DNA from: Synechococcus sp. Nb3U1
GTDB taxonomy: Bacteria > Cyanobacteriota > Cyanobacteriia > Thermostichales > Thermostichaceae
Length of the DNA: 64,000 nucleotides
NCBI RefSeq assembly: GCF_021533835.1
Contig: NZ_JAKFYQ010000001.1
Span: forward strand, 2,114,427 to 2,178,426
Direction of reading: 5' to 3'
Positions 1 through 64,000 of this stretch are shown piece after piece (the stretch's first letter is position 1; every line of letters begins with the position of its first letter). A program made the translations under genes and the position numbers. The notes under the pieces are model-generated. The model saw nothing but the letters and a program-made list of their open reading frames with translations, did no database searches and was not told where the DNA came from.

Positions 1-24
1 GAGAGTGAACAGGAAGATTGAGGT

Positions 25-342
25 CTAGGCCAAGCGAAAACTGAAGCCCAAGAGGGCAGCTACCCCCAAGCTCAGGATCAACAGCAAGCCAGCGGGCATA
101 AAACTTTGGGTTTTGCGGTAGCGAATGCCAAACACAATCGACAACAGAACTGCCGTCCCTAACCCCAACCCCAGACCCCAACGGGGATCCGAACCCAGCA
201 GCCAGTAGCTCACCCCACTCAGCAGGGATCCCACCAAGCCACCTAGCAAAGACTTAGGACTTTTGGCCTTGGCATAGCCGATTACTCCGCCCACCAAAAG
301 CAGTACCCCATAGATCAGCAAGGTAATTTGTGCGGTCACCAT
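25..342 (-). CDS. TMEM14-family small membrane protein
   Basis: A 105-residue hydrophobic protein with about four membrane segments (roughly residues 5-22, 31-49, 55-71 and 80-100) and glycine-rich helices, as in the TMEM14/UPF0136 family. A Lys-Ala-Lys-Ser-Pro-Lys-Ser loop after the first helix and a Tyr-Arg-Lys loop before the last fit a cytosolic-positive topology. Cyanobacterial and chloroplast members lie in the inner or envelope membrane. Some plastid members are linked to fatty-acid export, but no substrate can be read from this sequence. It starts at ATG 342 and is followed on the same strand by nothing visible within the window. Confidence 0.75.
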   Translation of the reverse strand: MVTAQITLLIYGVLLLVGGVIGYAKAKSPKSLLGGLVGSLLSGVSYWLLGSDPRWGLGLGLGTAVLLSIVFGIRYRKTQSFMPAGLLLILSLGVAALLGFSFRLA

Positions 343-369
343 GATTGCAGACCTCCGCTCAATTCCTGT

Positions 370-585
370 CTAATCCAGGACGATATCACGGATTAACGGC
401 AAGCGGATGGTGATGTAACGATTCAGAATAGAAGTATCTACGAGGCTGAGGGCATGTTGCTTTCGGCAGGCATTCAAGAGCAACCGCACCAAGTCATCGT
501 CGCGCTGTGTGAGCCATTCTGGCCTGCCGATTTCGCCGACCAAAGACCAAAACTGGCGTACCATTTCAGGAGTCATGGCATCCAT
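370..585 (-). CDS. Small conserved-type hypothetical protein (71 aa)
   Basis: A 71-residue acidic-basic mixed protein with no membrane segment or signal peptide. The middle (about residues 25-45) is predicted helical (DDDLVRLLLNACRKQHAL) and the C-terminus is hydrophobic and beta-prone. It lies 27 bp upstream of the TMEM14 gene on the same strand, so the two may be co-transcribed. I do not recognise the family with certainty; similar short proteins occur in cyanobacteria. Its ATG and compact fit beside the neighbour argue for a real gene. No function is proposed. Confidence 0.5.
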   Translation of the reverse strand: MDAMTPEMVRQFWSLVGEIGRPEWLTQRDDDLVRLLLNACRKQHALSLVDTSILNRYITIRLPLIRDIVLD

Positions 586-869
586 CTTGATAAAGAGTAG
601 GGTCTGGACTGCTCGAAAGTGGTCTAGGCCACAGCCCTGATTCTAGAAAAGAGACCCCATCAAAACTGAGAATATTTCAGCTCCGTCACAACTTAGGATA
701 AGATGTCATGCTTGCCCATAAACCTCAGCAAGTGCCCAATATCCTTGCTTTAGAAGGCTTTTCAGGAAGAAATCCAGAGGCTTTTTGCACTGAATATTAA
801 AAAATAATGATTACTGTCAAAACCTCGACATCAACATCAAAAGGTTTGTAAACCTGATCGCGGATCTTA

Positions 870-980
870 CTGACAGCCTTTTCCGACTTTACGCAGGCCC
901 TTGAGCTAGGCAAAAAACCTTATGGGGCAAGGGAGTGACCTAAATCTGCTGTATCAGATAGCGCTGGAAAAGGCTGTCAG
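870..980. repeat. 107-bp inverted-repeat element, copy 1
   Basis: This 111-bp segment begins CTGACAGCCTTTTCC and ends with the exact reverse complement, GGAAAAGGCTGTCAG, giving 15-bp perfect terminal inverted repeats. Its interior is shared, in opposite orientation, with copies at 7958-8064 and 37662-37768, and with a shorter copy at 12628-12719. It sits in the 425-bp gap between two minus-strand genes (586-1010). The rest of that gap is AT-rich and holds no other recognisable feature. It has no coding capacity and looks like a MITE or large REP-type element. Confidence 0.85.
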
Positions 981-1010
981 AGAGCTGGAGAACCTTTGCA
1001 GACATAGGTG

Positions 1011-1817
1011 CTAACGCAATGTGTACTGCAATACGTAAGCCCCTTGCTCCCCCGGTTCGTAGGTGTTGGCCCGTAGGGTGTAGGTACCTGTACGGGGTAG
1101 GAAGGCGATCATCAGGGCATGGGTTCCGCCCCCCTGGTCATCGTCCCAAGCCATGACTTCCCCATCGGGATCCAGCAGTTGCAAAAAGGCGTCGAAATCC
1201 GGGCTGGTCATGGAGGCGATCAGAATTTGCCCGGCTCGCGCGGAAATGGGGTGTTCTTCCATCCAACTGCCATCGTCGGGGTGCTGCAGGGATCCCGGCT
1301 GCAGACGACCGGAGTGACTTTCTTGCCAATCCAGTTGGGTGACGGTGTAGGTGAGCTGGTAGTCGCCAGTAGATTCTGGTTCAAAGCTGGTGGCCCGCAA
1401 CGTGTAGGTACCCCCTTCCGGCAAACGCACCGCCAACAGAGCATTCACATCGGAGCCAGAGTCATCATTAAAGGCGATCACCTGTCCTTGGCCATTCACC
1501 ACTTCCAAATAGGCATCAAAGGCCTCACTTTCCATAGACGCGATCAAAATTTGCCCCGGCTGAGCCGTAATCGAGATTTCATCCAAAAAGCTGCCATCGT
1601 GGGGGTTGATCTGATCCCCAGAGCCAAGGGTTCCGGTGATGGTTTGGCTGTCTCTCCATAGGGCAGAACGGGTCAGAGAGGATCCCACCTGAGAGCCACT
1701 CTCTCGCACCCAATTTAGCAATCCACAACTGCTGGCCAGCCCCAAGGCCAGGCAACTGAGGGCCAAACGGGATCCCCAACGGCGGGGAGAGGCAGAAGAA
1801 CGACGCAAATTCAACAT
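1011..1817 (-). CDS. Exported lipoprotein with two PPC-like repeats
   Basis: 268 residues. The N-terminus is basic (residues 1-18), then hydrophobic, ending in Leu-Ala-Ser-Ser-Cys at 27-31, a weak lipobox, so a lipid-anchored exported protein is likely. Two tandem beta-sandwich repeats follow (about 60-155 and 165-268). Each carries the signature of bacterial pre-peptidase C-terminal (PPC) domains: a Gly-Gln-Ile-Leu-Ile-Ala-Ser-Met strand, an Asp-Ala-(Tyr/Phe)-Leu core, an Asp-Asp turn and a final Gly-Thr-Tyr-Thr-Leu-Arg-Ala strand. No protease domain is attached. The role is probably binding or structural at the cell envelope; the family name is secure, the function is not. Confidence 0.75.
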   Translation of the reverse strand: MLNLRRSSASPRRWGSRLALSCLALGLASSCGLLNWVRESGSQVGSSLTRSALWRDSQTITGTLGSGDQINPHDGSFLDEISITAQPGQILIASMESEAFDAYLEVVNGQGQVIAFNDDSGSDVNALLAVRLPEGGTYTLRATSFEPESTGDYQLTYTVTQLDWQESHSGRLQPGSLQHPDDGSWMEEHPISARAGQILIASMTSPDFDAFLQLLDPDGEVMAWDDDQGGGTHALMIAFLPRTGTYTLRANTYEPGEQGAYVLQYTLR

Positions 1818-1927
1818 CGAAAAGACTCCCCTAGATAAGTGCGCCTGAGGGATAAGAGCCGCAGATCACCCCAATTTTAGTCGCTGGTAGGGTTTATGCC
1901 CCTAGCCTATAGGAAAGCTTCAGACAT

Positions 1928-3154
1928 TCAAAGGGCCTCCCATGCCGTGAGCACCGCTTCTAGGGCCAAGCGCCCGTGGCAGAGGTGGGTTCCCCCTTGC
2001 AAATAGACCGTGTAGGGATCCCGCATCGGCCCATCCGCAGAAAGTTCGGCACTGCTCCCGGCGATAAAGGTGCCCGCCGCCATCACCACAGGATCGGCAT
2101 AACCGGGCATCACTTCAGGAATGGGGGTGAGATAAGCCTCGATGGGGGAACTCCTTTGAATGGCTCGGCAAAAGGCTGCCAATTTTTGCGGGGATCCCAG
2201 CTGAATGGCCTGAATGATGTCGGTACGAGGAGTTTGGGGCAAAGGAGAGACAGGATAGCCCAGATCCTGAAACACTTGGGCGGCTAAGTGGGCGATCTTG
2301 ACAGCTTCAGCCACCATCTGCGGGGCTAGGAACACCCCCTGAAACAAGATCCGGTTTAGATCTAAAGTTGCCCCTCCCTCGGAGCCAATGCCCGGCGCCG
2401 TTAAGCGACAGGTCGCCTGCTCTACCCACTCTGCTCGCCCAGCCACATACCCCCCCGCAGGTACGATGGTGCCACCCGGATTTTTGATCAGGGATCCAGC
2501 GATCAGATCGGCGCCCACATGGGTTGGCTCTTGGGCTTCCACAAATTCGCCATAGCAGTTATCGACAAAGACCACTACCTCTGGGTTTTGAGCTTTGACA
2601 AGCTGGATCATCTCGGCGATTTGGGCAATAGAGAAGCTGGGGCGCCAGTCGTAGCCACAGGAGCGCTGAATATGCACCAGACGGGTTTGGGGCTTAAGCG
2701 CCGTTTTCAGGCTCTGCCAATCTACGGATCCTTCGAGCAGATCCAATTGGCGATAGGTAATGCCAAACTCCCGCAGGGATCCCTGCCCGGATCCCCGCAA
2801 GCCGATCACTTCTTCGAGGGTGTCGTAGGGGGGGCCGGTGATCGCCAGCAGCTCATCCCCCGGGCGCAGTACCCCAAATAAAGCACAGGCAATGGCATGG
2901 GTGCCGGACACCATCTGCACCCGCACCGCCGCCGCCTCACAGCCCATGATCTGGGCAAACACCCGATCCAACACCTGCCGCCCCAAGTCGTCGTGGCCAT
3001 AGCCAGAAACCCCAGCAAAATGATGGGATCCCACCTGTTGAGCGCGAAAAGCCTCCAAGACCCGCGCCAAATTCTGCCGCAAGGTGGCTTCAATCGCCCG
3101 GAAGCGCTCTTGCAGGGCTGCTTCTGCGTTGTCCAAATGTTCTACCAGGTTCAA
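1928..3154 (-). CDS. Methionine-gamma-lyase-like PLP protein (aluminium-resistance family)
   Basis: PLP enzyme of fold type I in the Met_gamma_lyase/YnbB family, annotated elsewhere as aluminium resistance protein. Visible marks are HHFAGVSGYGHDD near the N-terminus, the FVDNCYGEF segment (Asp binding the PLP pyridine nitrogen) and SLIKNPGGT, where Lys should hold the cofactor. The reaction is expected to be C-S lyase-like on sulphur amino acids; the true substrate is unknown. The TTG at 3154 is chosen because GGAGGG lies six bases upstream. A longer frame reaches TTG 3199 but lacks a ribosome-binding site. It is the only gene of its pathway here. Confidence 0.85.
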   Translation of the reverse strand: MNLVEHLDNAEAALQERFRAIEATLRQNLARVLEAFRAQQVGSHHFAGVSGYGHDDLGRQVLDRVFAQIMGCEAAAVRVQMVSGTHAIACALFGVLRPGDELLAITGPPYDTLEEVIGLRGSGQGSLREFGITYRQLDLLEGSVDWQSLKTALKPQTRLVHIQRSCGYDWRPSFSIAQIAEMIQLVKAQNPEVVVFVDNCYGEFVEAQEPTHVGADLIAGSLIKNPGGTIVPAGGYVAGRAEWVEQATCRLTAPGIGSEGGATLDLNRILFQGVFLAPQMVAEAVKIAHLAAQVFQDLGYPVSPLPQTPRTDIIQAIQLGSPQKLAAFCRAIQRSSPIEAYLTPIPEVMPGYADPVVMAAGTFIAGSSAELSADGPMRDPYTVYLQGGTHLCHGRLALEAVLTAWEAL

Positions 3155-3199
3155 TCGGATCCCTCCGCGCCCAAAAATTACCCCATCTTTCCCACACAA

Positions 3200-3940
3200 A
3201 GCTGGGTTTTGAAGGTAGCACTTCTGTCACCTCAAAAGAGGTGAAAAACAGACTTGTCAGACTCACTGCCGCAAGCGATAATATCTCCCAAATTCGGATC
3301 CCTGCTCTTGATAAAAACCTTAATTTAACTCAATACCCCTTTATCTTTATCTATCGAGCCTTATCCGCAGAGGGTAGAGCTGGGCTGTATGATAGTATTA
3401 AGTACTATCAAGGCCTATGGAAAATTGAGAAGGAAATTGGGCTGCTTAAGCTATGGGTAGTCTACTCATAATCTACTAACGCAAGTTTGGCTTCTATCTT
3501 TAATATTTCAGTAACATTCCAGAGATTTTTCTAGAGACTTTTTGTGCAGAGTTAGTCTGTCCCTATTTTGCTGTTCGATTTGATAATTTTGGTAATCAAT
3601 TGGAATTGCTGCGATCAATCTACGAAGTTTGAATCTGTCGCTCTCGGTCTGGGATAGCCTTTTGCAACAAGGAGGTTGCGGCAATTCACAGTCTCGTAAA
3701 GGTTAAGACAGCCTAAAGTTATGCTTAATCTCCAACAGAGATCCCTGGGAGTGATGTTAATTTAGACTTAACCCAAGAAGTTAGCGTCCCTGCAAAGGCT
3801 GATCTTCTCGTTATACAGCCCTATTTTTCGCAAGTTGCTGAAGCTGAAATAGCTCATGAATAACTCATGAGCTGGGGGTGTTCTAAAGAACCCAGGGGAT
3901 CCCTGGCAGGGGTGAGATGCTAACTCAGACGTAAACCGAT
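3200..3940. other. Long non-coding stretch and likely leader of hpf/lrtA
   Basis: About 740 bp between the divergent PLP enzyme and hpf. It is AT-rich relative to its surroundings. A 76-codon frame at 3241-3471 has odd composition and no family resemblance, so it is not called. lrtA, the light-repressed transcript of other cyanobacteria, is known to have an unusually long 5' leader that controls mRNA stability. A leader of this size would fit that pattern. Two hairpins close to the gene are described separately or here: 3851-3873, and CCAGGG/CCCTGG at 3892-3906. Confidence 0.5.
3851..3873 (+). promoter_or_regulatory. Perfect 9-bp hairpin in the hpf leader
   Basis: AGCTCATGA, five loop bases ATAAC, then TCATGAGCT: a perfect 9-bp inverted repeat 86 bp before the hpf start. 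It is not followed by a U-run, so it does not look like a terminator. As RNA it would form a stem in the 5' leader; as DNA it could be an operator for a dimeric regulator. The sequence shows the symmetry; either role is inference. Confidence 0.5.
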
Positions 3941-3958
3941 ATGACTGGGAGAGTCCCC

Positions 3959-4534
3959 ATGACGAAGCTTGTGATCCAAGGGAAAAACGTCGATATCACC
4001 GACTCCATCCGGAGCTATGTTCAGGAAAAAATCGACCGTGCCGTTAGCCATTTCGCCCAGATCACCAGTGAAGTTGATGTCAACTTATCTGTAGCCCGCA
4101 ACCCCCGCATCAGTGCCAGCCAATCTGCCGAAGTCACCCTCTACGCCAATGGCACCATCATCCGGGCGGAAGAAAGCAGCGAAAACCTCTACGCCAGCAT
4201 CGACCGCGTCGCCGACAAGCTAGCTCGCAAGTTGCGCAAATACAAGGAGCGCAATGGTGTTCATCGTACCCGCCATGCCCCCAAAACCTCCGTGGCGGTG
4301 GCCCAACAGCCTGTCACCGATCCTTTGAATACCGAGCGGCAGCCGGAGTTACCCTCGGAAGTGGTGCGCACCAAATACTTTGCCATGCCCCCCATGACGG
4401 TTCAGGAAGCCCTGCATCAGTTGGAGTTGGTGGATCACGACTTCTTTGTCTTCCGCAATAGCGAGAACGACGAAATCAACGTCATTTATGTGCGTAACCA
4501 CGGTGGCTTTGGCCTGATCCGCCCCCACCGCTGA
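3959..4534 (+). CDS. hpf: Long-form ribosome hibernation promoting factor (LrtA)
   Basis: 191 residues. The N-terminal RaiA/HPF domain (about 1-105) opens with [19 protein letters not shown] and carries the basic helix [14 protein letters not shown] Pro/Gln-rich linker (about 105-135) leads to the C-terminal dimerisation domain with [15 protein letters not shown] and DHDFFVFRN. Long HPF binds the 30S decoding site and pairs two ribosomes into inactive 100S particles; the cyanobacterial form is LrtA, induced in darkness. ATG 3959 is preferred to ATG 3941 because GGGAGAG sits eight bases upstream and the protein then starts at the conserved strand. The ureF gene follows 13 bp downstream. Confidence 0.95.
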
Positions 4535-4547
4535 AGATGGGTTGAAG

Positions 4548-5273
4548 ATGCCCGGCGAACCCGTTTCTCTCGTTTCTCTCGTTTCTCTTAGGTCTGGTGG
4601 CGCTTTCTACCTACTGCTGCAACTCACCGATTCTGCTCTGCCGATTGGGGCCTATTCCCACTCTTGGGGCTTAGAAACTGCCGTTCAAGCGGGGCAACTG
4701 CGGGATCGAGTCGGGGTACAGCAGTACCTATTGGGGGTTTTGCATCTGAGCTTGGCTCCTTTTGAGGGTAGAGCCTGTGGGCTAGCCTATTTGCGGGCGC
4801 AGGAGGGATCCCCGGCTGAGTTGAGGGACTTGCAGGCGCACCTAAACGCCGCTCGTTGGGCTGCTGAACCCCGACAGGCCAGTTTGAATCTGGGCAAACG
4901 CTTGGCCCAACTGGCAGAACGCACCTGGGGGATCCAACCTCCTACCCATGCAGAAGAAGGGTTGCACCATTGTTTGGTGTTTGGCTGGGTTTGCGCCGCA
5001 GCGGGCGTTGGCCTGGAGGATGCCTTGCGGGCCTACTTGTTTTCGGCTCTGTCGGGATGGGTCTCAGCAGCGGTACGGTTGGTTCCTCTGGGCCATAGTG
5101 ACGGACAAGCTTTGTTGGCTAGCCTGTACGAACCGATTGAGCAGGCGTTGCAACAGAAGATCGTGCCGAACCTGAGCCTTGAGCTGGGATCCCAGTTGAG
5201 CAGCTTTGCCCCTTTACAGGAGCGAGATGGTCAGGCCCACCAACAGTTGTATTCTCGCCTATTTCAATCTTGA
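4548..5273 (+). CDS. ureF: Urease accessory protein UreF
   Basis: UreF works with UreD/UreH and UreG to deliver nickel to urease; it acts as a GTPase-activating and gating partner. The signature LTDSALPIGAYSHSWGLE lies near residue 25, and an all-helical body of about 215 residues follows with the conserved Glu-Gly-X-X-X-Gly-Leu-Ala. No other ure gene is in the window, so ureF is solitary here, as is common in cyanobacteria where urease genes are scattered. ATG 4548 is used; TTG 4542 is possible. The first codons contain three exact GTTTCTCTC units (Val-Ser-Leu repeats), a slippage-prone tract. Confidence 0.9.
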   Translation: MPGEPVSLVSLVSLRSGGAFYLLLQLTDSALPIGAYSHSWGLETAVQAGQLRDRVGVQQYLLGVLHLSLAPFEGRACGLAYLRAQEGSPAELRDLQAHLNAARWAAEPRQASLNLGKRLAQLAERTWGIQPPTHAEEGLHHCLVFGWVCAAAGVGLEDALRAYLFSALSGWVSAAVRLVPLGHSDGQALLASLYEPIEQALQQKIVPNLSLELGSQLSSFAPLQERDGQAHQQLYSRLFQS

Positions 5274-5301
5274 GAGAAGAGTCAGGGATCCCTGGAGTTT
5301 C

Positions 5302-6333
5302 TCAACCCTGCACCGGCGGAACTTCAGCAGCCGTAATTGCCAACGTCAGCTTCTCTGTACCTCGAATCAGTGTGATGGAAGAGGGCACGCCAATTTGCTG
5401 CTCCGTCAGTTGGCGGTGCAGGTCGTCGATGCTGGCAATGGTCGCTTCCGCAAAGCCGATGATCACATCTCCCTGTTGCAACCCTGAGCGTTGGGCAGGG
5501 CTATTGGGTTCACAAGCAATCACCAGCACTCCACTTTCTACCGGCAGATCGTAAAAGCGCACCAACCGCCGATGGAGAAGCGTATTTTGGCCTTGCACAC
5601 CAATGTATCCCCGCCGAATTTTCCCCTCCTTGATCAGTTGAGCAGCAACGAATTTGGCCGTATTCACCGCCGTAGCAAAGCAAATGCCCTGAGCGGGCAA
5701 AATCACCGCCGTATTCACCCCAATCACTTCGCCACGGGAGTTGACCAACGGCCCACCCGAGTTGCCAGGATTTAGAGCCGCATCCGTTTGCAGCACATTG
5801 TCGATCAACCGGCCCGAGCGAGAGCGAAAGGAGCGTCCCAAGGCGCTGACCACCCCCGCTGTGACCGTGGTTTGGAAGCCGTAGGGATTGCCAATAGCAA
5901 TGGCCAACTGCCCCACCTTGACTTGGGCCGAATCCCCTAAGCGCACAGCAGAAAGCGGCGCGGCATGAATGCGAATCACTGCTAAATCCGTATCAGGATC
6001 ATCCCCGATGAGCTCAGCAGTAGTCCGTGTCCCATCCGGCAATGACACCTCAATACGGGTGGCACCACTCACCACGTGGCTGTTGGTCAAAATGTATCCA
6101 TCCGGCGTAATCACAAATCCCGAGCCATTGCCACGGCCCTCCTGCACCCCGCGACGAGGAGTGCGGCGCTGCTGATACACCTCAATATTGACCACCGCAG
6201 GGCTAACCTGCTCGGCTACACGAGTGACGGCCTGCGAATAGGCATCTAGAAGTGAGCCATCCGGCAATGGGGTTACAGGGGTGGTGGATTCTGGGGTAGG
6301 GCGTTCGTTGGATACAAGGCTGAGTCTTGGCAT
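5302..6333 (-). CDS. HtrA/DegP-type serine protease, no signal peptide
   Basis: 343 residues from ATG 6333. Trypsin-like domain (about 35-235) with the complete triad: His in TNSHVVSG, Asp in DPDTDLAVIRI, Ser in NPGNSGGPL. One PDZ domain follows (about 250-335) with GYIGVQG and the GLQQGDVI loop. HtrA proteases remove damaged proteins. Unlike most, this form starts with polar residues and shows no signal peptide or transmembrane anchor, so a cytoplasmic location is suggested. A 62-residue upstream extension to 6519 is open but unlike the family. The exported HtrA at 16991 is a separate paralogue. Confidence 0.9.
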   Translation of the reverse strand: MPRLSLVSNERPTPESTTPVTPLPDGSLLDAYSQAVTRVAEQVSPAVVNIEVYQQRRTPRRGVQEGRGNGSGFVITPDGYILTNSHVVSGATRIEVSLPDGTRTTAELIGDDPDTDLAVIRIHAAPLSAVRLGDSAQVKVGQLAIAIGNPYGFQTTVTAGVVSALGRSFRSRSGRLIDNVLQTDAALNPGNSGGPLVNSRGEVIGVNTAVILPAQGICFATAVNTAKFVAAQLIKEGKIRRGYIGVQGQNTLLHRRLVRFYDLPVESGVLVIACEPNSPAQRSGLQQGDVIIGFAEATIASIDDLHRQLTEQQIGVPSSITLIRGTEKLTLAITAAEVPPVQG

Positions 6334-6528
6334 GGTTATCCCATCCTGCTTGTCCAGTTTTTGAAAGCTCGCCCTTTGGAAAGGGGTTCTTTCATTCTGT
6401 CTGGTGGGACAAGGGCTTGTGGGACTTATAGGCCCCATCAGAGGGGATATCCCGACCAAGGCTGCGGAAAATACGCCCTTCCTTTGGAAGTGAAGATTGG
6501 ATGTGGAGAGGATTGCCAACTTTGGGAA

Positions 6529-7854
6529 TCAGCGGTGAGAAGGCTCATTGATGACCAGCACATCCTGCAGAAACTGATCCTGTTGCTGGCGCAAGAGCCC
6601 CAAATCTGGCCCTTGGTTGAGCAAGACAAAGTTGGTGCCATCCGACAACTGCCCCATCACCATCAGGCGGTCTTCTGCAGATCCCACCTGGGCAGATGTG
6701 CCCAAAGGCAAGGTACGCACCCGCAGAGTGCTGTGGCCAATCCCTGCCATGGGCAAGATCCGGGTCGGATCCCCGGCGGTGAAATCGATTAGATATTCCC
6801 AGAGATGAGCAAAAGCGCGGGGGGAGAGCTGCAACGCTTGGTCTGCTTTTCCAAGACGAATATCCTCCTCTCCAAGAGTCATGGCCGCATCCATATAGGA
6901 GATGGGATGAGCCACCAAGCGATGCTGCAGGTACTCCAGTAGGGCTGGTTTGCCCCCCAGTTCCGCCAACAGGGTTTCTGCCATGGCCCGATCATTGCTG
7001 CCATTCAGGATTTGCAACAGGGATCCCAGGCGCAAGGAGGTGTAGCTGGCCAAGAAGCGGGCCTCTGCAGGCAAATCCGCCAGGGTTGACACCGAACCGC
7101 TGATAGAAACCGTGTGGGGGTGTTCGGGATCCGCGAGGAGTTCCGCAAGACGCCGACCGCTGGCCAAAGGATCGGTTTGGCCCACCAGATGGAAGGAGGG
7201 CAGCACCTTCACATCTCCGTCGATCTGGCGGATATTGAAGTTGCGCAAATGACGGGCCAGCGCTTCTACATTCGCTTCTGTAAAATAGGGATCCCCGCCG
7301 CCCACAACGATCAAATCTCCGGTGAGGCGATGCCCAAGCAAGTGGCCTGTGGTATAGAACCTTGTCTCAAAGCGATGTTCATAGCCCCAGGTCTCGATAG
7401 CCATCAAGCTGATTGCCAATTGATCCAATGCCCCCACCGGCAAAGGCTGATCCAACAAATGCTCCGCCAACAGCTCTCCTTCCGCGGTCCAGAGCAGGAT
7501 CCCCTGTTGAGAGAGAGACCCTCCCTGGGCAGCAAGCCCCTGCAAAAAGCCGGATAGCACCACTGCATAAGGGGAGTACTCCCAGACTTGGGTCTGAGAA
7601 CGGGGCCACCAGGGCGGTACACCCGGAGTACCTGTAGGAGAAGGCAGTGGCGGCGGTGGAGTGGGGATGGGGGGAAATGGATTTTGGGCGGATGTCGGGG
7701 ATCCGGCCTGCACAGCCTGGGTTAGAGGAGGCACTTCAGATCCTGTACGATTCGTCCAGCAGGCCCCCAAGGCGAGGGAAAAAGCCAATGGGATCCCTGC
7801 CCAGAAGGAACGACGGCAGGAGCGCAACCACTGTGGAATAGGCGGCATGATCAC
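6529..7854 (-). CDS. S13 (PBP4-type) peptidase homologue lacking SxxK and KTG motifs
   Basis: 441 residues. A perfect lipobox (Leu-Gly-Ala-Cys, Cys at about 32) and a Pro-rich linker (about 55-85) tether the protein to a membrane. The body follows D-Ala-D-Ala carboxypeptidase family S13: the GDLIVVGGGDP strand, and the second motif as LNGSNDRAMAETLL. The catalytic SxxK region, normally Pro-Ala-Ser-Thr-x-Lys, reads PVGALDQLA, and the Lys-Thr-Gly region reads EDRLMVMGQL. Both the nucleophile serine and general-base lysine are thus missing. It is probably a non-catalytic peptidoglycan-binding protein. It lies 195 bp upstream of the HtrA gene on the same strand. Confidence 0.8.
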   Translation of the reverse strand: MIMPPIPQWLRSCRRSFWAGIPLAFSLALGACWTNRTGSEVPPLTQAVQAGSPTSAQNPFPPIPTPPPPLPSPTGTPGVPPWWPRSQTQVWEYSPYAVVLSGFLQGLAAQGGSLSQQGILLWTAEGELLAEHLLDQPLPVGALDQLAISLMAIETWGYEHRFETRFYTTGHLLGHRLTGDLIVVGGGDPYFTEANVEALARHLRNFNIRQIDGDVKVLPSFHLVGQTDPLASGRRLAELLADPEHPHTVSISGSVSTLADLPAEARFLASYTSLRLGSLLQILNGSNDRAMAETLLAELGGKPALLEYLQHRLVAHPISYMDAAMTLGEEDIRLGKADQALQLSPRAFAHLWEYLIDFTAGDPTRILPMAGIGHSTLRVRTLPLGTSAQVGSAEDRLMVMGQLSDGTNFVLLNQGPDLGLLRQQQDQFLQDVLVINEPSHR

Positions 7855-7957
7855 CTCGCAAAAGACGACAGGCTGGGAAGACTTGACGCTACTCTAGTGC
7901 CATCCGAATGGCCTTGGCAAATCTCTACAATGACCCGCTGGCAGCCCAGTTTCAGGC

Positions 7958-8064
7958 TACAGCCTTTTCCGGCAATACATCCTACAGCCGATGCAGGCCA
8001 ATCCTTTGTCCGACAAGAATTTCTTCTTGAGCTTGTGTCGTCCATGAAGTCGGAAAAGGCTGTA
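7958..8064. repeat. 107-bp inverted-repeat element, copy 2
   Basis: Bounded by TACAGCCTTTTCC and its reverse complement GGAAAAGGCTGTA, 107 bp overall. It has the same ends and length as the copy at 37662, and matches the reverse complement of the copy at 870. It lies in the divergent gap between the S13 homologue and the MarR gene, so it separates their promoters. TA flanks the conserved core at both ends, which may be part of the repeat or a TA target duplication. Confidence 0.85.
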
Positions 8065-8171
8065 CTGTTTCAGAGCGGGAGAGATAGCTACTTTTGTAAC
8101 AGTTCACAAACCCTTTTTTCTCCCAAAGGATAGAATGAAACAATTTAGGCTCTAAGCATTCCAGGCCGCCC

Positions 8172-8705
8172 ATGGGAAACAGTCAAACTAAGGTGATGGT
8201 TAAATCCGAGAAACGGGCTTTCCTGGAGCGGTGGCACGATGTTCTTGCCCCCAATTCGTTGGGCTATCGCATTCGGCTTTTGTCTCAATTGGTGCGGCGG
8301 CAATTTCAGTCTTACCTGGAGCCTTTTGGCCTGACCACCTCCCATTGGGTGGTGCTGTGCTGCCTCTGGGAAGAGGACGGGATCCCGACCTCCACCATTT
8401 GCGAGCGCCTACAGCAATTGGGGGGCACCATGACCGGCGTATTGGATGGCATGGAAAAACGGGATCTGATTCGGCGGCAACGGGATCCCCAGGATCGGCG
8501 CATTTGGCGGGTCTACCTGACCCCAGCCGGGGAAAAACTGAAGGAGGTGTTGCCCCCCCTGATTTGGGAAATGCGGGATCATACCTATGGATGCTTTACC
8601 CCAGAAGAACGGGAAACCCTCTCCCAGCTGGTGGATCGGTTGATCGCCCATTTATCCGATCAGACCATCGTGACAGAATCCGTGGCGGAATCGTCGAATC
8701 GGTGA
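8172..8705 (+). CDS. MarR-family transcriptional regulator
   Basis: 177 residues with a winged helix-turn-helix. Helix 1 (about 35-60, LGYRIRLLSQLVRRQFQ) and the C-terminal helices form the dimer. The recognition region STICERLQQLGGTMTGVLDGMEKRDLI is followed by the wing RQRDPQDRRIWRVYLTPAG, whose Asp-x-Arg-Arg is the family hallmark. MarR proteins usually repress nearby genes and release DNA on binding small molecules. It converges on the phn transporter genes with only 15 bp between, so it is not obviously their regulator. The target is unknown. Confidence 0.9.
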   Translation: MGNSQTKVMVKSEKRAFLERWHDVLAPNSLGYRIRLLSQLVRRQFQSYLEPFGLTTSHWVVLCCLWEEDGIPTSTICERLQQLGGTMTGVLDGMEKRDLIRRQRDPQDRRIWRVYLTPAGEKLKEVLPPLIWEMRDHTYGCFTPEERETLSQLVDRLIAHLSDQTIVTESVAESSNR

Positions 8706-8720
8706 ACCAAACGACAGGCT

Positions 8721-9533
8721 CTAGGTGAGAGCTTGGCGAGCCTTGGCGGAGATCCACTCGCTGATGAACACAGAAATGAAGATGACAATCAGGATCAAGC
8801 TCACCTGGTTCCAGCGCAGGGTGTTGATGGAAGCATCTAGCTGTAGGCCAATTCCGCCCGCACCCACCAGACCCACTACCGTGGACTCGCGCAAATTGAT
8901 ATCCCAGCGGTAAACCGTGACCCCGAGAATATTGGTGATCACCTGTGGCCAAATGGCATAGCTCAGCACCTGGGCACCGCTAGCCCCTGTGGAACGGATC
9001 GCTTCTACCGGTTCTTCGTTAATTTCTTCAATACCCTCGTAGATCAGCTTGCCCATAAAGCCAACCGAGCGCAGGGCAATGGCTAGGGTTCCGGCCAGAA
9101 CCCCCGGCCCCAGAATGATCACCAGGATCAAAGCCCAGATCAGGGAGTTAACGGAGCGAGTACCCACGATGATGAACAGGGCAATGTAACGTACCAGCAA
9201 ATTGGGAGTGGTGTTGCGAGCCGCCAAGAACGCCACTGGCACCGAAATGACGAAGGACAGGGCCGTACCCAAGGTGGCAATGGTGAGGGTATCCCAAAGA
9301 GGCCGCCAAAGCTGCGACATATAGTCCCAGCGGGGCGGTACCCCCCGCGAGAGCATTTCTCCCCCTTGGCGGGGTGCATCCAACACAAAGCTCCAAGTGG
9401 TGCGCTCGGCAATGAACCGGGCACAAGCTAACATCACCAGCAGCAGCACCAGCCAGAAAGCATATTCCAGCAGAATTTGCTTCTGATTGCGCCACTGCCA
9501 AGTTTTGATCCCATTGCTTTCCAGAACAGGCAT
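8721..9533 (-). CDS. phnE: Phosphonate-type ABC transporter permease (second)
   Basis: 270 residues with about six membrane helices. The binding-protein-dependent transport signature EAIRSTGASGAQVLSYAIWPQ (about 160-180) docks the ATPase. The family-typical Val-Asn-Ser-Leu-Ile-Trp-Ala and Tyr-Arg-Trp-Asp-Ile-Asn-Leu-Arg segments are present. It is last of four genes and its ATG overlaps the stop of the first permease by one base (TAATG), so translation is coupled. It probably pairs with the first permease as a heterodimeric channel for phosphonate, phosphite or a related oxyanion. Confidence 0.9.
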   Translation of the reverse strand: MPVLESNGIKTWQWRNQKQILLEYAFWLVLLLVMLACARFIAERTTWSFVLDAPRQGGEMLSRGVPPRWDYMSQLWRPLWDTLTIATLGTALSFVISVPVAFLAARNTTPNLLVRYIALFIIVGTRSVNSLIWALILVIILGPGVLAGTLAIALRSVGFMGKLIYEGIEEINEEPVEAIRSTGASGAQVLSYAIWPQVITNILGVTVYRWDINLRESTVVGLVGAGGIGLQLDASINTLRWNQVSLILIVIFISVFISEWISAKARQALT

Positions 9534-10342
9534 TATTGCACCCTCTTACGAATCCAGCCGGAAGTCAGTTCCACCACCATCACCAACGCAATAATCACCA
9601 GGATGATTGCCGAGGCCGTGTCGTAGTCGTAGCGGCGCAGGGAAGTATTCAGGGTTGAGCCAATCCCGCCGGCACCGACAATCCCCAAAATAGCCGCCTC
9701 ACGAATGTTGATGTCGAAGCGATACAGGGTCAGACCGATCATGCGGGGCAACACCTGCGGCAACACCGCATAGCTGACCATTTGCAGCCAGGAGGCCCCC
9801 GTCGAGCGAATCGCCTCCACTTGCATCGGGTCAATTTCTTCGATGTCTTCCGCCAAAAGCTTGCTGAAAAAGCCCAAACTGCCAAAGGTGAGGGTGAGCA
9901 CCCCGGCAAAAGGCCCAAAGCCAAACATGACCACGAACAGAATGGCAATGATCACCTCCTGAAAGGTGCGAGACAGGGCGATCAGGCCGCGACAAAACAG
10001 ATAGATCGGCATCGGCACCAAGTTGCGGGAGGCACCAAACCCCACCGGAACCGCGACGATGAACCCGGCCACGGTGGAGATGGCGGCCATGGTCACGCTT
10101 TCCATCATCCCGGTGAAGATCAGGTTGCCGCGGGTGGTGAAATCCGGCTGCAAAAAGGCCAGTAGCAGCCGCCCACTGCGCTCAATACCGCGGGCTACCC
10201 GGGCTGGGTCGAAGTTGAGGGTGGATATAGCGAAGATCAGATAGATAATGCCACCCACAACCAATCCCCAACGAACCCAGGGATTCTTAATCAGGGGCGG
10301 CGGTGACCATTTCCGACTGCTCAGGGTTGTTGCCTGTGTCAT
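9533..10342 (-). CDS. phnE: Phosphonate-type ABC transporter permease (first)
   Basis: 269 residues from ATG 10342, six predicted membrane helices, with the EAA loop EAIRSTGASWLQMVSYAVLPQ and a C-terminal YRFDINIREAAILGIVGAGGIG segment typical of PhnE. ATG 10342 has GGAG six bases upstream. The longer frame to 10441 would overlap phnC and adds 33 residues foreign to the family. The two permeases share their EAA-loop pattern but differ elsewhere. Two different PhnE subunits in one operon are known in several phosphonate and phosphite importers. Confidence 0.9.
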   Translation of the reverse strand: MTQATTLSSRKWSPPPLIKNPWVRWGLVVGGIIYLIFAISTLNFDPARVARGIERSGRLLLAFLQPDFTTRGNLIFTGMMESVTMAAISTVAGFIVAVPVGFGASRNLVPMPIYLFCRGLIALSRTFQEVIIAILFVVMFGFGPFAGVLTLTFGSLGFFSKLLAEDIEEIDPMQVEAIRSTGASWLQMVSYAVLPQVLPRMIGLTLYRFDINIREAAILGIVGAGGIGSTLNTSLRRYDYDTASAIILVIIALVMVVELTSGWIRKRVQ

Positions 10343-10379
10343 GTTCTGCTCCGCGATGTTGACTTCTGCAAGGGATCCT

Positions 10380-11183
10380 TTAGTGAGCAGCAGCAGAGAC
10401 GGCCTCGCTCTCTTCAGAGTCTTGGGCGGGGCCAGAGGCATTCCAATCTTCTTCGCCGTAAATCTCGCTCAAGACACTGGGGGTAAGGCGATTGGGGGGG
10501 CCATCATACACCACCTCCCCGAAGCGTAAACCGACGATCCGCTGGGCGAACATCTGCGCCAAAGGCACATCGTGAATGTTGATGATCACCGATAGGCCCC
10601 GTTCCGTAGCCAGCTCGTTGATCAAGCGCATGATTTGGCGGGAGGTTTTGGGATCCAAGCTGGCGGTAGGCTCATCCACCAGGAGCAGCTCGGGGTTCTG
10701 CAAAAGGGCCCGCGCAATCCCCACCCGTTGCCGCTGACCGCCGGAGAGGGCATCGGCTCGCTTATCAGGAAACTCCGACAACCCCACCCGCTCCAATAGA
10801 CGAAAGGCTTCATCGATGATGGCCTGAGGAAACTTGCGGAACCAGCTCTGCCAGAAATTGACGTACCCCAGTTGCCCGGAGAGAATATTTTCCATCACAG
10901 TCAGGCGTTCCACCAGGGCATATTCCTGGAAGATCATGCCGATTTTGCGTCGTGCTTGCCGTAACTCGCGCGTGTTCAAGCGGGCGAGATCGACACGGTT
11001 GAGCCAAACGCTGCCACTAGTAGGTTCCACCAAGCGGTTGATGCAACGAATCAGGGTGCTTTTCCCGGCTCCCGAAGGGCCAATTAAGGCCATCACCTGC
11101 CCATCAGGAACATCTAGGGTCACCCCTTTCAAGGCCATATCGCCTGTAGGGTAACGTTTGCTCAAGGAGTCGATACGTAGCAT
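10380..11183 (-). CDS. phnC: Phosphonate-type ABC transporter ATP-binding protein
   Basis: 267 residues. Walker [11 protein letters not shown]-loop [14 protein letters not shown], signature [15 protein letters not shown], Walker [13 protein letters not shown] and switch His in NIHDV are all intact. The insert between Q-loop and signature ([15 protein letters not shown]) is characteristic of PhnC. It powers import through the two downstream PhnE permeases. It starts 37 bp upstream of the first permease start and ends in a Ser/Ala/Glu-rich tail. The 130-bp gap to phnD contains two GGGATCCC palindromes, one extended to AAGGGATCCCTT. Confidence 0.95.
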
Positions 11184-11313
11184 CTGGATAACCTACTCTA
11201 AACGGACAAGGGTTTAACGGTTACTTCCTCAGAACCCAACTTTTTGGCATCCAACAAAAAGGGATCCCTTATGGTTTTCCCTTAACACGGGATCCCTGCT
11301 CTATTCAGTTCAC

Positions 11314-12291
11314 CTATTGGGGAGGGTCTTTCTCCTGAATCAACCGGATCACTTCCCAATCTTCCTTGTAGGTGATGGGGCCAAAAGCAGCACGGTCAAA
11401 GGCTTCTGCTAACTTGGTTCCGGTAAAGTCAAAGGTGTAGAAAGCCTCGCGGATTTTCTCTTGCAGCTTTGGATCCAAATTGTAGGCGTAGCCAAAAGGA
11501 CCGCTGGGGAAGGTTGCAGATTTGTAGAGGGTGCGGAACTGATTGCACTCCACTTGTCCGGCGATGCACATGCGGTTGAGCACATCGTTGGCAATGGGGG
11601 CAGCATCGTAGTCTCCGTTGTACACACCCAAGATGGAGTTTTCGTGACCCCCGGAGAAGTTGGCCTCATAGTCCACACCATCCTTGAAGCCAGTTTCCTC
11701 CTCAATCAAAATGCGGGCGCTGATGTAGCCGGAGTTGGAAGAGGGCTGGGTAAAGGCAATGCGGCGGCCTTTGATGTCTTCTAGCTTTTCTAGGCCGCTG
11801 TCGATGCGGGTGATCACTTCCATTTCATAGCCAAAGCTGCCGTCTTCCTTGGCAAAAATGGCGAAGGGCACATAGCCCGCTTGGTTCACAGCACGAGGGG
11901 TGCAGCCGGTGCAGGTGCCCATGATGTGTAACCGTCCGGCCCGCAGCGCTTCTGTTTGAGCCGCTTCAGAGTCGACAGGCACGAATTGGACGTCTCTGCC
12001 AGTCACCTCTTTGAGGTAGTCGGTGAATTCTTGCCAGGTTTCGGAGTAAACCGCTGGATCTTCAGAGGAGGTGTAGGAGATTAGCAAGGTATCAGGGTTA
12101 ACAATTTGAGCCGGATCCGTTGGCGTATCTGCCACTAGGTCGCCATCAGCATCGCAGTACCGTTCATCCATGCCCACCGGACGAGGGCAAGATTGCGCTT
12201 GAGCCGCTTGATAACCCACCATTGTCATGGCTACTGCAGCAAGAGCAAGACCCTTAGACAGCAGACGAGTTACAGAGTGATAGGCCAACAT
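11314..12291 (-). CDS. phnD: Phosphate/phosphite/phosphonate-type substrate-binding protein
   Basis: 325 residues with a signal peptide (cleavage likely after Ala-Gln-Ala near 33). The N-terminus of the mature protein is Cys- and Asp-rich (SCPRPVGMDERYCDADGD). The PhnD body follows: LLISYTSSEDPAVY, LRAGRLHIMGTCTGC and AFTQPSSNSGYISARILI, where Ser/Thr residues bind the oxyanion. It captures the ligand in the periplasm for PhnC/PhnE. No C-P lyase, PtxD or phosphonatase is in the window, so the ligand could be phosphonate or phosphite. A Pho box 211 bp upstream predicts phosphate-starvation control. Confidence 0.9.
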   Translation of the reverse strand: MLAYHSVTRLLSKGLALAAVAMTMVGYQAAQAQSCPRPVGMDERYCDADGDLVADTPTDPAQIVNPDTLLISYTSSEDPAVYSETWQEFTDYLKEVTGRDVQFVPVDSEAAQTEALRAGRLHIMGTCTGCTPRAVNQAGYVPFAIFAKEDGSFGYEMEVITRIDSGLEKLEDIKGRRIAFTQPSSNSGYISARILIEEETGFKDGVDYEANFSGGHENSILGVYNGDYDAAPIANDVLNRMCIAGQVECNQFRTLYKSATFPSGPFGYAYNLDPKLQEKIREAFYTFDFTGTKLAEAFDRAAFGPITYKEDWEVIRLIQEKDPPQ

Positions 12292-12501
12292 TGCAAAGAT
12301 CTCCTGGTTGGGGTGAATTTGAGGCTAGAAGGAGCCGAGCTTAATAATTAATAAAGTAGGTGAAGTGCCGTTCATTCAAAAACATCAAGTTATCCCAGGC
12401 TCAATTCAGCACTAGCTCTTATCGCTAAAACCCAATGGCTCCACAGGACTCAGAACGCTTAATAAAGCTTAATAACACAGTAACACTATCTGCTGGAGCC
12501 T

Positions 12502-12531
12502 AAGCTAAGAGGGGTTTAATGAAGGGTTAAG
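12502..12531 (-). promoter_or_regulatory. Candidate Pho box (SphR/PhoB operator) for phnD operon
   Basis: Read on the minus strand toward phnD there are three 8-base units, CTTAACCC, ATTAAACC and CTTAGCTT, each separated by three bases, so they repeat every 11 bp. The cyanobacterial Pho box is a tandem of CTTAACCT-like units with three-base spacers. The match is 7, 5 and 6 of 8. Position (about 210 bp before the phnD ATG) and downstream function agree. It is the best regulatory site seen in the window. Confidence 0.7.
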
Positions 12532-12627
12532 GATAGATTATTGGGTGCAGAGATCCGTCATCTTTATCTTCGAGCTTCCCAAAGTACTTAAGGGATCCCA
12601 TCCTCAGGAAAAGCTCCTGCTGGCGGC

Positions 12628-12719
12628 TGAACAACCTTTTCTGACTTCACGTAGGTTCTTTTATGGAGCAAGAGTTAGCTTGAATTTACTATATTAGATA
12701 GCACTGGAAAAGGCTGTAA
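12628..12719. repeat. 107-bp inverted-repeat element, shortened copy 3
   Basis: About 92 bp, in the same orientation as the copy at 870. Its right end GGAAAAGGCTGTA is intact, but its left end is decayed to ACAACCTTTTCTG and about 15 interior bases are missing. The ATTAGATAGC(A/G)CTGGAAAAGGCTG part is nearly identical to copy 1. It lies just downstream of the PotD-like gene and upstream of the Pho box. Confidence 0.75.
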
Positions 12720-12737
12720 GGACAGATTGAAATCCCT

Positions 12738-13979
12738 TTAACGACCGCCAATCACACCAATATAATTGGTCACCCACTCGTAGTAGGGCACACAGTCCAT
12801 GCGGCCATCGCCACAGTCGGCCACGGGGGTTTTCCAAAAAGAGATGCGCTCGAAATTATCGATGCCATTGGTTTGGCAGCCTTCTGGCCCCAGTAGCTCG
12901 CTGGCTTGACAAGCGGCAGGCACCACCGGCACTGAACCGAACCAAGCCGCCAGATCTCCTTGTACTTTCGGGTTCAAGGAATGTTCCATCCATAGGTAGG
13001 CGCAGTTGGGGTGTTTGGCGGTGGCACTGAGCATGGTGGTATCCGACCAGCCGGTGGCCCCTTCCTCCGGCACAACGCTGGCGATGGGTTGTCCTTCGTA
13101 CTGCAACAGGTTCACTTGGAAGGGCCAGGAGCCAGAGGCCACCACCCCTTCGTTGACAAAGTCATCCACCTGCACCGCCGCATCGTGCCAGTAGCGACCA
13201 ATCAGCTGCCGTTGCTGACGCAACAGATCCAGAGCCGCATCAAACTGTTCACGGATGAGCTCGTAGGGATCCGTAATGCCCAGTTCCGGTCGGTGGGCCT
13301 TCAGGTACAGAGCAGCATCAGCAATGTAGATGGGGCCATCGTAGGCTTGGATGCGGCCCTTGTTGGATTTGCCATCCGCCAGGGTTTTCTCTTCAAACAC
13401 CACATCCCAACTGGTGGGTGGCTCCCGGAAGGCTTGGGTGTTGTACATCAATACATTGGATCCCCATTGGTAGGGGACACCGTAGTGTTTGCCCTCCACG
13501 GTATGCCAGGGGGCATCCTGCAGGCGCGGGTCGATGGTGTCCCAACTGGGGATGAGGCGTGGGTTAATTTGCTGTACCCGTTCCCCCTTGATCAGGCGCA
13601 GGGTGGCATCGCCAGAAGCGGTCACCAGATCAAAGCCTCCCTCGTTCATCAGAGCCACCATCTCATCGGAGGTCGCCGCCACCTTGACGCTGACTTTGCA
13701 GCCGGTCTCTTTTTCAAAGCCGGTCACCCAGTCGTAGGCGGGATCCGTTTCACCCCGTTCAATGTAGCCCGCCCAAGCCACGATCGAGACTGCCCCCTCC
13801 GGACGGCCCAAGCGATAGAGAGGCCCACGGGCTGCATGAGCAGAATGGGGGGTGAGCAACACGGCCAGCAGAGCCAAGCCCAGCGAGAGCAACAGGGTCA
13901 GCCCTAGCCGTATCCACAGGCGAAGTGGCACTGAGAAGATGGCGCGCAGAGGAGTGAAGGGTTTCAGGTTAGCGATCAC
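12738..13979 (-). CDS. PotD-like extracellular solute-binding protein
   Basis: 413 residues with a long signal region (membrane helix about 22-42, cleavage probably after Ala-His-Ala). The mature protein opens VSIVAWAGYIERGETDPAYDWV and shows FEKETGCKVSVK and DLVTASGDATLRLI, the pattern of the spermidine/putrescine-binding family (bacterial solute-binding family 1). PYQWGSNVLMYN and NCAYLWMEHSLNP agree with that family. No permease or ATPase genes adjoin it, so it must serve components encoded elsewhere. Polyamine is the default ligand, but compatible solutes or other cations are possible. Confidence 0.8.
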   Translation of the reverse strand: MIANLKPFTPLRAIFSVPLRLWIRLGLTLLLSLGLALLAVLLTPHSAHAARGPLYRLGRPEGAVSIVAWAGYIERGETDPAYDWVTGFEKETGCKVSVKVAATSDEMVALMNEGGFDLVTASGDATLRLIKGERVQQINPRLIPSWDTIDPRLQDAPWHTVEGKHYGVPYQWGSNVLMYNTQAFREPPTSWDVVFEEKTLADGKSNKGRIQAYDGPIYIADAALYLKAHRPELGITDPYELIREQFDAALDLLRQQRQLIGRYWHDAAVQVDDFVNEGVVASGSWPFQVNLLQYEGQPIASVVPEEGATGWSDTTMLSATAKHPNCAYLWMEHSLNPKVQGDLAAWFGSVPVVPAACQASELLGPEGCQTNGIDNFERISFWKTPVADCGDGRMDCVPYYEWVTNYIGVIGGR

Positions 13980-14121
13980 AGGCTTCTCCCAGGCAACAAC
14001 CGTGCTGGTTCAAGGGTAGATCATTCTTCTGGGGGGATACCGCTACTCTGAAAACAATATTCAATTTCCGGCAGGATTTTCCCCACGGGGATCCCTGTAG
14101 GACTGAGCAGTGGAACGCCCT

Positions 14122-16125
14122 TCAACGCTGCTTCAGTACCAATAGAGTTAGATCATCGTACAAGGTTTGGGAGCCGATAAATTGCCGCACTTCCTTGACG
14201 ATGGATTGGCGAATTTGGCTAGCGCTCTGGTGCCAATGGCAGCTAATCGCCTGACAGAGCCGGTTTAGGCCAAAGTGCTCTCCGGCTTCGTTCTCAGCTT
14301 CGGTCACACCATCGGTGTAAAGTACCACTCCATCTCCTGGTTCCAGGAAAAATTCGTGCTGGTTCACAAAGGAGCTGATATCGGCCTCCAACCCAATGGG
14401 GAAGCCTAGGTCGATGGTATCCACTCGCTGGATTTGCCCATTGGCGCGTACTAGGATTAACTCCTCGTGTTGGCCGCTCAGTTTAAGCTGGCCAGAGTGG
14501 TAGTCTAGCAGCGACAGGCTGAGGTTCTTGTCGGTGCGCATCCGTTGCACATTCTCGTAAATCACCTGATTCAGGATCGATAAAAAGCGTTTGCTGTCGG
14601 TTTCCCCATTAGCCAGTAGGGTGCGCACGGCCATCTGCACCATGATCATTAACACGCCACTTTCCAAACCGTGCCCGGTCACATCGCCGATGCCGATTTT
14701 GACGCAACCATTTTGACGCAAAACATCGTAGTAATCCCCCCCTACCTCTGTCGCCGGTTCCATAAACCCGGCAATGTCAAGCTCCGGGATCCCTTGCAAT
14801 TCCTCCTCTTTGGGCAGGATCATCTGCTGCAGACGGCGGGTGATCTCCACTTCGGTACTGAGGCGCAAGTTCTCCACTTGCAGAGCTTGGTTCAGCTGTG
14901 AGATCTCGCGGTTGGCATCTGCTAGAGCCTTTTGCGAACGCTTCAGTTCCTCGGTTTTTTGGTTGAGCAGCCACTGGTCGTGAATGGCTTGCGGCACCGA
15001 CTGGAGCAAATCCATCACCACTGCAGATGTGCCAAAGCCCGCCTGCTCTACCCCCAGCCAAGGCAAGGGATCCACCAGCTCAGGGCTGCTGGCTAGGATG
15101 TCAAATTGCAGATCCGGGCGGATTTGGCCAATGTGATAGTCACGGCAAACGTGATGGTTGGGGGCAATCCGCCACAGACCCGCGGGGGTTTCCCTCTCTT
15201 GTCCAATCGCTGTCTGGCGCACCGCTTCTACTTCCAGAGATTGAGCCGCTTGGGCAGATTGCCACCACAGATACACCTGCGTATAGGCGGCAGCCATCGG
15301 ATCGTTGATAACGCGATGACGACCATACCGTCGCCGGAACCGGCTTAAAAAGGTTTGGTTGGCGGGGGTTTGTAGATTTTGAAAATGGCCCCAACAGGCG
15401 TAGTGCCCCACTGCTGCTGAGCCAATGTGCAGCAGCTCCACCTCGGAAATGCTCATCGCCATCACTGGCAGTTGGCTGGCCGGGATCCCAGCTTCCGCCA
15501 AGGCGTGGTAAAACCCAAGGTTGCTGTCTCCGTTCAGGGTACTGAAGATGGCATCCGGGGCTGCCTGTCGAAGAGCTTGCAACACACTCCCAAAGTGTCG
15601 GGATCCGAGAGGGACATAGCATTCCCCCGCCAACTGGCCGCCCCAATGGTGCAACTGCCCCTTCAGATAGGTATGGGCAACCCGCGGAAACACATAATCG
15701 GATCCCACCAAAAAGATGCGGCAATGTCCCTGCTGCAATAGCCAACGCAAGGCTGGCTCCACCTGCTGATTCAGACAAGCCCCGGTGTAAAACACCTGCC
15801 GCGACTGCTCCATGCCCTCGTACTGCACGGGATACCACAACAGGGCATCCGCCGCCTCGAAGACGGGCAACACCGCTTTCCGACTGAGGGAGGTCCAGCA
15901 ACCAAATACCGTCGCCACCTGCGGGATCAGATACTCAGCCGCCGATAAAAAGCGCTCTGGATCCGAAGCGCCGTCTTCGATGATGGGTTCGATCTCGGAG
16001 CCGAGCAGGCCCCCCTGTTGATTAATCTCATCAATGGCCAACAGAGCTGCATCCACCAAAGGGGCTTCGCTGATGGCCATGGTGCCACTGAGGGAATGCA
16101 GGATCCCGACTTGGATGGTGGACAT
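14122..16125 (-). CDS. UrtA/AmiC-type receptor domain fused to PP2C (SpoIIE) phosphatase
   Basis: 667 residues. Residues 1-365 are a type I periplasmic-binding fold very close to urea/short-amide receptors: VGILHSLSGTMAISE, ALLAIDEINQQGGLLG, VFGCWTSLSRKAVLPVFE, LLWYPVQYEGMEQS. No signal peptide or membrane helix is present, so it is cytoplasmic, like AmiC. A coiled coil (about 385-440, HDQWLLNQKTEELKRSQKAL onward) joins it to a SpoIIE/RsbU-type PP2C domain (about 440-667) with GDYYDV, GDVTGHGLESG, YTDGVTEAEN and DDLTLLVLK, the metal-binding Asp residues being present. It probably dephosphorylates an anti-sigma-antagonist-like partner when an amide or urea binds. ATG 16125 follows GAGAGGGG. 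Confidence 0.85.
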   Translation of the reverse strand: MSTIQVGILHSLSGTMAISEAPLVDAALLAIDEINQQGGLLGSEIEPIIEDGASDPERFLSAAEYLIPQVATVFGCWTSLSRKAVLPVFEAADALLWYPVQYEGMEQSRQVFYTGACLNQQVEPALRWLLQQGHCRIFLVGSDYVFPRVAHTYLKGQLHHWGGQLAGECYVPLGSRHFGSVLQALRQAAPDAIFSTLNGDSNLGFYHALAEAGIPASQLPVMAMSISEVELLHIGSAAVGHYACWGHFQNLQTPANQTFLSRFRRRYGRHRVINDPMAAAYTQVYLWWQSAQAAQSLEVEAVRQTAIGQERETPAGLWRIAPNHHVCRDYHIGQIRPDLQFDILASSPELVDPLPWLGVEQAGFGTSAVVMDLLQSVPQAIHDQWLLNQKTEELKRSQKALADANREISQLNQALQVENLRLSTEVEITRRLQQMILPKEEELQGIPELDIAGFMEPATEVGGDYYDVLRQNGCVKIGIGDVTGHGLESGVLMIMVQMAVRTLLANGETDSKRFLSILNQVIYENVQRMRTDKNLSLSLLDYHSGQLKLSGQHEELILVRANGQIQRVDTIDLGFPIGLEADISSFVNQHEFFLEPGDGVVLYTDGVTEAENEAGEHFGLNRLCQAISCHWHQSASQIRQSIVKEVRQFIGSQTLYDDLTLLVLKQR

Positions 16126-16209
16126 ACCCCTCTCTCTGCAAGGCATAACTCACGGCTCAGACAAAAGCCTGTAAGCTAATATACTGGCATTACGGAGGAT
16201 CAGATGTTT

Positions 16210-16818
16210 TCAGATGCCTTCTAAGTTGACATTGAGAAAGCGGGCAATCTCTGCTGCTTGGTTTTCGATCTCGGCTAAGGGGGGTGGCTGACCCACTCCG
16301 GTGAGGGGAATATCGCCGCGCCCTTTCACCCGCAAATAGATGGCCCGGCGGGGGTTCAGCCCTTCTCTGAGTTCCACCCGCAGGCTCTGCACATCGGCAA
16401 AATCATACTCAAGGCGCACCTCGCGGTTTTTGCCCGGAAAGCCCTGCCGCACCAAGGTCACCTTTTGGGCCTGGCGGTCGAATTCGTTATAGCCGCCCCC
16501 CAAATTCCAGTACAAACTCAGCCATTGGTACAGCCCCGTCAGGGATCCGATCACCCCATAAAAGAGCATGGCAATGCCCTGAGGAATGAACACCAAGGCC
16601 GCCGGATCCGAAAAAGGCAGCAGATTTTGGTGCCAATAGCTCGAAAGGCCCGCCAAGGTAAAGCCCAAACCGCCCCCTGTCAGCGCCACCGCCCAAAAGT
16701 AAACGCTGGCCCGCCGCGATCCGATCACGGTGTAGCGCAACCTATCGGCAGAACGAATTTCGGGAACAGTTGTGGACACGGGCAGGATCCCTACAGCTTT
16801 CCGGTTTTGTTTTTTCAT
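16210..16818 (-). CDS. ycf4: Photosystem I assembly protein Ycf4
   Basis: 202 residues, slightly longer than usual by an N-terminal extension. Two membrane helices (about 40-60 and 80-105) are followed by the conserved WNLGGGYNEFDRQ, the soluble domain with VRLEYDFADVQSLRVELREGLNPRRAIYLR, and GRGDIPLTGVGQPPPLAEIE. Ycf4 is a thylakoid protein that helps PsaA, PsaB and associated subunits to assemble. It is transcribed toward the receptor-phosphatase gene, with 84 bp between them. ATG 16818 is supported by the MKKQNRK basic start. Confidence 0.95.
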   Translation of the reverse strand: MKKQNRKAVGILPVSTTVPEIRSADRLRYTVIGSRRASVYFWAVALTGGGLGFTLAGLSSYWHQNLLPFSDPAALVFIPQGIAMLFYGVIGSLTGLYQWLSLYWNLGGGYNEFDRQAQKVTLVRQGFPGKNREVRLEYDFADVQSLRVELREGLNPRRAIYLRVKGRGDIPLTGVGQPPPLAEIENQAAEIARFLNVNLEGI

Positions 16819-16990
16819 CTTAAGCCGCAGTGGCTCTCCCCCGCAGAATTACGCCAAGCCCTAGCCCAACCTGCGCCAAGCCGACAGCCAAGACAGCTTC
16901 ATGAGGCTCCTAAAGGGGCATTCCGTCTGCCAAGCTGGAAAAAAGGCTTCCGTCCATTCCTTCCTCATCCCCTTCCTCATCCGTGTAACC

Positions 16991-17959
16991 ATGAGCATGA
17001 GCGTTCTTTCCCAACCAGGTTCTCCTCGTCTTTCTCGCTGGTTTTCGCTGGGCTTGCTCACTCTCGGCCTGCTAGGGCTACGGGTCCATGCCAACCCGGT
17101 CGAAGTATTGCCCACCCAATTTAACCGCGAAGAACAGGCCAGCATCGATGTTTACCAGGCGGCTAGCCCGGCAGTGGTGACCATTGGCAATGGTCGCGGT
17201 ACGGGATCTGGCACGTTTATCCGCCCTGAGGGGTTGATCCTCACCAATGAGCATGTGGTCAGGGGATCCCGCAACGGACAGGTGCAGGTGCGTACAGCGG
17301 CGGGTAGCACCTACATCGGTGATGTGATCGCGGTGGATCGGCCCAATGACTTGGCTCTGGTGCGCCTGAGGGATACAGGCGGCGCTACCTTCCCGACGGT
17401 GCCCTTGGCTTCCGAGTCGGGCATTCGGGTTGGCCAGCAAGTGTATGCCATCGGCAGCCCCTTTGGCCTTTCCGGCACCCTCACTACCGGCATTCTTAGC
17501 CGCATTGCTCCCAATGGAGATCTGCAAACGGATGCCGCCATTAACCCCGGCAACTCCGGCGGCCCTTTGCTCAATTCCCGCGGAGAATTGATCGGCGTCA
17601 ACAAAGCCATCCTCTCCTCTGGGCGCGGTAATCTGGGCATTGGCTTTGCCACTAGCGCCACCGTCGCCCAAGCCTTCATCGCCCAAAACCTGAATAATGC
17701 CCCTCTGGTGGCCAGCAATCCAACTGGGCCACGCTTGGGGGTGGCGGTAGATCCGCAAACACTGGTGATTCAAGAGGTGCAAGCAGGATCCCTGGCAAGC
17801 CGCATCGGCCTACAACCGGGGGATCGCCTGGTGGGGCTGAATGGGCGTCGCTTGGTCAACTTGGAACAACTGCTGGATTATCTGGATACTCGGCCTCAAT
17901 CGGCGCGGCTGACCATCGGGCGTGGACGGCAACTGGCGGAGATCCCAGTGCGATTTTGA
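16991..17959 (+). CDS. Exported HtrA-type serine protease
   Basis: 322 residues from ATG 16991. A signal peptide (about 1-34, LGLLTLGLLGLRVHA) directs it to the periplasm or lumen. The protease domain keeps the triad: His in LTNEHVVRG, Asp in DRPNDLALVR, Ser in NPGNSGGPLL. A PDZ domain (about 240-322) holds LGVAVDP and GLQPGDRLVGLNG. The oxyanion and substrate loops are shorter than in DegP. It is a second HtrA-family protein in the window, distinct from the cytoplasmic one at 5302. An in-frame extension to 16901 lacks signal-peptide logic. The gene converges with the SLH lipoprotein gene. Confidence 0.9.
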   Translation: MSMSVLSQPGSPRLSRWFSLGLLTLGLLGLRVHANPVEVLPTQFNREEQASIDVYQAASPAVVTIGNGRGTGSGTFIRPEGLILTNEHVVRGSRNGQVQVRTAAGSTYIGDVIAVDRPNDLALVRLRDTGGATFPTVPLASESGIRVGQQVYAIGSPFGLSGTLTTGILSRIAPNGDLQTDAAINPGNSGGPLLNSRGELIGVNKAILSSGRGNLGIGFATSATVAQAFIAQNLNNAPLVASNPTGPRLGVAVDPQTLVIQEVQAGSLASRIGLQPGDRLVGLNGRRLVNLEQLLDYLDTRPQSARLTIGRGRQLAEIPVRF

Positions 17960-18002
17960 GGGATTTTGAGGGAAGTGGCTCTTCTGTCTGAATCTGAATC
18001 CC

Positions 18003-19160
18003 TTAGGGTTGGGGTTCTGTTGGGGTGACAAATTCCCCAGGGGCCACATCAGGAGGACTGGGGGAAGTCGGCTCAGCAGCTTCAGTAGGCTCTGGGGAGG
18101 GTTCACTCTCGGGCGTGGGATCCGGGCTGGGTTCCGGTTCGGGAGAAGCTGTCTGTTCCAGCTCTGGGGTAGGGGGGGAGGGCTCAGATTTGGGTTCTGA
18201 CTCTGGGGTTGGGTCTGGCAGTGGGAGGAGCTGCGATAGGGCTTCTTGAGCGGTTCGTTCCCCGAAAGCCGATAGAGCGATGGCCGCTTCTCCCCGGCTG
18301 ACCGGCTCAAAGGGGTTAAAGGTACGGATTGGGCCAAAGGTGCGCAACACTGTCGAGGCATTGTTCTGGCGGCGATCCGCCACTAAAGGGGCGATCGCTT
18401 CCGGGGGCACCTGCGCCGCATCCGTAAAACCCCACCCTTCTTCCAATTCCGGTAGGGATCCCTTCACTTGGCCAGGGGGCAGATCCAGCGGTACCTTCAT
18501 GCGGATCAACTCGGCCCGAGACAGCAGGCTGTTGGGGCGAAACTCCTGATGGGCATCGCCGTCGATTAACCCAGCCGCTCCTAGGGCTTGAATGTAGCGA
18601 AAATGGGGATCCTCTTCCGGCACGTCCAAAAAGATCGGGCGCTCTGATGCTGAGCCCAGACGAATTTGACGGCTCGGCTCATCGGCATAAATGGCATTGT
18701 TGGCCAGCACCAACCAACGGGCAAATTCTCCGCGACGGATACTGCGCTGAGGCTGAAATTCGTCGCCCGTCAGATCTGCAAACACCCCCAACTGATCCAA
18801 CAGGTTTACGGAACGGGCCACCAGGGATCCCGTCTCCAGATCGACAAAGCGACCGCTGCCTTCAATCGGGGGAGATGGGGCAATGGGGATCCTGGGAGCA
18901 ACCGGAGCGGGGACAGAGGTTGGGCTGGATCCCGGTGAGAGTTGGGGTCGGGGAGTAGCTGGAGTTTCTGTTGACCTCACATCTGCACGCACATCAGTTG
19001 AAAGGGCCGGTGAACCCACAGGCTGCACCCATCGTCCCAGCTGATCCCCCCACTCAGTTCCCTGACAGGCCGACACCCCAAAAAGCAGCCAGACAACTCC
19101 ACTCAGCTTGAGGCAGGCGGACAATCCAGTTGGATAAGACCTAGGCTGATGATGCGACAC
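18003..19160 (-). CDS. SLH-domain lipoprotein with Pro/Glu/Ser-rich tail
   Basis: 385 residues. GTG 19160 is chosen because GGGGAGGAA lies directly upstream; a 16-codon extension would overlap the neighbouring gene. The lipobox Val-Ser-Ala-Cys follows a hydrophobic segment. After a Pro/Ser/Thr linker come S-layer-homology-like repeats (about 95-310): the signs are FADLTGDEFQPQRSIRRGEFARWLV, PHFRYIQALGAAGLIDGD..F.PN..L.RAEL, and PFEPVSRGEAAIAL. The last 75 residues are almost only Pro, Glu, Ser, Thr and Asp in PEPEPSP-type steps. SLH domains bind secondary wall polymer or peptidoglycan in the envelope. Function beyond anchoring is unknown. Confidence 0.85.
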   Translation of the reverse strand: MSHHQPRSYPTGLSACLKLSGVVWLLFGVSACQGTEWGDQLGRWVQPVGSPALSTDVRADVRSTETPATPRPQLSPGSSPTSVPAPVAPRIPIAPSPPIEGSGRFVDLETGSLVARSVNLLDQLGVFADLTGDEFQPQRSIRRGEFARWLVLANNAIYADEPSRQIRLGSASERPIFLDVPEEDPHFRYIQALGAAGLIDGDAHQEFRPNSLLSRAELIRMKVPLDLPPGQVKGSLPELEEGWGFTDAAQVPPEAIAPLVADRRQNNASTVLRTFGPIRTFNPFEPVSRGEAAIALSAFGERTAQEALSQLLPLPDPTPESEPKSEPSPPTPELEQTASPEPEPSPDPTPESEPSPEPTEAAEPTSPSPPDVAPGEFVTPTEPQP

Positions 19161-19173
19161 GGTTCCTCCCCAG

Positions 19174-19485
19174 TTAGGCCCATTTGCGACTAAAGTCTTC
19201 CAGCACATCCAGCAGATTCAGTAAGCTCTGCATCGGCAGCAGATCCGCTAGGGGCAATTCTTTGCGTCCACCCCCCAGCTTGACCGGGATCCCTTGCAAT
19301 ACCTGGGTCACGGCTGCCTCATCCACCTTGCCGGTCATCACTTGTGGAGCCAGCTGTTCTGCCAAGAGGGTGTGCAGATGGGCATCCCGCAGGTAGAGGT
19401 GCCAGCGGGCCACATCGATATAGACTTCCGCACCAATGGTGGCCGCCAACTGTTCAAGTTCTGCATTGCTGGGCATTGTGACCAT
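19174..19485 (-). CDS. DUF3181 family protein
   Basis: 103 residues, soluble. The segment EVYIDVARWHLYLRDAHLHTLLAEQLAP (about 20-47) is the hallmark of the cyanobacterial DUF3181 family, and a C-terminal QSLLNLLDVLEDFSRKW helix follows. The gene lies 13 bp upstream of the SLH lipoprotein start on the same strand, so the pair is probably one transcript. The family is nearly universal in cyanobacteria and has no assigned function. Confidence 0.85.
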   Translation of the reverse strand: MVTMPSNAELEQLAATIGAEVYIDVARWHLYLRDAHLHTLLAEQLAPQVMTGKVDEAAVTQVLQGIPVKLGGGRKELPLADLLPMQSLLNLLDVLEDFSRKWA

Positions 19486-19546
19486 AGCTCAGCTCCGTCG
19501 TTTCTGCTCATATTCAATTTGCCCACAGTCACAGCATAGCCTGGGG

Positions 19547-20287
19547 CTAAGGGGGGCTGGTGGCAGAGCGGCTCGGCAAAGGAAGGGCAAAGTTGTCTTG
19601 GAGCTGCCGCAACATCAGCAGGTGTTCCAGCGCCAGGCGATCCCGTTCGGTGCGCAATTCGCTCAGTTGGGCTTGGATCTGGCGAATATCGGCTTCGGCA
19701 GAGCCCCAGTCTTGCAAGAGGCGGTAGAGGCGCTCCTGTTTGTCAGCAATTTGCGCGTTCAGGCGGGCTAAGCGTTGGCTGAAGTCTACATCCATGTGTT
19801 CTGCCAAGTCGGGATCGGGCAGCAGGGCCAAGCGCTCCAGATGAATACCAAGATCTGCCAACGTCGGAGGAGGGGGATCCATCTTTTCTAGGAGCGGGAA
19901 GCGGGAGAATGGAAACAACTCCGCTTCAGCACTGGGTAGCACAGGCCGCCACCGCTCTGGGGTAGGAGATTGCAGGCGAACCATGGGGGTGGTGAGGCGG
20001 GGTAAGCGACCCGGAAAGGGAGACCTATTTGGAGTAGGGGTGGATCCCAACCCTGGTTCCTGAGCCTCTGGAGATGCTTCCAATTCCTCTTCCGATTCCT
20101 CTAAAGAAGAGAGCGAATGGGGCCGAGATGGGCTTGCTTCAGAAGCAGGGCTCCCATGGGTTGGCGTGCGAGTGTTGGAGTTGATCTGGGCCTGTACAGC
20201 CCCAGCACCAAGGCTGCACAGACAGAGACAAACCCCCAGGCTCCAAGCCCAGCGAACACGTCTTTCCACACCACCTTCCTGGGTCAT
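19547..20287 (-). CDS. Exported Pro-rich coiled-coil protein, third gene of the sigG operon
   Basis: 246 residues from ATG 20287, two bases after the anti-sigma stop. A signal peptide (about 12-35, ending Ala-Val-Gln-Ala) precedes a disordered Ser/Pro/Glu segment (35-130). The C-terminal third is a coiled coil (about 165-235, RLARLNAQIADKQERLYRLL and the next helix), resembling the periplasmic coiled-coil proteins that sit behind ECF sigma and anti-sigma genes, such as Spy/CpxP or RsrA-like sensors in outline only. Its place suggests it senses envelope stress for the anti-sigma factor. I do not recognise a named family. Confidence 0.7.
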   Translation of the reverse strand: MTQEGGVERRVRWAWSLGVCLCLCSLGAGAVQAQINSNTRTPTHGSPASEASPSRPHSLSSLEESEEELEASPEAQEPGLGSTPTPNRSPFPGRLPRLTTPMVRLQSPTPERWRPVLPSAEAELFPFSRFPLLEKMDPPPPTLADLGIHLERLALLPDPDLAEHMDVDFSQRLARLNAQIADKQERLYRLLQDWGSAEADIRQIQAQLSELRTERDRLALEHLLMLRQLQDNFALPLPSRSATSPP

Positions 20288-20289
20288 CC

Positions 20290-20871
20290 TCAAGGCACCT
20301 CAGCTCCACCTGTGGAGGCCACTTCAAACAAAATTGAGTAGGCGTCCTGCTTTTGCCCCGGCTCGAAGAGGTAGCGTTGCGCCACACGGGCAGAAGCCGG
20401 CACAATCGCCACCCGTACCGGCGGTTCCTCCAGCGATACCAACGGCTGCAGATGGTACCAGCGCCAGCCCGCCCAGCCCGCTCCCGTCAATACCAGTAAG
20501 GCTGCCGCCACCTGGCCCCAGGGGTTATGACGCCGCCGCTGCCGGGATCCCCAGCCCAGATGAGCCACCGGAGCCTGATCCAGTTCATCGAAAACACGGC
20601 TGATCAGCAACTCCGTTTGGGTACTGTCCATCGTCGGAACTTCCAGGTTGGCCAACCCCGCCTGCAAGGCAGCCAGCTGGCTATATAATTGCCGCCCCTG
20701 GGCATCGGTGGCCAGCCAATCCTCCACCTGTCGAGCCTCTTGGGTAGACAATTCCCCATCTAGATAAGCGCTCAGCTGCTCAAAGCGTTTGTCCACCACC
20801 GGCAATTCTTGCAGCGGGTCAATCGGGGGATCCCCGCGGTCGGGGTTAAGGTTGCCACGAAACATGCTCAT
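20290..20871 (-). CDS. Membrane anti-sigma factor partner of SigG-like ECF sigma
   Basis: 193 residues. The N-terminal anti-sigma domain (about 25-90) has FEQLSAYLDGELSTQEARQVEDWLATD, as in RseA/ASD proteins, but no His-x3-Cys-x2-Cys zinc motif. One membrane helix (about 115-137, VAAALLVLTGAGWAGW) places a short C-terminal domain (138-193) in the periplasm. It should bind and silence the sigma factor encoded just upstream, with which it overlaps by four bases (ATGA). Release would depend on regulated proteolysis of the membrane part. Confidence 0.85.
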   Translation of the reverse strand: MSMFRGNLNPDRGDPPIDPLQELPVVDKRFEQLSAYLDGELSTQEARQVEDWLATDAQGRQLYSQLAALQAGLANLEVPTMDSTQTELLISRVFDELDQAPVAHLGWGSRQRRRHNPWGQVAAALLVLTGAGWAGWRWYHLQPLVSLEEPPVRVAIVPASARVAQRYLFEPGQKQDAYSILFEVASTGGAEVP

Positions 20872-21536
20872 TCACCCTCCAAATAAGATTTCAGGGTGGA
20901 TTGCAAACGGGCCCGGGCCCGCGCAATACGGGATTTAACCGTGCCCAAAGACACACCTGTAATTTCGGCTATTTCTTCGTAGGCCATACCTTGAATTTCC
21001 CGCAACAGAATGGTTTGGCGAAAGGCTGGCGGCAGGTCTCGGACAGCCTGATGCAATTGCTCGTAAAACTCGCAGGTGGTGAGGTGGTCGTGGGGGCTAG
21101 GACTCTCGCTGGGCAGTTCCCATTCCATCTGGCTATCCCGCCTTTGGATTGGGGCATCCAAAGAAAGAGGCTGCTGCTGCCGCTTGCGCTTGCGCAGCTC
21201 GTCATAAAAAAGGTTGGTGGCAATCCGACCCAGCCAACTGCGAAACTTGGCCGGCTCCTGTAGCCGCTTCAAGTGGCGGTAGGCACGGATCCACACTTCT
21301 TGAGCCAGATCATGCCGGTCATGCCAGTCGGGGGCAAGATGACAGAGCACCTTATCCACATGGGCTTGATGACGACGCATCAGCTCAGCAAAGGCCTCGC
21401 GGTGGGGTTGGGATCCCTGCTGGCAAAGCAGCACCAGATCCAAATCAGCGAGCTTTTCGGGCCGCACAGGCACACTCGTCACCAAAACCGACCAGGGCTG
21501 GCAGCTGATTTCGCTGAGGGCAGCATTCATAGGCAT
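20868..21536 (-). CDS. sigG: ECF-type RNA polymerase sigma factor, SigG-like
   Basis: About 222 residues. Region 2 includes FAELMRRHQAHVDKVL and DRHDLAQEVWIRAYRHL with the DLxQE core and RSWLGRIATNLFYDELRKRKR. Region 4 includes LPPAFRQTILLREIQGMAYEEIAEITGVSLGTVKSRIARARARL. The long linker with the acidic PSESPSPHDH segment matches group 4 SigG of cyanobacteria. A membrane anti-sigma gene overlaps its stop, as in the sigG-sapG pairs. ATG 21536 is preferred to TTG 21554; no strong ribosome-binding site decides it. The promoter must lie in the 300-bp divergent gap shared with the Crp gene. Confidence 0.88.
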   Translation of the reverse strand: MPMNAALSEISCQPWSVLVTSVPVRPEKLADLDLVLLCQQGSQPHREAFAELMRRHQAHVDKVLCHLAPDWHDRHDLAQEVWIRAYRHLKRLQEPAKFRSWLGRIATNLFYDELRKRKRQQQPLSLDAPIQRRDSQMEWELPSESPSPHDHLTTCEFYEQLHQAVRDLPPAFRQTILLREIQGMAYEEIAEITGVSLGTVKSRIARARARLQSTLKSYLEGE

Positions 21537-21837
21537 CCATGGAGTGAGAAGCAAAAACGGAGGGATCCCCTCCTAGGCAGAACCTCTGTTTCCTGGACGA
21601 ACTGGCAGAGACGGAGTTCCCCCCCTCATTCCAGAACCTACCCCCCAGGGCAGGTGCAGGAGCAATGGCTACAGAACCGTACTGACAAGACCACATGGAC
21701 AAGAGCATTCCCTCCCGGATCTTGGCGCAAACTGCGAGGCTGTGGGCTGACCCACTGAGAGCACCTTTGCAGGATAGCCCTTGGCCCCATGACTGGGCTA
21801 CAGTGGGCTTGCTCTGTGTCTGAAAGCCCGACACCGC

Positions 21838-22578
21838 ATGACTTCTGATTTTCCTCCCCCTGATTCTCTGGCTGCTGTTCTTTCAGAGCTAAGAGCAGCA
21901 CCAATGTTGGCGGCGGTCTCGGCGGCCTCTTTGCAATGGCTGGGATCCCAGGTGAAGGTGCGGGAGGTCTCGGCTGGACAAGTGCTGTTCATGCAGGATG
22001 CCTGGGGCAGTGTTGTCTATCTGATTCTCTCCGGCTGGGCGAAGGTGCGGCGGGCTTTGCGGGTACGCAACGGGGAGTCGGTGCAAGATAACTCCAAAAC
22101 CCTCGCTATTTTGGGGCCAGGCTCTTGGGTGGGGGAAATGGCTGTTTTGGATGAAGCCCCCCGGTCTCGGGATGTCTTGGCCCTGACGAGGGTGCGGGCC
22201 GCCGGGATTCCGGCGGCGATTTTCAGTGAATTGATGGTGCAGGAGCCGCAATTGTGTTACCAACTGGCCTGTAGCCTCTCCCGCCGCCTGCGCCTGACCA
22301 ACCTGCAGGCGGATCTCAGTCAGCAAAGCCCGCCGGTACGCCTGGTGCATACGCTGGTGCAACTGGGGGAAGCCTTTGGAGAGAAAACCCCCCAGGGGGT
22401 GCGCATCTTTCACCCACCCATACAGGATTTGGCGGATATCAGCCAGGTCAGCCTGGAAGCAGCGACGGCCGTGTTGGATCGCTTGATTCAACAGGGGGTT
22501 CTCAAGGTGTTGACGAAGGAAAATGCTCTTCTGTTGGTGCAGTACGCCAAGCTGACGGAAGCCATCCGTCTGCTGTAG
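21838..22578 (+). CDS. Crp/Fnr-family transcriptional regulator
   Basis: 246 residues. The cyclic-nucleotide-binding-like domain (about 25-150) shows the beta-roll VSAGQVLFMQDAWGSVVYLILSG and LAILGPGSWVGEMAVLDEAPRSRDVLAL. The expected phosphate cassette, Gly-Glu-x-Ala-x-x, is partly kept (VGEMAVLDEAPRS), so cNMP binding is possible. The C-terminal winged helix (about 185-240) has IQDLADISQVSLEAATAVLDRLIQQGVLKV. It is divergent from the sigG operon. Regulon unknown; related cyanobacterial members control nutrient or light responses. Confidence 0.88.
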   Translation: MTSDFPPPDSLAAVLSELRAAPMLAAVSAASLQWLGSQVKVREVSAGQVLFMQDAWGSVVYLILSGWAKVRRALRVRNGESVQDNSKTLAILGPGSWVGEMAVLDEAPRSRDVLALTRVRAAGIPAAIFSELMVQEPQLCYQLACSLSRRLRLTNLQADLSQQSPPVRLVHTLVQLGEAFGEKTPQGVRIFHPPIQDLADISQVSLEAATAVLDRLIQQGVLKVLTKENALLLVQYAKLTEAIRLL

Positions 22579-22609
22579 AGGTTTTCAGAAGAACTTTCAC
22601 AAGCCTGTC

Positions 22610-23104
22610 ATGCGCCCACAACCCATCCCTCCTCAACCCGGTCAGGAATCCGTCTGGGATTATCCTCGGCCCCCACGCCTACAACCCACCTCAGAATGGG
22701 TAGAGGTTCTCTTTAACGATCAGCTGATCGCCAAAAGCCAAAGCTGCTATCGGGTTTTGGAGACCAGTCACCCGCCGGTGTACTATATTCCTCCCGCCGA
22801 TATTCAACTGCAGTATCTCCAGCCCAGCCTGCGCACCTCCTTCTGCGAGTTCAAGGGATCCGCTCGCTACTGGATCGTACAGGTCGGTTCCCAAATAGCC
22901 ATCGATGCTGCCTGGAGCTACCCGGATCCCAGCCCGGCGTTTTTGCCCCTCCGCGACTATCTGGCTTTCTATCCAGACCGTATGCAAGAGTGCCGGGTGG
23001 ATGGAGAACTGGTGCAGCCGCAACCGGAGGGCTTTTATGGCGGCTGGATCACCCGTAGAGTGGTGGGCCCCTTCAAGGGCGGGCCGGGCAGTTGGGGTTG
23101 GTAA
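22610..23104 (+). CDS. DUF427 domain protein
   Basis: 164 residues, soluble. The DUF427 pattern is clear: VLFNDQLIAKSQSCYRVLETSHPPVYYIPPADI, FCEFKGSARYWIV and AAWSYPDPSPAFLPLRDYLAFYPDRM. The fold is a small beta-barrel found in bacteria and fungi, of unknown biochemistry. It lies 31 bp downstream of the Crp gene on the same strand, so the two may be one transcript. The C-terminus adds a Gly-rich tail (VVGPFKGGPGSWGW) that is common among cyanobacterial members. Confidence 0.88.
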   Translation: MRPQPIPPQPGQESVWDYPRPPRLQPTSEWVEVLFNDQLIAKSQSCYRVLETSHPPVYYIPPADIQLQYLQPSLRTSFCEFKGSARYWIVQVGSQIAIDAAWSYPDPSPAFLPLRDYLAFYPDRMQECRVDGELVQPQPEGFYGGWITRRVVGPFKGGPGSWGW

Positions 23105-23406
23105 GTCCGGAGTTGACCCCAATCTGTCCAGCCGGGATCCATGGTTAATCCATGGTTATGATATCGATTCGCAGGGAGGGGATCCCTTTTGCCGACGAAA
23201 AGGACTAAAGTAAATCTGATTCGAGTTAAGTTGTCCTCGACCAAGGGATCCCGCTAGGGGTGGTTCAACCCATTGAGTGCTGTTTTAGTGCTGTCCCACA
23301 GAAACAGAGTCTTGTACATCGCTATCGCGTTGCCATAGGGTGTCCTGGGGCCAAAGAAAGGGGAGGACAAGCTTCCGGTGATTCAACAGGAGAGCAGACA
23401 AAAACC

Positions 23407-25428
23407 ATGACGGTGCGGGTGGCCCTCGACTACTATCGAGTTTTGATGCTATCGGCACGGGCAGATGAGCATCAGATTGAGCAAGCTTATCAGGAACGGA
23501 TCGATCTCAAGCCGGGAGAGCGTTCTTGGTTGCTGGGGTTCTCTCCTGAGGCAGTGGGAAGCCGGGCACAGCTGATCCAGGAAGCAGCCGCTGTGTTGCT
23601 TAACCCAGAAACAAGAAGAAACTACGACGAACACCTCACCCCGGCAGATCCCACTTTGATGGTGGAAGACTCACTCCTACCTGGCGTGCTGTGTTTGCAC
23701 TGCGAATCCGGGGAGTATCAAGCCGCCTTGGATTTGGCACAAGCGATGTTGGATCAAGGCCACCCTGCCCGTTCCGACGCCATTTTGTCGCGGGCCATCG
23801 GTCGGTTGGAGTTGGGTCGGGAAGCCTGGCAACAGGGATCCTACGAAGAGGCCGCCCGCTCTTTGCAAGCGGGTTTGGCAGAGCTAGAGGAGTATCAGGC
23901 TTTTCCACAAATGCAGGCGGAGATCCGGGTGGATCTGGGCAAGCTGCGCCCCTACCGCATTTTGCAACTTCTCAGCCACGAGTCCGATTCGGAAACCAGC
24001 AAGGGATCGTTAGGGGATCCGGCCTTGGTGCGGCAACAGGGCCTCACCCTCCTCAAGGCCATGTTAGATGAACGGCGAGGCATTGAGGGCACCGGCCAAG
24101 ATGGTTCCGGACTCAGTACCGAAGATTTCCTGCGCTTTATCCAACGGGTGCGCCGTCAACTCACCCTCAAGGAGCAACAGGAGCTGTTTGAGCGGGAGGC
24201 AGAGCGGCCCTCCATGGTGGCGGTCTACTTGGCGGTGCAGGTGTTGCTGGCGGCAGGATACCTGGACAATCGCCCAGCTTTGGTCAGGCGGGCCCGTGGC
24301 CACCTGGCTCGGCTGGCGCAACGGCAGGATGTGCATCTGGAGCAAGCCATCTGCAGCCTGTTGCTGGGTCGCACCGAGGAAGCCCTAGAGCATCTACAAT
24401 CGGCCCAAGAGGAAGAGGCGTTGCAATTTATCGAGGAGCACTCCACTGGGTCTCCTGACCAACTGCCGGGGCTGTGCCGCTTCACGGAAAAGTGGTTTGA
24501 AGTGGAAGTCTTCCCGGAATTTCGTGGTTTGGAAACGGCCCAAGCGACTCTGCAAGCTTATTTCGATAATCCGCAGGTTCAGGCTTACCTGGATGAGATG
24601 CCCAGCCGCGAGGATCCTCCGGAAGGGATCCCTGGGATGTTATCTCCCCAGTCTCCCAGCCCGCCTCAGCCCCATTTGCCCGTCATGGTTGGCTCCCGGA
24701 TGACGGAACAAACGCAAGAGTTGAATCGCCCCCCAGGCACTCTGCAACGGGGAGGAACCCTGTCGCCACCCGCCATGGACACCCCCCGGATGGCGGATCT
24801 ACCCGTCTATCCGGGGGCAAATGGGCTGGAAGGTAGCCCCTACTCGGATAGAAATGAGATTCCTCCGGCCCGCAACCGTGCCTCTTACGACTCGGAGGGT
24901 CACCGTCGCAACCGCTCTGGGCCCAGAAGAAACCGCAGTCGTGCTGGTGGAGGGGATCCCTATCGCCCTGCCATTCCTGCTGTGGTTCGCCTCGCAGGGG
25001 TGGTTAGCATCGGCATCATCTCTTTAATCGTGATTTGGCAGATGTTACGGGGCCTGTTCACGCCACCCCCAGCACCGCCGATTGAACAGCCGCAGGTGCA
25101 ACTGGATCAACCCCCGGTTGCCATTAGCGACCCCGCCCAGCCAGAACCGACTCCTCCCCCTGAGCCAGAGTTGACCGGCCCCCTAGCCGAATGGCAGGGT
25201 GTGCAACAGGTGCGCGTCATCTCGAATGATGGCATCAACATTCGCCAGCAACCTAGCCTGACGGGAGCGATTGTCGGGGCTGCCCCCCGTCAAGCCCTGC
25301 TGCGGGTGGTGGAGGTACAGGCTGGAGAAGGACAAGTTCCCGTGTGGTTGCGCATTGAGCGGGATGGGGCTCCAGGCGGTTGGATTGCCGCACAATCGGG
25401 CACAACTCGTTTGGTGGAACGGCCCTGA
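23407..25428 (+). CDS. ftn2: ARC6/Ftn2-like division protein with C-terminal SH3 domain
   Basis: 673 residues from ATG 23407 (AGGAGAG upstream). Residues 1-75 are a J-like domain (ALDYYRVLMLSARADEHQIEQAYQERI) without the HPD motif, as usual in ARC6/ZipN. A helical central domain (about 80-430) includes LPGVLCLHCESGEYQAALDLA. A disordered linker (435-565) is followed by one membrane helix (about 570-592, VVSIGIISLIVIWQMLRGL). Beyond it, where ARC6/Ftn2 usually carries the IMS/DUF4101 domain, there is instead a Pro-rich stretch and an SH3b domain (about 618-673, GINIRQQPSLTGAIVGA). The family anchors FtsZ to the membrane. The tail exchange could alter its periplasmic partner. Confidence 0.8.
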   Translation: MTVRVALDYYRVLMLSARADEHQIEQAYQERIDLKPGERSWLLGFSPEAVGSRAQLIQEAAAVLLNPETRRNYDEHLTPADPTLMVEDSLLPGVLCLHCESGEYQAALDLAQAMLDQGHPARSDAILSRAIGRLELGREAWQQGSYEEAARSLQAGLAELEEYQAFPQMQAEIRVDLGKLRPYRILQLLSHESDSETSKGSLGDPALVRQQGLTLLKAMLDERRGIEGTGQDGSGLSTEDFLRFIQRVRRQLTLKEQQELFEREAERPSMVAVYLAVQVLLAAGYLDNRPALVRRARGHLARLAQRQDVHLEQAICSLLLGRTEEALEHLQSAQEEEALQFIEEHSTGSPDQLPGLCRFTEKWFEVEVFPEFRGLETAQATLQAYFDNPQVQAYLDEMPSREDPPEGIPGMLSPQSPSPPQPHLPVMVGSRMTEQTQELNRPPGTLQRGGTLSPPAMDTPRMADLPVYPGANGLEGSPYSDRNEIPPARNRASYDSEGHRRNRSGPRRNRSRAGGGDPYRPAIPAVVRLAGVVSIGIISLIVIWQMLRGLFTPPPAPPIEQPQVQLDQPPVAISDPAQPEPTPPPEPELTGPLAEWQGVQQVRVISNDGINIRQQPSLTGAIVGAAPRQALLRVVEVQAGEGQVPVWLRIERDGAPGGWIAAQSGTTRLVERP

Positions 25429-25488
25429 TGGTCTGTGGCCTAGGTTCTGCTCCTCTCTCGGGATAGATAGTACCCCTTTTCTGGTCTT

Positions 25489-26457
25489 GTGGATATTCTG
25501 CGCAATGCCCCGCTTGGGGTCTATCTGGAAGAACCTCGGACTTGGCTGCATCGCCTCGATCCTCGTGTCAAGCTGATCTGGCTGCTGAGTGTGTTGCTCA
25601 GCCCCATTTTGGCCAGCAATGTCTGGCGCTTAGCTGTGGTGGTTGCGCTGTTGTTGCTGACTGCTGTGGCCCGCTTGCCGCGCCGGGTCTGGTCACGCCA
25701 GCTCTCGTTGGTGCTGACCTTGAGCCTGCTCACTTTCGGGATCACCAGTTTGGCCCCGGATGGGTTGGGGGTTTCGCCGCATCCGCAACGACAGGATGTA
25801 CAGGTAGTGGGCTATGGGTTGACCGGGATCCCCGATTCTGAAGTTAGTTCTGCAGTTGAAGAGGCAACCCGAGCGTGGATGGCTCAAACTCGCCAATGGC
25901 CAACTCCTTACCGCTACCGTCTGGTCCGCTTTTCTGGGTTTGGGCGCACTTTTCAGGTTTCCCGACGGTCTTTGTCGGTAGCGCTGCGACTGGGGACTTT
26001 GATGTTCACACTGCTTTATGCCACCAACTTATTTTTGCTCACCACCGCTTCTGAAGAGATTACAGAAGGAATCGGGCGACTGTTGCAGCCCTTGAAAGGT
26101 TGGGGACTACCGATCGCGGAGGTGATCCTCACCCTGACCTTGGCCCTGCGCTTCCTGCCCCTGGTGATGGAGGAGGTGCAAAACTTGGTGCGGGCAGTGC
26201 GAACTCGGGATGTGCGCTGGGGATCCCTCAGCTTCCGGGGCGGGATCCAAACTTTGCTGGCCTTGGTGGAACGGTTTTTTGAAAATCTGCTTTTGCGGGC
26301 TGAACAAACGGCTACAGCAATGCAGGCACGAGGCTTAACAGGCCCGGATCACCCGCTGCGCTGGCATCCCCTGCAACTGCGACGACTGGATCGCTGGATG
26401 CTGGTTCTACTACCACTGTTTTGGCTGGTACGGATAGCGGGCTTCAGCCAGGTTTAG
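25489..26457 (+). CDS. ECF transporter T component, CbiQ/EcfT-like
   Basis: 322 residues, GTG start, with about six membrane helices. The EcfT coupling motifs are visible in the last third: RAEQTATAMQARGL is the second Ala-Arg-Gly box that contacts the ATPases. The hydrophilic insert between helices (about 90-150) is longer than in cobalt CbiQ and typical of cyanobacterial and plastid members. EcfT joins two ATPases to a substrate-binding S subunit; none of those genes is here, so the substrate (cobalt, nickel or a vitamin) cannot be told. The IS200/IS605 element begins six bases after its stop codon. Confidence 0.85.
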   Translation: MDILRNAPLGVYLEEPRTWLHRLDPRVKLIWLLSVLLSPILASNVWRLAVVVALLLLTAVARLPRRVWSRQLSLVLTLSLLTFGITSLAPDGLGVSPHPQRQDVQVVGYGLTGIPDSEVSSAVEEATRAWMAQTRQWPTPYRYRLVRFSGFGRTFQVSRRSLSVALRLGTLMFTLLYATNLFLLTTASEEITEGIGRLLQPLKGWGLPIAEVILTLTLALRFLPLVMEEVQNLVRAVRTRDVRWGSLSFRGGIQTLLALVERFFENLLLRAEQTATAMQARGLTGPDHPLRWHPLQLRRLDRWMLVLLPLFWLVRIAGFSQV

Positions 26458-26533
26458 CTTGATTGGCGGGTAGACCGCAGGTCGTTCCTAGCCCCGCACT
26501 GTACCTTCAGGTCAGTGTCGGGATGAAAGCCGT

Positions 26534-26593
26534 GCTTGTTGAGTGTGGCAATGCTTACAGCAGGCTATGCCAACGATGCCGCACTCAACAAGC
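26534..26593. repeat. Left-end hairpin of the IS200/IS605 element
   Basis: GCTTGTTGAGTGTGGCA and TGCCGCACTCAACAAGC form a 17-bp inverted repeat with one mismatch around a 26-base loop. Subterminal imperfect palindromes at both ends are what the HUH transposase TnpA binds as single-stranded hairpins. It lies 30 bases beyond the tnpA stop. It is too long and without U-run to be an intrinsic terminator. Confidence 0.7.
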
Positions 26594-26622
26594 CCTACCC
26601 AACGAATCAGTCTGGGGCATCT

Positions 26623-26984
26623 TAGTTTTCGATGTACTTTTTCAAGACTGAAACTGTCACGCCCCCACAGGATGCGATGAAGTACGATTCATTCTAAAGA
26701 ACATTCTTCCAATACACTTTATCAACTTCTTCCGGGAACTCACTGCAAATCTTACGACTGGTTAGAGACTTCAAATTACCGATGAACTTTGGAAGTTCTG
26801 TTTGTGGGAGGTACTGAAGCAACAAATGGATATGATTTTCTTTCCCATTGAACTCAATCAACTTGCACTGCCACTTTTGGCACAGGTCATTCATGAGTTC
26901 TCCCATGCGAGTCAGCATTTCCCCCGTCAGTACCTTACGTCTGTACTTGGTTGTTAACACCAAATGAGCTTTCAGGTCGGACAT
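26623..26984 (-). pseudogene. tnpA: tnpA (HUH Y1 transposase) with an internal amber codon
   Basis: The frame opens at ATG 26984 with SDLKAHLVLTTKYRRKVLTGEM and includes the metal-binding HUH motif in ENHIHLLLQ. It stops at TAG (26694-26696) after VYWKNVL. Past that one codon the same frame continues with NESYFIASCGGVTVSVLKKYIEN and ends at TAA 26623. That is the normal end of TnpA and carries the catalytic Tyr helix. The TAG stands where family members have Trp (TGG), so a single G-to-A change explains the break. The translated 96-residue product lacks the catalytic tyrosine and should be inactive. Confidence 0.88.
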
Positions 26985-27050
26985 GGCTCTACCACTTGAA
27001 ACAAAATCGTTGTGTATATCACTGTTTTTTGTTTATGCTACACTCAATCT

Positions 27051-28343
27051 ATGAGAATTGCCTATCAATACAAGCTACTGCCATCCACTTTGCAACTTGT
27101 CACGATGAATCGTTGGCTTGATATGCTTCGGCAGCAGTACAACTGGATGCTGGCAGATTGGTTTGATTGGTGGGAAATGAATCGCTGTCTTGTCAATGCT
27201 TGCCCCCTGGTTTGCAACATCGCTGAACCCAGAGAAAAGCCTGAATACTACGGACAGAAACGCTCTCTGGTAAGGCTGAAGCGGGATAGACCCTGGTACA
27301 AAGAGATTCATTCTCAAGTGCTACAAGATATGGTGAAGCGGGTCAAACTCGCTTTTGCCCGTTACCTGAAAGGGGACTGCAACGGCAAAAGATCGGGCAA
27401 GCTTCGGTTTAAGGGTGTAAATCGGTATCGTTCGTTCACCTACCCTCAAGCTTCGATTGACTGGATTGATAGCAACAAAATCGAACTGCCCAAAATTGGA
27501 GCAGTGAAAGTCGTTTGGCATCGTCCATTACCTCCAGGGTTTGAGGTCAAAAGCGCAATTCTGAGTCGGAAAGCTGACGGCTGGTATATCACGCTGTCAT
27601 TGCAGGATGATTCGGTTCCTGAACAAACGATTGACGTTGTCCCAAATTGGGATAACTCCATTGGCTTGGATATGGGGCTAGAGCATTTTGTGGCAGATTC
27701 AGAGGGTGAATTGATTGACTATCCTCGTTTCCTGAGGCAGGCAAAATCCAAGCTTGCCAAGTTGCAGCAAAAGTGTGATGCTCGCCCCAAAGGCAGCGTC
27801 GCCCGAAAGAAGCTGAGTCAAAGGATTGCACGACTGCATCAGAAAATTGCAAGACAGCGATATCAGTTTCACTGCGAGACGGCGAATCAGTTGCTTATCA
27901 AAGCTGATGTGGTCTTTGTTGAAGACTTTAACCTCAGCAATATGACGAAGCGGTGCAAACCAAAGCAGGACGAAAATGGAACGTTTCTACCCAATGGACA
28001 AGCGGCAAAAGCAGGACTGAACAAGTCTTTCGCTGATGCTGGAATCAGTCAGTTCGTGAACCAAATCCTACCTTTCAAAGCTGAAAAAGCTGGAAAGAGA
28101 AGGATTAAGGTTAATCCGACTGGCACAAGCCAGCATTGCTGTGTTTGCCTGAACCGTGTCCCGAAAGAGTTGTCGGACAGGTGGCACTCCTGCCCAGAAT
28201 GCAAAGCAGAAATGCCACGCGATACAAATTCTGGGGTGCTGATCAAAAAAGTGGGGTTGGGACTCGCCTCACTCAAAAAAGCTCAAAGGGCTACGGCTCG
28301 GAAAGAAGCCCGCGCTCTATGCGTTGGCACAAGCCTGCCCTAG
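27051..28343 (+). CDS. tnpB: TnpB RNA-guided nuclease of IS200/IS605
   Basis: 430 residues from ATG 27051. The RuvC-like catalytic site is intact: Asp in SIGLDMGLEHF, Glu in FVEDFNLSNM and Asp in PRDTNSGVLI. A four-cysteine zinc ribbon (CCVCLNRVP and CPECKAEM) lies between the last two. The N-terminal helical region MRIAYQYKLLPSTLQ is typical. TnpB proteins are the ancestors of Cas12 and cut DNA next to a TAM, guided by an RNA from the element's right end. Because tnpA is broken, this TnpB probably persists without transposition unless another TnpA acts in trans. Confidence 0.9.
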   Translation: MRIAYQYKLLPSTLQLVTMNRWLDMLRQQYNWMLADWFDWWEMNRCLVNACPLVCNIAEPREKPEYYGQKRSLVRLKRDRPWYKEIHSQVLQDMVKRVKLAFARYLKGDCNGKRSGKLRFKGVNRYRSFTYPQASIDWIDSNKIELPKIGAVKVVWHRPLPPGFEVKSAILSRKADGWYITLSLQDDSVPEQTIDVVPNWDNSIGLDMGLEHFVADSEGELIDYPRFLRQAKSKLAKLQQKCDARPKGSVARKKLSQRIARLHQKIARQRYQFHCETANQLLIKADVVFVEDFNLSNMTKRCKPKQDENGTFLPNGQAAKAGLNKSFADAGISQFVNQILPFKAEKAGKRRIKVNPTGTSQHCCVCLNRVPKELSDRWHSCPECKAEMPRDTNSGVLIKKVGLGLASLKKAQRATARKEARALCVGTSLP

Positions 28344-28372
28344 GCACAGCATGAGCGTCGGGAGTAGTTCAC
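28230..28372 (+). ncRNA. Candidate TnpB guide RNA (reRNA/omega RNA) scaffold
   Basis: In this family the guide RNA overlaps the 3' end of tnpB and ends exactly at the right boundary, with the guide read from flanking DNA. Here CGCTC plus ATGC (28313-28322) pairs with GCATGAGCG (28349-28357) leaving one bulged base, and an inner TGCC-CTA-GGCA stem lies at 28336-28346. The segment then ends TCGGGAGTAGTTCAC. The predicted guide would start at 28373. The 5' limit is a guess. Confidence 0.5.
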
Positions 28373-28600
28373 CTTTGTGGCGAATGCCTGGAAAAGATTG
28401 TGGCTCGATTTCGGGGGGGATCGTTGGCACAGCCTGCTGTCGGCATGGTTGCTACGCAACGGGGCGAGACTGCTGCTTCAAAAGCTGTAACAGCAGATTG
28501 CAACCCATGAAGAAACCGCAGGGATCCCCCGCCGAAGCCTTGCGACTGTTGCCGCCACAATGTCACGATTCGTAAGGCCCTTTACTCGGATTGCCCTTCC

Positions 28601-29713
28601 ATGTCGCACTCACCCGTTATGCCCAGCCCCACCCTTTCTACGGCCAGCGATGGCGACGGACTAGGAGCCAGTCCGCAGAGTCGTTTGCTGCGGGCAGCTC
28701 GGGGAGAAGTGTTGGATCGCCCTCCGGTGTGGATGATGCGGCAGGCGGGTCGCTACATGGCCGTTTATCGGGAGTTGCAGAGCAAATACACCTTTAAGCA
28801 GCGCTGTGAGATCCCAGAGCTGGCCATTGAGATCTCGTTGCAACCGTTTCGAGCTTTTGCCCCCGATGGGGTGATCATGTTCAGCGATATCCTCACCCCC
28901 CTCGAAGGGATGGGGATCCCGTTCGAATTGGTGGAGCACCAAGGGCCGGTGATTGACCCGCCCATTCGCTCACAAGCACAAATTGACCAGATTCGGGTGT
29001 TGGAGCCGGAGGAAAGCCTGCCCTTCATCAAAACCATTTTGAAGACGCTACGGCAAGAGGTCGAAGGGAAAGCCACCCTGTTGGGGTTTGTCGGATCCCC
29101 GTGGACGCTGGCCTGCTATGCCGTCGAGGGGCGCAGCTCCAAAGATTACGCCCATATCAAGAGCTTGGCCTTTACGCAGCCGGAGCTGTTGCATCAACTG
29201 CTCAGCAAGCTGGCGGATAGCATTGCCCGTTACGTTGTTTACCAGATCGAGTGCGGCGCGCAGGTGGTGCAGTTGTTCGATACCTGGGCCGGGCAACTCA
29301 GCCCCGTCGACTACGAGCGTTGGGCTTTGCCTTACCAGAAGCAAATTGTGGATCACGTGAAAGCCCTATATCCGCAGGTGCCGCTGGTGCTCTACATCAA
29401 TGGCAGTGCTGCGTTGCTAGAACGGGTGGGTCGAGCTGGGATCGACATTTTCAGCCTTGACTGGATGAGCGATATGGCCGAGGCACGGGCCCGCTTGGGA
29501 TCCCTGGCCGTACAGGGTAATCTTGACCCGATGGTGTTGCTGGGATCCCCGCAGTTGATTCGCCAACGGACTCTAGAGGTCATTCAAAAAGCTGGCCCTC
29601 AGGGCCACATTATGAACCTCGGCCATGGCATTCACCAAACCACCCCAGAAGCCAGTGTGCATCATTTCTTCGAAACGGTGCGCCACTCGCCAGAGCTGTT
29701 GAAAGCCCTTTGA
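28601..29713 (+). CDS. hemE: Uroporphyrinogen decarboxylase
   Basis: Converts uroporphyrinogen III to coproporphyrinogen III, a step toward haem and chlorophyll. 370 residues, the family length, with an N-terminal extension of about 25 residues. Signatures are [14 protein letters not shown] (Arg pair binding propionates), the catalytic Asp region [29 protein letters not shown], and [11 protein letters not shown] plus [12 protein letters not shown] near the end. ATG 28601 is in the 229-bp gap after the IS element, and the neighbouring Rieske gene converges on it. Confidence 0.97.
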
Positions 29714-29770
29714 TTGCTAGGTTTTGAATTGCTGTACTGGTCCAACTGTACTGATCCAAGATGCTTGCCC

Positions 29771-30814
29771 TTAGGCTTTGCGCCTTTGCTCCGTCTCTCC
29801 GTGGGCCTTGAGTAGGGCAGCCAATTTGCGCCGCATCAGGATCCCGGGCTTATCGGCAGCCAGATGTTGTTCGGCTTCGATACTGAGGGGGGTATCCCAA
29901 TCGGTGGTTTGCAGGATGGCCTCGTCTTCTTGAACCACCATGCGGTTGAACTCGATGATCCCTGCGGCAGGAATATCTTCTTCGCGGTCGCTGCGAATCC
30001 AGAAATGCACCAACTGAGACTCGCGGTCGTTGATGGGGGTAGCCGCCATAAACAGCACCGCAATTAACCCATTGGGATAGGTAATGCGGCCTCGATGCAC
30101 AAACGGCATAAACCAGGTGGCATCGGTATAACGAACGGTTTTCTCCTCGAAAATGCCCAGATTTTTCTGTTGTAAGGGTGGGTTGGTGGCGGGTATGGCG
30201 GTGCGGGCCCGTAAACCCCATTCCAGCTCTTCTAGCTCCATCTGGGGTGGGATGGGGTTGCTGGTGTCTCCGAAGGTTTGGGTGTGGACGATGCTGAAGT
30301 GGGCGTTGTCCAAGAGATTTTCCATCATGCGTAGGCCGCTGCACGGAAAACGTTGGTAGAAGTGGTGGATCACCCGAAACCTGGGATCCTCGGCTTCAGG
30401 AAAATCTGGAATCGGCTGCAAAGGTTGATCATGCAGGCACACCCAAACGTAGTCGTAGCGAATTTGGGCTTGGAAGGCTTTCACTCTATAGCTGCCCGGG
30501 ATCCGCTCGTCCGTTCGCAACTGAGGCACCTGGACACAGGCCCCTGAGCCATCGAATTGCCAACCGTGATAGGGGCACTGAATCGTCCCTTCCACCACAC
30601 AGCCTTTAGAGAGTTGCGCCGTGCGGTGGCAACAGCGATCCTCCACTGCAGCAGGGGTTCCCGCCTGATCCAACCAGAGCACAATGCGCTGCCCCAGCAA
30701 CTCAAAGGGTTGTGGCCGCGAGGGCTGACCCCCAGTCTGCCCCTTTTGGAAGTGGCTCACTGGGATGACGGGATACCAAAATCGCTTCAGGACAGGTTGT
30801 TGGGTGACCAGCAT
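29771..30814 (-). CDS. Rieske non-haem iron oxygenase
   Basis: 347 residues. The N-terminal Rieske domain (about 10-120) has the 2Fe-2S ligands in DRCCHRTAQLS and QCPYHGWQF. The catalytic domain shows the mononuclear-iron ligands in MMENLLDNAHFSIVHTQTFGD (Asp plus two His). The order and spacing match the pheophorbide a oxygenase / chlorophyllide oxygenase branch of cyanobacterial ring oxygenases more than aromatic dioxygenases. Position next to hemE fits tetrapyrrole metabolism, but the substrate is not shown by the sequence. No partner ferredoxin reductase is encoded nearby. Confidence 0.85.
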   Translation of the reverse strand: MLVTQQPVLKRFWYPVIPVSHFQKGQTGGQPSRPQPFELLGQRIVLWLDQAGTPAAVEDRCCHRTAQLSKGCVVEGTIQCPYHGWQFDGSGACVQVPQLRTDERIPGSYRVKAFQAQIRYDYVWVCLHDQPLQPIPDFPEAEDPRFRVIHHFYQRFPCSGLRMMENLLDNAHFSIVHTQTFGDTSNPIPPQMELEELEWGLRARTAIPATNPPLQQKNLGIFEEKTVRYTDATWFMPFVHRGRITYPNGLIAVLFMAATPINDRESQLVHFWIRSDREEDIPAAGIIEFNRMVVQEDEAILQTTDWDTPLSIEAEQHLAADKPGILMRRKLAALLKAHGETEQRRKA

Positions 30815-30986
30815 CGCATCAAATCAGCCAAGGTTATGGGGAAAAGTAGCCGATTCTTTCAACCACAGTAGTTGTGCTTGCTACTGTTGCATCCAAAAAG
30901 GGACAGAAGCTGCTTCCCTGGTTCCGGATCCCCGCGGCTGAAGGCTGGCGCTAGAGTGGAGATCGTCAAAACGGGGGACTGAACAG

Positions 30987-31688
30987 ATGCTCTCATTGGA
31001 GCCGAAGGACGCTGTGGATGGCTCGATCAACTTGGCGGAATATATTGACCACACCCTGCTGTTGCCGATGCTCACCCCAGAGCAGTTCGATCAAGGATGT
31101 GAAGTGGCTCTGCGCTATCGTTTCCCCAGCCTCTGCATCCCTCCCTGCTATGTGCCTCTGGCCGTGGAACGCCTGCACGGATCCCCGGTACAGGTCAGCA
31201 CGGTGGTCGGGTTTCCCATGGGCACGGCGACGGCAGAGGTCAAGCTCTACGAGGCTCAATTGGCGGTGGAACAGGGCTGCCAAGAGCTGGATGTGCGCAT
31301 CAACTTGGCCTGGCTCAAAGCAGGAGAACTGGATCGCCTCCATGCCGAGATCGCCCAACTGGTGGAAGAGACGGGAGTCTGTGTAAAAGCGATCTTGGAA
31401 ACCGCCCTGCTCACGCAAGAAGAGAAAAAATTAGCTGGGGAAGTGTGCATTGATGCCGGAGTGGCCTTTTTGATGACCTCAACCGGCTGGATGGGGGGAG
31501 CCACGGTGGCCGATGTGCAACTACTGTGGCAACTGAGCCAAGGGAAAGTAGCGATCAAGGCATCGGGAGGAATTCGGACGGTGGCCCAGGCAGAGGCGAT
31601 GATCGAGGCAGGAGCTAACCGCCTTGGCACCTCTTGGGGTTTGGATCTGATGCAAGAACTCCACGCCAAAGGATCGGCTAGAGCATGA
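30987..31688 (+). CDS. deoC: Deoxyribose-phosphate aldolase homologue with Lys-to-Met at the Schiff-base position
   Basis: 233 residues, a TIM barrel of family DeoC. The family marks EYIDHTLLLP, VVGFPMGTATAEVK, QELDVRINLA (Asp in the proton relay), VKAILETALLT and IKASGGIRT are all present. In DeoC the lysine of the Lys-Thr-Ser-Thr-Gly motif (Lys167 in E. coli) forms the Schiff base. Here the motif reads FLMTSTGW, codon ATG instead of AAG. The enzyme may thus be inactive or altered, while the second lysine (KASGG) remains. It overlaps recO by four bases (ATGA), so the operon is intact. Confidence 0.9.
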   Translation: MLSLEPKDAVDGSINLAEYIDHTLLLPMLTPEQFDQGCEVALRYRFPSLCIPPCYVPLAVERLHGSPVQVSTVVGFPMGTATAEVKLYEAQLAVEQGCQELDVRINLAWLKAGELDRLHAEIAQLVEETGVCVKAILETALLTQEEKKLAGEVCIDAGVAFLMTSTGWMGGATVADVQLLWQLSQGKVAIKASGGIRTVAQAEAMIEAGANRLGTSWGLDLMQELHAKGSARA

Positions 31689-32587
31689 GTGGGCGCACCT
31701 ATCGAGTGACCGGCATCAACTTAAAAGGGATCCCACTGGGAGAGTCGGATCGGATCATCACCATTCTGACCCGGGAGCAGGGGTTAATTCGGGCCGTGGC
31801 CAAGGGATCCCGCAAACAGCCTTCCAAACTGGGGGGGCGAATGGAACAGTTTGTAATCAACGATCTGCTCATTGCCCGCGGACGTTGGCCGGCCCAAACG
31901 GATGCTTCCCAACGGCTACAACGCATTGCCCAAGCCGAAACCCTACAGAGTTTCCCCCGCCTCAGCCGCAGCTTGGCCCATCTGACGGCAGCCCAGTATC
32001 TGGCGGAGGTGACTTTAATTTTGGCCCTGTCAGATCAAACCCAAGACGATCTATTCGTGCTGCTGGTGGAACATCTGGAGCGTTTGGAACAGGCCCCTGA
32101 CCCTCAAGTTGTCTTGCCTCTGCTCACCCACGGGTTGTATCATCTGCTGGCTTTGGCGGGGTTTGCCCCCCAGGTTCAAGCTTGCCACTACTGTCGGGGG
32201 GAGCTAGCAGGCGATGTTTTTTTTAGCCCCAAGTCGGGAGGTATGGTCTGTGAGCCCTGTCGGGTGGCACAACGACCTAACCCCATCTCTTTGGTCTCAG
32301 CTGTGGTTCTAGGGGCGCTAGGATCCCTTCCCAACCCCACATTGCCTGTCTTGGAAGATGCCCTGCCTTTGGCAGCTTGGTTAGGGACAGAGCGTCTGTT
32401 GCGGCGCATTTTGGAGCACCATGCCGAACGGGAAATCCGCTCCGCCGGACTGTTGGCCAGTTGTTATGCCGTTGCCCTTTCTGAAGAGTCAGTCCCCCTT
32501 TCAAACGGCCAGGGATCCCCTGATGTGGGGATGGCGCTGCCTGAGGTTTTTGCTGGACAAAACGGCGGCAATCTGAAGAAGTTGTGA
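31685..32587 (+). CDS. recO: DNA repair protein RecO
   Basis: 300 residues. N-terminal OB fold (YRVTGINLKGIPLGESDRIITILTREQGLIRAVAKGSRK), a helical middle, and a zinc finger with cysteines in CHYCRGEL and CEPCRV near 180-200. RecO with RecR loads RecA at SSB-coated gaps. It is slightly longer than the E. coli protein, because of a C-terminal tail rich in Ser, Pro and Gly after residue 265. Its ATG overlaps the deoC stop, and deoC-recO is a common cyanobacterial pair. Confidence 0.93.
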   Translation: MSGRTYRVTGINLKGIPLGESDRIITILTREQGLIRAVAKGSRKQPSKLGGRMEQFVINDLLIARGRWPAQTDASQRLQRIAQAETLQSFPRLSRSLAHLTAAQYLAEVTLILALSDQTQDDLFVLLVEHLERLEQAPDPQVVLPLLTHGLYHLLALAGFAPQVQACHYCRGELAGDVFFSPKSGGMVCEPCRVAQRPNPISLVSAVVLGALGSLPNPTLPVLEDALPLAAWLGTERLLRRILEHHAEREIRSAGLLASCYAVALSEESVPLSNGQGSPDVGMALPEVFAGQNGGNLKKL

Positions 32588-33018
32588 AGGTATGTATCAA
32601 GATTGGTAAAACAATCGGAAAATGAAACGCTAAGTTCGGTTGGCAGCCGGTTCTGGATGATAAATTAGGTTGTGGAAAGTAACTTCTTGCGAAGACTTCT
32701 CAGACTTGATGATAGCCAAAGGCAATGGTTCCTATAGAGGGGTGATTTGCATTTGTTGTTAGTGACTACTAGGTAAAATTGAAGTTGGAGCCTTTAATAA
32801 GATTGAACGAACTCTCCGAAGAACTTTCCGTTCGTTTCCCCGGCAGGCAGGGGGGCTAGGTGCTGAATTGGTGATTATCAAGCAGTGTTTTGAGGACGTT
32901 GAAGTTTATGAGGTTGGCTTGCTTTTAACGGTCTAAGCCCTTCGGACTGGCCAGCTCTCCGTCGGCTCTAGCCCTCACTTTTTGCGGATCCCTTTAGAAG
33001 TTCAGGAGTTGCAGCATC
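32588..33018. other. Long leader/promoter region of rpaB
   Basis: A 431-bp AT-rich stretch with no plausible gene. It contains an inverted repeat AACGAAC / GTTCGTT at 32806-32836 (7-bp stem, 17-base loop) and, just before the GTG of rpaB, a strong ribosome-binding site CAGGAG. The size suggests a long 5' untranslated region or one or more promoters. No known riboswitch motif is recognised. Confidence 0.4.
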
Positions 33019-33747
33019 GTGGAAGTACAGCGTAAAGAACGGATTCTCGTGGTCGATGATGAGGCCAGTATTCGCCGCATTCTGGAAACCCGTCTTTCCA
33101 TGATTGGGTATGACGTGGTTACGGCCTCAGATGGAGAAGAAGCGCTGGATGCCTTTCACAAACAGGATCCGGATTTGGTAGTACTGGATGTAATGATGCC
33201 GAAGCTGGATGGGTACGGGGTTTGTCAGGAGCTGCGCAAAGAGTCGGACATTCCGATCATCATGCTGACTGCCTTGGGGGATGTGGCGGATCGGATCACA
33301 GGGTTGGAGCTGGGGGCCGATGATTATGTGGTCAAGCCCTTTTCGCCCAAAGAGTTAGAAGCACGCATCCGTTCGGTGCTGCGGCGGGTGGCACGGGCAG
33401 CCCATGAGGGGATCCCCAGTTCTGGGGTGATCCAGGTGGGGGATATCCGTATTGATACCAACAAGCGCCAAGTCTATAAGCGGGACGATCGTATTCGTCT
33501 GACGGGCATGGAGTTCAGCTTGCTGGAATTGTTGGTCAGCCGGTCGGGTGAGGCATTTTCTCGCTCGGAAATTTTGCAAGAGGTGTGGGGCTATACCCCT
33601 GAGCGCCATGTGGATACCCGCGTCGTGGATGTGCATATTTCTCGGCTGCGGGCAAAACTAGAAGATGACCCGAGCAATCCAGAATTGATCCTGACAGCAC
33701 GAGGTACGGGCTATCTGTTTCAGCGCATCATTCAAGGGGATGAGTAG
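33019..33747 (+). CDS. rpaB: OmpR-type response regulator RpaB (Ycf27)
   Basis: 242 residues, GTG start after CAGGAG. The receiver (about 7-122) keeps Asp-Asp in LVVDDEAS, the phospho-acceptor Asp in LVVLDVMMPKLDGYG, Thr in MLTALGD and Lys in DYVVKPFSP. The winged-helix domain (about 140-238) includes GMEFSLLELLVSR, HVDTRVVDVHISRLRAKLEDDP and ARGTGYLFQR. RpaB is essential in cyanobacteria, works with the NblS/Hik33 kinase and binds HLR1 sites to control high-light and photosystem I genes. psaC and apc genes in the same window are of the type it or RpaA can influence. Confidence 0.95.
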   Translation: MEVQRKERILVVDDEASIRRILETRLSMIGYDVVTASDGEEALDAFHKQDPDLVVLDVMMPKLDGYGVCQELRKESDIPIIMLTALGDVADRITGLELGADDYVVKPFSPKELEARIRSVLRRVARAAHEGIPSSGVIQVGDIRIDTNKRQVYKRDDRIRLTGMEFSLLELLVSRSGEAFSRSEILQEVWGYTPERHVDTRVVDVHISRLRAKLEDDPSNPELILTARGTGYLFQRIIQGDE

Positions 33748-33762
33748 CTCCGATTTAGGGCT

Positions 33763-35586
33763 CTACTCGGTGACAGGGATCCCTTCTAGCCAACTCCGGA
33801 GAGACACTCGCACTTGCTCCAATACCCCAGTCCAATCTCCCGGTGCTGCTTGTCGGAAGAGGCGCATCACGTTTGGGTACCAGGGGCTATCCGGTCGTTC
33901 CAGCAACCAACGCCAATCGGCAGCAAACGGAAGCAACACCCACACAGGCTTGCCCATCGCTCCGGCCAAATGCGCCACCGCCGTATCGACGCTGATCACC
34001 AAATCCAACTGGGCTACTGCTGCTGCTGTATCGACAAAACTGCGAAAACGGGATCCCACCTCCAGCACCCGATGCTGCTCCAACAGGGATCCGATCTTGC
34101 CTAGATCTTCCCCCACCTGCAGACTCACCCACCGGATCCCGGGGAGTTGAAGCTGGGAAAGCATCTGTTCAACTGGGCAACTTTTCAGCCGTTGAATGCG
34201 GTTCAGCTCCGGATCCGCCCGCCGGCCACTGGCCCACACTAAGCCCACTTTTGGAAAGATCTGCTGGGAAGGCTCTGGGAGGCCTTCGATCCACTCTTCC
34301 ATCCATGAGGTGACCGGTGAGATACCTGGGCTAAGATTGAAGAGATAGGGGATCCGGTTCGGAATGGTTTCTAGCGTTGTTCCCAGCCGCTGGGGCAAGC
34401 TGAGCAGAGGAACATGGCAGTCGAAGGGTGGCAAGGGATCCTGTTCTGAGAATACCTGGAGGTGGCGGCTCTGGAAATGGCTCTTCAGGAGTTCTACCAA
34501 AGATTTCTGGCAGCGCAGCCGGATTTGAGCTTCGGGATGGGCCTGAGCCAGCAAAGGCAGATAGCGCACAAACTGAATCGTATCCCCCAGTCCCTGCTCA
34601 GCATGGATCAGCAGGGTTCTCTGACCTAGGGGGGATCCCCTCCAGAGGGGCTGGGCAAAAGTGGGATAGTTTGCCCCCCGCTGTCGCAATCGCCACTCAT
34701 ACTCTTGCCAACCCTCGGCGTAATGGCCCAACGTGAGCAAAGCCGTACCCAGGTTCCAGTGGGTTTCCGCCAGGTTGGGGGCTAAGCGTAAACTGTGCCG
34801 GTAGCACTCGATAGCAGCCTGGAGCTGGTTCTGCTCCTGCAAAACCGTGCCCAGATTGTTGTGAGGCTGAGGATCCCCTGGCAACAACGGTATCGCCTGC
34901 TTCAGATAATCGGCGGCCTCCTCAAGGCGATCCTGGAGATGGAGGCAGTGGCTGAGATTCACCAGGATCCGTCCCTCTGCGGGTTTCAGGGCCAGGGCTT
35001 GGCGAAAGTACGTTTCAGCTTGGGGAAGTTGACCGTTCAACAGCAGGGCATTGCCCAAACTGGCCAAGGCATAAACCGGAGGAGGCTGGGTTTCTACCGC
35101 TCGTTCCAACACCGCAATCGCTTGCGGAAGGTTTCCTTGCGCCAGTAAACCACTGCCCAAGCCCGAGAGTAACTCCCCATCCTGTGGGGCCACAGCCAAC
35201 CCTTGCTCATAGGCCCGCACCGCTTCCTCCAGATTGCCCAGCATCATCCAGATCTTGCCCAACTCTCGCCAAGCCGGGATCCAATCTCCACATCCATGCA
35301 AGGCCAGTTGCAGGTGGGTCAGGGCTTGCCGGGGATCCCCTATTTCGAGATAGAGGGATCCCAGCAAAGCCTGGGCTTCAAACCGGTCAGGATGGGCGCG
35401 GATCACCTGCTGGCAGAGGCGCAGGGCGGCACCCAACTGTCCCGATTCCTGATATTGACGGGCCAAGGCCAACGCATCTGCAGGGGGAATGGGAGCTGAA
35501 GGGGATCCCTGCCCCCCAGACTGGTTTTTGCTCTTTCCAACATTTTTCCCAAGCCCAAAGCCGCGCGGCACGTCGTTATTCCTCAT
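33763..35586 (-). CDS. TPR protein with a glycosyltransferase-like (GT9-type) C-terminal domain
   Basis: 607 residues. About eight TPR units run from 35 to 300 (signs: AALRLCQQVIRAHPDRFEAQALLGSLYLE, AIAVLERAVETQPP, AAIECYRHSLRLAPNLAETHWNLGTALL). A linker WQEYEWRLRQR leads to the C-terminal domain (about 320-600) with LLIHAEQGLGDTIQFVRYLP, PKVGLVWASGRRADPELNR and LDLVISVDTAVAHLAGAMGKPVWVLLP, the pattern of ADP-heptose-type GT-B enzymes. Such TPR-GT9 proteins are common in cyanobacteria and are thought to glycosylate protein or surface glycans. The substrate is unknown. It converges with rpaB with 15 bp between. Confidence 0.85.
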   Translation of the reverse strand: MRNNDVPRGFGLGKNVGKSKNQSGGQGSPSAPIPPADALALARQYQESGQLGAALRLCQQVIRAHPDRFEAQALLGSLYLEIGDPRQALTHLQLALHGCGDWIPAWRELGKIWMMLGNLEEAVRAYEQGLAVAPQDGELLSGLGSGLLAQGNLPQAIAVLERAVETQPPPVYALASLGNALLLNGQLPQAETYFRQALALKPAEGRILVNLSHCLHLQDRLEEAADYLKQAIPLLPGDPQPHNNLGTVLQEQNQLQAAIECYRHSLRLAPNLAETHWNLGTALLTLGHYAEGWQEYEWRLRQRGANYPTFAQPLWRGSPLGQRTLLIHAEQGLGDTIQFVRYLPLLAQAHPEAQIRLRCQKSLVELLKSHFQSRHLQVFSEQDPLPPFDCHVPLLSLPQRLGTTLETIPNRIPYLFNLSPGISPVTSWMEEWIEGLPEPSQQIFPKVGLVWASGRRADPELNRIQRLKSCPVEQMLSQLQLPGIRWVSLQVGEDLGKIGSLLEQHRVLEVGSRFRSFVDTAAAVAQLDLVISVDTAVAHLAGAMGKPVWVLLPFAADWRWLLERPDSPWYPNVMRLFRQAAPGDWTGVLEQVRVSLRSWLEGIPVTE

Positions 35587-35649
35587 CCCTTTTGGATTTG
35601 GATCCCTAGCTCAGGCTAGCAAACAGCTTCTACCGGCCAATTTTAAGGC

Positions 35650-35850
35650 TCAGCTACGACGAAACAGGCTGTCCAAATAAATGCGTGCCGCCCGTCGGTC
35701 GGTATCCCCGTTTTGCAGCAGGAACAGCGAGAGTGCCGCCGTGACCACCCGATCCTGATCCCAGTCGGGATGCCGAGAGAGGTAGCCCTTGAGGGTATCA
35801 TGCAGCTCCTCCGGAATTTCGCTCAAAATACTGACATTGGGAGAACTCAT
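35650..35850 (-). CDS. DUF2811 family protein
   Basis: 66 residues. The pattern SILSEIPEELHDTLKGYLSRHPDWDQDRVVTAALSLFLLQNG is the DUF2811 signature: a short protein resembling ribbon-helix-helix-like regulators, conserved in cyanobacteria. Residues 1-10 would pair as a beta-strand and two helices follow. It may be a small DNA-binding or antitoxin-like protein, but no partner toxin adjoins it and the role is unknown. Confidence 0.85.
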   Translation of the reverse strand: MSSPNVSILSEIPEELHDTLKGYLSRHPDWDQDRVVTAALSLFLLQNGDTDRRAARIYLDSLFRRS

Positions 35851-36281
35851 AAAAAATACTCACTCCGGGTCAAAAAGGGCGGGAACAGATGGACTTGTTG
35901 CCACAGGCAGAGCCGGAACTGCTCGACAGAAACAGAGCCGCGACAAAACAGCCCAAAACGACTAAGTGGCTGGAGAAAAACGAAGAGACATCAGGCTACT
36001 CATAGCCCGAGGGATACAAGAGCAAAAACGACCGTTTGCCTGAACGGGACGGAGTCCCATATCCAAAACTGGCTGACTCTGGGGATCCGGTTGGGGAAAA
36101 CCACCGCATCCTTCATCCGCAGGTGGGGCTATTCTGCCCTCTGCCCCATGGGGGATGTCAATCCCAGTCCAGAGCGAAAATGTTACGGAAACCTCAGTTT
36201 TGTCAATGATGAAATCGGGAAAAACAGCCTTATCTTGTTACTTTTTCGCGAGTGTATTCGCCTGAACCTTTTTGTCTTCAC
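35851..36281. other. Intergenic DNA upstream of the DnaA-box array
   Basis: No supported gene. A frame of 278 codons across 35713-36549 is a shadow of other features with poor composition. The stretch 36180-36280 is AT-rich with several T- and A-runs, the sort of DNA that could serve as an unwinding element beside the DnaA boxes. Confidence 0.45.
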
Positions 36282-36378
36282 TTTTCCACAGAACCCCCCG
36301 ATGGCCGCAATGAAGGGAATCCACCTGTGGAAAACCACCCCAAAAGCTGTGGAAAACATGGGGAAAACCTGTGGATAT
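36282..36378. other. Array of DnaA boxes, candidate oriC or DnaA-regulated site
   Basis: TTTTCCACA lies at 36282-36290 on the plus strand. On the minus strand TTTTCCACA lies at 36326-36334 and 36348-36356, and ATATCCACA at 36370-36378. The last three are exactly 22 bp apart, two helical turns, and the first lies 44 bp before them. TTTTCCACA is the form of DnaA box known from cyanobacterial origins. Four boxes in 97 bp, phased and next to an AT-rich segment, are far above chance. No dnaN or dnaA gene adjoins, so regulation by DnaA is an alternative. Confidence 0.65.
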
Positions 36379-36409
36379 TTTGGAAGTCTGGATTTGAACA
36401 AAAATTTGC

Positions 36410-37090
36410 TTAGGGATTCCGCCAGTCCAGCCGGTAGCGCAAAAACAGCTCTACAGATCCCTGACGGCACTCCAGCAGTTCTAGCTGGGGTGGGGATCCC
36501 TCCACTTGCCAACCCTCAATACTGGCGGGCGGATCAGGATATCCACTGAGGAGTACCGGGGCCAAGGTTACCCACAACTCATCCAGTGCTTGAGCCTGCA
36601 GAAAAGCCCCCAGCAGTCGTCCCCCTCCCAACACCCCCACCCGATCAAAGCCCAGGGTCTTGAGGCGGAGCAGTCGAGCCGGTAAATCCCAATCCGGAGC
36701 CACCCAGACCTCTTCAAAGCCGGATCCCCGAGGCCATGCTCCCGCTCCTGATGGAGTCGTCCAGAGCCAGCGGGTCAGGGGTTGTCGGAAAAAAGGCAAA
36801 TCGGGGGATAGCTCCCCACTGGCAGAACAGATGATCGTCAGGGGTTGGGGGGGTAAGCCCTGTACAACTCGTTGCCGCAAGAGTTCTGGATCCCTGAGGC
36901 GCAGGCTGGTGCCATAGGCCCGCAGGGTGGCTGCCCCCATGATCAAAGCCTGTTGCTGGGCAGCTTGGGTTTCTAGGTGCCGATAATCCTCTCGGCTACC
37001 AAAGGAGGGGCGCTGCAAGCGATCAGAGGCGATTTTCCCATCCAAGCTTTGGGCGAAGATGGCAACTAGATGGGGACGAGAAGCCTTCAA
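36410..37090 (-). CDS. RibD C-terminal (reductase) domain protein
   Basis: 226 residues with a dihydrofolate-reductase-like fold: VAIFAQSLDGKIA at the start, ALIMGAATLRAYGTSL, and DRVGVLGGGRLLGAFLQAQALDELWVTLAPVLLSG. This is the RibD_C family, 5-amino-6-(5-phosphoribosylamino)uracil reductase of riboflavin synthesis. There is no deaminase domain, so it may complement a separate RibD or be a related NADPH reductase. It lies immediately downstream of the DnaA-box array with its 3' end toward it. Confidence 0.85.
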   Translation of the reverse strand: MKASRPHLVAIFAQSLDGKIASDRLQRPSFGSREDYRHLETQAAQQQALIMGAATLRAYGTSLRLRDPELLRQRVVQGLPPQPLTIICSASGELSPDLPFFRQPLTRWLWTTPSGAGAWPRGSGFEEVWVAPDWDLPARLLRLKTLGFDRVGVLGGGRLLGAFLQAQALDELWVTLAPVLLSGYPDPPASIEGWQVEGSPPQLELLECRQGSVELFLRYRLDWRNP

Positions 37091-37213
37091 GGACAGAATC
37101 TTTGGGAAAGAGTAGGCAAACCCCGCAAATTGACCAGAATAGAGTCAGGCTGTGCTGAGAGGACAGAGGCACAGACTGCTGACAAGTTATAAGATGATCC
37201 ACGCGGGATAGCT

Positions 37214-37615
37214 ATGTTAGGAACTCTACAATCATCTACCATTCGGGTTGAGGTCGAGGCGGGTTCATCGACGTTGCGGCGTTGCTTAACAGAAGTGGAT
37301 CTGTTGCGTCAGTGGATCTGGCCTCAGCAGCTACAGGGATCCCTACCCGAAAGCCTAGCAATGGGCAGCACCTTCAATGCCCAATGTGGCCCTATCTCGA
37401 TCATGCATCAGGTGGAAACCCTTCTACCGGAGCGCTTGCGTTTGCTGATGTGGGGAGGAGCCGATGGCTACTGCGATTGGCTATGGGGGAATGGCTGGGT
37501 ACAGTTGCGGGTGGAGGCTGTTTCTCTTTTACCTTTGGGCATGGGACAGTTGTTGATCCTGCGGCAGCTACAGCAGTTCGCTCAGAGTCAAGAACAACCC
37601 AAGCCATCAAGATAA
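37214..37615 (+). CDS. SRPBCC-like hypothetical protein
   Basis: 133 residues, soluble. The order STIRVEVEAGSSTLRRCLTEVDLLRQWIWPQQL, a beta-rich middle with GSTFNAQCGPISIMHQVE, and a C-terminal helix (LPLGMGQLLILRQLQQFAQ) resembles the START/SRPBCC helix-grip fold seen in many small cyanobacterial proteins. A ligand-binding cavity is possible, but the identity rests on shape. It stands alone between the RibD_C gene, divergent from it, and a repeat element. Confidence 0.55.
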   Translation: MLGTLQSSTIRVEVEAGSSTLRRCLTEVDLLRQWIWPQQLQGSLPESLAMGSTFNAQCGPISIMHQVETLLPERLRLLMWGGADGYCDWLWGNGWVQLRVEAVSLLPLGMGQLLILRQLQQFAQSQEQPKPSR

Positions 37616-37661
37616 TTTAGGAAAATTTAGAGATCCATTAGAATCCAAGTGAACCGCTGAC

Positions 37662-37768
37662 TACAGCCTTTTCCAGCGTTATCTGATACAGCAGATTCAG
37701 GTCAATCCCTTGCTCTATAAGGCTTCTTGTCTAGCTCAAGAGCCTGAGTGAAGTCGGAAAAGGCTGTA
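37662..37768. repeat. 107-bp inverted-repeat element, copy 4
   Basis: TACAGCCTTTTCC to GGAAAAGGCTGTA, 107 bp, both ends perfect inverted repeats. The interior (GCGTTATCTGATACAGCAG and following) matches the reverse complement of the copy at 870 almost base for base. It lies between two plus-strand genes, 93 bp before the coiled-coil gene, in a place where it could act as a promoter-proximal or transcript-end structure. Long AAGTCGG at the right end is shared with copy 2. Confidence 0.87.
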
Positions 37769-37861
37769 ACTTGTTGACCACAGCAGTTACATTCCGTCTC
37801 TCTGAGGGTTTTCCACTATGATGGCTGTAACGAAATTTTCTCCCTGTATCGGAGAGTCCCG

Positions 37862-39730
37862 ATGAATCGGTCGACCAGCCCCGCCCCAGTCGCGATTGAC
37901 CGGGAAAAATTCGAGATCCGCTTAGGAGAGGCTCTCAACAAAGCTGGACTGCTCACTCCGGCCCAACTGGCACAGGCCATGTGGGAAAAAGCGGACAACC
38001 CCTTGATGTTGGGGGAGCTGTGTATGGAGCACAGCTGGGTTGCCCCCGAAGATCTTTACCCCCTCATCCCAGTCGAATTGGTGCGCATCGGCGAGGTTCT
38101 CATGTTGCACGGCTATCTAAAGCTGGAGCAAATTCATGAGGCTCTGACCTACCAAAAACAACAACCCCAACGGAAACTTGGGGAGATCTTGGTGGAACAC
38201 GGCTGGGTGCAATCCCACTGGTTGGACTGGGCACTCGACAAACAGCAACAACTGCGTCGCCAGGCGGGAGCGGGCAACAGTTGGGAAGTGATGCTGGAGC
38301 ATTGGTCTACCATTCCCGATCAAGCCCCCCTGTATAGCTCTCCTTTACAGGCTGCCCGTGGAGCCTATAAAGCCACCCTGCAGTACAAAGCCCAGCTGGC
38401 GAGCTACAAAGAGCAAGTTGCCACCCTCGAGACACAACTGGAGCAACAGCGAGAACAACAACGGGCCATGGCCGGCCAATCGGTGCAGCAAATCGCCGAC
38501 TATCAGGCCCGCCAGCATGAGCAGCAACAGCGCATTGCCGAATTGGAAGCTCAGCTAGCCGCCCAAATCGCACAGGCAGCTCAGCAACAAGCTGCTGATC
38601 AACAACGCATTCAGGAGCTAGCAGACCAACTCCAAGCTCAGCAAACCCAGGGATCCGCCCAAGCCCAGGCCCTGACTGAGCAACTGCAAACCGCCCGAAC
38701 AGAACTGGAAACCCTGCGCCACCGCTGCCACGAACTGACGGAGCGGCAATCGCAGGCCAAACACAAGTTCCAAGAGCTGGGATCCCAACTGCAGCACCAG
38801 CAACAAGTGCAACAAGCCCAGGCCCAACAGGCCCAAGCCCAGCTCCAGGAGCAACTTCAGCAGGCCCAAGCCCAAGTAGCTGCCCTCAACCACACCCTTC
38901 AGGAACACCAACACCAGCTGCAACTGGCCCAATCCACCAAAAATCGTTTGGTTTCCGACCTGGCTCAGGCCCGAAAAGAAACTGCTGAGGCAACTCACCA
39001 CCTACAGGTGCAGTATCAAGAGGCCCAAACGCAACTGCAAAAAGCCCAAGCCCAAGTGCGCCAACTGCAAGCCCAGCTGCAAAAAGTCCAGGAGGAAAAC
39101 CGTACCCTGACCACTGCTCTAGCCCAAGCGAAGCAGATCCCATCGCCGCCAGCATCCACTGCCCCTACCCCAATTGCCCTAGCCCAGATAGAACCTGAGA
39201 CCGAGGAAATCGAAGAACTGACCATTGCCGAGTTAGCCGCCGGGATGAGCACCCCCGTAGCCGAACCTACAGATCTGCCCCCGCAGGTGTATCTAGGCGA
39301 AGAGGATCTGGAAGCGTTGCAGCGGGCCACCCCCTGGGTACAGCGGGTTTTGACGCAACTGCGTGCTGCTGCTCTCATCGATAACCCTGGCATCGAAACG
39401 GTGATCCATGCCTGGGAAAGGGAAGGGGGCACCTTCACGGACGTGCTGGCTCACCACAGCCACCTCAAACCTGAGACCGTCAAGTTTTTCAGCGAAGGGG
39501 GATACTCAGTCGCTTTGTCGGGAGGACGTCATGTGGCCGACTATCTCATGGCTTCTGGATTGGTCAGCACCGCCCAAATCCAACAGGCCCAAGAACACCT
39601 GCCCCCAGGCGGATCCCTGTGTCACGCTCTCGCCCAAGCCGGAATCCTGCATCGCGCCACTGCCCTCTATTTTGAGCGCAACTTCGGGGGACAAAAGCCC
39701 CGCCGCTCGCTGCGAGAGGAACTGAGCTAG
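37862..39730 (+). CDS. GspE/PilB-N-like protein with long Gln-rich coiled coil
   Basis: 622 residues. Residues 15-135 are two MshEN/GspE-N-like repeats (RLGEALNKAGLLTPAQLAQAM and VRIGEVLMLHGYLKLEQIHEAL), the type of domain found before PilB-like ATPases and c-di-GMP receptors. Residues 170-425 are a continuous coiled coil of Gln and Ala (QAQAQQAQAQLQEQLQQ). The C-terminal 140 residues look like two more of the same helical repeats (HVADYLMASGLVSTAQIQQAQEHLP). No ATPase motifs. It may be a scaffold linked to pili, motility or secretion; no closer family is recognised. Confidence 0.65.
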   Translation: MNRSTSPAPVAIDREKFEIRLGEALNKAGLLTPAQLAQAMWEKADNPLMLGELCMEHSWVAPEDLYPLIPVELVRIGEVLMLHGYLKLEQIHEALTYQKQQPQRKLGEILVEHGWVQSHWLDWALDKQQQLRRQAGAGNSWEVMLEHWSTIPDQAPLYSSPLQAARGAYKATLQYKAQLASYKEQVATLETQLEQQREQQRAMAGQSVQQIADYQARQHEQQQRIAELEAQLAAQIAQAAQQQAADQQRIQELADQLQAQQTQGSAQAQALTEQLQTARTELETLRHRCHELTERQSQAKHKFQELGSQLQHQQQVQQAQAQQAQAQLQEQLQQAQAQVAALNHTLQEHQHQLQLAQSTKNRLVSDLAQARKETAEATHHLQVQYQEAQTQLQKAQAQVRQLQAQLQKVQEENRTLTTALAQAKQIPSPPASTAPTPIALAQIEPETEEIEELTIAELAAGMSTPVAEPTDLPPQVYLGEEDLEALQRATPWVQRVLTQLRAAALIDNPGIETVIHAWEREGGTFTDVLAHHSHLKPETVKFFSEGGYSVALSGGRHVADYLMASGLVSTAQIQQAQEHLPPGGSLCHALAQAGILHRATALYFERNFGGQKPRRSLREELS

Positions 39731-39850
39731 AAGATCCCCAGCCAGTTGGGGAAAGGCAGGCCGATGAATTATGATGCAAACATAAAGGGTGATCCCTATC
39801 CCTTAGATTTAGGAAGCTGCTCATCAAGTTTTGTCTCGATTCCTTCTGCT

Positions 39851-40156
39851 ATGACTACGGAAGCCCCAACCCTGCCCGCACAGCAGTCGTCTCCGTCGAG
39901 AACACAGGTTCGCCAACCCTACCCTCAGTTCAAGGTGATCGTCCTGGATGACGACTTCAATACCTTCCAGCACGTCACCGAATGTTTGTTGAAATATATC
40001 CCTGGCATGACCCTGCCCCTGGCGCGGCAGCTGACGGTACAGGTGGATGCCGAAGGGCAGGCGATCGTTTGGGTCGGCCCCCAAGAACAGGCGGAGCTCT
40101 ACCATCAGCAACTGCTTCAGGAGGGCTTGACCATGGCTCCCCTCGAGGCGGCTTGA
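39851..40156 (+). CDS. clpS: ATP-dependent Clp protease adapter ClpS
   Basis: 101 residues. PYPQFKVIVLDDDFNTFQHVTECLLKYIPGMT is the ClpS core, with the Asp-Asp pair that reads N-degrons and the ClpC-binding face. ClpS delivers substrates with a destabilising N-terminus to Clp proteases. An upstream start at 39764 or 39746 would add 29-35 residues unlike the family. The 3' end overlaps the convergent CobT-like gene by 40 bp. Cyanobacteria have two ClpS types; which this is cannot be told. Confidence 0.85.
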   Translation: MTTEAPTLPAQQSSPSRTQVRQPYPQFKVIVLDDDFNTFQHVTECLLKYIPGMTLPLARQLTVQVDAEGQAIVWVGPQEQAELYHQQLLQEGLTMAPLEAA

Positions 40157-41226
40157 AGGGTTTCGTAGCTGCGTTCGATTGCCGCCAACAACTCCCCTTG
40201 ACCCCAGGCGGCGTGAAGGCTGCTGGCAATGGCCAATCCGCCTGCACCAACGCCTTCTTTCACGTAACCCCGTTCATAGGCTTGTAAAGGGGCATAGCGG
40301 CTGCTGGCAAAGCTCAGCTGGGTGGCCAAAAGAGGCACCGAACCCAGCAGTTGTGCCAAGGCCACCGTATTGCCCGAGGGATCCTCCGCGACCCAACGGG
40401 TTGTTCCCACTGCTACATTCTCTGGGGGCCAAGGGATCCCCTGCTCCACCCCCAAGCGCATCATCAGAGCCACCACCGCCAGCATTTGGGTACCCCCCGC
40501 CAAGAGCACCCTACCCCGCTGGGCCGCCCCCATCGCCAGCCCCGCCACAAACGGCTGCATCGGATCTCCCACTGCGGCCACCACCTCCAGAGCAGAAGCT
40601 CCTGAGGGCAGATTTGCCAACCCCTGCCGCACCAAAGCTAACTTTTGCGCGTGGTTACAGACCGGGTGGCTGCTGTTCACCATACCCTCCGCCCCCCAGC
40701 CCAACCCCAGCAACAGCGCCAGAGCCGTAGTGGTGCCCCCCGCCACACATTCCCCAATCACCCAGTAGCCTGATGCCAAGTGGGATCCCCGGTCATATCC
40801 CTCCTGCCACAGGGATCCCACCCGCTCTACAGACAAAGCCTGTCCTGTACTTAAGCAGCGGGCTATTCCCCCGGAGACCACAGTTTCTGCCCCTGGCAAG
40901 GGATCCGGCAGGCCACAATTGAACACCCGGTAGGGGATCCCCAACTCTGTCAGAATGGCACGGCTGATCACCACCGGAGAGGGGTAACCATCCGGGGAAG
41001 TGGGCAACCGATGAGAATACCCCTCTAGCAGCAGTTCCCCATCCGCAAGGGCGGTATAGCGACGCAAGGAAGGGGTGGCTCCGGCAGCAGAGATACCTGG
41101 GATCAGAGCGGTTTCCGTAAACCCCAGACAGGCCAGAAACAGAGGTTGGGATCCCTGCACCCGTTCACACCACTGCCGGGCTAAAGACAGCTGAGTGTAA
41201 GCCTTAACACAAGGAAACGGGAACAT
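40117..41226 (-). CDS. cobT: Nicotinate-mononucleotide-dependent phosphoribosyltransferase, CobT-like
   Basis: 369 residues from ATG 41226. Family TIGR00303 (UPF0284): SLARQWCERVQGSQPLFLACLGFTETALIPGISAAGATPSLRRYTALADGE, VVSGGIARCLSTGQAL, GECVAGGTTTALALLLGLG and LLAGGTQMLAVVALMMRL are visible. It is thought to activate the lower-ligand base of pseudocobalamin (adenine in many cyanobacteria). Its 3' end overlaps clpS on the other strand. The EcfT gene at 25489 and the radical SAM at 44386 are unrelated to it by position. Confidence 0.85.
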   Translation of the reverse strand: MFPFPCVKAYTQLSLARQWCERVQGSQPLFLACLGFTETALIPGISAAGATPSLRRYTALADGELLLEGYSHRLPTSPDGYPSPVVISRAILTELGIPYRVFNCGLPDPLPGAETVVSGGIARCLSTGQALSVERVGSLWQEGYDRGSHLASGYWVIGECVAGGTTTALALLLGLGWGAEGMVNSSHPVCNHAQKLALVRQGLANLPSGASALEVVAAVGDPMQPFVAGLAMGAAQRGRVLLAGGTQMLAVVALMMRLGVEQGIPWPPENVAVGTTRWVAEDPSGNTVALAQLLGSVPLLATQLSFASSRYAPLQAYERGYVKEGVGAGGLAIASSLHAAWGQGELLAAIERSYETLQAASRGAMVKPS

Positions 41227-41357
41227 GGCAAACACCGCGCCAGACAAGCCCAAAATCTACCCTGCCCCAGAGCGGGATCCCGTACTCGCAGGAAGGCAGC
41301 TTGGATCGGATAGGATGAGAACACCACATACAGTTTATCCAGGGCAGACGGAAGACC

Positions 41358-41681
41358 ATGAGCTTCTTCGACTCTGAGATCGTGCAAGAGGAAGCCAAGA
41401 AGCTATTTCAGGATTTCCAAAACCTGATGCAGCTTGGCGGACAATACGGCCAATTCGATCGGGAAGGCAAAAAAATCTTCATCGAACAGATGGAGGAACT
41501 GCTGGAGCGCCAACGCATTTTCATGAAGCGACTGGAACTCTCCGATGACTTTATGGCCCAAATGACCATCAAACAATTGCAAACCCAACTAGGGGGCTTT
41601 GGGGTCTCCCCCAGCCAAATGTTTGACCACATGAATCGGACGCTAGAGCGCATGAAGGCTGAGGCGGAATCTGAGCGCTGA
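41358..41681 (+). CDS. DUF1825 family protein
   Basis: 107 residues, all-helical: SEIVQEEAKKLFQDFQNLMQLGGQYGQFDREGKKIFIEQMEELLERQRIF and FMAQMTIKQLQTQLGGFGVSPSQMFDHMNRTLERMK. This is the cyanobacterial DUF1825 family, near universal in the phylum and of unknown function. The first part resembles a helical hairpin binding surface. It is probably cotranscribed with the Fur-family gene 25 bp downstream. Confidence 0.9.
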   Translation: MSFFDSEIVQEEAKKLFQDFQNLMQLGGQYGQFDREGKKIFIEQMEELLERQRIFMKRLELSDDFMAQMTIKQLQTQLGGFGVSPSQMFDHMNRTLERMKAEAESER

Positions 41682-41706
41682 CCCGAAGGATTTAGAAGGG
41701 TTGATC

Positions 41707-42156
41707 ATGTCCTCCTCTCGCCAAACCCGTAACCAGAAATTGATCCTGGAGGTGCTTCAGCATCAGTCCCAGCCGCTTTCGGCTCAGGAAATTTTCCTGG
41801 AGTTACGTAATGCCAACCACACCGTTGGGTTAGCTACGGTTTATCGGGTTCTGGATGCGCTACGCAATGAGGGCAAACTGCAATCGGTCAACCTTGGGGA
41901 TCCACAGACCTACTATCAGGTCTTGCCCAGCAACGGCCATAATCGCCATCATTTGATTTGCACCCAATGTCGCCAGGTGATACCCCTACCCGGCTGTCCA
42001 GTGGGCGATTTGGAGTCCCAACTTTCTGGACAGTATCAATTTGTGATCGAGTACCATGTGCTTGACTTCTACGGCACCTGTGCTCAATGCCGTGGCGAAG
42101 GTGGGCCTGAGTCTGGCTCACAGGGATCCGCACTTCTACAGGCCAAGCCAAAATGA
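41707..42156 (+). CDS. zur: Fur-superfamily metalloregulator, Zur-like
   Basis: 149 residues from ATG 41707 (AGAAGGG eight bases upstream). The winged helix (about 8-78) has LSAQEIFLELRNANHTVGLATVYRVLDALRNEGKL. The dimer domain includes HNRHHLICTQCRQVIPLPGCPVGDLESQL and YHVLDFYGTCAQC, two Cys-x2-Cys structural zinc sites. The CPVxxLE pattern and lack of the Fur-type HHHD motif favour Zur (FurB) over iron Fur. No zinc operator was recognised next to it. It overlaps the following membrane gene by four bases. Confidence 0.82.
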   Translation: MSSSRQTRNQKLILEVLQHQSQPLSAQEIFLELRNANHTVGLATVYRVLDALRNEGKLQSVNLGDPQTYYQVLPSNGHNRHHLICTQCRQVIPLPGCPVGDLESQLSGQYQFVIEYHVLDFYGTCAQCRGEGGPESGSQGSALLQAKPK

Positions 42157-42656
42157 TGAGCTATCTCTGGACATTGTTGATCGGGTTGGCCGGTGCCCTG
42201 ATTGGGGTGAAACTCAAGCTTCCGGCAGGAGCTTTGGTGGGGTCGATGGTGGCGGTAGGTTTGGTGAATGTCTGGGGGATGATCCCGATTGCCACCCCTC
42301 CAGCCGGGATCCGCTTCGCCATGCAGTTGGTCTTGGGTACGATTCTGGGCACCAAGCTCACGGCCGATACTGTGGTTGCCCTGAAGGATCTGTGGCGACC
42401 GGCGCTGCTTTGCACCGTCATTGCCGTCAGCACCGGCGTGCTATCCGGGTATTTGATCTCCCGTTGGCTGGGCATTGAGCGCCTGACAGCTTTGTTGGGC
42501 ACAGCACCAGGGGGCATTTCTGATATGAGCTTGATCGCGCTGGATATGGGGGCGCAAACCAGTACGGTGATGGTCATGCACCTAGCGCGACTGATCAGCG
42601 TCATCGTGGTGGTGCCTTGGATGGTGCGGCTGCTGGTGCAACCGGGCACCAGTTAG
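42153..42656 (+). CDS. AbrB/AmpT-family membrane protein, half-length
   Basis: 167 residues with five or six helices: LLIGLAGALIGVKLKLPAGALVGSM and APGGISDMSLIALDMGAQTSTVMVMHLARLISVIVVVPWMVRLL match the AbrB membrane family (PF05145). The typical protein has two such halves in about 350 residues; cyanobacterial half-length forms exist and probably dimerise. It may export or regulate small compounds. It overlaps the Zur-like gene (ATGA) and was probably cotranscribed for zinc- or metal-linked control. Confidence 0.8.
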   Translation: MMSYLWTLLIGLAGALIGVKLKLPAGALVGSMVAVGLVNVWGMIPIATPPAGIRFAMQLVLGTILGTKLTADTVVALKDLWRPALLCTVIAVSTGVLSGYLISRWLGIERLTALLGTAPGGISDMSLIALDMGAQTSTVMVMHLARLISVIVVVPWMVRLLVQPGTS

Positions 42657-42741
42657 ATAGAACCCACAAGAACGACAACAGCAGCCAGCTGGTGGGTTAA
42701 ACTGAAGAGGCGATACAGAACTTAACAACTGAGCCGCCATC

Positions 42742-43497
42742 TTGGAACGCTTCCCCTCTCCACCAGAACATGATGTCGTTGAAGTGGGATCCACCTATGC
42801 CTCGGTGGCTGCAGGCTTTCCATCTGAAGGGTATTCCAGCAGCACCGCTGCCAACTGGTGGCCCTTACACCTGCTCTGGCAAGGGGAGGCGGATCCCTCT
42901 GCACCTGAACTGGCAAAGGTAGATCCGGTCTTACGTCTATTGCTCCTGGGAGATGGTTTTACCACTCGTAACCTCGCCTGCCTGACGCGGGACAGGATTC
43001 AATCCCATTTGATCGACAATGGCTCGGTCGAGCTGGTAGCTGAACTGGGAACCCTACCGGCTCAAATGCAGAGGCTGGCTCAAGATCTGGCCCAGATGGG
43101 ATCCCCCCTAATGCGGCGGCGCGTTTGGCTGAGTGGGACTACCTCTCGACATCCCTTGCTCTATGCCACCTCCTGGTGGAACCCCGAGCACCTTTTAGAA
43201 CATTTGCCGGATCCCACAAAGCCCATTGGTCAAAACCTGATCCAAGAACGGCTAGAAACCTTTCGGGAGTTGTGCAACCTCTACTTTGGTCAGGCAGACC
43301 CAATTGCCCATTTGCTGGGTTGTTCTGGCCCCTTCTGGGCTAGGCATTATCTTTTGTTGCACAAGGGCAAGCCCTTAACTGTGATCTACGAGGTGTTCTC
43401 TCCACGGCTCGGGATTCAGGGCATCCAACGGCGCACCGCTGCGGTTACCGAGGCCGCCACTTGCGGATCCGATTGGGCGCTGGCGGAGATGCGGTGA
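42742..43497 (+). CDS. Chorismate lyase / Ycf21-like protein
   Basis: 251 residues. The DUF98/UbiC-like pattern is DPVLRLLLLGDGFTTRNLACLTRDRI, RRRVWLSGTTSRHPLLYATSWWNPEHL, and PLTVIYEVFSPRLG. Chorismate lyase makes 4-hydroxybenzoate, the head group of plastoquinone in cyanobacteria. The Arg-Arg-Arg and Glu residues that bind chorismate in UbiC are in the expected places. ATG is at 42742 or TTG just upstream; the ATG is used. The last 82 bases overlap the convergent J-domain gene. Confidence 0.85.
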   Translation: MERFPSPPEHDVVEVGSTYASVAAGFPSEGYSSSTAANWWPLHLLWQGEADPSAPELAKVDPVLRLLLLGDGFTTRNLACLTRDRIQSHLIDNGSVELVAELGTLPAQMQRLAQDLAQMGSPLMRRRVWLSGTTSRHPLLYATSWWNPEHLLEHLPDPTKPIGQNLIQERLETFRELCNLYFGQADPIAHLLGCSGPFWARHYLLLHKGKPLTVIYEVFSPRLGIQGIQRRTAAVTEAATCGSDWALAEMR

Positions 43498-44279
43498 TAC
43501 TCTTCGGGAGTCAGTTGATTGGCGGCAATCACCTTACTGGCGGCAGTTTCAAACTGTTGTTCGATTTGCTGACGTTCTTCGCTGCCATTGGCCTGTTCGA
43601 GGCGATTTTGGGTAGCCTCTAGGAGGGGTTGTACCTGCAAGAGGGTACGGGCAAAGCGATTGATCTGCTCGGGGGAAGGTTGAAAGGGAGCCTCCGGCTC
43701 AGGGAGGGGAGCTTGGACTAGGCTTGCGGCTTCTACGGGGCTTGAAGGGGAGTCTGAAGGTAAAGCCCCATCCAATTGAGAGCTGCTGACAATAGTCACC
43801 CCAGGCGAGGATGCTGCCAAGGCCACTTCCGGGTTGGCAGAAGATTCTAGGGCATCGGCGACAGCCGTTTTGCTGGCCATATCCAAACTTGGGGCCGGCC
43901 TTAAGCCGTTCCAAAGAGCCAAACCCGCCAAACAAAGGGCAGCCCCCGCCAACCCAGCACTCAACAAAGTTGACCAACTGGGGGTAGGAGGAATCGGCTC
44001 CGGCACAGGCACCACCGGCGGAGGAGGGGGTAAGGGTTTGGGTTTGAGGCTGAGATCGTAAGCCTGCCGCTGCTGACTATCGCTTAAGACCCGGTAGGCA
44101 CGCTGTAACTGCAGAAATTCCCGCTGGGCCAATTGACGCAGATACTCCGGCGTTTCCGCAGGCAAACTGTCGGGGTGAACTTGGCGGGCCCGGTTGCGGT
44201 AGGCAGCTTTGATCTCTTCCAGGCTGGCTTGAGGGGAAAGGCCCAACTGTTGATAGTAGGTGGGTGGCGGAGTCGGCAT
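43416..44279 (-). CDS. J-domain protein with membrane helix and DUF4168 domain
   Basis: 287 residues. The J-domain (about 7-75) has YYQQLGLSPQASLEEIKAAYRNRARQVHPD with HPD intact. A Pro-rich linker (81-103) leads to one membrane helix (about 106-125). Residues 200-287 match DUF4168 (INRFARTLLQVQPLLEAT, QFETAASKVIAANQLTPEEYHRISASAQSDPQ), usually a separate secreted domain. The fusion would put the J-domain in the cytosol and DUF4168 outside. ATG 44279 is used, near ATG 44306. Its 3' 82 bases overlap the chorismate lyase gene. Confidence 0.75.
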   Translation of the reverse strand: MPTPPPTYYQQLGLSPQASLEEIKAAYRNRARQVHPDSLPAETPEYLRQLAQREFLQLQRAYRVLSDSQQRQAYDLSLKPKPLPPPPPVVPVPEPIPPTPSWSTLLSAGLAGAALCLAGLALWNGLRPAPSLDMASKTAVADALESSANPEVALAASSPGVTIVSSSQLDGALPSDSPSSPVEAASLVQAPLPEPEAPFQPSPEQINRFARTLLQVQPLLEATQNRLEQANGSEERQQIEQQFETAASKVIAANQLTPEEYHRISASAQSDPQVAASVTAAVRRWMP

Positions 44280-44385
44280 GGGAGCTAGGAGTAGCAGAAC
44301 ATTCATTACCAAAGCAGAGAAACGGGATCCCTCCCCGCTTCGACCAGCATATCCTGCTCATTCCCGGAAGGCTTCCGGGGGGATG

Positions 44386-45957
44386 TCACGACACGTAAAC
44401 TCCAGCCAAAGGCGCGCTCAGGGCCTCCTCCAACTCCGCCAGACCCAGCCGCCGCTCTAAGATATCCATCACCTCACGGCCAAAGTCATTAGGGTTACGA
44501 TCCCAGGCTTCTAGACAGACCTCTCCAAAAAAGGATCCCATCGGCTCCGGGTTCCAGAGTAATTTGCGAGCTGTCCAGGGGGTCATATTCATGGGGTTAA
44601 AGTGATCGTCAATCACCCCTATTTTGCGAGCATATTCTTCTAGATGGGTGTGGGGTTGTAGGCCGATAAAGAAAATGGCTGGCTCCACTTTGTCTCGACC
44701 AAAAATAGCTTCCAACTCCCGGTGATACCGTAATGTTTGTCGAATGGTTTTGGGGCGTTCGTCGATGACATTAAAAGAGTAATTGACCGACACCAGATCA
44801 TTAAAACCTGCCTGTTTAAGATAGCGGCAACTGTCCAGTACCGTGCGCAGATTATAGCCCATACGCATTTTGCGCACCAGCTCCTGGGATCCACTGGTAA
44901 TGCCGATCTCAAAGTAGCTCATGCCGGTTTTCACCATCAGCTCCGCCAGCTCTGGGGTGAGGTTATCGGCGCGAATGTAGGCGGCCCACCGAATATCCGT
45001 CATGCCAGCTGCGAGGATCTTTTTCAGTAATTCCACCGCATCTTCAATGTAGCGGCGAGCAGGAATAAACTGTGCATCTGTAAACCAGAAATTGCGCACC
45101 CCTCGCTCATAGAGCTGCAGCATCTCTCGGATCACTTCGTCAGCAGGGTTGATCCGCACCTGTTTACCTTCGATGACAGTGTAGATACAATAACAACAAT
45201 TGTGGGGACACCCCCGTTTGGTTTGCACCCCAATGTAAAAATCTCCCCCCTCTAAGTAATACTCAATTTCCGGCCAAATCTCCTCGATGTAAGTGTAGTC
45301 ACAGGCGTTTTTTTGCAGCGGTTGCGGCAGCTCATGCACCATACCCCGGCGCGGTTGTTCCAGTTTGGCCCGATAGCAGCGCTCAGCCGCCAGGCTTTGT
45401 CCTTGGATTACTTTTTCTAGCAGCGTTTCCCCTTCCCCGACCGAGATAATCGTGCCCTTGGGCAGAGAACGGCCCAACTGTTCATAAAAGACACTCACTG
45501 CCCCACCCCCCAACACCACCTCGGCTTGGGGTTTGTAGCGCCTTGCCCGGCGGATCCCTTGCCAGACCAGGCGGGTATTCCGCCAGATCTCGCCGTAGTA
45601 GGCCAGCACCAACTTGAGGCTATTCAGGGATCCCCGTAATTTTTTCAGAGGATTGCGGGCATAGAGAAACTCGAAGGAGTGCTGCAATAGATTCCCAGCC
45701 CGCCCATTCACCGGGGCATAAACCTGAATATCCCGCCAGGAGAACACCAGTAAATCCGGCTGAAAGTGGTCGATCTGCTCTAACATGCGGCGACGATAAT
45801 CTAAGGGCGGGAAAGTGCCCATGTCAAAAATGCGCTGCTCGACAGTGGGAAACAGCTTGTGGACGTGATCCGCCAGATAAACCGCTCCAATCGGGAAAAT
45901 TGGGTTGCAGGGCAGCCGCACGTAGAGAATTTTTTGAATCTTCAGGTTCGAGGCCAT
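44386..45957 (-). CDS. B12-binding-type radical SAM protein, photosystem II high-light acclimation family
   Basis: 523 residues. The N-terminal Rossmann domain (about 1-190) is the cobalamin-binding type (GAVYLADHVHKLFP, GGGAVSVFYEQLG) without the DxHxxG motif. The radical SAM domain has the 4Fe-4S ligands in TKRGCPHNCCYCIYTVIEG (Cys-x3-Cys-x2-Cys). I recall this exact arrangement from proteins annotated as photosystem II high-light acclimation radical SAM, found only in cyanobacteria. The radical chemistry and substrate are unknown. ATG 45957 is certain. Confidence 0.8.
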   Translation of the reverse strand: MASNLKIQKILYVRLPCNPIFPIGAVYLADHVHKLFPTVEQRIFDMGTFPPLDYRRRMLEQIDHFQPDLLVFSWRDIQVYAPVNGRAGNLLQHSFEFLYARNPLKKLRGSLNSLKLVLAYYGEIWRNTRLVWQGIRRARRYKPQAEVVLGGGAVSVFYEQLGRSLPKGTIISVGEGETLLEKVIQGQSLAAERCYRAKLEQPRRGMVHELPQPLQKNACDYTYIEEIWPEIEYYLEGGDFYIGVQTKRGCPHNCCYCIYTVIEGKQVRINPADEVIREMLQLYERGVRNFWFTDAQFIPARRYIEDAVELLKKILAAGMTDIRWAAYIRADNLTPELAELMVKTGMSYFEIGITSGSQELVRKMRMGYNLRTVLDSCRYLKQAGFNDLVSVNYSFNVIDERPKTIRQTLRYHRELEAIFGRDKVEPAIFFIGLQPHTHLEEYARKIGVIDDHFNPMNMTPWTARKLLWNPEPMGSFFGEVCLEAWDRNPNDFGREVMDILERRLGLAELEEALSAPLAGVYVS

Positions 45958-46145
45958 ACAACCTGAGAAGCTCGTTTACATACCTTCACCTTACTGCCAT
46001 TTCTGTCTTCATGTTGGGTTTCATGTCGGGCCCAAGTCAAATCTAGTTCCTATCAGATAGATTGTTGAAGTTGATCCTTTCGGCCAGCGAACACAACCCA
46101 CACTTGTCAAGTTCCCACTCTTTCTCCCTGCCACAACCCCAACGG

Positions 46146-47606
46146 ATGAATGGCCCTACTCTCTGGAACCAGCGGTACCAACCGGAGCGGCAACTGAGTA
46201 AGCGCAGCGGTCGACAAACCTGGCTGGCTCAAGATCTGACCCGATCAGAACCGGTGATCCTCAAGTTTTTGTTCTTCGGGCCAGATTTTGATTGGGCCGA
46301 CCTCAACCTTTTCCAGCGAGAAGCCCAGATCCTACAAACCCTCTCTCATCCTGCTATTCCCCAATACCGTGATCACTTTGAGATCACCCTTGAGGGTGGG
46401 CGTGGGCTAGCACTGGTACAAACCTACATCGAAGCCCCTTCTTTACAGGAGTGGATAGATCAAGGGCAGCACTTCACGGAACCCGAGGTGCGAACGCTAG
46501 CCAAAGCGCTGCTCGGGATCCTTACCTACCTGCACAGGCTGCACCCCCCCGTTATTCACCGCGATCTCAAGCCCAGCAACATTCTTTTGGGATCCGATCA
46601 GCAGGTTTATTTGGTGGATTTTGGCTCGGTTCAGGCTGCCGCCCCACGAGAACAGGGATCCTATACCGTAGTGGGGAGCTATGGCTATATGCCTCTAGAG
46701 CAATTTGGTGGTAGAACCGTCCCCGCCTCAGATCTCTACAGCTTAGGTGCCACCTTAATTCATTTGCTGACCGGACAACATCCGGCAGACTTACCCCAAG
46801 AGGGATCCCGAGTGCTGTTCGAGCAGGCGGTACAACTGAGCGTGCCCTTTCGGGATTGGTTGCGCTGGATCACAGAGCCGTTGGTGGGGGATCGCCCGGC
46901 TTCAGCCCAGCAAGCCCTAGAAGCCCTTGAGAACCTGGAACATCACCCTGGTTTGCTCCGGCTAGAAGCCGCAACCGTCCCGACTCGGCAACCGGCAGGC
47001 AGCCTTATTCAACTGAGCAAGTCCGAACAAACCTTTCAGCTGGTGATCCCGGCCAAACAACTGGGTGCTCTGGTTTTGTTGCCTTTTGCCATCGCCTGGA
47101 ACTCCTTCATCACCTTTTTCACCATTCTGTCGGTGGGGGTTGCCCCTTTTCCGGCCAATGTGGTGTTTGGCCTGTTCACGCTGCCCTTCTGGACGGTAGG
47201 GTTGGGGATGGTGGGCGGGATCCTCTACGCCCTATTCGGCAAGGCTCACTTGCACATCGACCAAGACCGAATTGGCCTCACCCACGAAGTGTTTGGCCTG
47301 CGCTTTCGCAAAGTGCCCCGCAGTTGGCGACGAGATATTGACCGTCTAGAGCTGGTGCCCCGGCATCACAAACGAGATTCTGATGGGGATCAGGTGGAGG
47401 TGAAGCCCCAGTTGAATATCTGGGCGGGCAACCGCAAGTACGAGCTGGGAGCCGGGATCCCCTTGCAAGAACCGGAGTTGGAGTGGTTGGCCTCGGAGCT
47501 GAGCCGTTGGTTAAAAATACCCGTTACCTCGGCGAACCAGGGGGTTTTTAAAGAAAAAATCCCTTCCAGAATGCCTCCAAAGGATCAACAGCTCCCTAGT
47601 CAATAG
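46146..47606 (+). CDS. Serine/threonine protein kinase, membrane-bound
   Basis: 486 residues. Kinase domain (about 7-280): Lys in VILKFLFFG, HRDLKPSNIL with the catalytic Asp, DFG as VDFGSVQ, and GSYGYMPLEQF of the activation segment. The P-loop is loosely kept (QLSKRSGRQTWLA). Two membrane helices (about 330-390) are followed by a beta-rich C-terminal domain of about 90 residues (HLHIDQDRIGLTHEVFGLRF, LELVPRHHKRD, LNIWAGNRKYELGAGI) that recalls PH-like membrane domains. Eukaryotic-type kinases in cyanobacteria respond to stress. ATG 46146 removes an odd 28-residue extension. Confidence 0.88.
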   Translation: MNGPTLWNQRYQPERQLSKRSGRQTWLAQDLTRSEPVILKFLFFGPDFDWADLNLFQREAQILQTLSHPAIPQYRDHFEITLEGGRGLALVQTYIEAPSLQEWIDQGQHFTEPEVRTLAKALLGILTYLHRLHPPVIHRDLKPSNILLGSDQQVYLVDFGSVQAAAPREQGSYTVVGSYGYMPLEQFGGRTVPASDLYSLGATLIHLLTGQHPADLPQEGSRVLFEQAVQLSVPFRDWLRWITEPLVGDRPASAQQALEALENLEHHPGLLRLEAATVPTRQPAGSLIQLSKSEQTFQLVIPAKQLGALVLLPFAIAWNSFITFFTILSVGVAPFPANVVFGLFTLPFWTVGLGMVGGILYALFGKAHLHIDQDRIGLTHEVFGLRFRKVPRSWRRDIDRLELVPRHHKRDSDGDQVEVKPQLNIWAGNRKYELGAGIPLQEPELEWLASELSRWLKIPVTSANQGVFKEKIPSRMPPKDQQLPSQ

Positions 47607-47769
47607 ATTCAATAGATGTAGATAAAGTCAGCTCCTTCCCAGAAGCAAGTCCTGAACAAGACCTTGACAACGGATGACAACGGTTGAAGCTGTGTTAACA
47701 TCTTGCATAACTTAAGGAGCTGACCCCTCTGGGATCGGGCTTGGGATCCCGTCAGCGGTGCGTAGCACT

Positions 47770-48300
47770 ATGGGCAAAGTCTTAGTTTTGAATGCCTCCT
47801 ACGAGCCGCTCAACATCACCAGTTGGCGCAGGGCGGTCATTCTGTTACTCAAGGGTAAAGCAGAACAAATTGAGCACAACGGCAGGGTCGTCTACGGTAA
47901 CATGCCTCTGCCCACCGTTATTCGGCTGCGCCACTACGTCCACATTCCCCACAAAGAGATCCCCCTGACTCGACGCAATGTTTTGTATCGGGATGCCCAT
48001 CGCTGCCAATACTGTGGTTGTTCCGGAGAAGATCTTACCCTCGATCACATTATTCCCCGTTCCCGTGGCGGCGGGGATACCTGGGAAAATGTGGTTAGTG
48101 CCTGTGTGCGCTGCAATGTCAAAAAGGGAAATCGTACCCCCCGCGAAGCCGCTATGCCGCTGTTGCGCCAACCCCGTCAACCCCACAGCACCCTCTACTT
48201 CGAGATCTCCAAAGCAGTGGGCAGTGGCACCCATCGAGAATGGTCGAAATACACCATCGGCTTGGAAGGGGGGTTGGAGGAGGAGGTGCTAGGGAGCTAG
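47770..48300 (+). CDS. HNH endonuclease, cyanobacterial type
   Basis: 176 residues. MGKVLVLNASYEPLNITSWRRAVILLLKGKAE opens the family. The HNH motif is RCQYCG...TLDHIIPRSRGGGDTWENVVSACVRCNVKKGNRTP with four zinc cysteines. This type is single-copy in most cyanobacteria and is not part of a restriction system; a role in DNA metabolism is assumed. ATG 47770 follows a 12-base extension from GTG 47758 with no support. It converges on the hydrolase gene and overlaps it by four bases. Confidence 0.88.
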   Translation: MGKVLVLNASYEPLNITSWRRAVILLLKGKAEQIEHNGRVVYGNMPLPTVIRLRHYVHIPHKEIPLTRRNVLYRDAHRCQYCGCSGEDLTLDHIIPRSRGGGDTWENVVSACVRCNVKKGNRTPREAAMPLLRQPRQPHSTLYFEISKAVGSGTHREWSKYTIGLEGGLEEEVLGS

Positions 48301-49232
48301 GGATGCAATTCCGATACAGGGGCAACCTTGGAAATCGGGGGAGAGGTGGTGGCCGGGATCCCGGTCTCGATCCAATCGTGGATCAAGGGATTCACCAGTT
48401 CCGGGCGCTCATCGTGGGGGCAGTGGCCCGCCTCTAGAAAATGTTCCACCAACTGCGGATAGTGGGCGCGGTAGAGCTTGGAGCGATCGCGGGCCCGCAT
48501 CCAGGGATCCCGTTCTCCCCAGATCAATAACAGCGGACGCACCAAACTGCGCAGCAGCTCATCCACATAACGGCCCTTCTGGCCTCCTCGCATCAAGGCG
48601 GCGAACACATCCGCCGCTCCCGGCTCCAGACTGGGGCGATGGATATCTGCAACCAGCTGATCGGTCACTGCCGCAGGGTCATAATAAACCTGCTTCAACT
48701 TTTCCCGAATCACGCGGGGCTGCCGCAAATACTGGAACAACAGATAAGACACCAAGCGCTGGCGCAAGCCCCAACCCACCAGACCGCCTAGCCACTGCTT
48801 CCATCCTGTTGGGGATCCCCCCAGCGTCGAAAAGCCACCCGCTCCATTCAACAGCACTACGCCGCGAATCCATTCCGGCCACTCTGCCGCCAAACTGAGC
48901 ACCACATAGCCCCCGAGGGAATTGCCAATCGCCACCACAGGCCGACGCACCACCTGTTGGCAAAAGTCCCGCAGTTGATCCCGCCAAATCTCGGTGCGGT
49001 AATCCCAGTTGGGTTTGGCAGAACGACCAAACCCCAGCAGATCGATGGCATAAACCTGGTAGTGTTGGGCCAGTTCAGGAATGTTTTTGCGCCAGTGGTC
49101 GGTGGAAGCCCCGAAGCCATGCACCAAGAGCAAAGGCTGCCCGTGCTCACCCTGCTTGACGTAATGAACCGACTGTCCTCGCCAAATCCAGCGTGCCGAG
49201 GTAGGAGTGGCCGATGCCGATGTTGAAGTCAT
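48297..49232 (-). CDS. Alpha/beta-hydrolase, pheophytinase/dephytylase-like
   Basis: 311 residues from ATG 49232. Triad: Ser in AIGNSLGGYVV, Asp in LLIWGERDPW, His in EAGHCPHDERPE. The oxyanion His-Gly motif is LLLVHGFGASTDHW. The segment VYAIDLLGFGRSAKPNWDY resembles the plant and cyanobacterial pheophytinase/chlorophyll dephytylase group, which removes phytol from chlorophyll. The similarity is suggestive, not proof, and other esters are possible. No signal peptide. Its neighbours include chlorophyll-related hemE only at distance. Confidence 0.8.
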   Translation of the reverse strand: MTSTSASATPTSARWIWRGQSVHYVKQGEHGQPLLLVHGFGASTDHWRKNIPELAQHYQVYAIDLLGFGRSAKPNWDYRTEIWRDQLRDFCQQVVRRPVVAIGNSLGGYVVLSLAAEWPEWIRGVVLLNGAGGFSTLGGSPTGWKQWLGGLVGWGLRQRLVSYLLFQYLRQPRVIREKLKQVYYDPAAVTDQLVADIHRPSLEPGAADVFAALMRGGQKGRYVDELLRSLVRPLLLIWGERDPWMRARDRSKLYRAHYPQLVEHFLEAGHCPHDERPELVNPLIHDWIETGIPATTSPPISKVAPVSELHP

Positions 49233-49342
49233 AATGACCGCCCGCAAGCCTCTTTCATTCTAGATTCTCCTTTGCCCTTCCCCCAGGTGTTGATCCTCAG
49301 CTTTGGCCTGGCAGTATCCTAAACACGGATTGGATTCACAGC

Positions 49343-49957
49343 ATGATCTCGTTTTTAATTGGCCAGCTGGCCGCCATCGAACTGGGGGAGCGCAGTAGCC
49401 TCACGGTGGAGGTGCAGGGGATCGGCTATCGGGTCAAGGCCCCGGAGCGTTTTCTCAAGCAATTACCGGCTTTGGGAGAGTCGATCCAGGTGTTCACTCA
49501 CTTGGTGGTGCGGGAAACGGAACTCTTGTTGTATGGGTTTGGCTCGGGGGCTGAGCGAGACTTGTTTGTGGAACTGATTAAGGTTTCGGGAGTGGGGCCA
49601 GCGCTGGGTTTGGCCCTGCTGAATACCCTCAGCCTGCCGGAATTGGTACAGGCAGTGGTGACCGACAATGTACGAGTGCTTTGCCTCACACCCGGAGTGG
49701 GCCACAAAACTGCCCAAAGGCTGGCGCTAGAGCTGAAAACCAAATTGGCCAACTGGCGACAGGGGGCGGGAGTGGGCGATCCAACCTTAGCTGGTGGCCC
49801 CCCCATGCCCATCCGTGAAGAGGTGGAAATGGCTTTGCTGGCCCTCGGCTATAGCCCCAGCGAAATTCATGCGGCCCTACAAGCACTACCCCCTCAGCCG
49901 CGCCAAACCGAAGACTGGCTGCGTGCCGCCATCACCTACCTGAGCCAGCAGCCATGA
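49343..49957 (+). CDS. ruvA: Holliday junction DNA helicase subunit RuvA
   Basis: 204 residues. Domain I OB-fold (ISFLIGQLAAIELGERSSLTVEVQGIGYRV), two helix-hairpin-helix motifs (KVSGVGPALGLALLNTL and CLTPGVGHKTAQRLALELKTK), and the flexible C-terminal domain III (EEVEMALLALGYSPSEI) that binds RuvB. RuvA tetramers hold the junction while RuvB migrates it. It overlaps nadD by four bases, an unrelated but co-transcribed partner. ATG 49343 is preceded by no obvious strong ribosome-binding site. Confidence 0.95.
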   Translation: MISFLIGQLAAIELGERSSLTVEVQGIGYRVKAPERFLKQLPALGESIQVFTHLVVRETELLLYGFGSGAERDLFVELIKVSGVGPALGLALLNTLSLPELVQAVVTDNVRVLCLTPGVGHKTAQRLALELKTKLANWRQGAGVGDPTLAGGPPMPIREEVEMALLALGYSPSEIHAALQALPPQPRQTEDWLRAAITYLSQQP

Positions 49958-50574
49958 ATCTTTCTGCGCCGAAGTGTCCACGCATTGCCATTTTGGGAGG
50001 CACCTTTAACCCCGTCCACCATGGCCACCTGATCATGGCCGAGCAAGCCCTTTGGCAGTTTCATTTGGATCAAATCCTGTGGATGCCCGCTGGGGATCCC
50101 CCTCACAAACCCCTAACTGCCGGTGCTAGCACCGCCGATCGCCTGGCGATGGTGAAGCTGGCTATTGCCGACCACGAGCGCTTTGCCTGCTCGGAGTTGG
50201 AAATCCACCGCCAAGGGCGTTCCTACACCATCGAGACGCTGCGCAGTCTCATGCAAGAACAACCCGACACCCAGTGGTACTGGATCATTGGCGTCGATGC
50301 CTTGCGGGATCTGCCCCAGTGGCACCAAGCTCAGGAATTGGCCCAGATCTGCCATTGGATCGTCGCCCCTCGGGTGGATGCTGGCGATGCTCCTGAGGTG
50401 TTGCAGATGGTTGCTCAAAAGCTGCCGATGCTACAAGCAGAATTGCTGGAGGCCCCGACCCTGACGCTATCGTCCACCTACTTGCGGGAACAAATCCAAA
50501 AAGGGGGATCCATCCGCTACTTGGTGCCCACCGCCGTCGAGCAGTACATCCGCCAACACCAACTCTATCGGTAA
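49954..50574 (+). CDS. nadD: Nicotinate-nucleotide adenylyltransferase
   Basis: 206 residues. GGTFNPVHHGHLIMAEQAL carries the nucleotidyltransferase HxGH (HHGH) motif. MPAGDPPHKPL, RSYTIETLR, IIGVDALRDLPQW and the ISSTxIR-like SSTYLREQI near the end complete the family. NadD makes deamido-NAD from nicotinate mononucleotide. Its ATG overlaps the ruvA stop (ATGA). It converges with psaC. Confidence 0.95.
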   Translation: MNLSAPKCPRIAILGGTFNPVHHGHLIMAEQALWQFHLDQILWMPAGDPPHKPLTAGASTADRLAMVKLAIADHERFACSELEIHRQGRSYTIETLRSLMQEQPDTQWYWIIGVDALRDLPQWHQAQELAQICHWIVAPRVDAGDAPEVLQMVAQKLPMLQAELLEAPTLTLSSTYLREQIQKGGSIRYLVPTAVEQYIRQHQLYR

Positions 50575-50590
50575 CTCAGTCACGAAAATA

Positions 50591-50608
50591 GGGGGAATGG
50601 ATCCCCCC
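50591..50608. terminator. Candidate bidirectional terminator between nadD and psaC
   Basis: GGGGG at 50591-50595 and CCCCC at 50603-50608 can pair across an eight-base loop that includes part of a GGATCC palindrome. The site lies between two convergent genes. No long U-run follows on either strand, so efficiency is doubtful. Confidence 0.35.
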
Positions 50609-50650
50609 AACTAAGCTCATCGTGGGTAAAACTGGCAATTGCCAATCGGC

Positions 50651-50899
50651 TCAGTAGGCCAAGCCCATGCTGCGGGTGGTTTCAGGGCCAAGATAGACCC
50701 GGATACTCAAGAAATCAGTGGGGCAAGCAGTTTCACAGCGTTTGCAGCCAACACAATCTTCGGTGCGAGGGGAGGCCGCGATCATCCCGGCCTTATTGCT
50801 ACCCTTCCAGGGCACCATCTCCAACACATCGGTGGGGCAAGCCCGTACACACTGAGTACAGCCGATGCAGGTGTCGTAGATCTTGACCGAGTGAGCCAT
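50651..50899 (-). CDS. psaC: Photosystem I iron-sulphur subunit PsaC
   Basis: 82 residues carrying the FA and FB 4Fe-4S clusters on the stromal side of PSI; both Cys-x2-Cys-x2-Cys-x3-Cys-Pro motifs ([12 protein letters not shown] and [12 protein letters not shown]) are intact. The usual cyanobacterial protein has 81 residues. The extra residue lies in the loop between them, [17 protein letters not shown], where WDGCKAGQIASS is typical. Lys of the ferredoxin-docking loop is kept. The longer frame to 51007 adds 36 unlike residues; ATG 50899 is certain. An upstream 100-bp region should hold its light-regulated promoter. Confidence 0.95.
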
Positions 50900-51121
50900 T
50901 AGCGTTCTCCAGTCGAGCAGGTTGAAAAAAGAGTTTACTGAATTGGCGTGGCAGCAACACCACTGCGCAAGTGCCCTCAGTGTACTGTAGTCCTGGGAAG
51001 CCTCCAAAATCTCAGATTCAAATATTCAAACAAATTTACATCCGAGCAGGTGGCCTTATTTGAGTTATGGGTGGCATCTGGCCGTGGGCTAGGATAGGGC
51101 TGAAGCTGGCAGAGGATCCTT

Positions 51122-51508
51122 ATGGGGCGCTCGATGCGGGATTTTAGGACGCAAACTCAGGGTAATCTGAGTCGCCTCTGGCCGATTTTGGGGGAGATCT
51201 TCGAAGACAGTAAGCCCCGCTTGCGGGAATGGGATCAACGGCTCACCGATTGGGTGCGCAGCCGACGGCTGGGGGTAGATCCGGCCCTGCCAAAGGTGGC
51301 CATCTATGTGCTGGTGGCCGTTGTGGTCTTGGTGATTCCGATTCTCACCTTGGTGGCTTTGGTCGCTCTGATTGCCTTTCTCGCCATCCAAATCAGCAAA
51401 AAATGGCCCCGGTGGCAACAGCCGGATCCCTATCGTCGTACCGAGCGTCGCTATTTGCGCAGCGCTGCTGAGGATCAGGAATACGATGACGACCCCGACC
51501 TCGGCTAG
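51122..51508 (+). CDS. Membrane-associated hypothetical protein
   Basis: 128 residues. A basic amphipathic N-terminus (RMRDFRTQTQGN, KPRLREWDQRL) is followed by one long hydrophobic segment (about 60-90, VAIYVLVAVVVLVIPILTLVALVALIAFLAI), enough for one or two helices, and an acidic tail (EDQEYDDDPDLG). I do not recognise a family. It converges with the DUF3493 gene, overlapping it by four bases at the 3' end. Confidence 0.6.
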   Translation: MGRSMRDFRTQTQGNLSRLWPILGEIFEDSKPRLREWDQRLTDWVRSRRLGVDPALPKVAIYVLVAVVVLVIPILTLVALVALIAFLAIQISKKWPRWQQPDPYRRTERRYLRSAAEDQEYDDDPDLG

Positions 51509-51885
51509 CGATCTGGCTCAGGAGAGGCCGGTTTAGCAGAGGGTTGAGAAGGGTTTACGCCCAAACGCTGCTCCACCCGCCCGACCAGCCGTTTGCGAGA
51601 ACGGTTTTCCAAATGATTCAGGCCAAGCATGCCGGCTAGGATTCCCACCTGCAGAGCCAAACTGGGCAAAGTCGCACTTAGGTCTCGACCTGCCAGAGCC
51701 TGAAAGAAAAACACAAACGCCCCGATGGTGGCTGAGGATCCCACCGCCAGGTAGATAAATCGGCGCAAGCCTCGGTAGGGCGAGGCCAGCTCGGTCAACA
51801 GCTTCACCCGATCCGCTTTAGACAGATCGCTGCGCTGCAGCAGAGGCGATACTTTGGGGGAGGGCTTGGGATCCGATTCAGCCAT
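51505..51885 (-). CDS. DUF3493 (low-PSII-accumulation-like) membrane protein
   Basis: 126 residues from ATG 51885, preceded by GGAGGTG inside the end of ccmP. The segment KLLTELASPYRGLRRFIYLAVGSSATIGAFVFFFQALAG and the second helix LALQVGILAGMLGLNHLENRSRKRLVGRVE match DUF3493. A plant relative, LPA3, is needed for photosystem II assembly; the cyanobacterial role is not proven. It is close to ccmP (four-base gap), so coupled translation is likely. The longer frame to 52017 is unlike the family. Confidence 0.8.
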   Translation of the reverse strand: MAESDPKPSPKVSPLLQRSDLSKADRVKLLTELASPYRGLRRFIYLAVGSSATIGAFVFFFQALAGRDLSATLPSLALQVGILAGMLGLNHLENRSRKRLVGRVEQRLGVNPSQPSAKPASPEPDR

Positions 51886-51889
51886 AGGG

Positions 51890-52531
51890 TTACACCTCCG
51901 CCTCAGACAAGAGGGGATCCCGCCCGGAAACCCCCGCCAAAATTTCTTCCGAAGCCCGACAGGCGGCCAGAATGTCCCGCTCTTCTCCCCCCAAATAGAC
52001 GCGGCCAAAGCTTCCAAAGGGCATCACTTCCAAGATGTTGATCTGGGCGGATTTTTCCGCTTCGTTGGCAGCAAGGGGAGCATAACCTGCCGGTTGCACC
52101 TCCAGAATGTAGAGGGTTTGGCCGGCCAAGAGCATCTGACCACGGCGGGAGCGGTTGATCAACTGGGTTTGGTGGGGGTCGATGTTGCGGATGATCTGGC
52201 TGGAGATGATGCGTGGCTTGAGGCGCTCCTGTTCTCTTACTCCCAAAGCCGCCAAAATGGCGCGACCGGCAGTGCGAGTATCCCCTTGGTTGCTGGAGTG
52301 CACCTCCAAAAGGCCATAAAGGCGCTCCACCACCTGCAGCCCCGGCTTGACTGAGGTGGACTTGAGGGCAACATCCATGATGCGGTTGATCTCGATGCCA
52401 GGGGAAATCTCGATCCACAGGGAGGTGTCACCGGGCAAGGGCAAAAAACCGTAGGCTACTGTACCCAGATAGGCAGCATATTGTGGCTGCAGGCGATCCA
52501 AAAACACGTAACTGCGCAGGTCAATCCCCAA
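51890..52531 (-). CDS. ccmP: Tandem BMC-domain carboxysome shell protein CcmP
   Basis: 213 residues, the exact length of known CcmP. Two BMC domains are visible: the first (1-100) with [54 protein letters not shown], the second (105-213) with [56 protein letters not shown]-like ending. CcmP trimers stack into gated shell pores thought to pass larger metabolites such as 3PGA or RuBP. TTG 52531 is the start: AAGGGGAG lies eight bases upstream and no ATG fits. The gene lies apart from ccmKLMN, as usual. Confidence 0.9.
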
Positions 52532-52625
52532 AAAAGTGCTCCCCTTGCAAACTGGACGCTGATCGGTTCTCTAGCGGGCGGATCATCCCCGCGGGATAGG
52601 CTTGAACCGAGATTCGGATCCCTCA

Positions 52626-53954
52626 CTACAAGCCACCCTGGGCCACTACCTTTACGGTTGTCAAGGCTTCGACATCAACTGGGCCACGCACATGCAGCCG
52701 TTGGGTCGAAATGCCCAGAGATAAATCCCAAAACGCCCCCAAGGTGGGGATCCCCGCCCCTCGCCCTGCCGACAGAGGAGAGGTATTGATGTGGATCAAA
52801 GCTGCATCCACCTCCTGCAAGAAGCGCTGTGCCGCCGATTGGCTATCGGTGAGGATCGTTTCTGATTGATGGTAGCCGTTTTTGTTAATCCAGGTGATCG
52901 CCTCCGCCAGATCGGAGATTGGTTGCAGGCGCAGGTGGGGGCGTTCGGTAGAATCGAACCCTTCTCCAATCGGGTGCAAGTCCGGGAACTGTTCTAGAAT
53001 CGGGGCTGCCGCTTGAATATCGATCCCTTGGCTGAGCAATGCCTCGATCAGTTGGGCCAAATGAGCCGCCGCCCAGTCGGGGTGGAGCAACAGCCAGAGG
53101 GTGAGGGGTTGGTAGATCGGGATCCCTTCCGAGCCGTACTGAGCCAGATGATCCAGCAAGACCGATTTCACCAAAGGCCAAGGAGCGGTGCGATCCAGAT
53201 AGATATGGCCATAGCCCAAGTGGGTCACCAAAATCGGGACTTTGCTTGCTTGCAACAGAAACTCTACCCAGCCAGGACGACCGCAGGGAATCACCAGATC
53301 CAAATAGCGCGTTTGCTGGAGCAGCAGCAACAGGGAGGAATCCTCTTGCGGGCTCGCCGTCAAATCCCGAGCAGGTAATGATGACCCTCCGGGTCGTGCG
53401 GAGTACGATTGAATTGCCCCTTCGGGGATCCCATGTTCGTAGGCAGTCTCTGCCAGTAGCTCCACAATGGCTTGGTGGGTTTTTTGGATTGGGCCATTCC
53501 CCGCCACAATCACGCCATTCCCGGTTTTTAGAGCCATACCAATGCCATTCAAGGCAAATTCTGGATAAATCTCATAAACTAGGGCGATTAACCCCAAAGG
53601 CACGCGGTAACGGTTTATCAGCAGACCATTTTCCTGTCGATACCCTCCCTCCAGTCTGCCAATGGGATCCGGTTGTTGGGCCAAACGGGTCAGCAACTGG
53701 GCTGCTCGTTGTAGGCGCTCGGGGGTGAGCTTCATGCCATTTAGGATCCACTCGGGCACGGTTTGCTCACGGCAGTTTTCCAAATCCAGGGTATTGGCCT
53801 CCAGAAGCAAAGCGGAGCGCTCCAACAATGCTTCAGATAGAGCCAACAGCGCCTGACGTTTGGTTTGGCTACTGAGGCGCTGCAACTGCGGTAACAGACG
53901 GCGCACCTGTCGCAGAGTCGTGCCCAAGTCAAAATCTTGCTCGAAATCTGCCAC
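52626..53954 (-). CDS. ProA paralogue lacking the catalytic cysteine
   Basis: 442 residues in the gamma-glutamyl phosphate reductase family: LRQVRRLLPQLQRLSSQTKRQALLALSEAL, PLGLIALVYEIYPEFALNGIGMALKTGNGVIVAGN and ILTDSQSAAQRFLQEVDAALIHINTSP are conserved. The nucleophile Cys, normally in the RPxVCN motif, is absent: that stretch reads YGSEGIPIYQ, and the usual GxCHxY reads GYGHIYLD. NADPH-binding glycine regions remain in part. It is probably not an active reductase. Cyanobacteria often carry two ProA-like proteins and this looks like the degenerate one. GTG 53954 is the start. Confidence 0.8.
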   Translation of the reverse strand: MADFEQDFDLGTTLRQVRRLLPQLQRLSSQTKRQALLALSEALLERSALLLEANTLDLENCREQTVPEWILNGMKLTPERLQRAAQLLTRLAQQPDPIGRLEGGYRQENGLLINRYRVPLGLIALVYEIYPEFALNGIGMALKTGNGVIVAGNGPIQKTHQAIVELLAETAYEHGIPEGAIQSYSARPGGSSLPARDLTASPQEDSSLLLLLQQTRYLDLVIPCGRPGWVEFLLQASKVPILVTHLGYGHIYLDRTAPWPLVKSVLLDHLAQYGSEGIPIYQPLTLWLLLHPDWAAAHLAQLIEALLSQGIDIQAAAPILEQFPDLHPIGEGFDSTERPHLRLQPISDLAEAITWINKNGYHQSETILTDSQSAAQRFLQEVDAALIHINTSPLSAGRGAGIPTLGAFWDLSLGISTQRLHVRGPVDVEALTTVKVVAQGGL

Positions 53955-54073
53955 TGCAACTTCTCCCGGTGGAGACAGATCCGCTGGTTTCCCCAGACCA
54001 CTGCTAACAGGAAATGACCCTGTTCACAAGTGTTGAGGATACGGAGTCACTCTTTGCTGCGATACGCAAAGCC

Positions 54074-54559
54074 TCAAGGCCGCTGCAAAAGCAGGATCGC
54101 AGTCACCATCAGCAGGGTTAGCAACAGGCAAAGAATGATGAACCAACTGAGCAACTGAGTTTGATTCGGGAAGAGCATCGCGCCGATGAACCCCACCACC
54201 AGCACTACCCCCAAGCTGAGGGTAAGGCCCAGGAGAGCGGATCCCTGCGGGGTGTTTTCCCGCTTCAGCACCCACTGATAACCGTTCCAAAACCAAATTT
54301 TGCGATAGGGATAGGATACCGCCAATTGCTCAATGTGCAGCTGATCGGGGGTAATGGCAAAAATGTGTTGACAACGGCTGCATCCGAGCGCCTCCGTTAA
54401 CGTAATCAGACGCAATTGGCCCTGATGACAACAGGGACAGGGGTAAATCTTGGTGGGCTCGATCGCTTGGGCGACACGCAGCACCGGTTTTTGGCGGGGA
54501 AACTTGCGGGGAGAAGAAAACGCCACAGGTCTCGGTGAGGAGGAGTCGGGATCCCTCAC
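54074..54559 (-). CDS. Zinc-ribbon membrane hypothetical protein
   Basis: 161 residues, GTG start. A four-Cys zinc ribbon (CPCCHQGQL and CSRCQHIF, about 41-65) is followed by an aromatic stretch KIWFWNGYQWVLKRE and two C-terminal membrane helices (about 105-130 and 137-158). Similar proteins are seen in cyanobacteria without a name. Zinc ribbons of this type bind protein or RNA, or act as a structural knob on membrane proteins. Function unknown. Confidence 0.65.
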   Translation of the reverse strand: MRDPDSSSPRPVAFSSPRKFPRQKPVLRVAQAIEPTKIYPCPCCHQGQLRLITLTEALGCSRCQHIFAITPDQLHIEQLAVSYPYRKIWFWNGYQWVLKRENTPQGSALLGLTLSLGVVLVVGFIGAMLFPNQTQLLSWFIILCLLLTLLMVTAILLLQRP

Positions 54560-54636
54560 ATCCTATCTTCACAGTCTCCGCTGGATCCGAGCTTGGTGGC
54601 GGATCCCTGACAAAACAACCCGCCCAAACGCTCTGA

Positions 54637-54873
54637 TTAGAGTGCTGAAGACGTTTGTAGCCAGGCCTGAAATTCCCGCAACATTTGGCTGGTACCCGCT
54701 TCAAAAGCTTGTCCCACCCGTTCTGGGATCAAGGTGAGGATATCCACCTCTGGAAACACAAGGCTAATGCACCATGCTTGCCAGTTGTATGGGCTTTCCA
54801 GCCTGAACGACAGGGATATGTCCACCCTGAATAACGACGGGATGCTTTGAACTTGGGGTGGTTTGTCGTCCAC
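54637..54873 (-). CDS. Small open frame, possible gene or gene remnant
   Basis: 78 residues from GTG. The frame stays open further upstream, reading through the end of the next gene (2Fe-2S protein) in another phase, so the true start is not fixed. The segment SPYNWQAWCISLVFPEVDILTLIPERVGQAFEAGTSQMLREFQAWLQ is well-behaved protein-like sequence. It may be a short gene, or the remains of a longer one. I do not recognise the family. Confidence 0.35.
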   Translation of the reverse strand: MDDKPPQVQSIPSLFRVDISLSFRLESPYNWQAWCISLVFPEVDILTLIPERVGQAFEAGTSQMLREFQAWLQTSSAL

Positions 54874-54917
54874 CCACAGGGGTGGTACTCCAAGTCCGCC
54901 CGCTCTATTTCCTCCGG

Positions 54918-55535
54918 CTACAGAGCTAGGGGACTGACGCGATTTCGTTCAGCACTTGGCTCAGATGGAGAAGGAAAATGGCGCTCCAACAAAGCCGGGA
55001 TTCCTTGTGCCGAGACCCCGCTGTAGCGGGCTTTGTCGGGCATAAACACAACGTTTGGGCCCCGCTTGCACTCTTTCATACAGCCCACCCCCTGCACGCG
55101 GATAGCATCGGGGTAGGTGGCCAAATGGGTCTTCAAGGCTTGGATCACCTCCCCAGCGCCCCGCCGACAACAATCGGACTTTTGGCAGACGAGTACGGTG
55201 CCCTTGGGTTTTGGGCTGGGATCCCCTGCTGAAGATCCGGTCTGAAGTGCAGGCTCTAAAGAGGACTGAGCTGGGCTGGGCACCACTCGGTAGAGCACCC
55301 ACTTCTCCTGCCCTTTGCGCAGATCCACCTCCCGTTCGCCCCAAATTTGGATGGCATCGCCGGGTCGCAGGGTGCGATATAGCTCAGAGCGAATCGGTTT
55401 TGGGATCTTGCCAGTAAAGAGGTCGGATCCCGTCTGCCAGCGCAAATACTTCAATTTGCCATCTGAGGAGGGCACAAACCCCAAAAATCGGCCTTCCCAT
55501 TCAAATGGGATCCCTTGCTTATGCGACTTGCCCAT
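54918..55535 (-). CDS. Thioredoxin-like 2Fe-2S ferredoxin-domain protein
   Basis: 205 residues. Residues 1-90 are a domain typical of cyanobacterial proteins (PFEWEGRFLGFVPSSDGKLKYLRW). The C-terminal domain (about 105-190) has the thioredoxin-like 2Fe-2S fold: VLVCQKSDCCRRGAGEV and GVGCMKECKRGPNVVFMPDKARYSGV carry the cluster cysteines. It should transfer electrons or sense redox in the cytosol. ATG 55535 overlaps the stop of the 95-residue gene upstream by 17 bp, so the pair is coupled. Confidence 0.82.
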   Translation of the reverse strand: MGKSHKQGIPFEWEGRFLGFVPSSDGKLKYLRWQTGSDLFTGKIPKPIRSELYRTLRPGDAIQIWGEREVDLRKGQEKWVLYRVVPSPAQSSLEPALQTGSSAGDPSPKPKGTVLVCQKSDCCRRGAGEVIQALKTHLATYPDAIRVQGVGCMKECKRGPNVVFMPDKARYSGVSAQGIPALLERHFPSPSEPSAERNRVSPLAL

Positions 55536-55806
55536 CTTGCCCCCCTGCTTGAATGTTCAATTGCCAGCAGGTTTCCAGACCCTGCACCAGCTCCTGCCGA
55601 CGGGCGGTATGCTGCCGGATCACACTCCGCACCTGCAGGGCTGCTAATAGCGTATTCATTTCCACCTGTAGGCCACCATCGCCCGTACACACCGACGGGA
55701 TCCCCAACTCCAGCAGCCGACGACAAATGCGCCAGCGCTCCCCAAAGGGGATATCCAAACGATAGCTGCCAGAGGACAAATCAGGGAGCAGAGAAACCGA
55801 GTTCAT
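55519..55806 (-). CDS. Conserved cyanobacterial hypothetical protein
   Basis: 95 residues from ATG 55806. SGSYRLDIPFGERWRICRRLLELGIPSVCTGDGGLQVEMNTLLAALQVRSVIRQHTARRQELVQGLETCWQL gives an alpha/beta fold with one Cys in the middle. I have seen proteins of this shape paired with the 2Fe-2S gene in other cyanobacteria. An upstream frame to 55863 has a membrane-like start that is less plausible. Function unknown. Confidence 0.7.
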   Translation of the reverse strand: MNSVSLLPDLSSGSYRLDIPFGERWRICRRLLELGIPSVCTGDGGLQVEMNTLLAALQVRSVIRQHTARRQELVQGLETCWQLNIQAGGQDGQVA

Positions 55807-55985
55807 AGCTGAAATCAACACCTCCAAGTCGAAGAATAAAAGATAAAGTAGAAATTTTCTCAATAAGTGATCAAAAAAAACCGGGAGGGTGAATTGATAA
55901 ACTGCATCAGCTCCACGAGTATCCCGGCCAAGCTATCTAACCCCTGTCAATCCTTTCTGTCCCGATTAGAAAATAGGGATGTGGA

Positions 55986-56537
55986 TTAGGCTTTACCGTT
56001 CATCAGTCCAAACACCAGGCTATCGTTGGCCAGGAAATGATTCAGGTGAAAGGCACGGTCTTCAGTTTTCAACAAAATCTGCTCGTAGAGATAGCGAGTA
56101 GCCCGATCCCCAAGGCTTTCCGCCTGAGCAGCTTGTCGCCGCAACAGATCGATAATCGCCTGCTCTGCTGCTAAGTCGTTGCTCAACATCTGCCGCGCCT
56201 CAAAGGCCCCATCTGGCTCTGGAGTAAAGCAACACATCTGGGCCAAGGTCGCAAAGGTGGCCACCGGCACACCCCCTAGCCCGTCCAGACGCTCTCCCAA
56301 ATCGTGAACGTGCTCACTCACCTCTTCATAATGATTTTTAAAGAATTCGTGCAGAGAGTAAAACTCGGTGCCTTCCACCACGAAGTGATGCTTTTGGTAT
56401 TGCAGATACAACCCCTGAAAACTGGCAAAGAGCGCATTCATACCCTCACAAACCGGCTGGGTCACCTCAGCCCCGAGCAGGACAGCATTGTTCCGCACGC
56501 TGCTAAGTGCTTGGCGCAAAGTTGAAGTTTCAGACAT
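55986..56537 (-). CDS. dps: Dps-family ferritin-like protein
   Basis: 183 residues, all-helical. The ferroxidase region is [41 protein letters not shown], containing the His pair and the Glu/Asp ligands that lie between subunits. Dps forms dodecameric shells that oxidise iron with peroxide and protect DNA. The N-terminal 25 residues are not basic, so DNA binding may be weak. The 345-bp gap (56538-56882) to the divergent GGDEF-EAL gene contains no gene and should hold both promoters. Confidence 0.92.
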
Positions 56538-56882
56538 ACTTCAAGGTTCTCCAGCGAAGGTGAGTGAAAATGGGTCAAGAACCAGCCTAACAAAGAAACC
56601 CTAGGATCCCTTGCTGTTGACCCTTACCCTCAGCATAGTACAAAGGAGCCGTATTTGTGAACTGTTATCAATAAGCCTTGTTTTTGATTGAAAGGGTTAG
56701 AGGGTGAGTCTGTGTCTGGCACTCCTGGCTACGGGAAAACAGACGACAAGATACGTTAAAGGATACGACCCAACCCTATCGGTAGCGTGTAACCTTGGCT
56801 TTGAGCGGTTCGCGACTCTAAATTGAGGGAGGGATTAGCGGTCTTGCTCGGCAGATTCATATTATAAAGGTAGGGTAAAGGG

Positions 56883-58955
56883 GTGATCGTGCCTGTGGCA
56901 GCAGAGCAACTGCTATTGGTGGCTTCTCAGGAAACAGCCTCTCGGCTATGTCCGGTGCTGCGCTTGCAGGGGTTTCGGGTGCGGGTGGGCCAATCGGCGG
57001 ATGCCTTGCCTTTGCAGCTGGCGGCTGGCCAATTGGATTTGGCTCTGTTGGATTTGGGATATGTGACCGAGATCCCGCCACAGGGGCTGCCGCTGATCTA
57101 CTTCGATTCCGGGCTTGCCGAGCTGCCCTCTCAAGCCCAGTTACGGCTGCGGGGTATCGAACCGGGTTTATATCTGGCGGATCCCACCGATGCTCAAGCG
57201 CTGCGAACAGCGATCGAATTTTGTTTGTACAAGCATCGGGCCGAGAACAAACTGAAAAGTCTGGAACAGTGGTTGGTTTCCAGCTTGACCAGTGTGGGGG
57301 ATGCGGTGATCTCCACGGATTTGCAGGGGCGGATTACCTTTATTAACCCGGTTGCCGAGGCTCTGACTGGCTGGCGCCGCGGGGAATCTTTGGGCAAACC
57401 CGTCTCGGAAATTGTTCGGATCGTGGATGCCCGCACCCATCAGCCTCTACCGGATCCCTGGGGGGAAGCGCTGCGGGGTCAGGTGATGCTCGGCTCCGGC
57501 GAGGCGGTATTGCTCTTGGCGCGGGATGGGGCGGAAGTGCCGGTGGCCAATGGCATCGCCCCCTTACGGGATGAATCTGGCCAACCGAAAGGATCAATCC
57601 TAGTGCTGCGGGATCTGACGGTGCGACAGTCTCCCCACGGGCTACTCAGCGCCCTGCACGATACCCTGACAGAGCTGCCCAATCGCGCCCTGTTTATGGA
57701 TCGGCTGCAACGGGCGGTGGAACGGGCCCGGCGGCTCCCTGGGGAGCGTTTTGCCGTGTTGTTTTTGGATTTGAACCGGTTTAAGTCGGTGAACGATACC
57801 CTCGGCCATCATGCCGGTGACGAACTGTTGGTGGGGACGGCCCGGCGTCTGGAGGCCTGTGTGCGCTCCATCGATACTCTGGCGCGTTTTGGCGGCGACG
57901 AATTTGCCATTTTGCTAGAAGGGATCCAACAGGTGAGCGATGCCACCCGGGTTGCCGAACGCATCCACCAATCTTTGCAGGTGCCGTTCCAGATCCAGTC
58001 CCACGAAATCACAATCAGCGCCAGCATTGGCATTGCCCTGGCTGGCTCTCAGGCGTTGGCTCCCGAACAACTGCTGCAACAGGCGGATAGCGCCATGTAT
58101 CGGGCCAAACAACAGGGGCCAAGTCGGTACGAAGTGTTCGATCCGCTTTTGCACCGCTACGCCAAGGCCAGAGCCCAATGGGAAGAGGAGCTACGGCACG
58201 CCCTAGACCAAGAACAATGGCAGGTCTGTTACCAACCGATGGTGAATTTGGCTACAGGGGATTGGCAGGCAGTAGAAGCCCTGCTCTACTGGGAACACCC
58301 AGAGCGGGGTTGGCTGAGTGGGCGGGAGTTTCTTGGGGTGGCAGAAGAAGCTGGGTTGGCGGTGCCCTTGGCAGATTGGTTTATTCAGGCTGCCCTGCGA
58401 CAGTGGCAGCAGTGGCGAGCGCAGTATCCCTGGATGTCGGAGTTGCCTTTACACCTCAACTTGCTTCCCCAGCAATTTGCCCAGCCGGATTTGGCCCAAC
58501 GCCTGCATCGCTGGTTACAGGAGTTCCAACTTTCTGGATCCCTGTTGCACCTTGGGTTAACGGGCACCATGTTGATGGAGGCCAGTTCTCTAGTGGAGCA
58601 GCAACTGCACCAATTGCAATTGTTGGGTGTGGCGTTGGTGTTGGAGCGGTTTGGTAGTGGCTATGTCTGTTTGCAACGCCTGAGTACCTTACCCCTACAG
58701 GGAATCCGGCTAGATGGATCCTTGGTGCAGCCAATCGGCCCCCATCAATTGGAACCGGACAAAACCCTGCTAGCGGCCCTACGCCTGGCAGAGACCCTGA
58801 ATCTGCCCGTGACGGCCCCCGCCATTGAAACTTCAGAACAAGCCCTCTACCTGCAGCGCATGGGCTGTGTGGCGGGTCAGGGATCCCACTTTTATCCGCC
58901 TCTAGCCCCTCGTGAGATGGGATCCCTATTGGGGGCAGAATCCTTGGCGGCTTGA
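56883..58955 (+). CDS. Receiver-like / PAS / GGDEF / degenerate EAL c-di-GMP protein
   Basis: 690 residues, GTG start. Residues 1-115 resemble a receiver without phospho-Asp. A PAS domain (about 125-245) has VGDAVISTDLQGRITFINPVAEALTGW. The GGDEF domain (about 260-425) has RFGGDEFAIL and an I-site Arg-Ser-Ile-Asp just before it, so diguanylate cyclase activity with product inhibition is likely. The EAL-type domain (about 435-685) keeps VEALLYWEHP and NLLPQQF but has LTGTMLM for LEITES, LERFGSG for DDFGTG and APAIET for AEGVE. Key metal ligands are lost, so it probably does not cut c-di-GMP. Confidence 0.88.
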   Translation: MIVPVAAEQLLLVASQETASRLCPVLRLQGFRVRVGQSADALPLQLAAGQLDLALLDLGYVTEIPPQGLPLIYFDSGLAELPSQAQLRLRGIEPGLYLADPTDAQALRTAIEFCLYKHRAENKLKSLEQWLVSSLTSVGDAVISTDLQGRITFINPVAEALTGWRRGESLGKPVSEIVRIVDARTHQPLPDPWGEALRGQVMLGSGEAVLLLARDGAEVPVANGIAPLRDESGQPKGSILVLRDLTVRQSPHGLLSALHDTLTELPNRALFMDRLQRAVERARRLPGERFAVLFLDLNRFKSVNDTLGHHAGDELLVGTARRLEACVRSIDTLARFGGDEFAILLEGIQQVSDATRVAERIHQSLQVPFQIQSHEITISASIGIALAGSQALAPEQLLQQADSAMYRAKQQGPSRYEVFDPLLHRYAKARAQWEEELRHALDQEQWQVCYQPMVNLATGDWQAVEALLYWEHPERGWLSGREFLGVAEEAGLAVPLADWFIQAALRQWQQWRAQYPWMSELPLHLNLLPQQFAQPDLAQRLHRWLQEFQLSGSLLHLGLTGTMLMEASSLVEQQLHQLQLLGVALVLERFGSGYVCLQRLSTLPLQGIRLDGSLVQPIGPHQLEPDKTLLAALRLAETLNLPVTAPAIETSEQALYLQRMGCVAGQGSHFYPPLAPREMGSLLGAESLAA

Positions 58956-59085
58956 TGTCTGCCTAGTGTCTTGGTTTGAGATCCCTGGGATCCCTTCTTG
59001 GTAGGGGACGAGCCCGTTACAGGGTATCGGCAGGAGCCATACTGAGGTTATACGCCTGTGGATCCCGGCTTGGGAATAGAGAGCC

Positions 59086-60336
59086 ATGCCCCCAATTGAT
59101 CCTGATCCAGACAGCCAACCCTGGATCGACAAGCTGATTACCTTAACCCATCAAACCGTTGCTCGTGCCCAAAGCAGCTCAACCCAACCCTGGGATTGGG
59201 CCAGTCACCCAGTCAAGGAGAGCGTTAAACAGAGCCTGTTGGAAGCGGAGGCAGAGATGGGCCACTGCAATGTCATGGTGATCGGCAAAACAGGGGTGGG
59301 CAAAAGCACCCTGGTGAACGCTGTCTTTAAGGATGAACTGGCTCGAACGGGTGTGGGCAGCCCCGTGACCCGTCACATTCGCAAATATTCCAAACAAGAT
59401 TGCCCGATCACCATCTACGATACGCCGGGCATGGAATTGGCTGGAGAACAAAATGTTGGTATCCGCCTAGAAGTGGCCCAATGTATTGATGAACTGCGCC
59501 TACAGGATCCCGAGCATCACATCCACATCATTTGGTATTGCATCCATCATGAAGCCAATCGGCTAGAAGAAACCGAACTGGATTGGTTGCGGGCTTTAGA
59601 ACTTAAAGATGTACCGGTCATTTTAATTTTGACCCAATACTTAGACGGCTCTGAAGAAAGCGAGTTCCTGCAATACTTGCAACACCAGAACCCGCCAGTG
59701 CGCTATATTGTTCCGCTCTTGGCTCGCGACAAAGTAATTACCCGGCAAATCACTATTCCCGCCCACGGATTGGAGCACTTAATTGGCTGTACGTTGGAAC
59801 TGCTGCCGGAAGTCGCCCGTCTCGCTTTTATTCGACAACAACTGCTGCGGGTGGATCTAAAAGCTGATGCCGCCCTTAAGTATGTATCGAGCTACGTGGC
59901 CAGTGCTGCGTTTATCGGAGCTGTGCCCATCCCTTTTGCCGATGCACCCCTGTTGGTGACCGCACAAATTGGCATGATCGCCAATATCAGCTTTATTTTT
60001 GGCTACAAAACTTCCCCTTCTTTTTACTACTCCCTGATGGTGGCTTTGGCTGGAATTGGGGGAGCAACGGTGGCGGGGCGGGCGATTGTTTCCAACTTAC
60101 TCAAGTTTATCCCGGGTGTTGGATCGATTGCGGGCGGGATCCTTCAATCCACCACGGCAGCCACCCTCACCCTCTCGATTGGCCTTGCCTACATTGAGGT
60201 GATGAAAGCGATTGCCCGCGCTGAAATTAAAGAGATCCAATTATCTCAATCGGAAATTCAAGAGCTATTTGTGCAGCAGTACCGCGACTATGCGGCTTCT
60301 GGAAGAAACAACCTCAGGGATGAGGACTGGGAGTGA
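59086..60336 (+). CDS. GTPase with DUF697-like membrane tail
   Basis: 416 residues. The G domain (about 60-230) has G1 GKTGVGKST, G3 DTPG and a G4 region ILTQYLDG instead of NKxD, so base recognition is unusual. The C-terminal part (about 255-400) is hydrophobic and glycine-rich, VSSYVASAAFIGAVPIPFADAPLLVTAQIGMI and FIPGVGSIAGGILQ, as in DUF697 proteins that insert in membranes. Cyanobacterial members are often called YcjF/Era-like or GTPase DUF697. A role in envelope or stress physiology is assumed. Confidence 0.85.
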   Translation: MPPIDPDPDSQPWIDKLITLTHQTVARAQSSSTQPWDWASHPVKESVKQSLLEAEAEMGHCNVMVIGKTGVGKSTLVNAVFKDELARTGVGSPVTRHIRKYSKQDCPITIYDTPGMELAGEQNVGIRLEVAQCIDELRLQDPEHHIHIIWYCIHHEANRLEETELDWLRALELKDVPVILILTQYLDGSEESEFLQYLQHQNPPVRYIVPLLARDKVITRQITIPAHGLEHLIGCTLELLPEVARLAFIRQQLLRVDLKADAALKYVSSYVASAAFIGAVPIPFADAPLLVTAQIGMIANISFIFGYKTSPSFYYSLMVALAGIGGATVAGRAIVSNLLKFIPGVGSIAGGILQSTTAATLTLSIGLAYIEVMKAIARAEIKEIQLSQSEIQELFVQQYRDYAASGRNNLRDEDWE

Positions 60337-60366
60337 AGTGCTGAAGTTGAATGTTACTTGGAGATG

Positions 60367-61371
60367 TTATTTGGAGATCGAAGTAGAACTGGGGCTGGCT
60401 TCCACCTTGCTGCGGCTGAGGGTACCGTCAAACCCAAATGCCCCTTGTACCAAGTAGAGAGGGCGGCCTTTGACCTCTTCAAAAATACGGCCCAAGTATT
60501 CCCCAATCACCCCCAAGCTGATCAATTGGATCCCGCCCAGAAATAGCATGATCACGGCCAAAGATGCATACCCAGGGACATCCGATCCAAATAACAGCGT
60601 GCGAATCACCAAAAAGAGGCCATAGAGCAAAGCCAGCAATGAAATCCCTAGACCCAAATAGCTCCACACCCGTAGTGGCCAAGAACTGAAGGACGTGATC
60701 CCCTCCATCGCCAAATTCCACAGGCGCCAATAATTCCACTGGGTTTTGCCCCGAAACCGAGGAGCGCGATCGTAAAAAATGGCCGTTTGCCGATAGCCCA
60801 CCCAGGCAAAGATCCCTTTCATAAAGCGGGTGCGCTCCCGCATTTGCTTGATGGCCTCTACCACCTGTCGATCCAGTAGTCGAAAATCCCCCGTGTTGCG
60901 TGGGATCCGCACCTGACTGAGTTGATCAATGACATGGTAAAACCCGTTGGCGGTAAATTGTTTGAGCCAGCTTTCCCCCTGACGGCTACGCCGCACCGCG
61001 TACACCACCTGGTAGCCCTGTCGCCACAGCTCTAGCATCTCTGGGATCAGTTCCGGTGGATCCTGTAGGTCGGCATCGATGGGAATGACGGCTCTTCCCG
61101 AGGTGTAATCGATCCCTGCGGTGAGGGCAATCTCTTTGCCAAAACAACGGGAGAGGTTGAGCACCTTAATGCGGGGATCCCGTTGGTGAAAGGCGAGCAG
61201 TTTTTCTAGGGTATTGTCTTGGCTGCCATCGTTGACGCAGACCAATTCGTAGCTGAGCTGTAGCGGATCCAAAGTTTGGGTAAGGCGCCCAAACAAATGC
61301 TCAAGGTTATCCGCCTCGTTTTTGCAGGGGATGACGATGGATAGCTCAGGGGCAGTCAGCTCAGCTAACAT
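60367..61371 (-). CDS. Family 2 glycosyltransferase, GtrB/dolichol-phosphate-mannose-synthase-like
   Basis: 334 residues from ATG 61371. The GT-A domain (about 8-230) includes SIVIPCKNEADNL, LVCVNDGSQDNT, PIDADLQDPPELI (the DxD-type motif) and NTGDFRLLDRQVVEAI. Two membrane helices (about 240-265 and 278-305) follow, as in GtrB/DPM1-related enzymes that charge undecaprenyl phosphate with glucose or another sugar. Upstream 28 residues to 61455 are unlike the family. It converges with the GTPase gene and its start is 41 bases after the hslO stop. Confidence 0.9.
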   Translation of the reverse strand: MLAELTAPELSIVIPCKNEADNLEHLFGRLTQTLDPLQLSYELVCVNDGSQDNTLEKLLAFHQRDPRIKVLNLSRCFGKEIALTAGIDYTSGRAVIPIDADLQDPPELIPEMLELWRQGYQVVYAVRRSRQGESWLKQFTANGFYHVIDQLSQVRIPRNTGDFRLLDRQVVEAIKQMRERTRFMKGIFAWVGYRQTAIFYDRAPRFRGKTQWNYWRLWNLAMEGITSFSSWPLRVWSYLGLGISLLALLYGLFLVIRTLLFGSDVPGYASLAVIMLFLGGIQLISLGVIGEYLGRIFEEVKGRPLYLVQGAFGFDGTLSRSKVEASPSSTSISK

Positions 61372-61411
61372 CCAAGGGCAACCAGAAGGGCAAAAAAGGA
61401 TCCCTTCGACA

Positions 61412-62371
61412 TCATACGGTCGCCGACATATCCGCCACAATCGAGCGCAACTCATCTTCCGAGACGCGATACACCTCGTTACAGAAGTGACAGACGGCCT
61501 CCGCCCCCCTATCGGTGTGGATCATATCGATCAGCTCATCCCGCCCCAACATGCGTAGAGCCCCTTTCACCCGGTCGGAATTGCACTTGCAATAAAACCG
61601 GATGGTGCGCATCTCCGGCACAATTTTCAGATTCAGATCCCCCAGGCAGATCTGCAACAGCTCTCGCAAACCACCCCCAGAGGCCAACATCGGGCTGAAC
61701 TCCTCCACTTTGGCCAAGCGGGTTTCCATCTCCGGGATTAAGCTAGCAGGCGCCCCTGGCATCACTTGCAGCAAAACGCCCCCGGCAGCCCGTACCCGAT
61801 GCGAATCGAGATGTACCCCCAAAAGCACCGCCGACGGGGTTTGCTCCGATGAGGAGAGATAGTAGGTGACATCATCCCCCACCTCTCCAGACACCAACTC
61901 CACCGCGCTGGTGTAGGGTTGGCCGTACCCCAGATCCCGCAGCACGTGCAGATAGCCGTAGCGCCCGATCGCCTGGCCCACATCCAACTTGCTTTCCGAG
62001 GTGAGGGGGAGCTCAATCGCTGGGTTGCCCACATACCCGCGCACCGTGCCATCCAAGCCAGCATCCACCCAAATGTTACCCAGGGGGCCATCCCCCTTTA
62101 GTTGCAGGTTGATCCGCGCCTGACGGCGTTTCAGGTTGGCCGCCAGCAGCAACCCCGCGCTCATGGCCCGACCCAAAGCCACCGTGGCCACATAAGAAAG
62201 CTTGTGCCGCTCCCGCGCCTCTTGTACCGCTTGGGTGGACACCAACCCCACCACCCGAATTTTGCCTTCTGCCGCCGTGGCCCGGATCAGATGATCCGGA
62301 AGAGAGGGGGGCGGACTCTCAGAAACAGCTTTCGATCCCTTTGCTCCTTTTGAGCCAGAGGCATCCGTCAT
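61412..62371 (-). CDS. hslO: Redox-regulated chaperone Hsp33
   Basis: 319 residues. DHLIRATAAEGKIRVVGLVSTQAVQEAR opens the N-terminal domain. The C-terminal zinc site is complete: Cys-x-Cys in RFYCKCNSDRV and Cys-x2-Cys in AVCHFCNEVY. Oxidative stress forms disulphides at these cysteines and activates the chaperone. The N-terminal 20 residues are Ser/Lys-rich and variable. ATG 62371 is used instead of the adjacent GTG. The divergent apcA promoter lies upstream. Confidence 0.95.
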   Translation of the reverse strand: MTDASGSKGAKGSKAVSESPPPSLPDHLIRATAAEGKIRVVGLVSTQAVQEARERHKLSYVATVALGRAMSAGLLLAANLKRRQARINLQLKGDGPLGNIWVDAGLDGTVRGYVGNPAIELPLTSESKLDVGQAIGRYGYLHVLRDLGYGQPYTSAVELVSGEVGDDVTYYLSSSEQTPSAVLLGVHLDSHRVRAAGGVLLQVMPGAPASLIPEMETRLAKVEEFSPMLASGGGLRELLQICLGDLNLKIVPEMRTIRFYCKCNSDRVKGALRMLGRDELIDMIHTDRGAEAVCHFCNEVYRVSEDELRSIVADMSATV

Positions 62372-62629
62372 CACAACCTCAACGCGCGTCCTGGAGCTAA
62401 GTGACCGGGATCCCCTGGCGACTCACTTCTCCATATTGAATTGTAACCACTCTCCCGCAGAACCACCGGAGCAGCGCAGCTCAGTCAGAAGGGGCGAGAG
62501 TACCCCTTTTCTGGGAGACATCTTAAGAAGTATGAAGATCTGAGATGGGGGATGGCTACCATGTCAGAAAATAGCATCCGGGTATGTTCGTCATACTCTT
62601 TAAAAAAATCGACTTGAGGATAGATATCC

Positions 62630-63115
62630 ATGAGCGTTGTCACGAAATCGATTGTGAATGCGGACGCGGAAGCCCGCTACCTGAGTCCAGGGGAATTGGA
62701 TCGGATCAAATCCTTTGTCACCTCCGGTGAGAAGCGGTTGCGCATCGCTCAAGTCTTAACCGAGTCTCGTGAGCGCATCGTGAAGCAAGCTGCTGATCAA
62801 CTCTTCCAGAAGCGCCCTGATGTTGTCTCCCCTGGCGGCAATGCTTACGGCGAAGAGATGACTGCGACTTGCTTGCGGGATATGGACTACTACCTGCGCC
62901 TGGTTACCTACGGCATCATCGCCGGTGATGTCACCCCGATCGAAGAGATCGGCTTGGTGGGTGTTCGGGAAATGTACAACTCTTTGGGCACCCCGATCCC
63001 GGCGGTGGCTGAGAGCGTGCGTCAAATGAAGCAGGTGGCCAGTGGTCTGTTGTCTCCCGATGATGCGGCTGAGGCTGGCTATTACTTTGACTTCGTAGTG
63101 GGAGCAATGGGCTAA
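62630..63115 (+). CDS. apcA: Allophycocyanin alpha subunit
   Basis: 161 residues. [27 protein letters not shown] and the chromophore-binding Cys in [18 protein letters not shown] (phycocyanobilin attached near residue 81) define ApcA. It forms the phycobilisome core with ApcB. TTGAGGATAGATATCC just before the ATG contains a GAGGA ribosome-binding site. The 258-bp upstream region holds its promoter and is shared with hslO. apcE is not in the window, so the operon begins at apcA here. Confidence 0.97.
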
Positions 63116-63178
63116 TCCCTCATTGTTTTGACTGCACAACTGTTTGATGTTCACTGATTTGGATTTAGGAAGCTCATC

Positions 63179-63664
63179 ATGCAAGACGCGATTACCGCTG
63201 TGATCAACAGCTACGACGTCCAAGGCAAGTATCTCGACAACTCTGCCATCGACAAGTTGAAGTCCTTCTTCGCCACAGGCGAGTTGCGGGTGCGGGCGGC
63301 TGCCACCATCGCGGCCAATGCCTCCACCATTGTTAAGGATGCGGCTGCTAAGGCGCTGTTGTACTCTGATCTGACCCGTCCCGGTGGCAACATGTACACC
63401 ACCCGTCGCTATGCTGCTTGCATCCGCGATATGGACTACTACCTGCGCTATGCCACCTATGCCATGCTGGCCGGCGACACCTCTATCCTGGATGAGCGGG
63501 TGCTGAATGGGTTGAAGGAAACCTACAACTCTTTGGGCGTGCCCGTGGGCGCCACCATCCAAGCCATCCAAGCCATGAAAGAAGTGACCGCGGCTTTGGT
63601 GGGTGCTGATGCCGGCAAAGAGATGGGCGTGTACTTCGACTACATCTCCTCTGGCTTGAGCTAA
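63179..63664 (+). CDS. apcB: Allophycocyanin beta subunit
   Basis: 161 residues. [30 protein letters not shown] and Cys in [25 protein letters not shown] are the ApcB signature; the Asn (VYNSL region, methylated in APC beta) is in ETYNSLG. It pairs with ApcA to form trimers. The 63-bp gap to apcA and 172-bp gap to apcC suggest one apcABC operon, with possible processing in the second gap. Confidence 0.97.
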
Positions 63665-63836
63665 ACGCTAGCGTCGCTGGATTGGCTTGAGTTCTATTGT
63701 CCAACGAGCACGACGGGCGATTTGCCGCAGGGATCTGGTGTGCTAATCAGGGTACGCGAGCTTTCTGAGGTGGATCGCCTGTTTTGCTGGTCGAGATTAT
63801 TTCAGCCCATTTGTTGTCGATCAGGGATCCCTTATC

Positions 63837-64000
63837 ATGCGCATGTTTAAGATCACGGCCTGTGTGCCCAGCCAAACCCGGATTCGCACCCAACGGGAGC
63901 TACAAAATACCTTCTTCACGAAGTTGGTGCCCTACGATAGCTGGTTCCGGGAACAGCAACGCATCCAAAAATCCGGTGGCCGCATCATTAAGGTGGAATT
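63837..64000 (+). CDS. apcC: Phycobilisome core linker ApcC (incomplete)
   Basis: The first 54 codons are visible: MRMFKITACVPSQTRIRTQ and the next segment LQNTFFTKLVPYDSWFREQQRIQKSGG are the family start. ApcC (about 67-70 residues) caps the allophycocyanin cylinder. The frame runs off the right end of the window without a stop, so the last 13 or so residues are missing. The 172-bp gap after apcB holds a GGGATCCC palindrome just upstream. Confidence 0.93.
   Translation, partial: MRMFKITACVPSQTRIRTQRELQNTFFTKLVPYDSWFREQQRIQKSGGRIIKVE

Follow-up and report, generated by a model that had tools for sequence, protein, structure and literature searches.

A gene encoding P0001, a fusion of a UrtA-type receptor to a PP2C phosphatase, lies at 16125-14122 in the window, the 64,000-nucleotide stretch of Synechococcus sp. 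Nb3U1 DNA that was analysed. With a probability of roughly 0.6, P0001 is predicted to be a cytosolic urea-responsive PP2C that acts on an Slr1659-type antagonist against an Slr1658-type kinase. This reading draws on the domain architecture, the conservation of the receptor pocket, phylogenetic co-occurrence, operon linkage in relatives and a kinase/antagonist pair in the same genome, all read directly from sequence, and from these we infer urea as the ligand, catalytic activity of the PP2C and the identity of its substrate.

The P0001 ORF runs unbroken on the minus strand from ATG 16125 to a stop at 14122-14124 and encodes 667 aa; the boundaries 14122-16125 given by the first-pass annotation were exact, with minus as the coding strand. 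The ATG at 16125 was preferred as the start to another ATG in the same frame, at 16146, because the RBS-like GAGAGGGG directly precedes the former. Pfam searches assigned residues 4-360 to Peripla_BP_5 (PF13433, E 4e-130) and residues 472-665 to SpoIIE (PF07228, E 1e-37, 130 bits vs. a cut-off of 25), each match scoring well beyond its threshold. Neither a signal peptide nor a membrane helix was found in P0001, whose N-terminus is MSTIQVGILHSLSG and whose 19-residue Kyte-Doolittle means peak at 1.48. The AlphaFold2 model (mean pLDDT 80) comprised a Venus-flytrap domain and a PP2C domain with helices at residues 369-395 and 404-435 between them; linker residues 356-416 were of low confidence (below 50). 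The closest PDB fold to this model was the urea-binding protein 8TG1 (E 2.5e-37), and the matches followed the order 8TG1, 7S6F, 7S6E, 8HIC (urea-binding) and then AmiC. Pfam, hydropathy and fold matching therefore agree with the UrtA/AmiC-like binding fold without signal peptide or membrane helix that had been annotated; the coiled-coil joint proposed between receptor and phosphatase is matched by the linker signature LADANREISQLNQALQVENLRLSTEVEITRRLQQMILP and the two predicted helices, and the SpoIIE/RsbU-type PP2C domain is complete as described. The architecture can be excluded as a chance artefact, since full-length homologues with the same architecture occur in nine other genomes.

Table 1. 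Features of the P0001 gene and its upstream gap (window positions).
Feature	Position	Strand	Basis
UrtA-type Venus-flytrap receptor domain, residues 1-357	15055..16125	-	PF13433; 9/9 8HIC pocket residues; fold match 8TG1
Linker, residues 358-446, with coiled-coil signature LADANREISQLNQALQVENLRLSTEVEITRRLQQMILP	14788..15054	-	two model helices; motif common to whole PP2C clade
SpoIIE/SiaA-type PP2C phosphatase domain, residues 447-667	14125..14787	-	PF07228; SiaA NCBIfam; 6k4e; metal residues
RBS-like GAGAGGGG	16127..16134	-	read from sequence, directly before ATG 16125
NtcA-like box GTATATTAGCTTAC (GTAN8TAC)	16171..16184	-	84-bp upstream gap, 46-59 nt before ATG

Nine residues surround the ligand in the solved structure of urea-bound Prochlorococcus UrtA (PMC10392092). 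All nine positions of P0001 were identical to 8HIC (W77, S79, Y98, Q101, E103, Y144, F146, N198 and S225), and the same nine residues were found in 8TG1 and in the exported UrtA of the same genome. In contrast, the AmiC pocket reads YSYPEYYVT against WSYQEYFNS in P0001. Since the pocket is UrtA-type at 9/9 positions in P0001 vs. 4/9 in AmiC, urea is favoured over acetamide and other short amides as the ligand, while the kept pocket may also suit a close urea analogue. The urea or short-amide sensing first proposed for the fusion is thus narrowed to probable urea sensing, with the short amides disfavoured. The sequence comparison gives good support to a cytosolic receptor that responds to a urea-like ligand and controls a PP2C. 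A different ligand feeding an unchanged PP2C output, such as acetamide, formamide, hydroxyurea, guanidine or a related small amide or analogue of urea, is a minor but real possibility: AmiC, with the same fold, binds short amides, and the pocket is changed in cytosolic relatives, as H replaces both Q144 and Y190 (UrtA numbering) in six copy-b sister fusions and I replaces Y190 in several kinase fusions of the cytosolic receptor family. However, five of the nine positions differ in AmiC, and P0001 keeps all nine, including Q144, Y190 and N246, which hydrogen-bond to urea. The altered pocket residues of the copy-b and kinase fusions indicate that the cytosolic receptor family has diversified in ligand. 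Further cytosolic UrtA-like receptors were seen on kinase or PAS-containing proteins (L047, L051, L057-L059 and L061-L063) with the pocket changes Y190I, Y190F, Q144E and Q144R/Y190H/N246K, and other ligands are possible for these.

For the output domain, the acidic PP2C residues D464, D481, D605, D657 and D658 were all kept in P0001, and the domain matched PDB 6k4e by sequence (E 2.5e-9). By score and metal-binding aspartates, P0001 is thus classed as a SpoIIE/PPM-type PP2C. Its linker motif recurs in PP2Cs of the same clade that carry Amt, PAS, receiver or other inputs. In RsbU, a coiled-coil linker drives PP2C dimerisation and activity, with experimental support, and this role has been proposed as general (PMC12143880). 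Among the copy-b UrtA-PP2Cs, the metal-binding GGD motif is changed to GGN in L137 and L138, the latter also with SNG for TDG, and these two phosphatases are probably inactive.

The genomic neighbourhoods of relatives were then used to predict the partners of P0001. A same-strand operon headed by UrtA-PP2C and continuing with GGDEF, slr1658 and slr1659 genes was found in L134, L135, L136, L137 and L145 (copy-b), and a sixth UrtA-PP2C gene (L144) adjoins slr1658 and slr1659 without GGDEF. The operon partners are a DUF6272-like protein of ~205 aa and a STAS-like protein, which NCBIfam assigns to the Slr1658 family and the Slr1659 superfamily of regulators, respectively; HmpUVW was accordingly set aside as the partner system. 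Of 380 genomes of cyanobacteria, 133 carried the PP2C clade of P0001, 133 the Slr1658-type kinase and 131 both, so that 131 of the 135 genomes with either gene have both and only 4 are discordant (Fisher p 9e-98 across the class, a value that overstates independence because the genomes are related). Within one genus both were present in 11 genomes and neither in 14 (p 2e-7), and within the genus of the present strain both were present in two genomes and neither in four. The two genes lie on the same strand and at most 500 bp apart in at least 27 genomes, and many of these PP2C/kinase clusters contain a GGDEF gene. Of the 37 loci examined, 36 have an antagonist with an FLNSSG motif next to the kinase; in the remaining one (L197) the available sequence ends soon after the kinase gene. 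FLNSSG resembles the peptide LLYLNTSSIK that contains the phosphorylated T68 of SiaC (PMC7647112). These comparisons pointed to an Slr1658-type kinase and an Slr1659-type antagonist as the predicted partners of P0001. More widely, the slr1658 loci L175-L203 showed a siaABCD-like cluster of PP2C, GGDEF, slr1658 and slr1659 that is widespread in cyanobacteria, often followed by a sensor protein with the helix motif TT-EHGD, which it has in common with the GGDEF protein.

The genome of P0001 holds one such kinase/antagonist pair, with adjacent genes at C1:1238257-1239237 (kinase 1238257-1238823, antagonist 1238905-1239237), 0.9 Mb from the P0001 gene. The kinase matched the NF052618 (Slr1658 family) equivalog with 243.7 bits vs. 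a cut-off of 200, and the antagonist matched NF047705 with 156 bits vs. a cut-off of 100. The statement of the first-pass annotation that no partner is adjacent therefore stands within the window, but a pair exists elsewhere in the genome; the genome-wide look for STAS/antagonist genes that it had suggested yielded this Slr1659-type antagonist and three standalone STAS proteins. The latter (with one strong RsbW-like ATPase, L152, L153, L154 and L156) look like separate partner-switch components, and they were ranked lower as partners, being unlinked to the PP2C clade of P0001. No SiaD-like GGDEF protein with a dedicated N-terminal helix was found in this genome, the matches hitting the GGDEF domain itself; one weak GGDEF match extends partly into the helix region. 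It is unlikely that the PP2C of P0001 targets another phosphoprotein, such as a standalone STAS protein with an RsbW-like kinase or phosphorylated PII. The presence of the three STAS proteins and the ATPase, together with the lack of a partner adjacent to the P0001 gene, would fit such a target, but the distribution of the PP2C clade follows that of the Slr1658-type kinase almost perfectly, the two adjoin in many genomes, and the operon homologues of P0001 sit with slr1658/slr1659 and without RsbW-type genes.

According to the predicted urea switch, cytosolic urea would bind the UrtA-like Venus-flytrap domain of P0001, and closure of this domain would alter the coiled-coil linker and, through it, how the PP2C dimerises and how active it is. 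The Slr1658-type (SiaB-like) kinase would phosphorylate a conserved serine of the Slr1659-type STAS antagonist, from which the PP2C of P0001 would remove the phosphate. Once dephosphorylated, the antagonist of the relatives probably acts on the GGDEF enzyme of the same operon, as SiaC does on SiaD in Pseudomonas. In the present genome the kinase/antagonist pair stands alone. Counted against the urea switch were the 0.9 Mb between pair and phosphatase, the dedicated-helix GGDEF that was not found in the genome, and the four genus-mates without the whole system.

Similar to the SiaABCD system of Pseudomonas aeruginosa (PP2C SiaA, kinase SiaB, antagonist SiaC and diguanylate cyclase SiaD), the relatives carry a like gene set in one operon and a similar acceptor motif in the antagonist. 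The systems differ in that SiaA has a membrane-bound HAMP input and P0001 a cytosolic UrtA-like one, that the cyanobacterial kinase and antagonist score under the SiaB and SiaC family cut-offs (30 bits vs. a SiaB_fam_kinase cut-off of 85 for the Slr1658-type protein of this genome, E 2.5e-7), and that no dedicated GGDEF gene was found in the genome of P0001. P0001 was rejected as SiaA itself, as the NCBIfam SiaA model (NF038263) gave 50 bits (E 1e-13), far under its cut-off of 700; by analogy, it may work like SiaA as the input to a cyanobacterial partner switch. With UrtA of the urea ABC transporter, P0001 has the fold and the nine pocket residues in common, at 53% identity to the UrtA of its own genome, but it differs by the lack of an export signal and a urt operon, the phosphatase fusion and a separate clade. 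An assignment as UrtA (TIGR03407, 434 bits vs. a cut-off of 492.75) was rejected, given also the missing signal peptide and the location outside a urt operon; the genuine UrtA of this genome, which has a signal peptide and a permease gene next to its own, is encoded at C1:396855. AmiC of the P. aeruginosa AmiC/AmiR system likewise has this fold, works in the cytosol and governs a signalling output, but it acts on the separate antiterminator AmiR, while the receptor of P0001 is fused to its PP2C; with only 4/9 pocket residues the same, P0001 was not taken for AmiC. RsbU/RsbP-type PP2Cs and the cyanobacterial HmpUVW share with P0001 a sensor, a coiled-coil linker, a PP2C and, as predicted for P0001, a STAS substrate. 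They were set apart by their partner kinases, which are RsbW-type.

The partner candidates of the genome exceed the NCBIfam cut-offs of the Slr1658/Slr1659 superfamily, for which the only known role found was an iron-limitation recovery phenotype upon slr1658 disruption in Synechocystis (PMC7555055). In the open-access literature searched, no phosphatase partner for Slr1658/Slr1659 was described, and neither UrtA-PP2C nor Amt-PP2C fusions were found in any paper there, most subscription journals lying outside this search. If the urea switch is true, P0001 would be a protein that senses urea in the cytosol directly, the orphan regulators Slr1658/Slr1659 would gain an assigned phosphatase clade, and a siaABCD-like partner switch would appear to be common in cyanobacteria, a switch that three purified proteins would suffice to test.

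The survey of the architecture that had been proposed in the first-pass annotation detected 15 full-length UrtA-PP2C copies, with 52-58% identity, in 10 of 390 cyanobacterial genomes, namely this genome and nine of one other family, of which five carry two copies. None was found in the five other genomes of the same genus or the two genomes from other genera of the same family that were searched, and a whole-protein scan of the genome contigs returned standalone UrtA and PP2C homologues but no fusion. In further genomes, the same receptor type is joined to histidine kinase, GGDEF or PAS-PP2C outputs, which were assigned partly from sequence motifs. The tree placed all 25 UrtA-type transporter proteins in one separate clade (100/98), while P0001, among long branches, clustered with 13 direct PP2C sister fusions (99/97). 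The receptor of P0001 is thus placed by the tree in a cytosolic lineage apart from exported UrtA, and a recent copy of the UrtA of its own genome was ruled out. One direct fusion, L144, was placed elsewhere, so the direct receptor-PP2C fusion probably arose or re-formed more than once. It is very improbable that P0001 has no present role, as an orphan gene that is decaying or came by horizontal transfer. Its absence from the seven searched relatives and the metal-binding Asp lost in two copy-b sister phosphatases might suggest this, but its frame is intact, its catalytic and pocket residues are kept over deep divergence, and upstream lie an RBS-like sequence and, possibly, an NtcA box.

The NtcA-like box is only suggestive: five GTAN8TAC sites were counted in the 64 kb vs. 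2.6 expected, with a chance of ~0.3% for one in the 84-bp gap, no convincing -10 element was seen with the box upstream of the P0001 gene, and no such box is conserved ahead of the homologues in family f13. The urease accessory gene noted 9 kb away was judged from its sequence to be a UreF-like ORF at 4542-5273 on the plus strand, but is probably coincidental because of its distance, its opposite strand and its lack of linkage to any predicted partner. The same genome also encodes an Amt (ammonium transporter)-PP2C fusion (L139:8071-10461; PP2C part C4, 68076-68888), of which the PP2C is 65% identical to that of P0001 and belongs to the same clade. This fusion and the possible NtcA box are consistent with a nitrogen-sensing role of P0001. 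Cyanobacterial nitrogen control is usually framed through 2-oxoglutarate and PII. We suggest, tentatively, that intracellular urea (UrtA-PP2C) and ammonium (Amt-PP2C) might converge on the single Slr1658/Slr1659 partner switch, as nitrogen-source sensing beside PII and NtcA.

Amt-PP2C fusions were recognised by motif also in L210, L226 and L227, the last at most 160 bp from an slr1658-type gene with a broken frame. In the window, by sequence, a gene for a putrescine/spermidine-type periplasmic binding protein (12738-13979, minus strand) lies directly downstream of the P0001 gene with a gap of ~140 bp, followed by phosphonate/phosphite-type ABC transporter genes for a binding protein, an ATPase and two permeases (8721-12291, minus strand), and opposite to these by a gene for a MarR-like regulator (8172-8705, plus strand).
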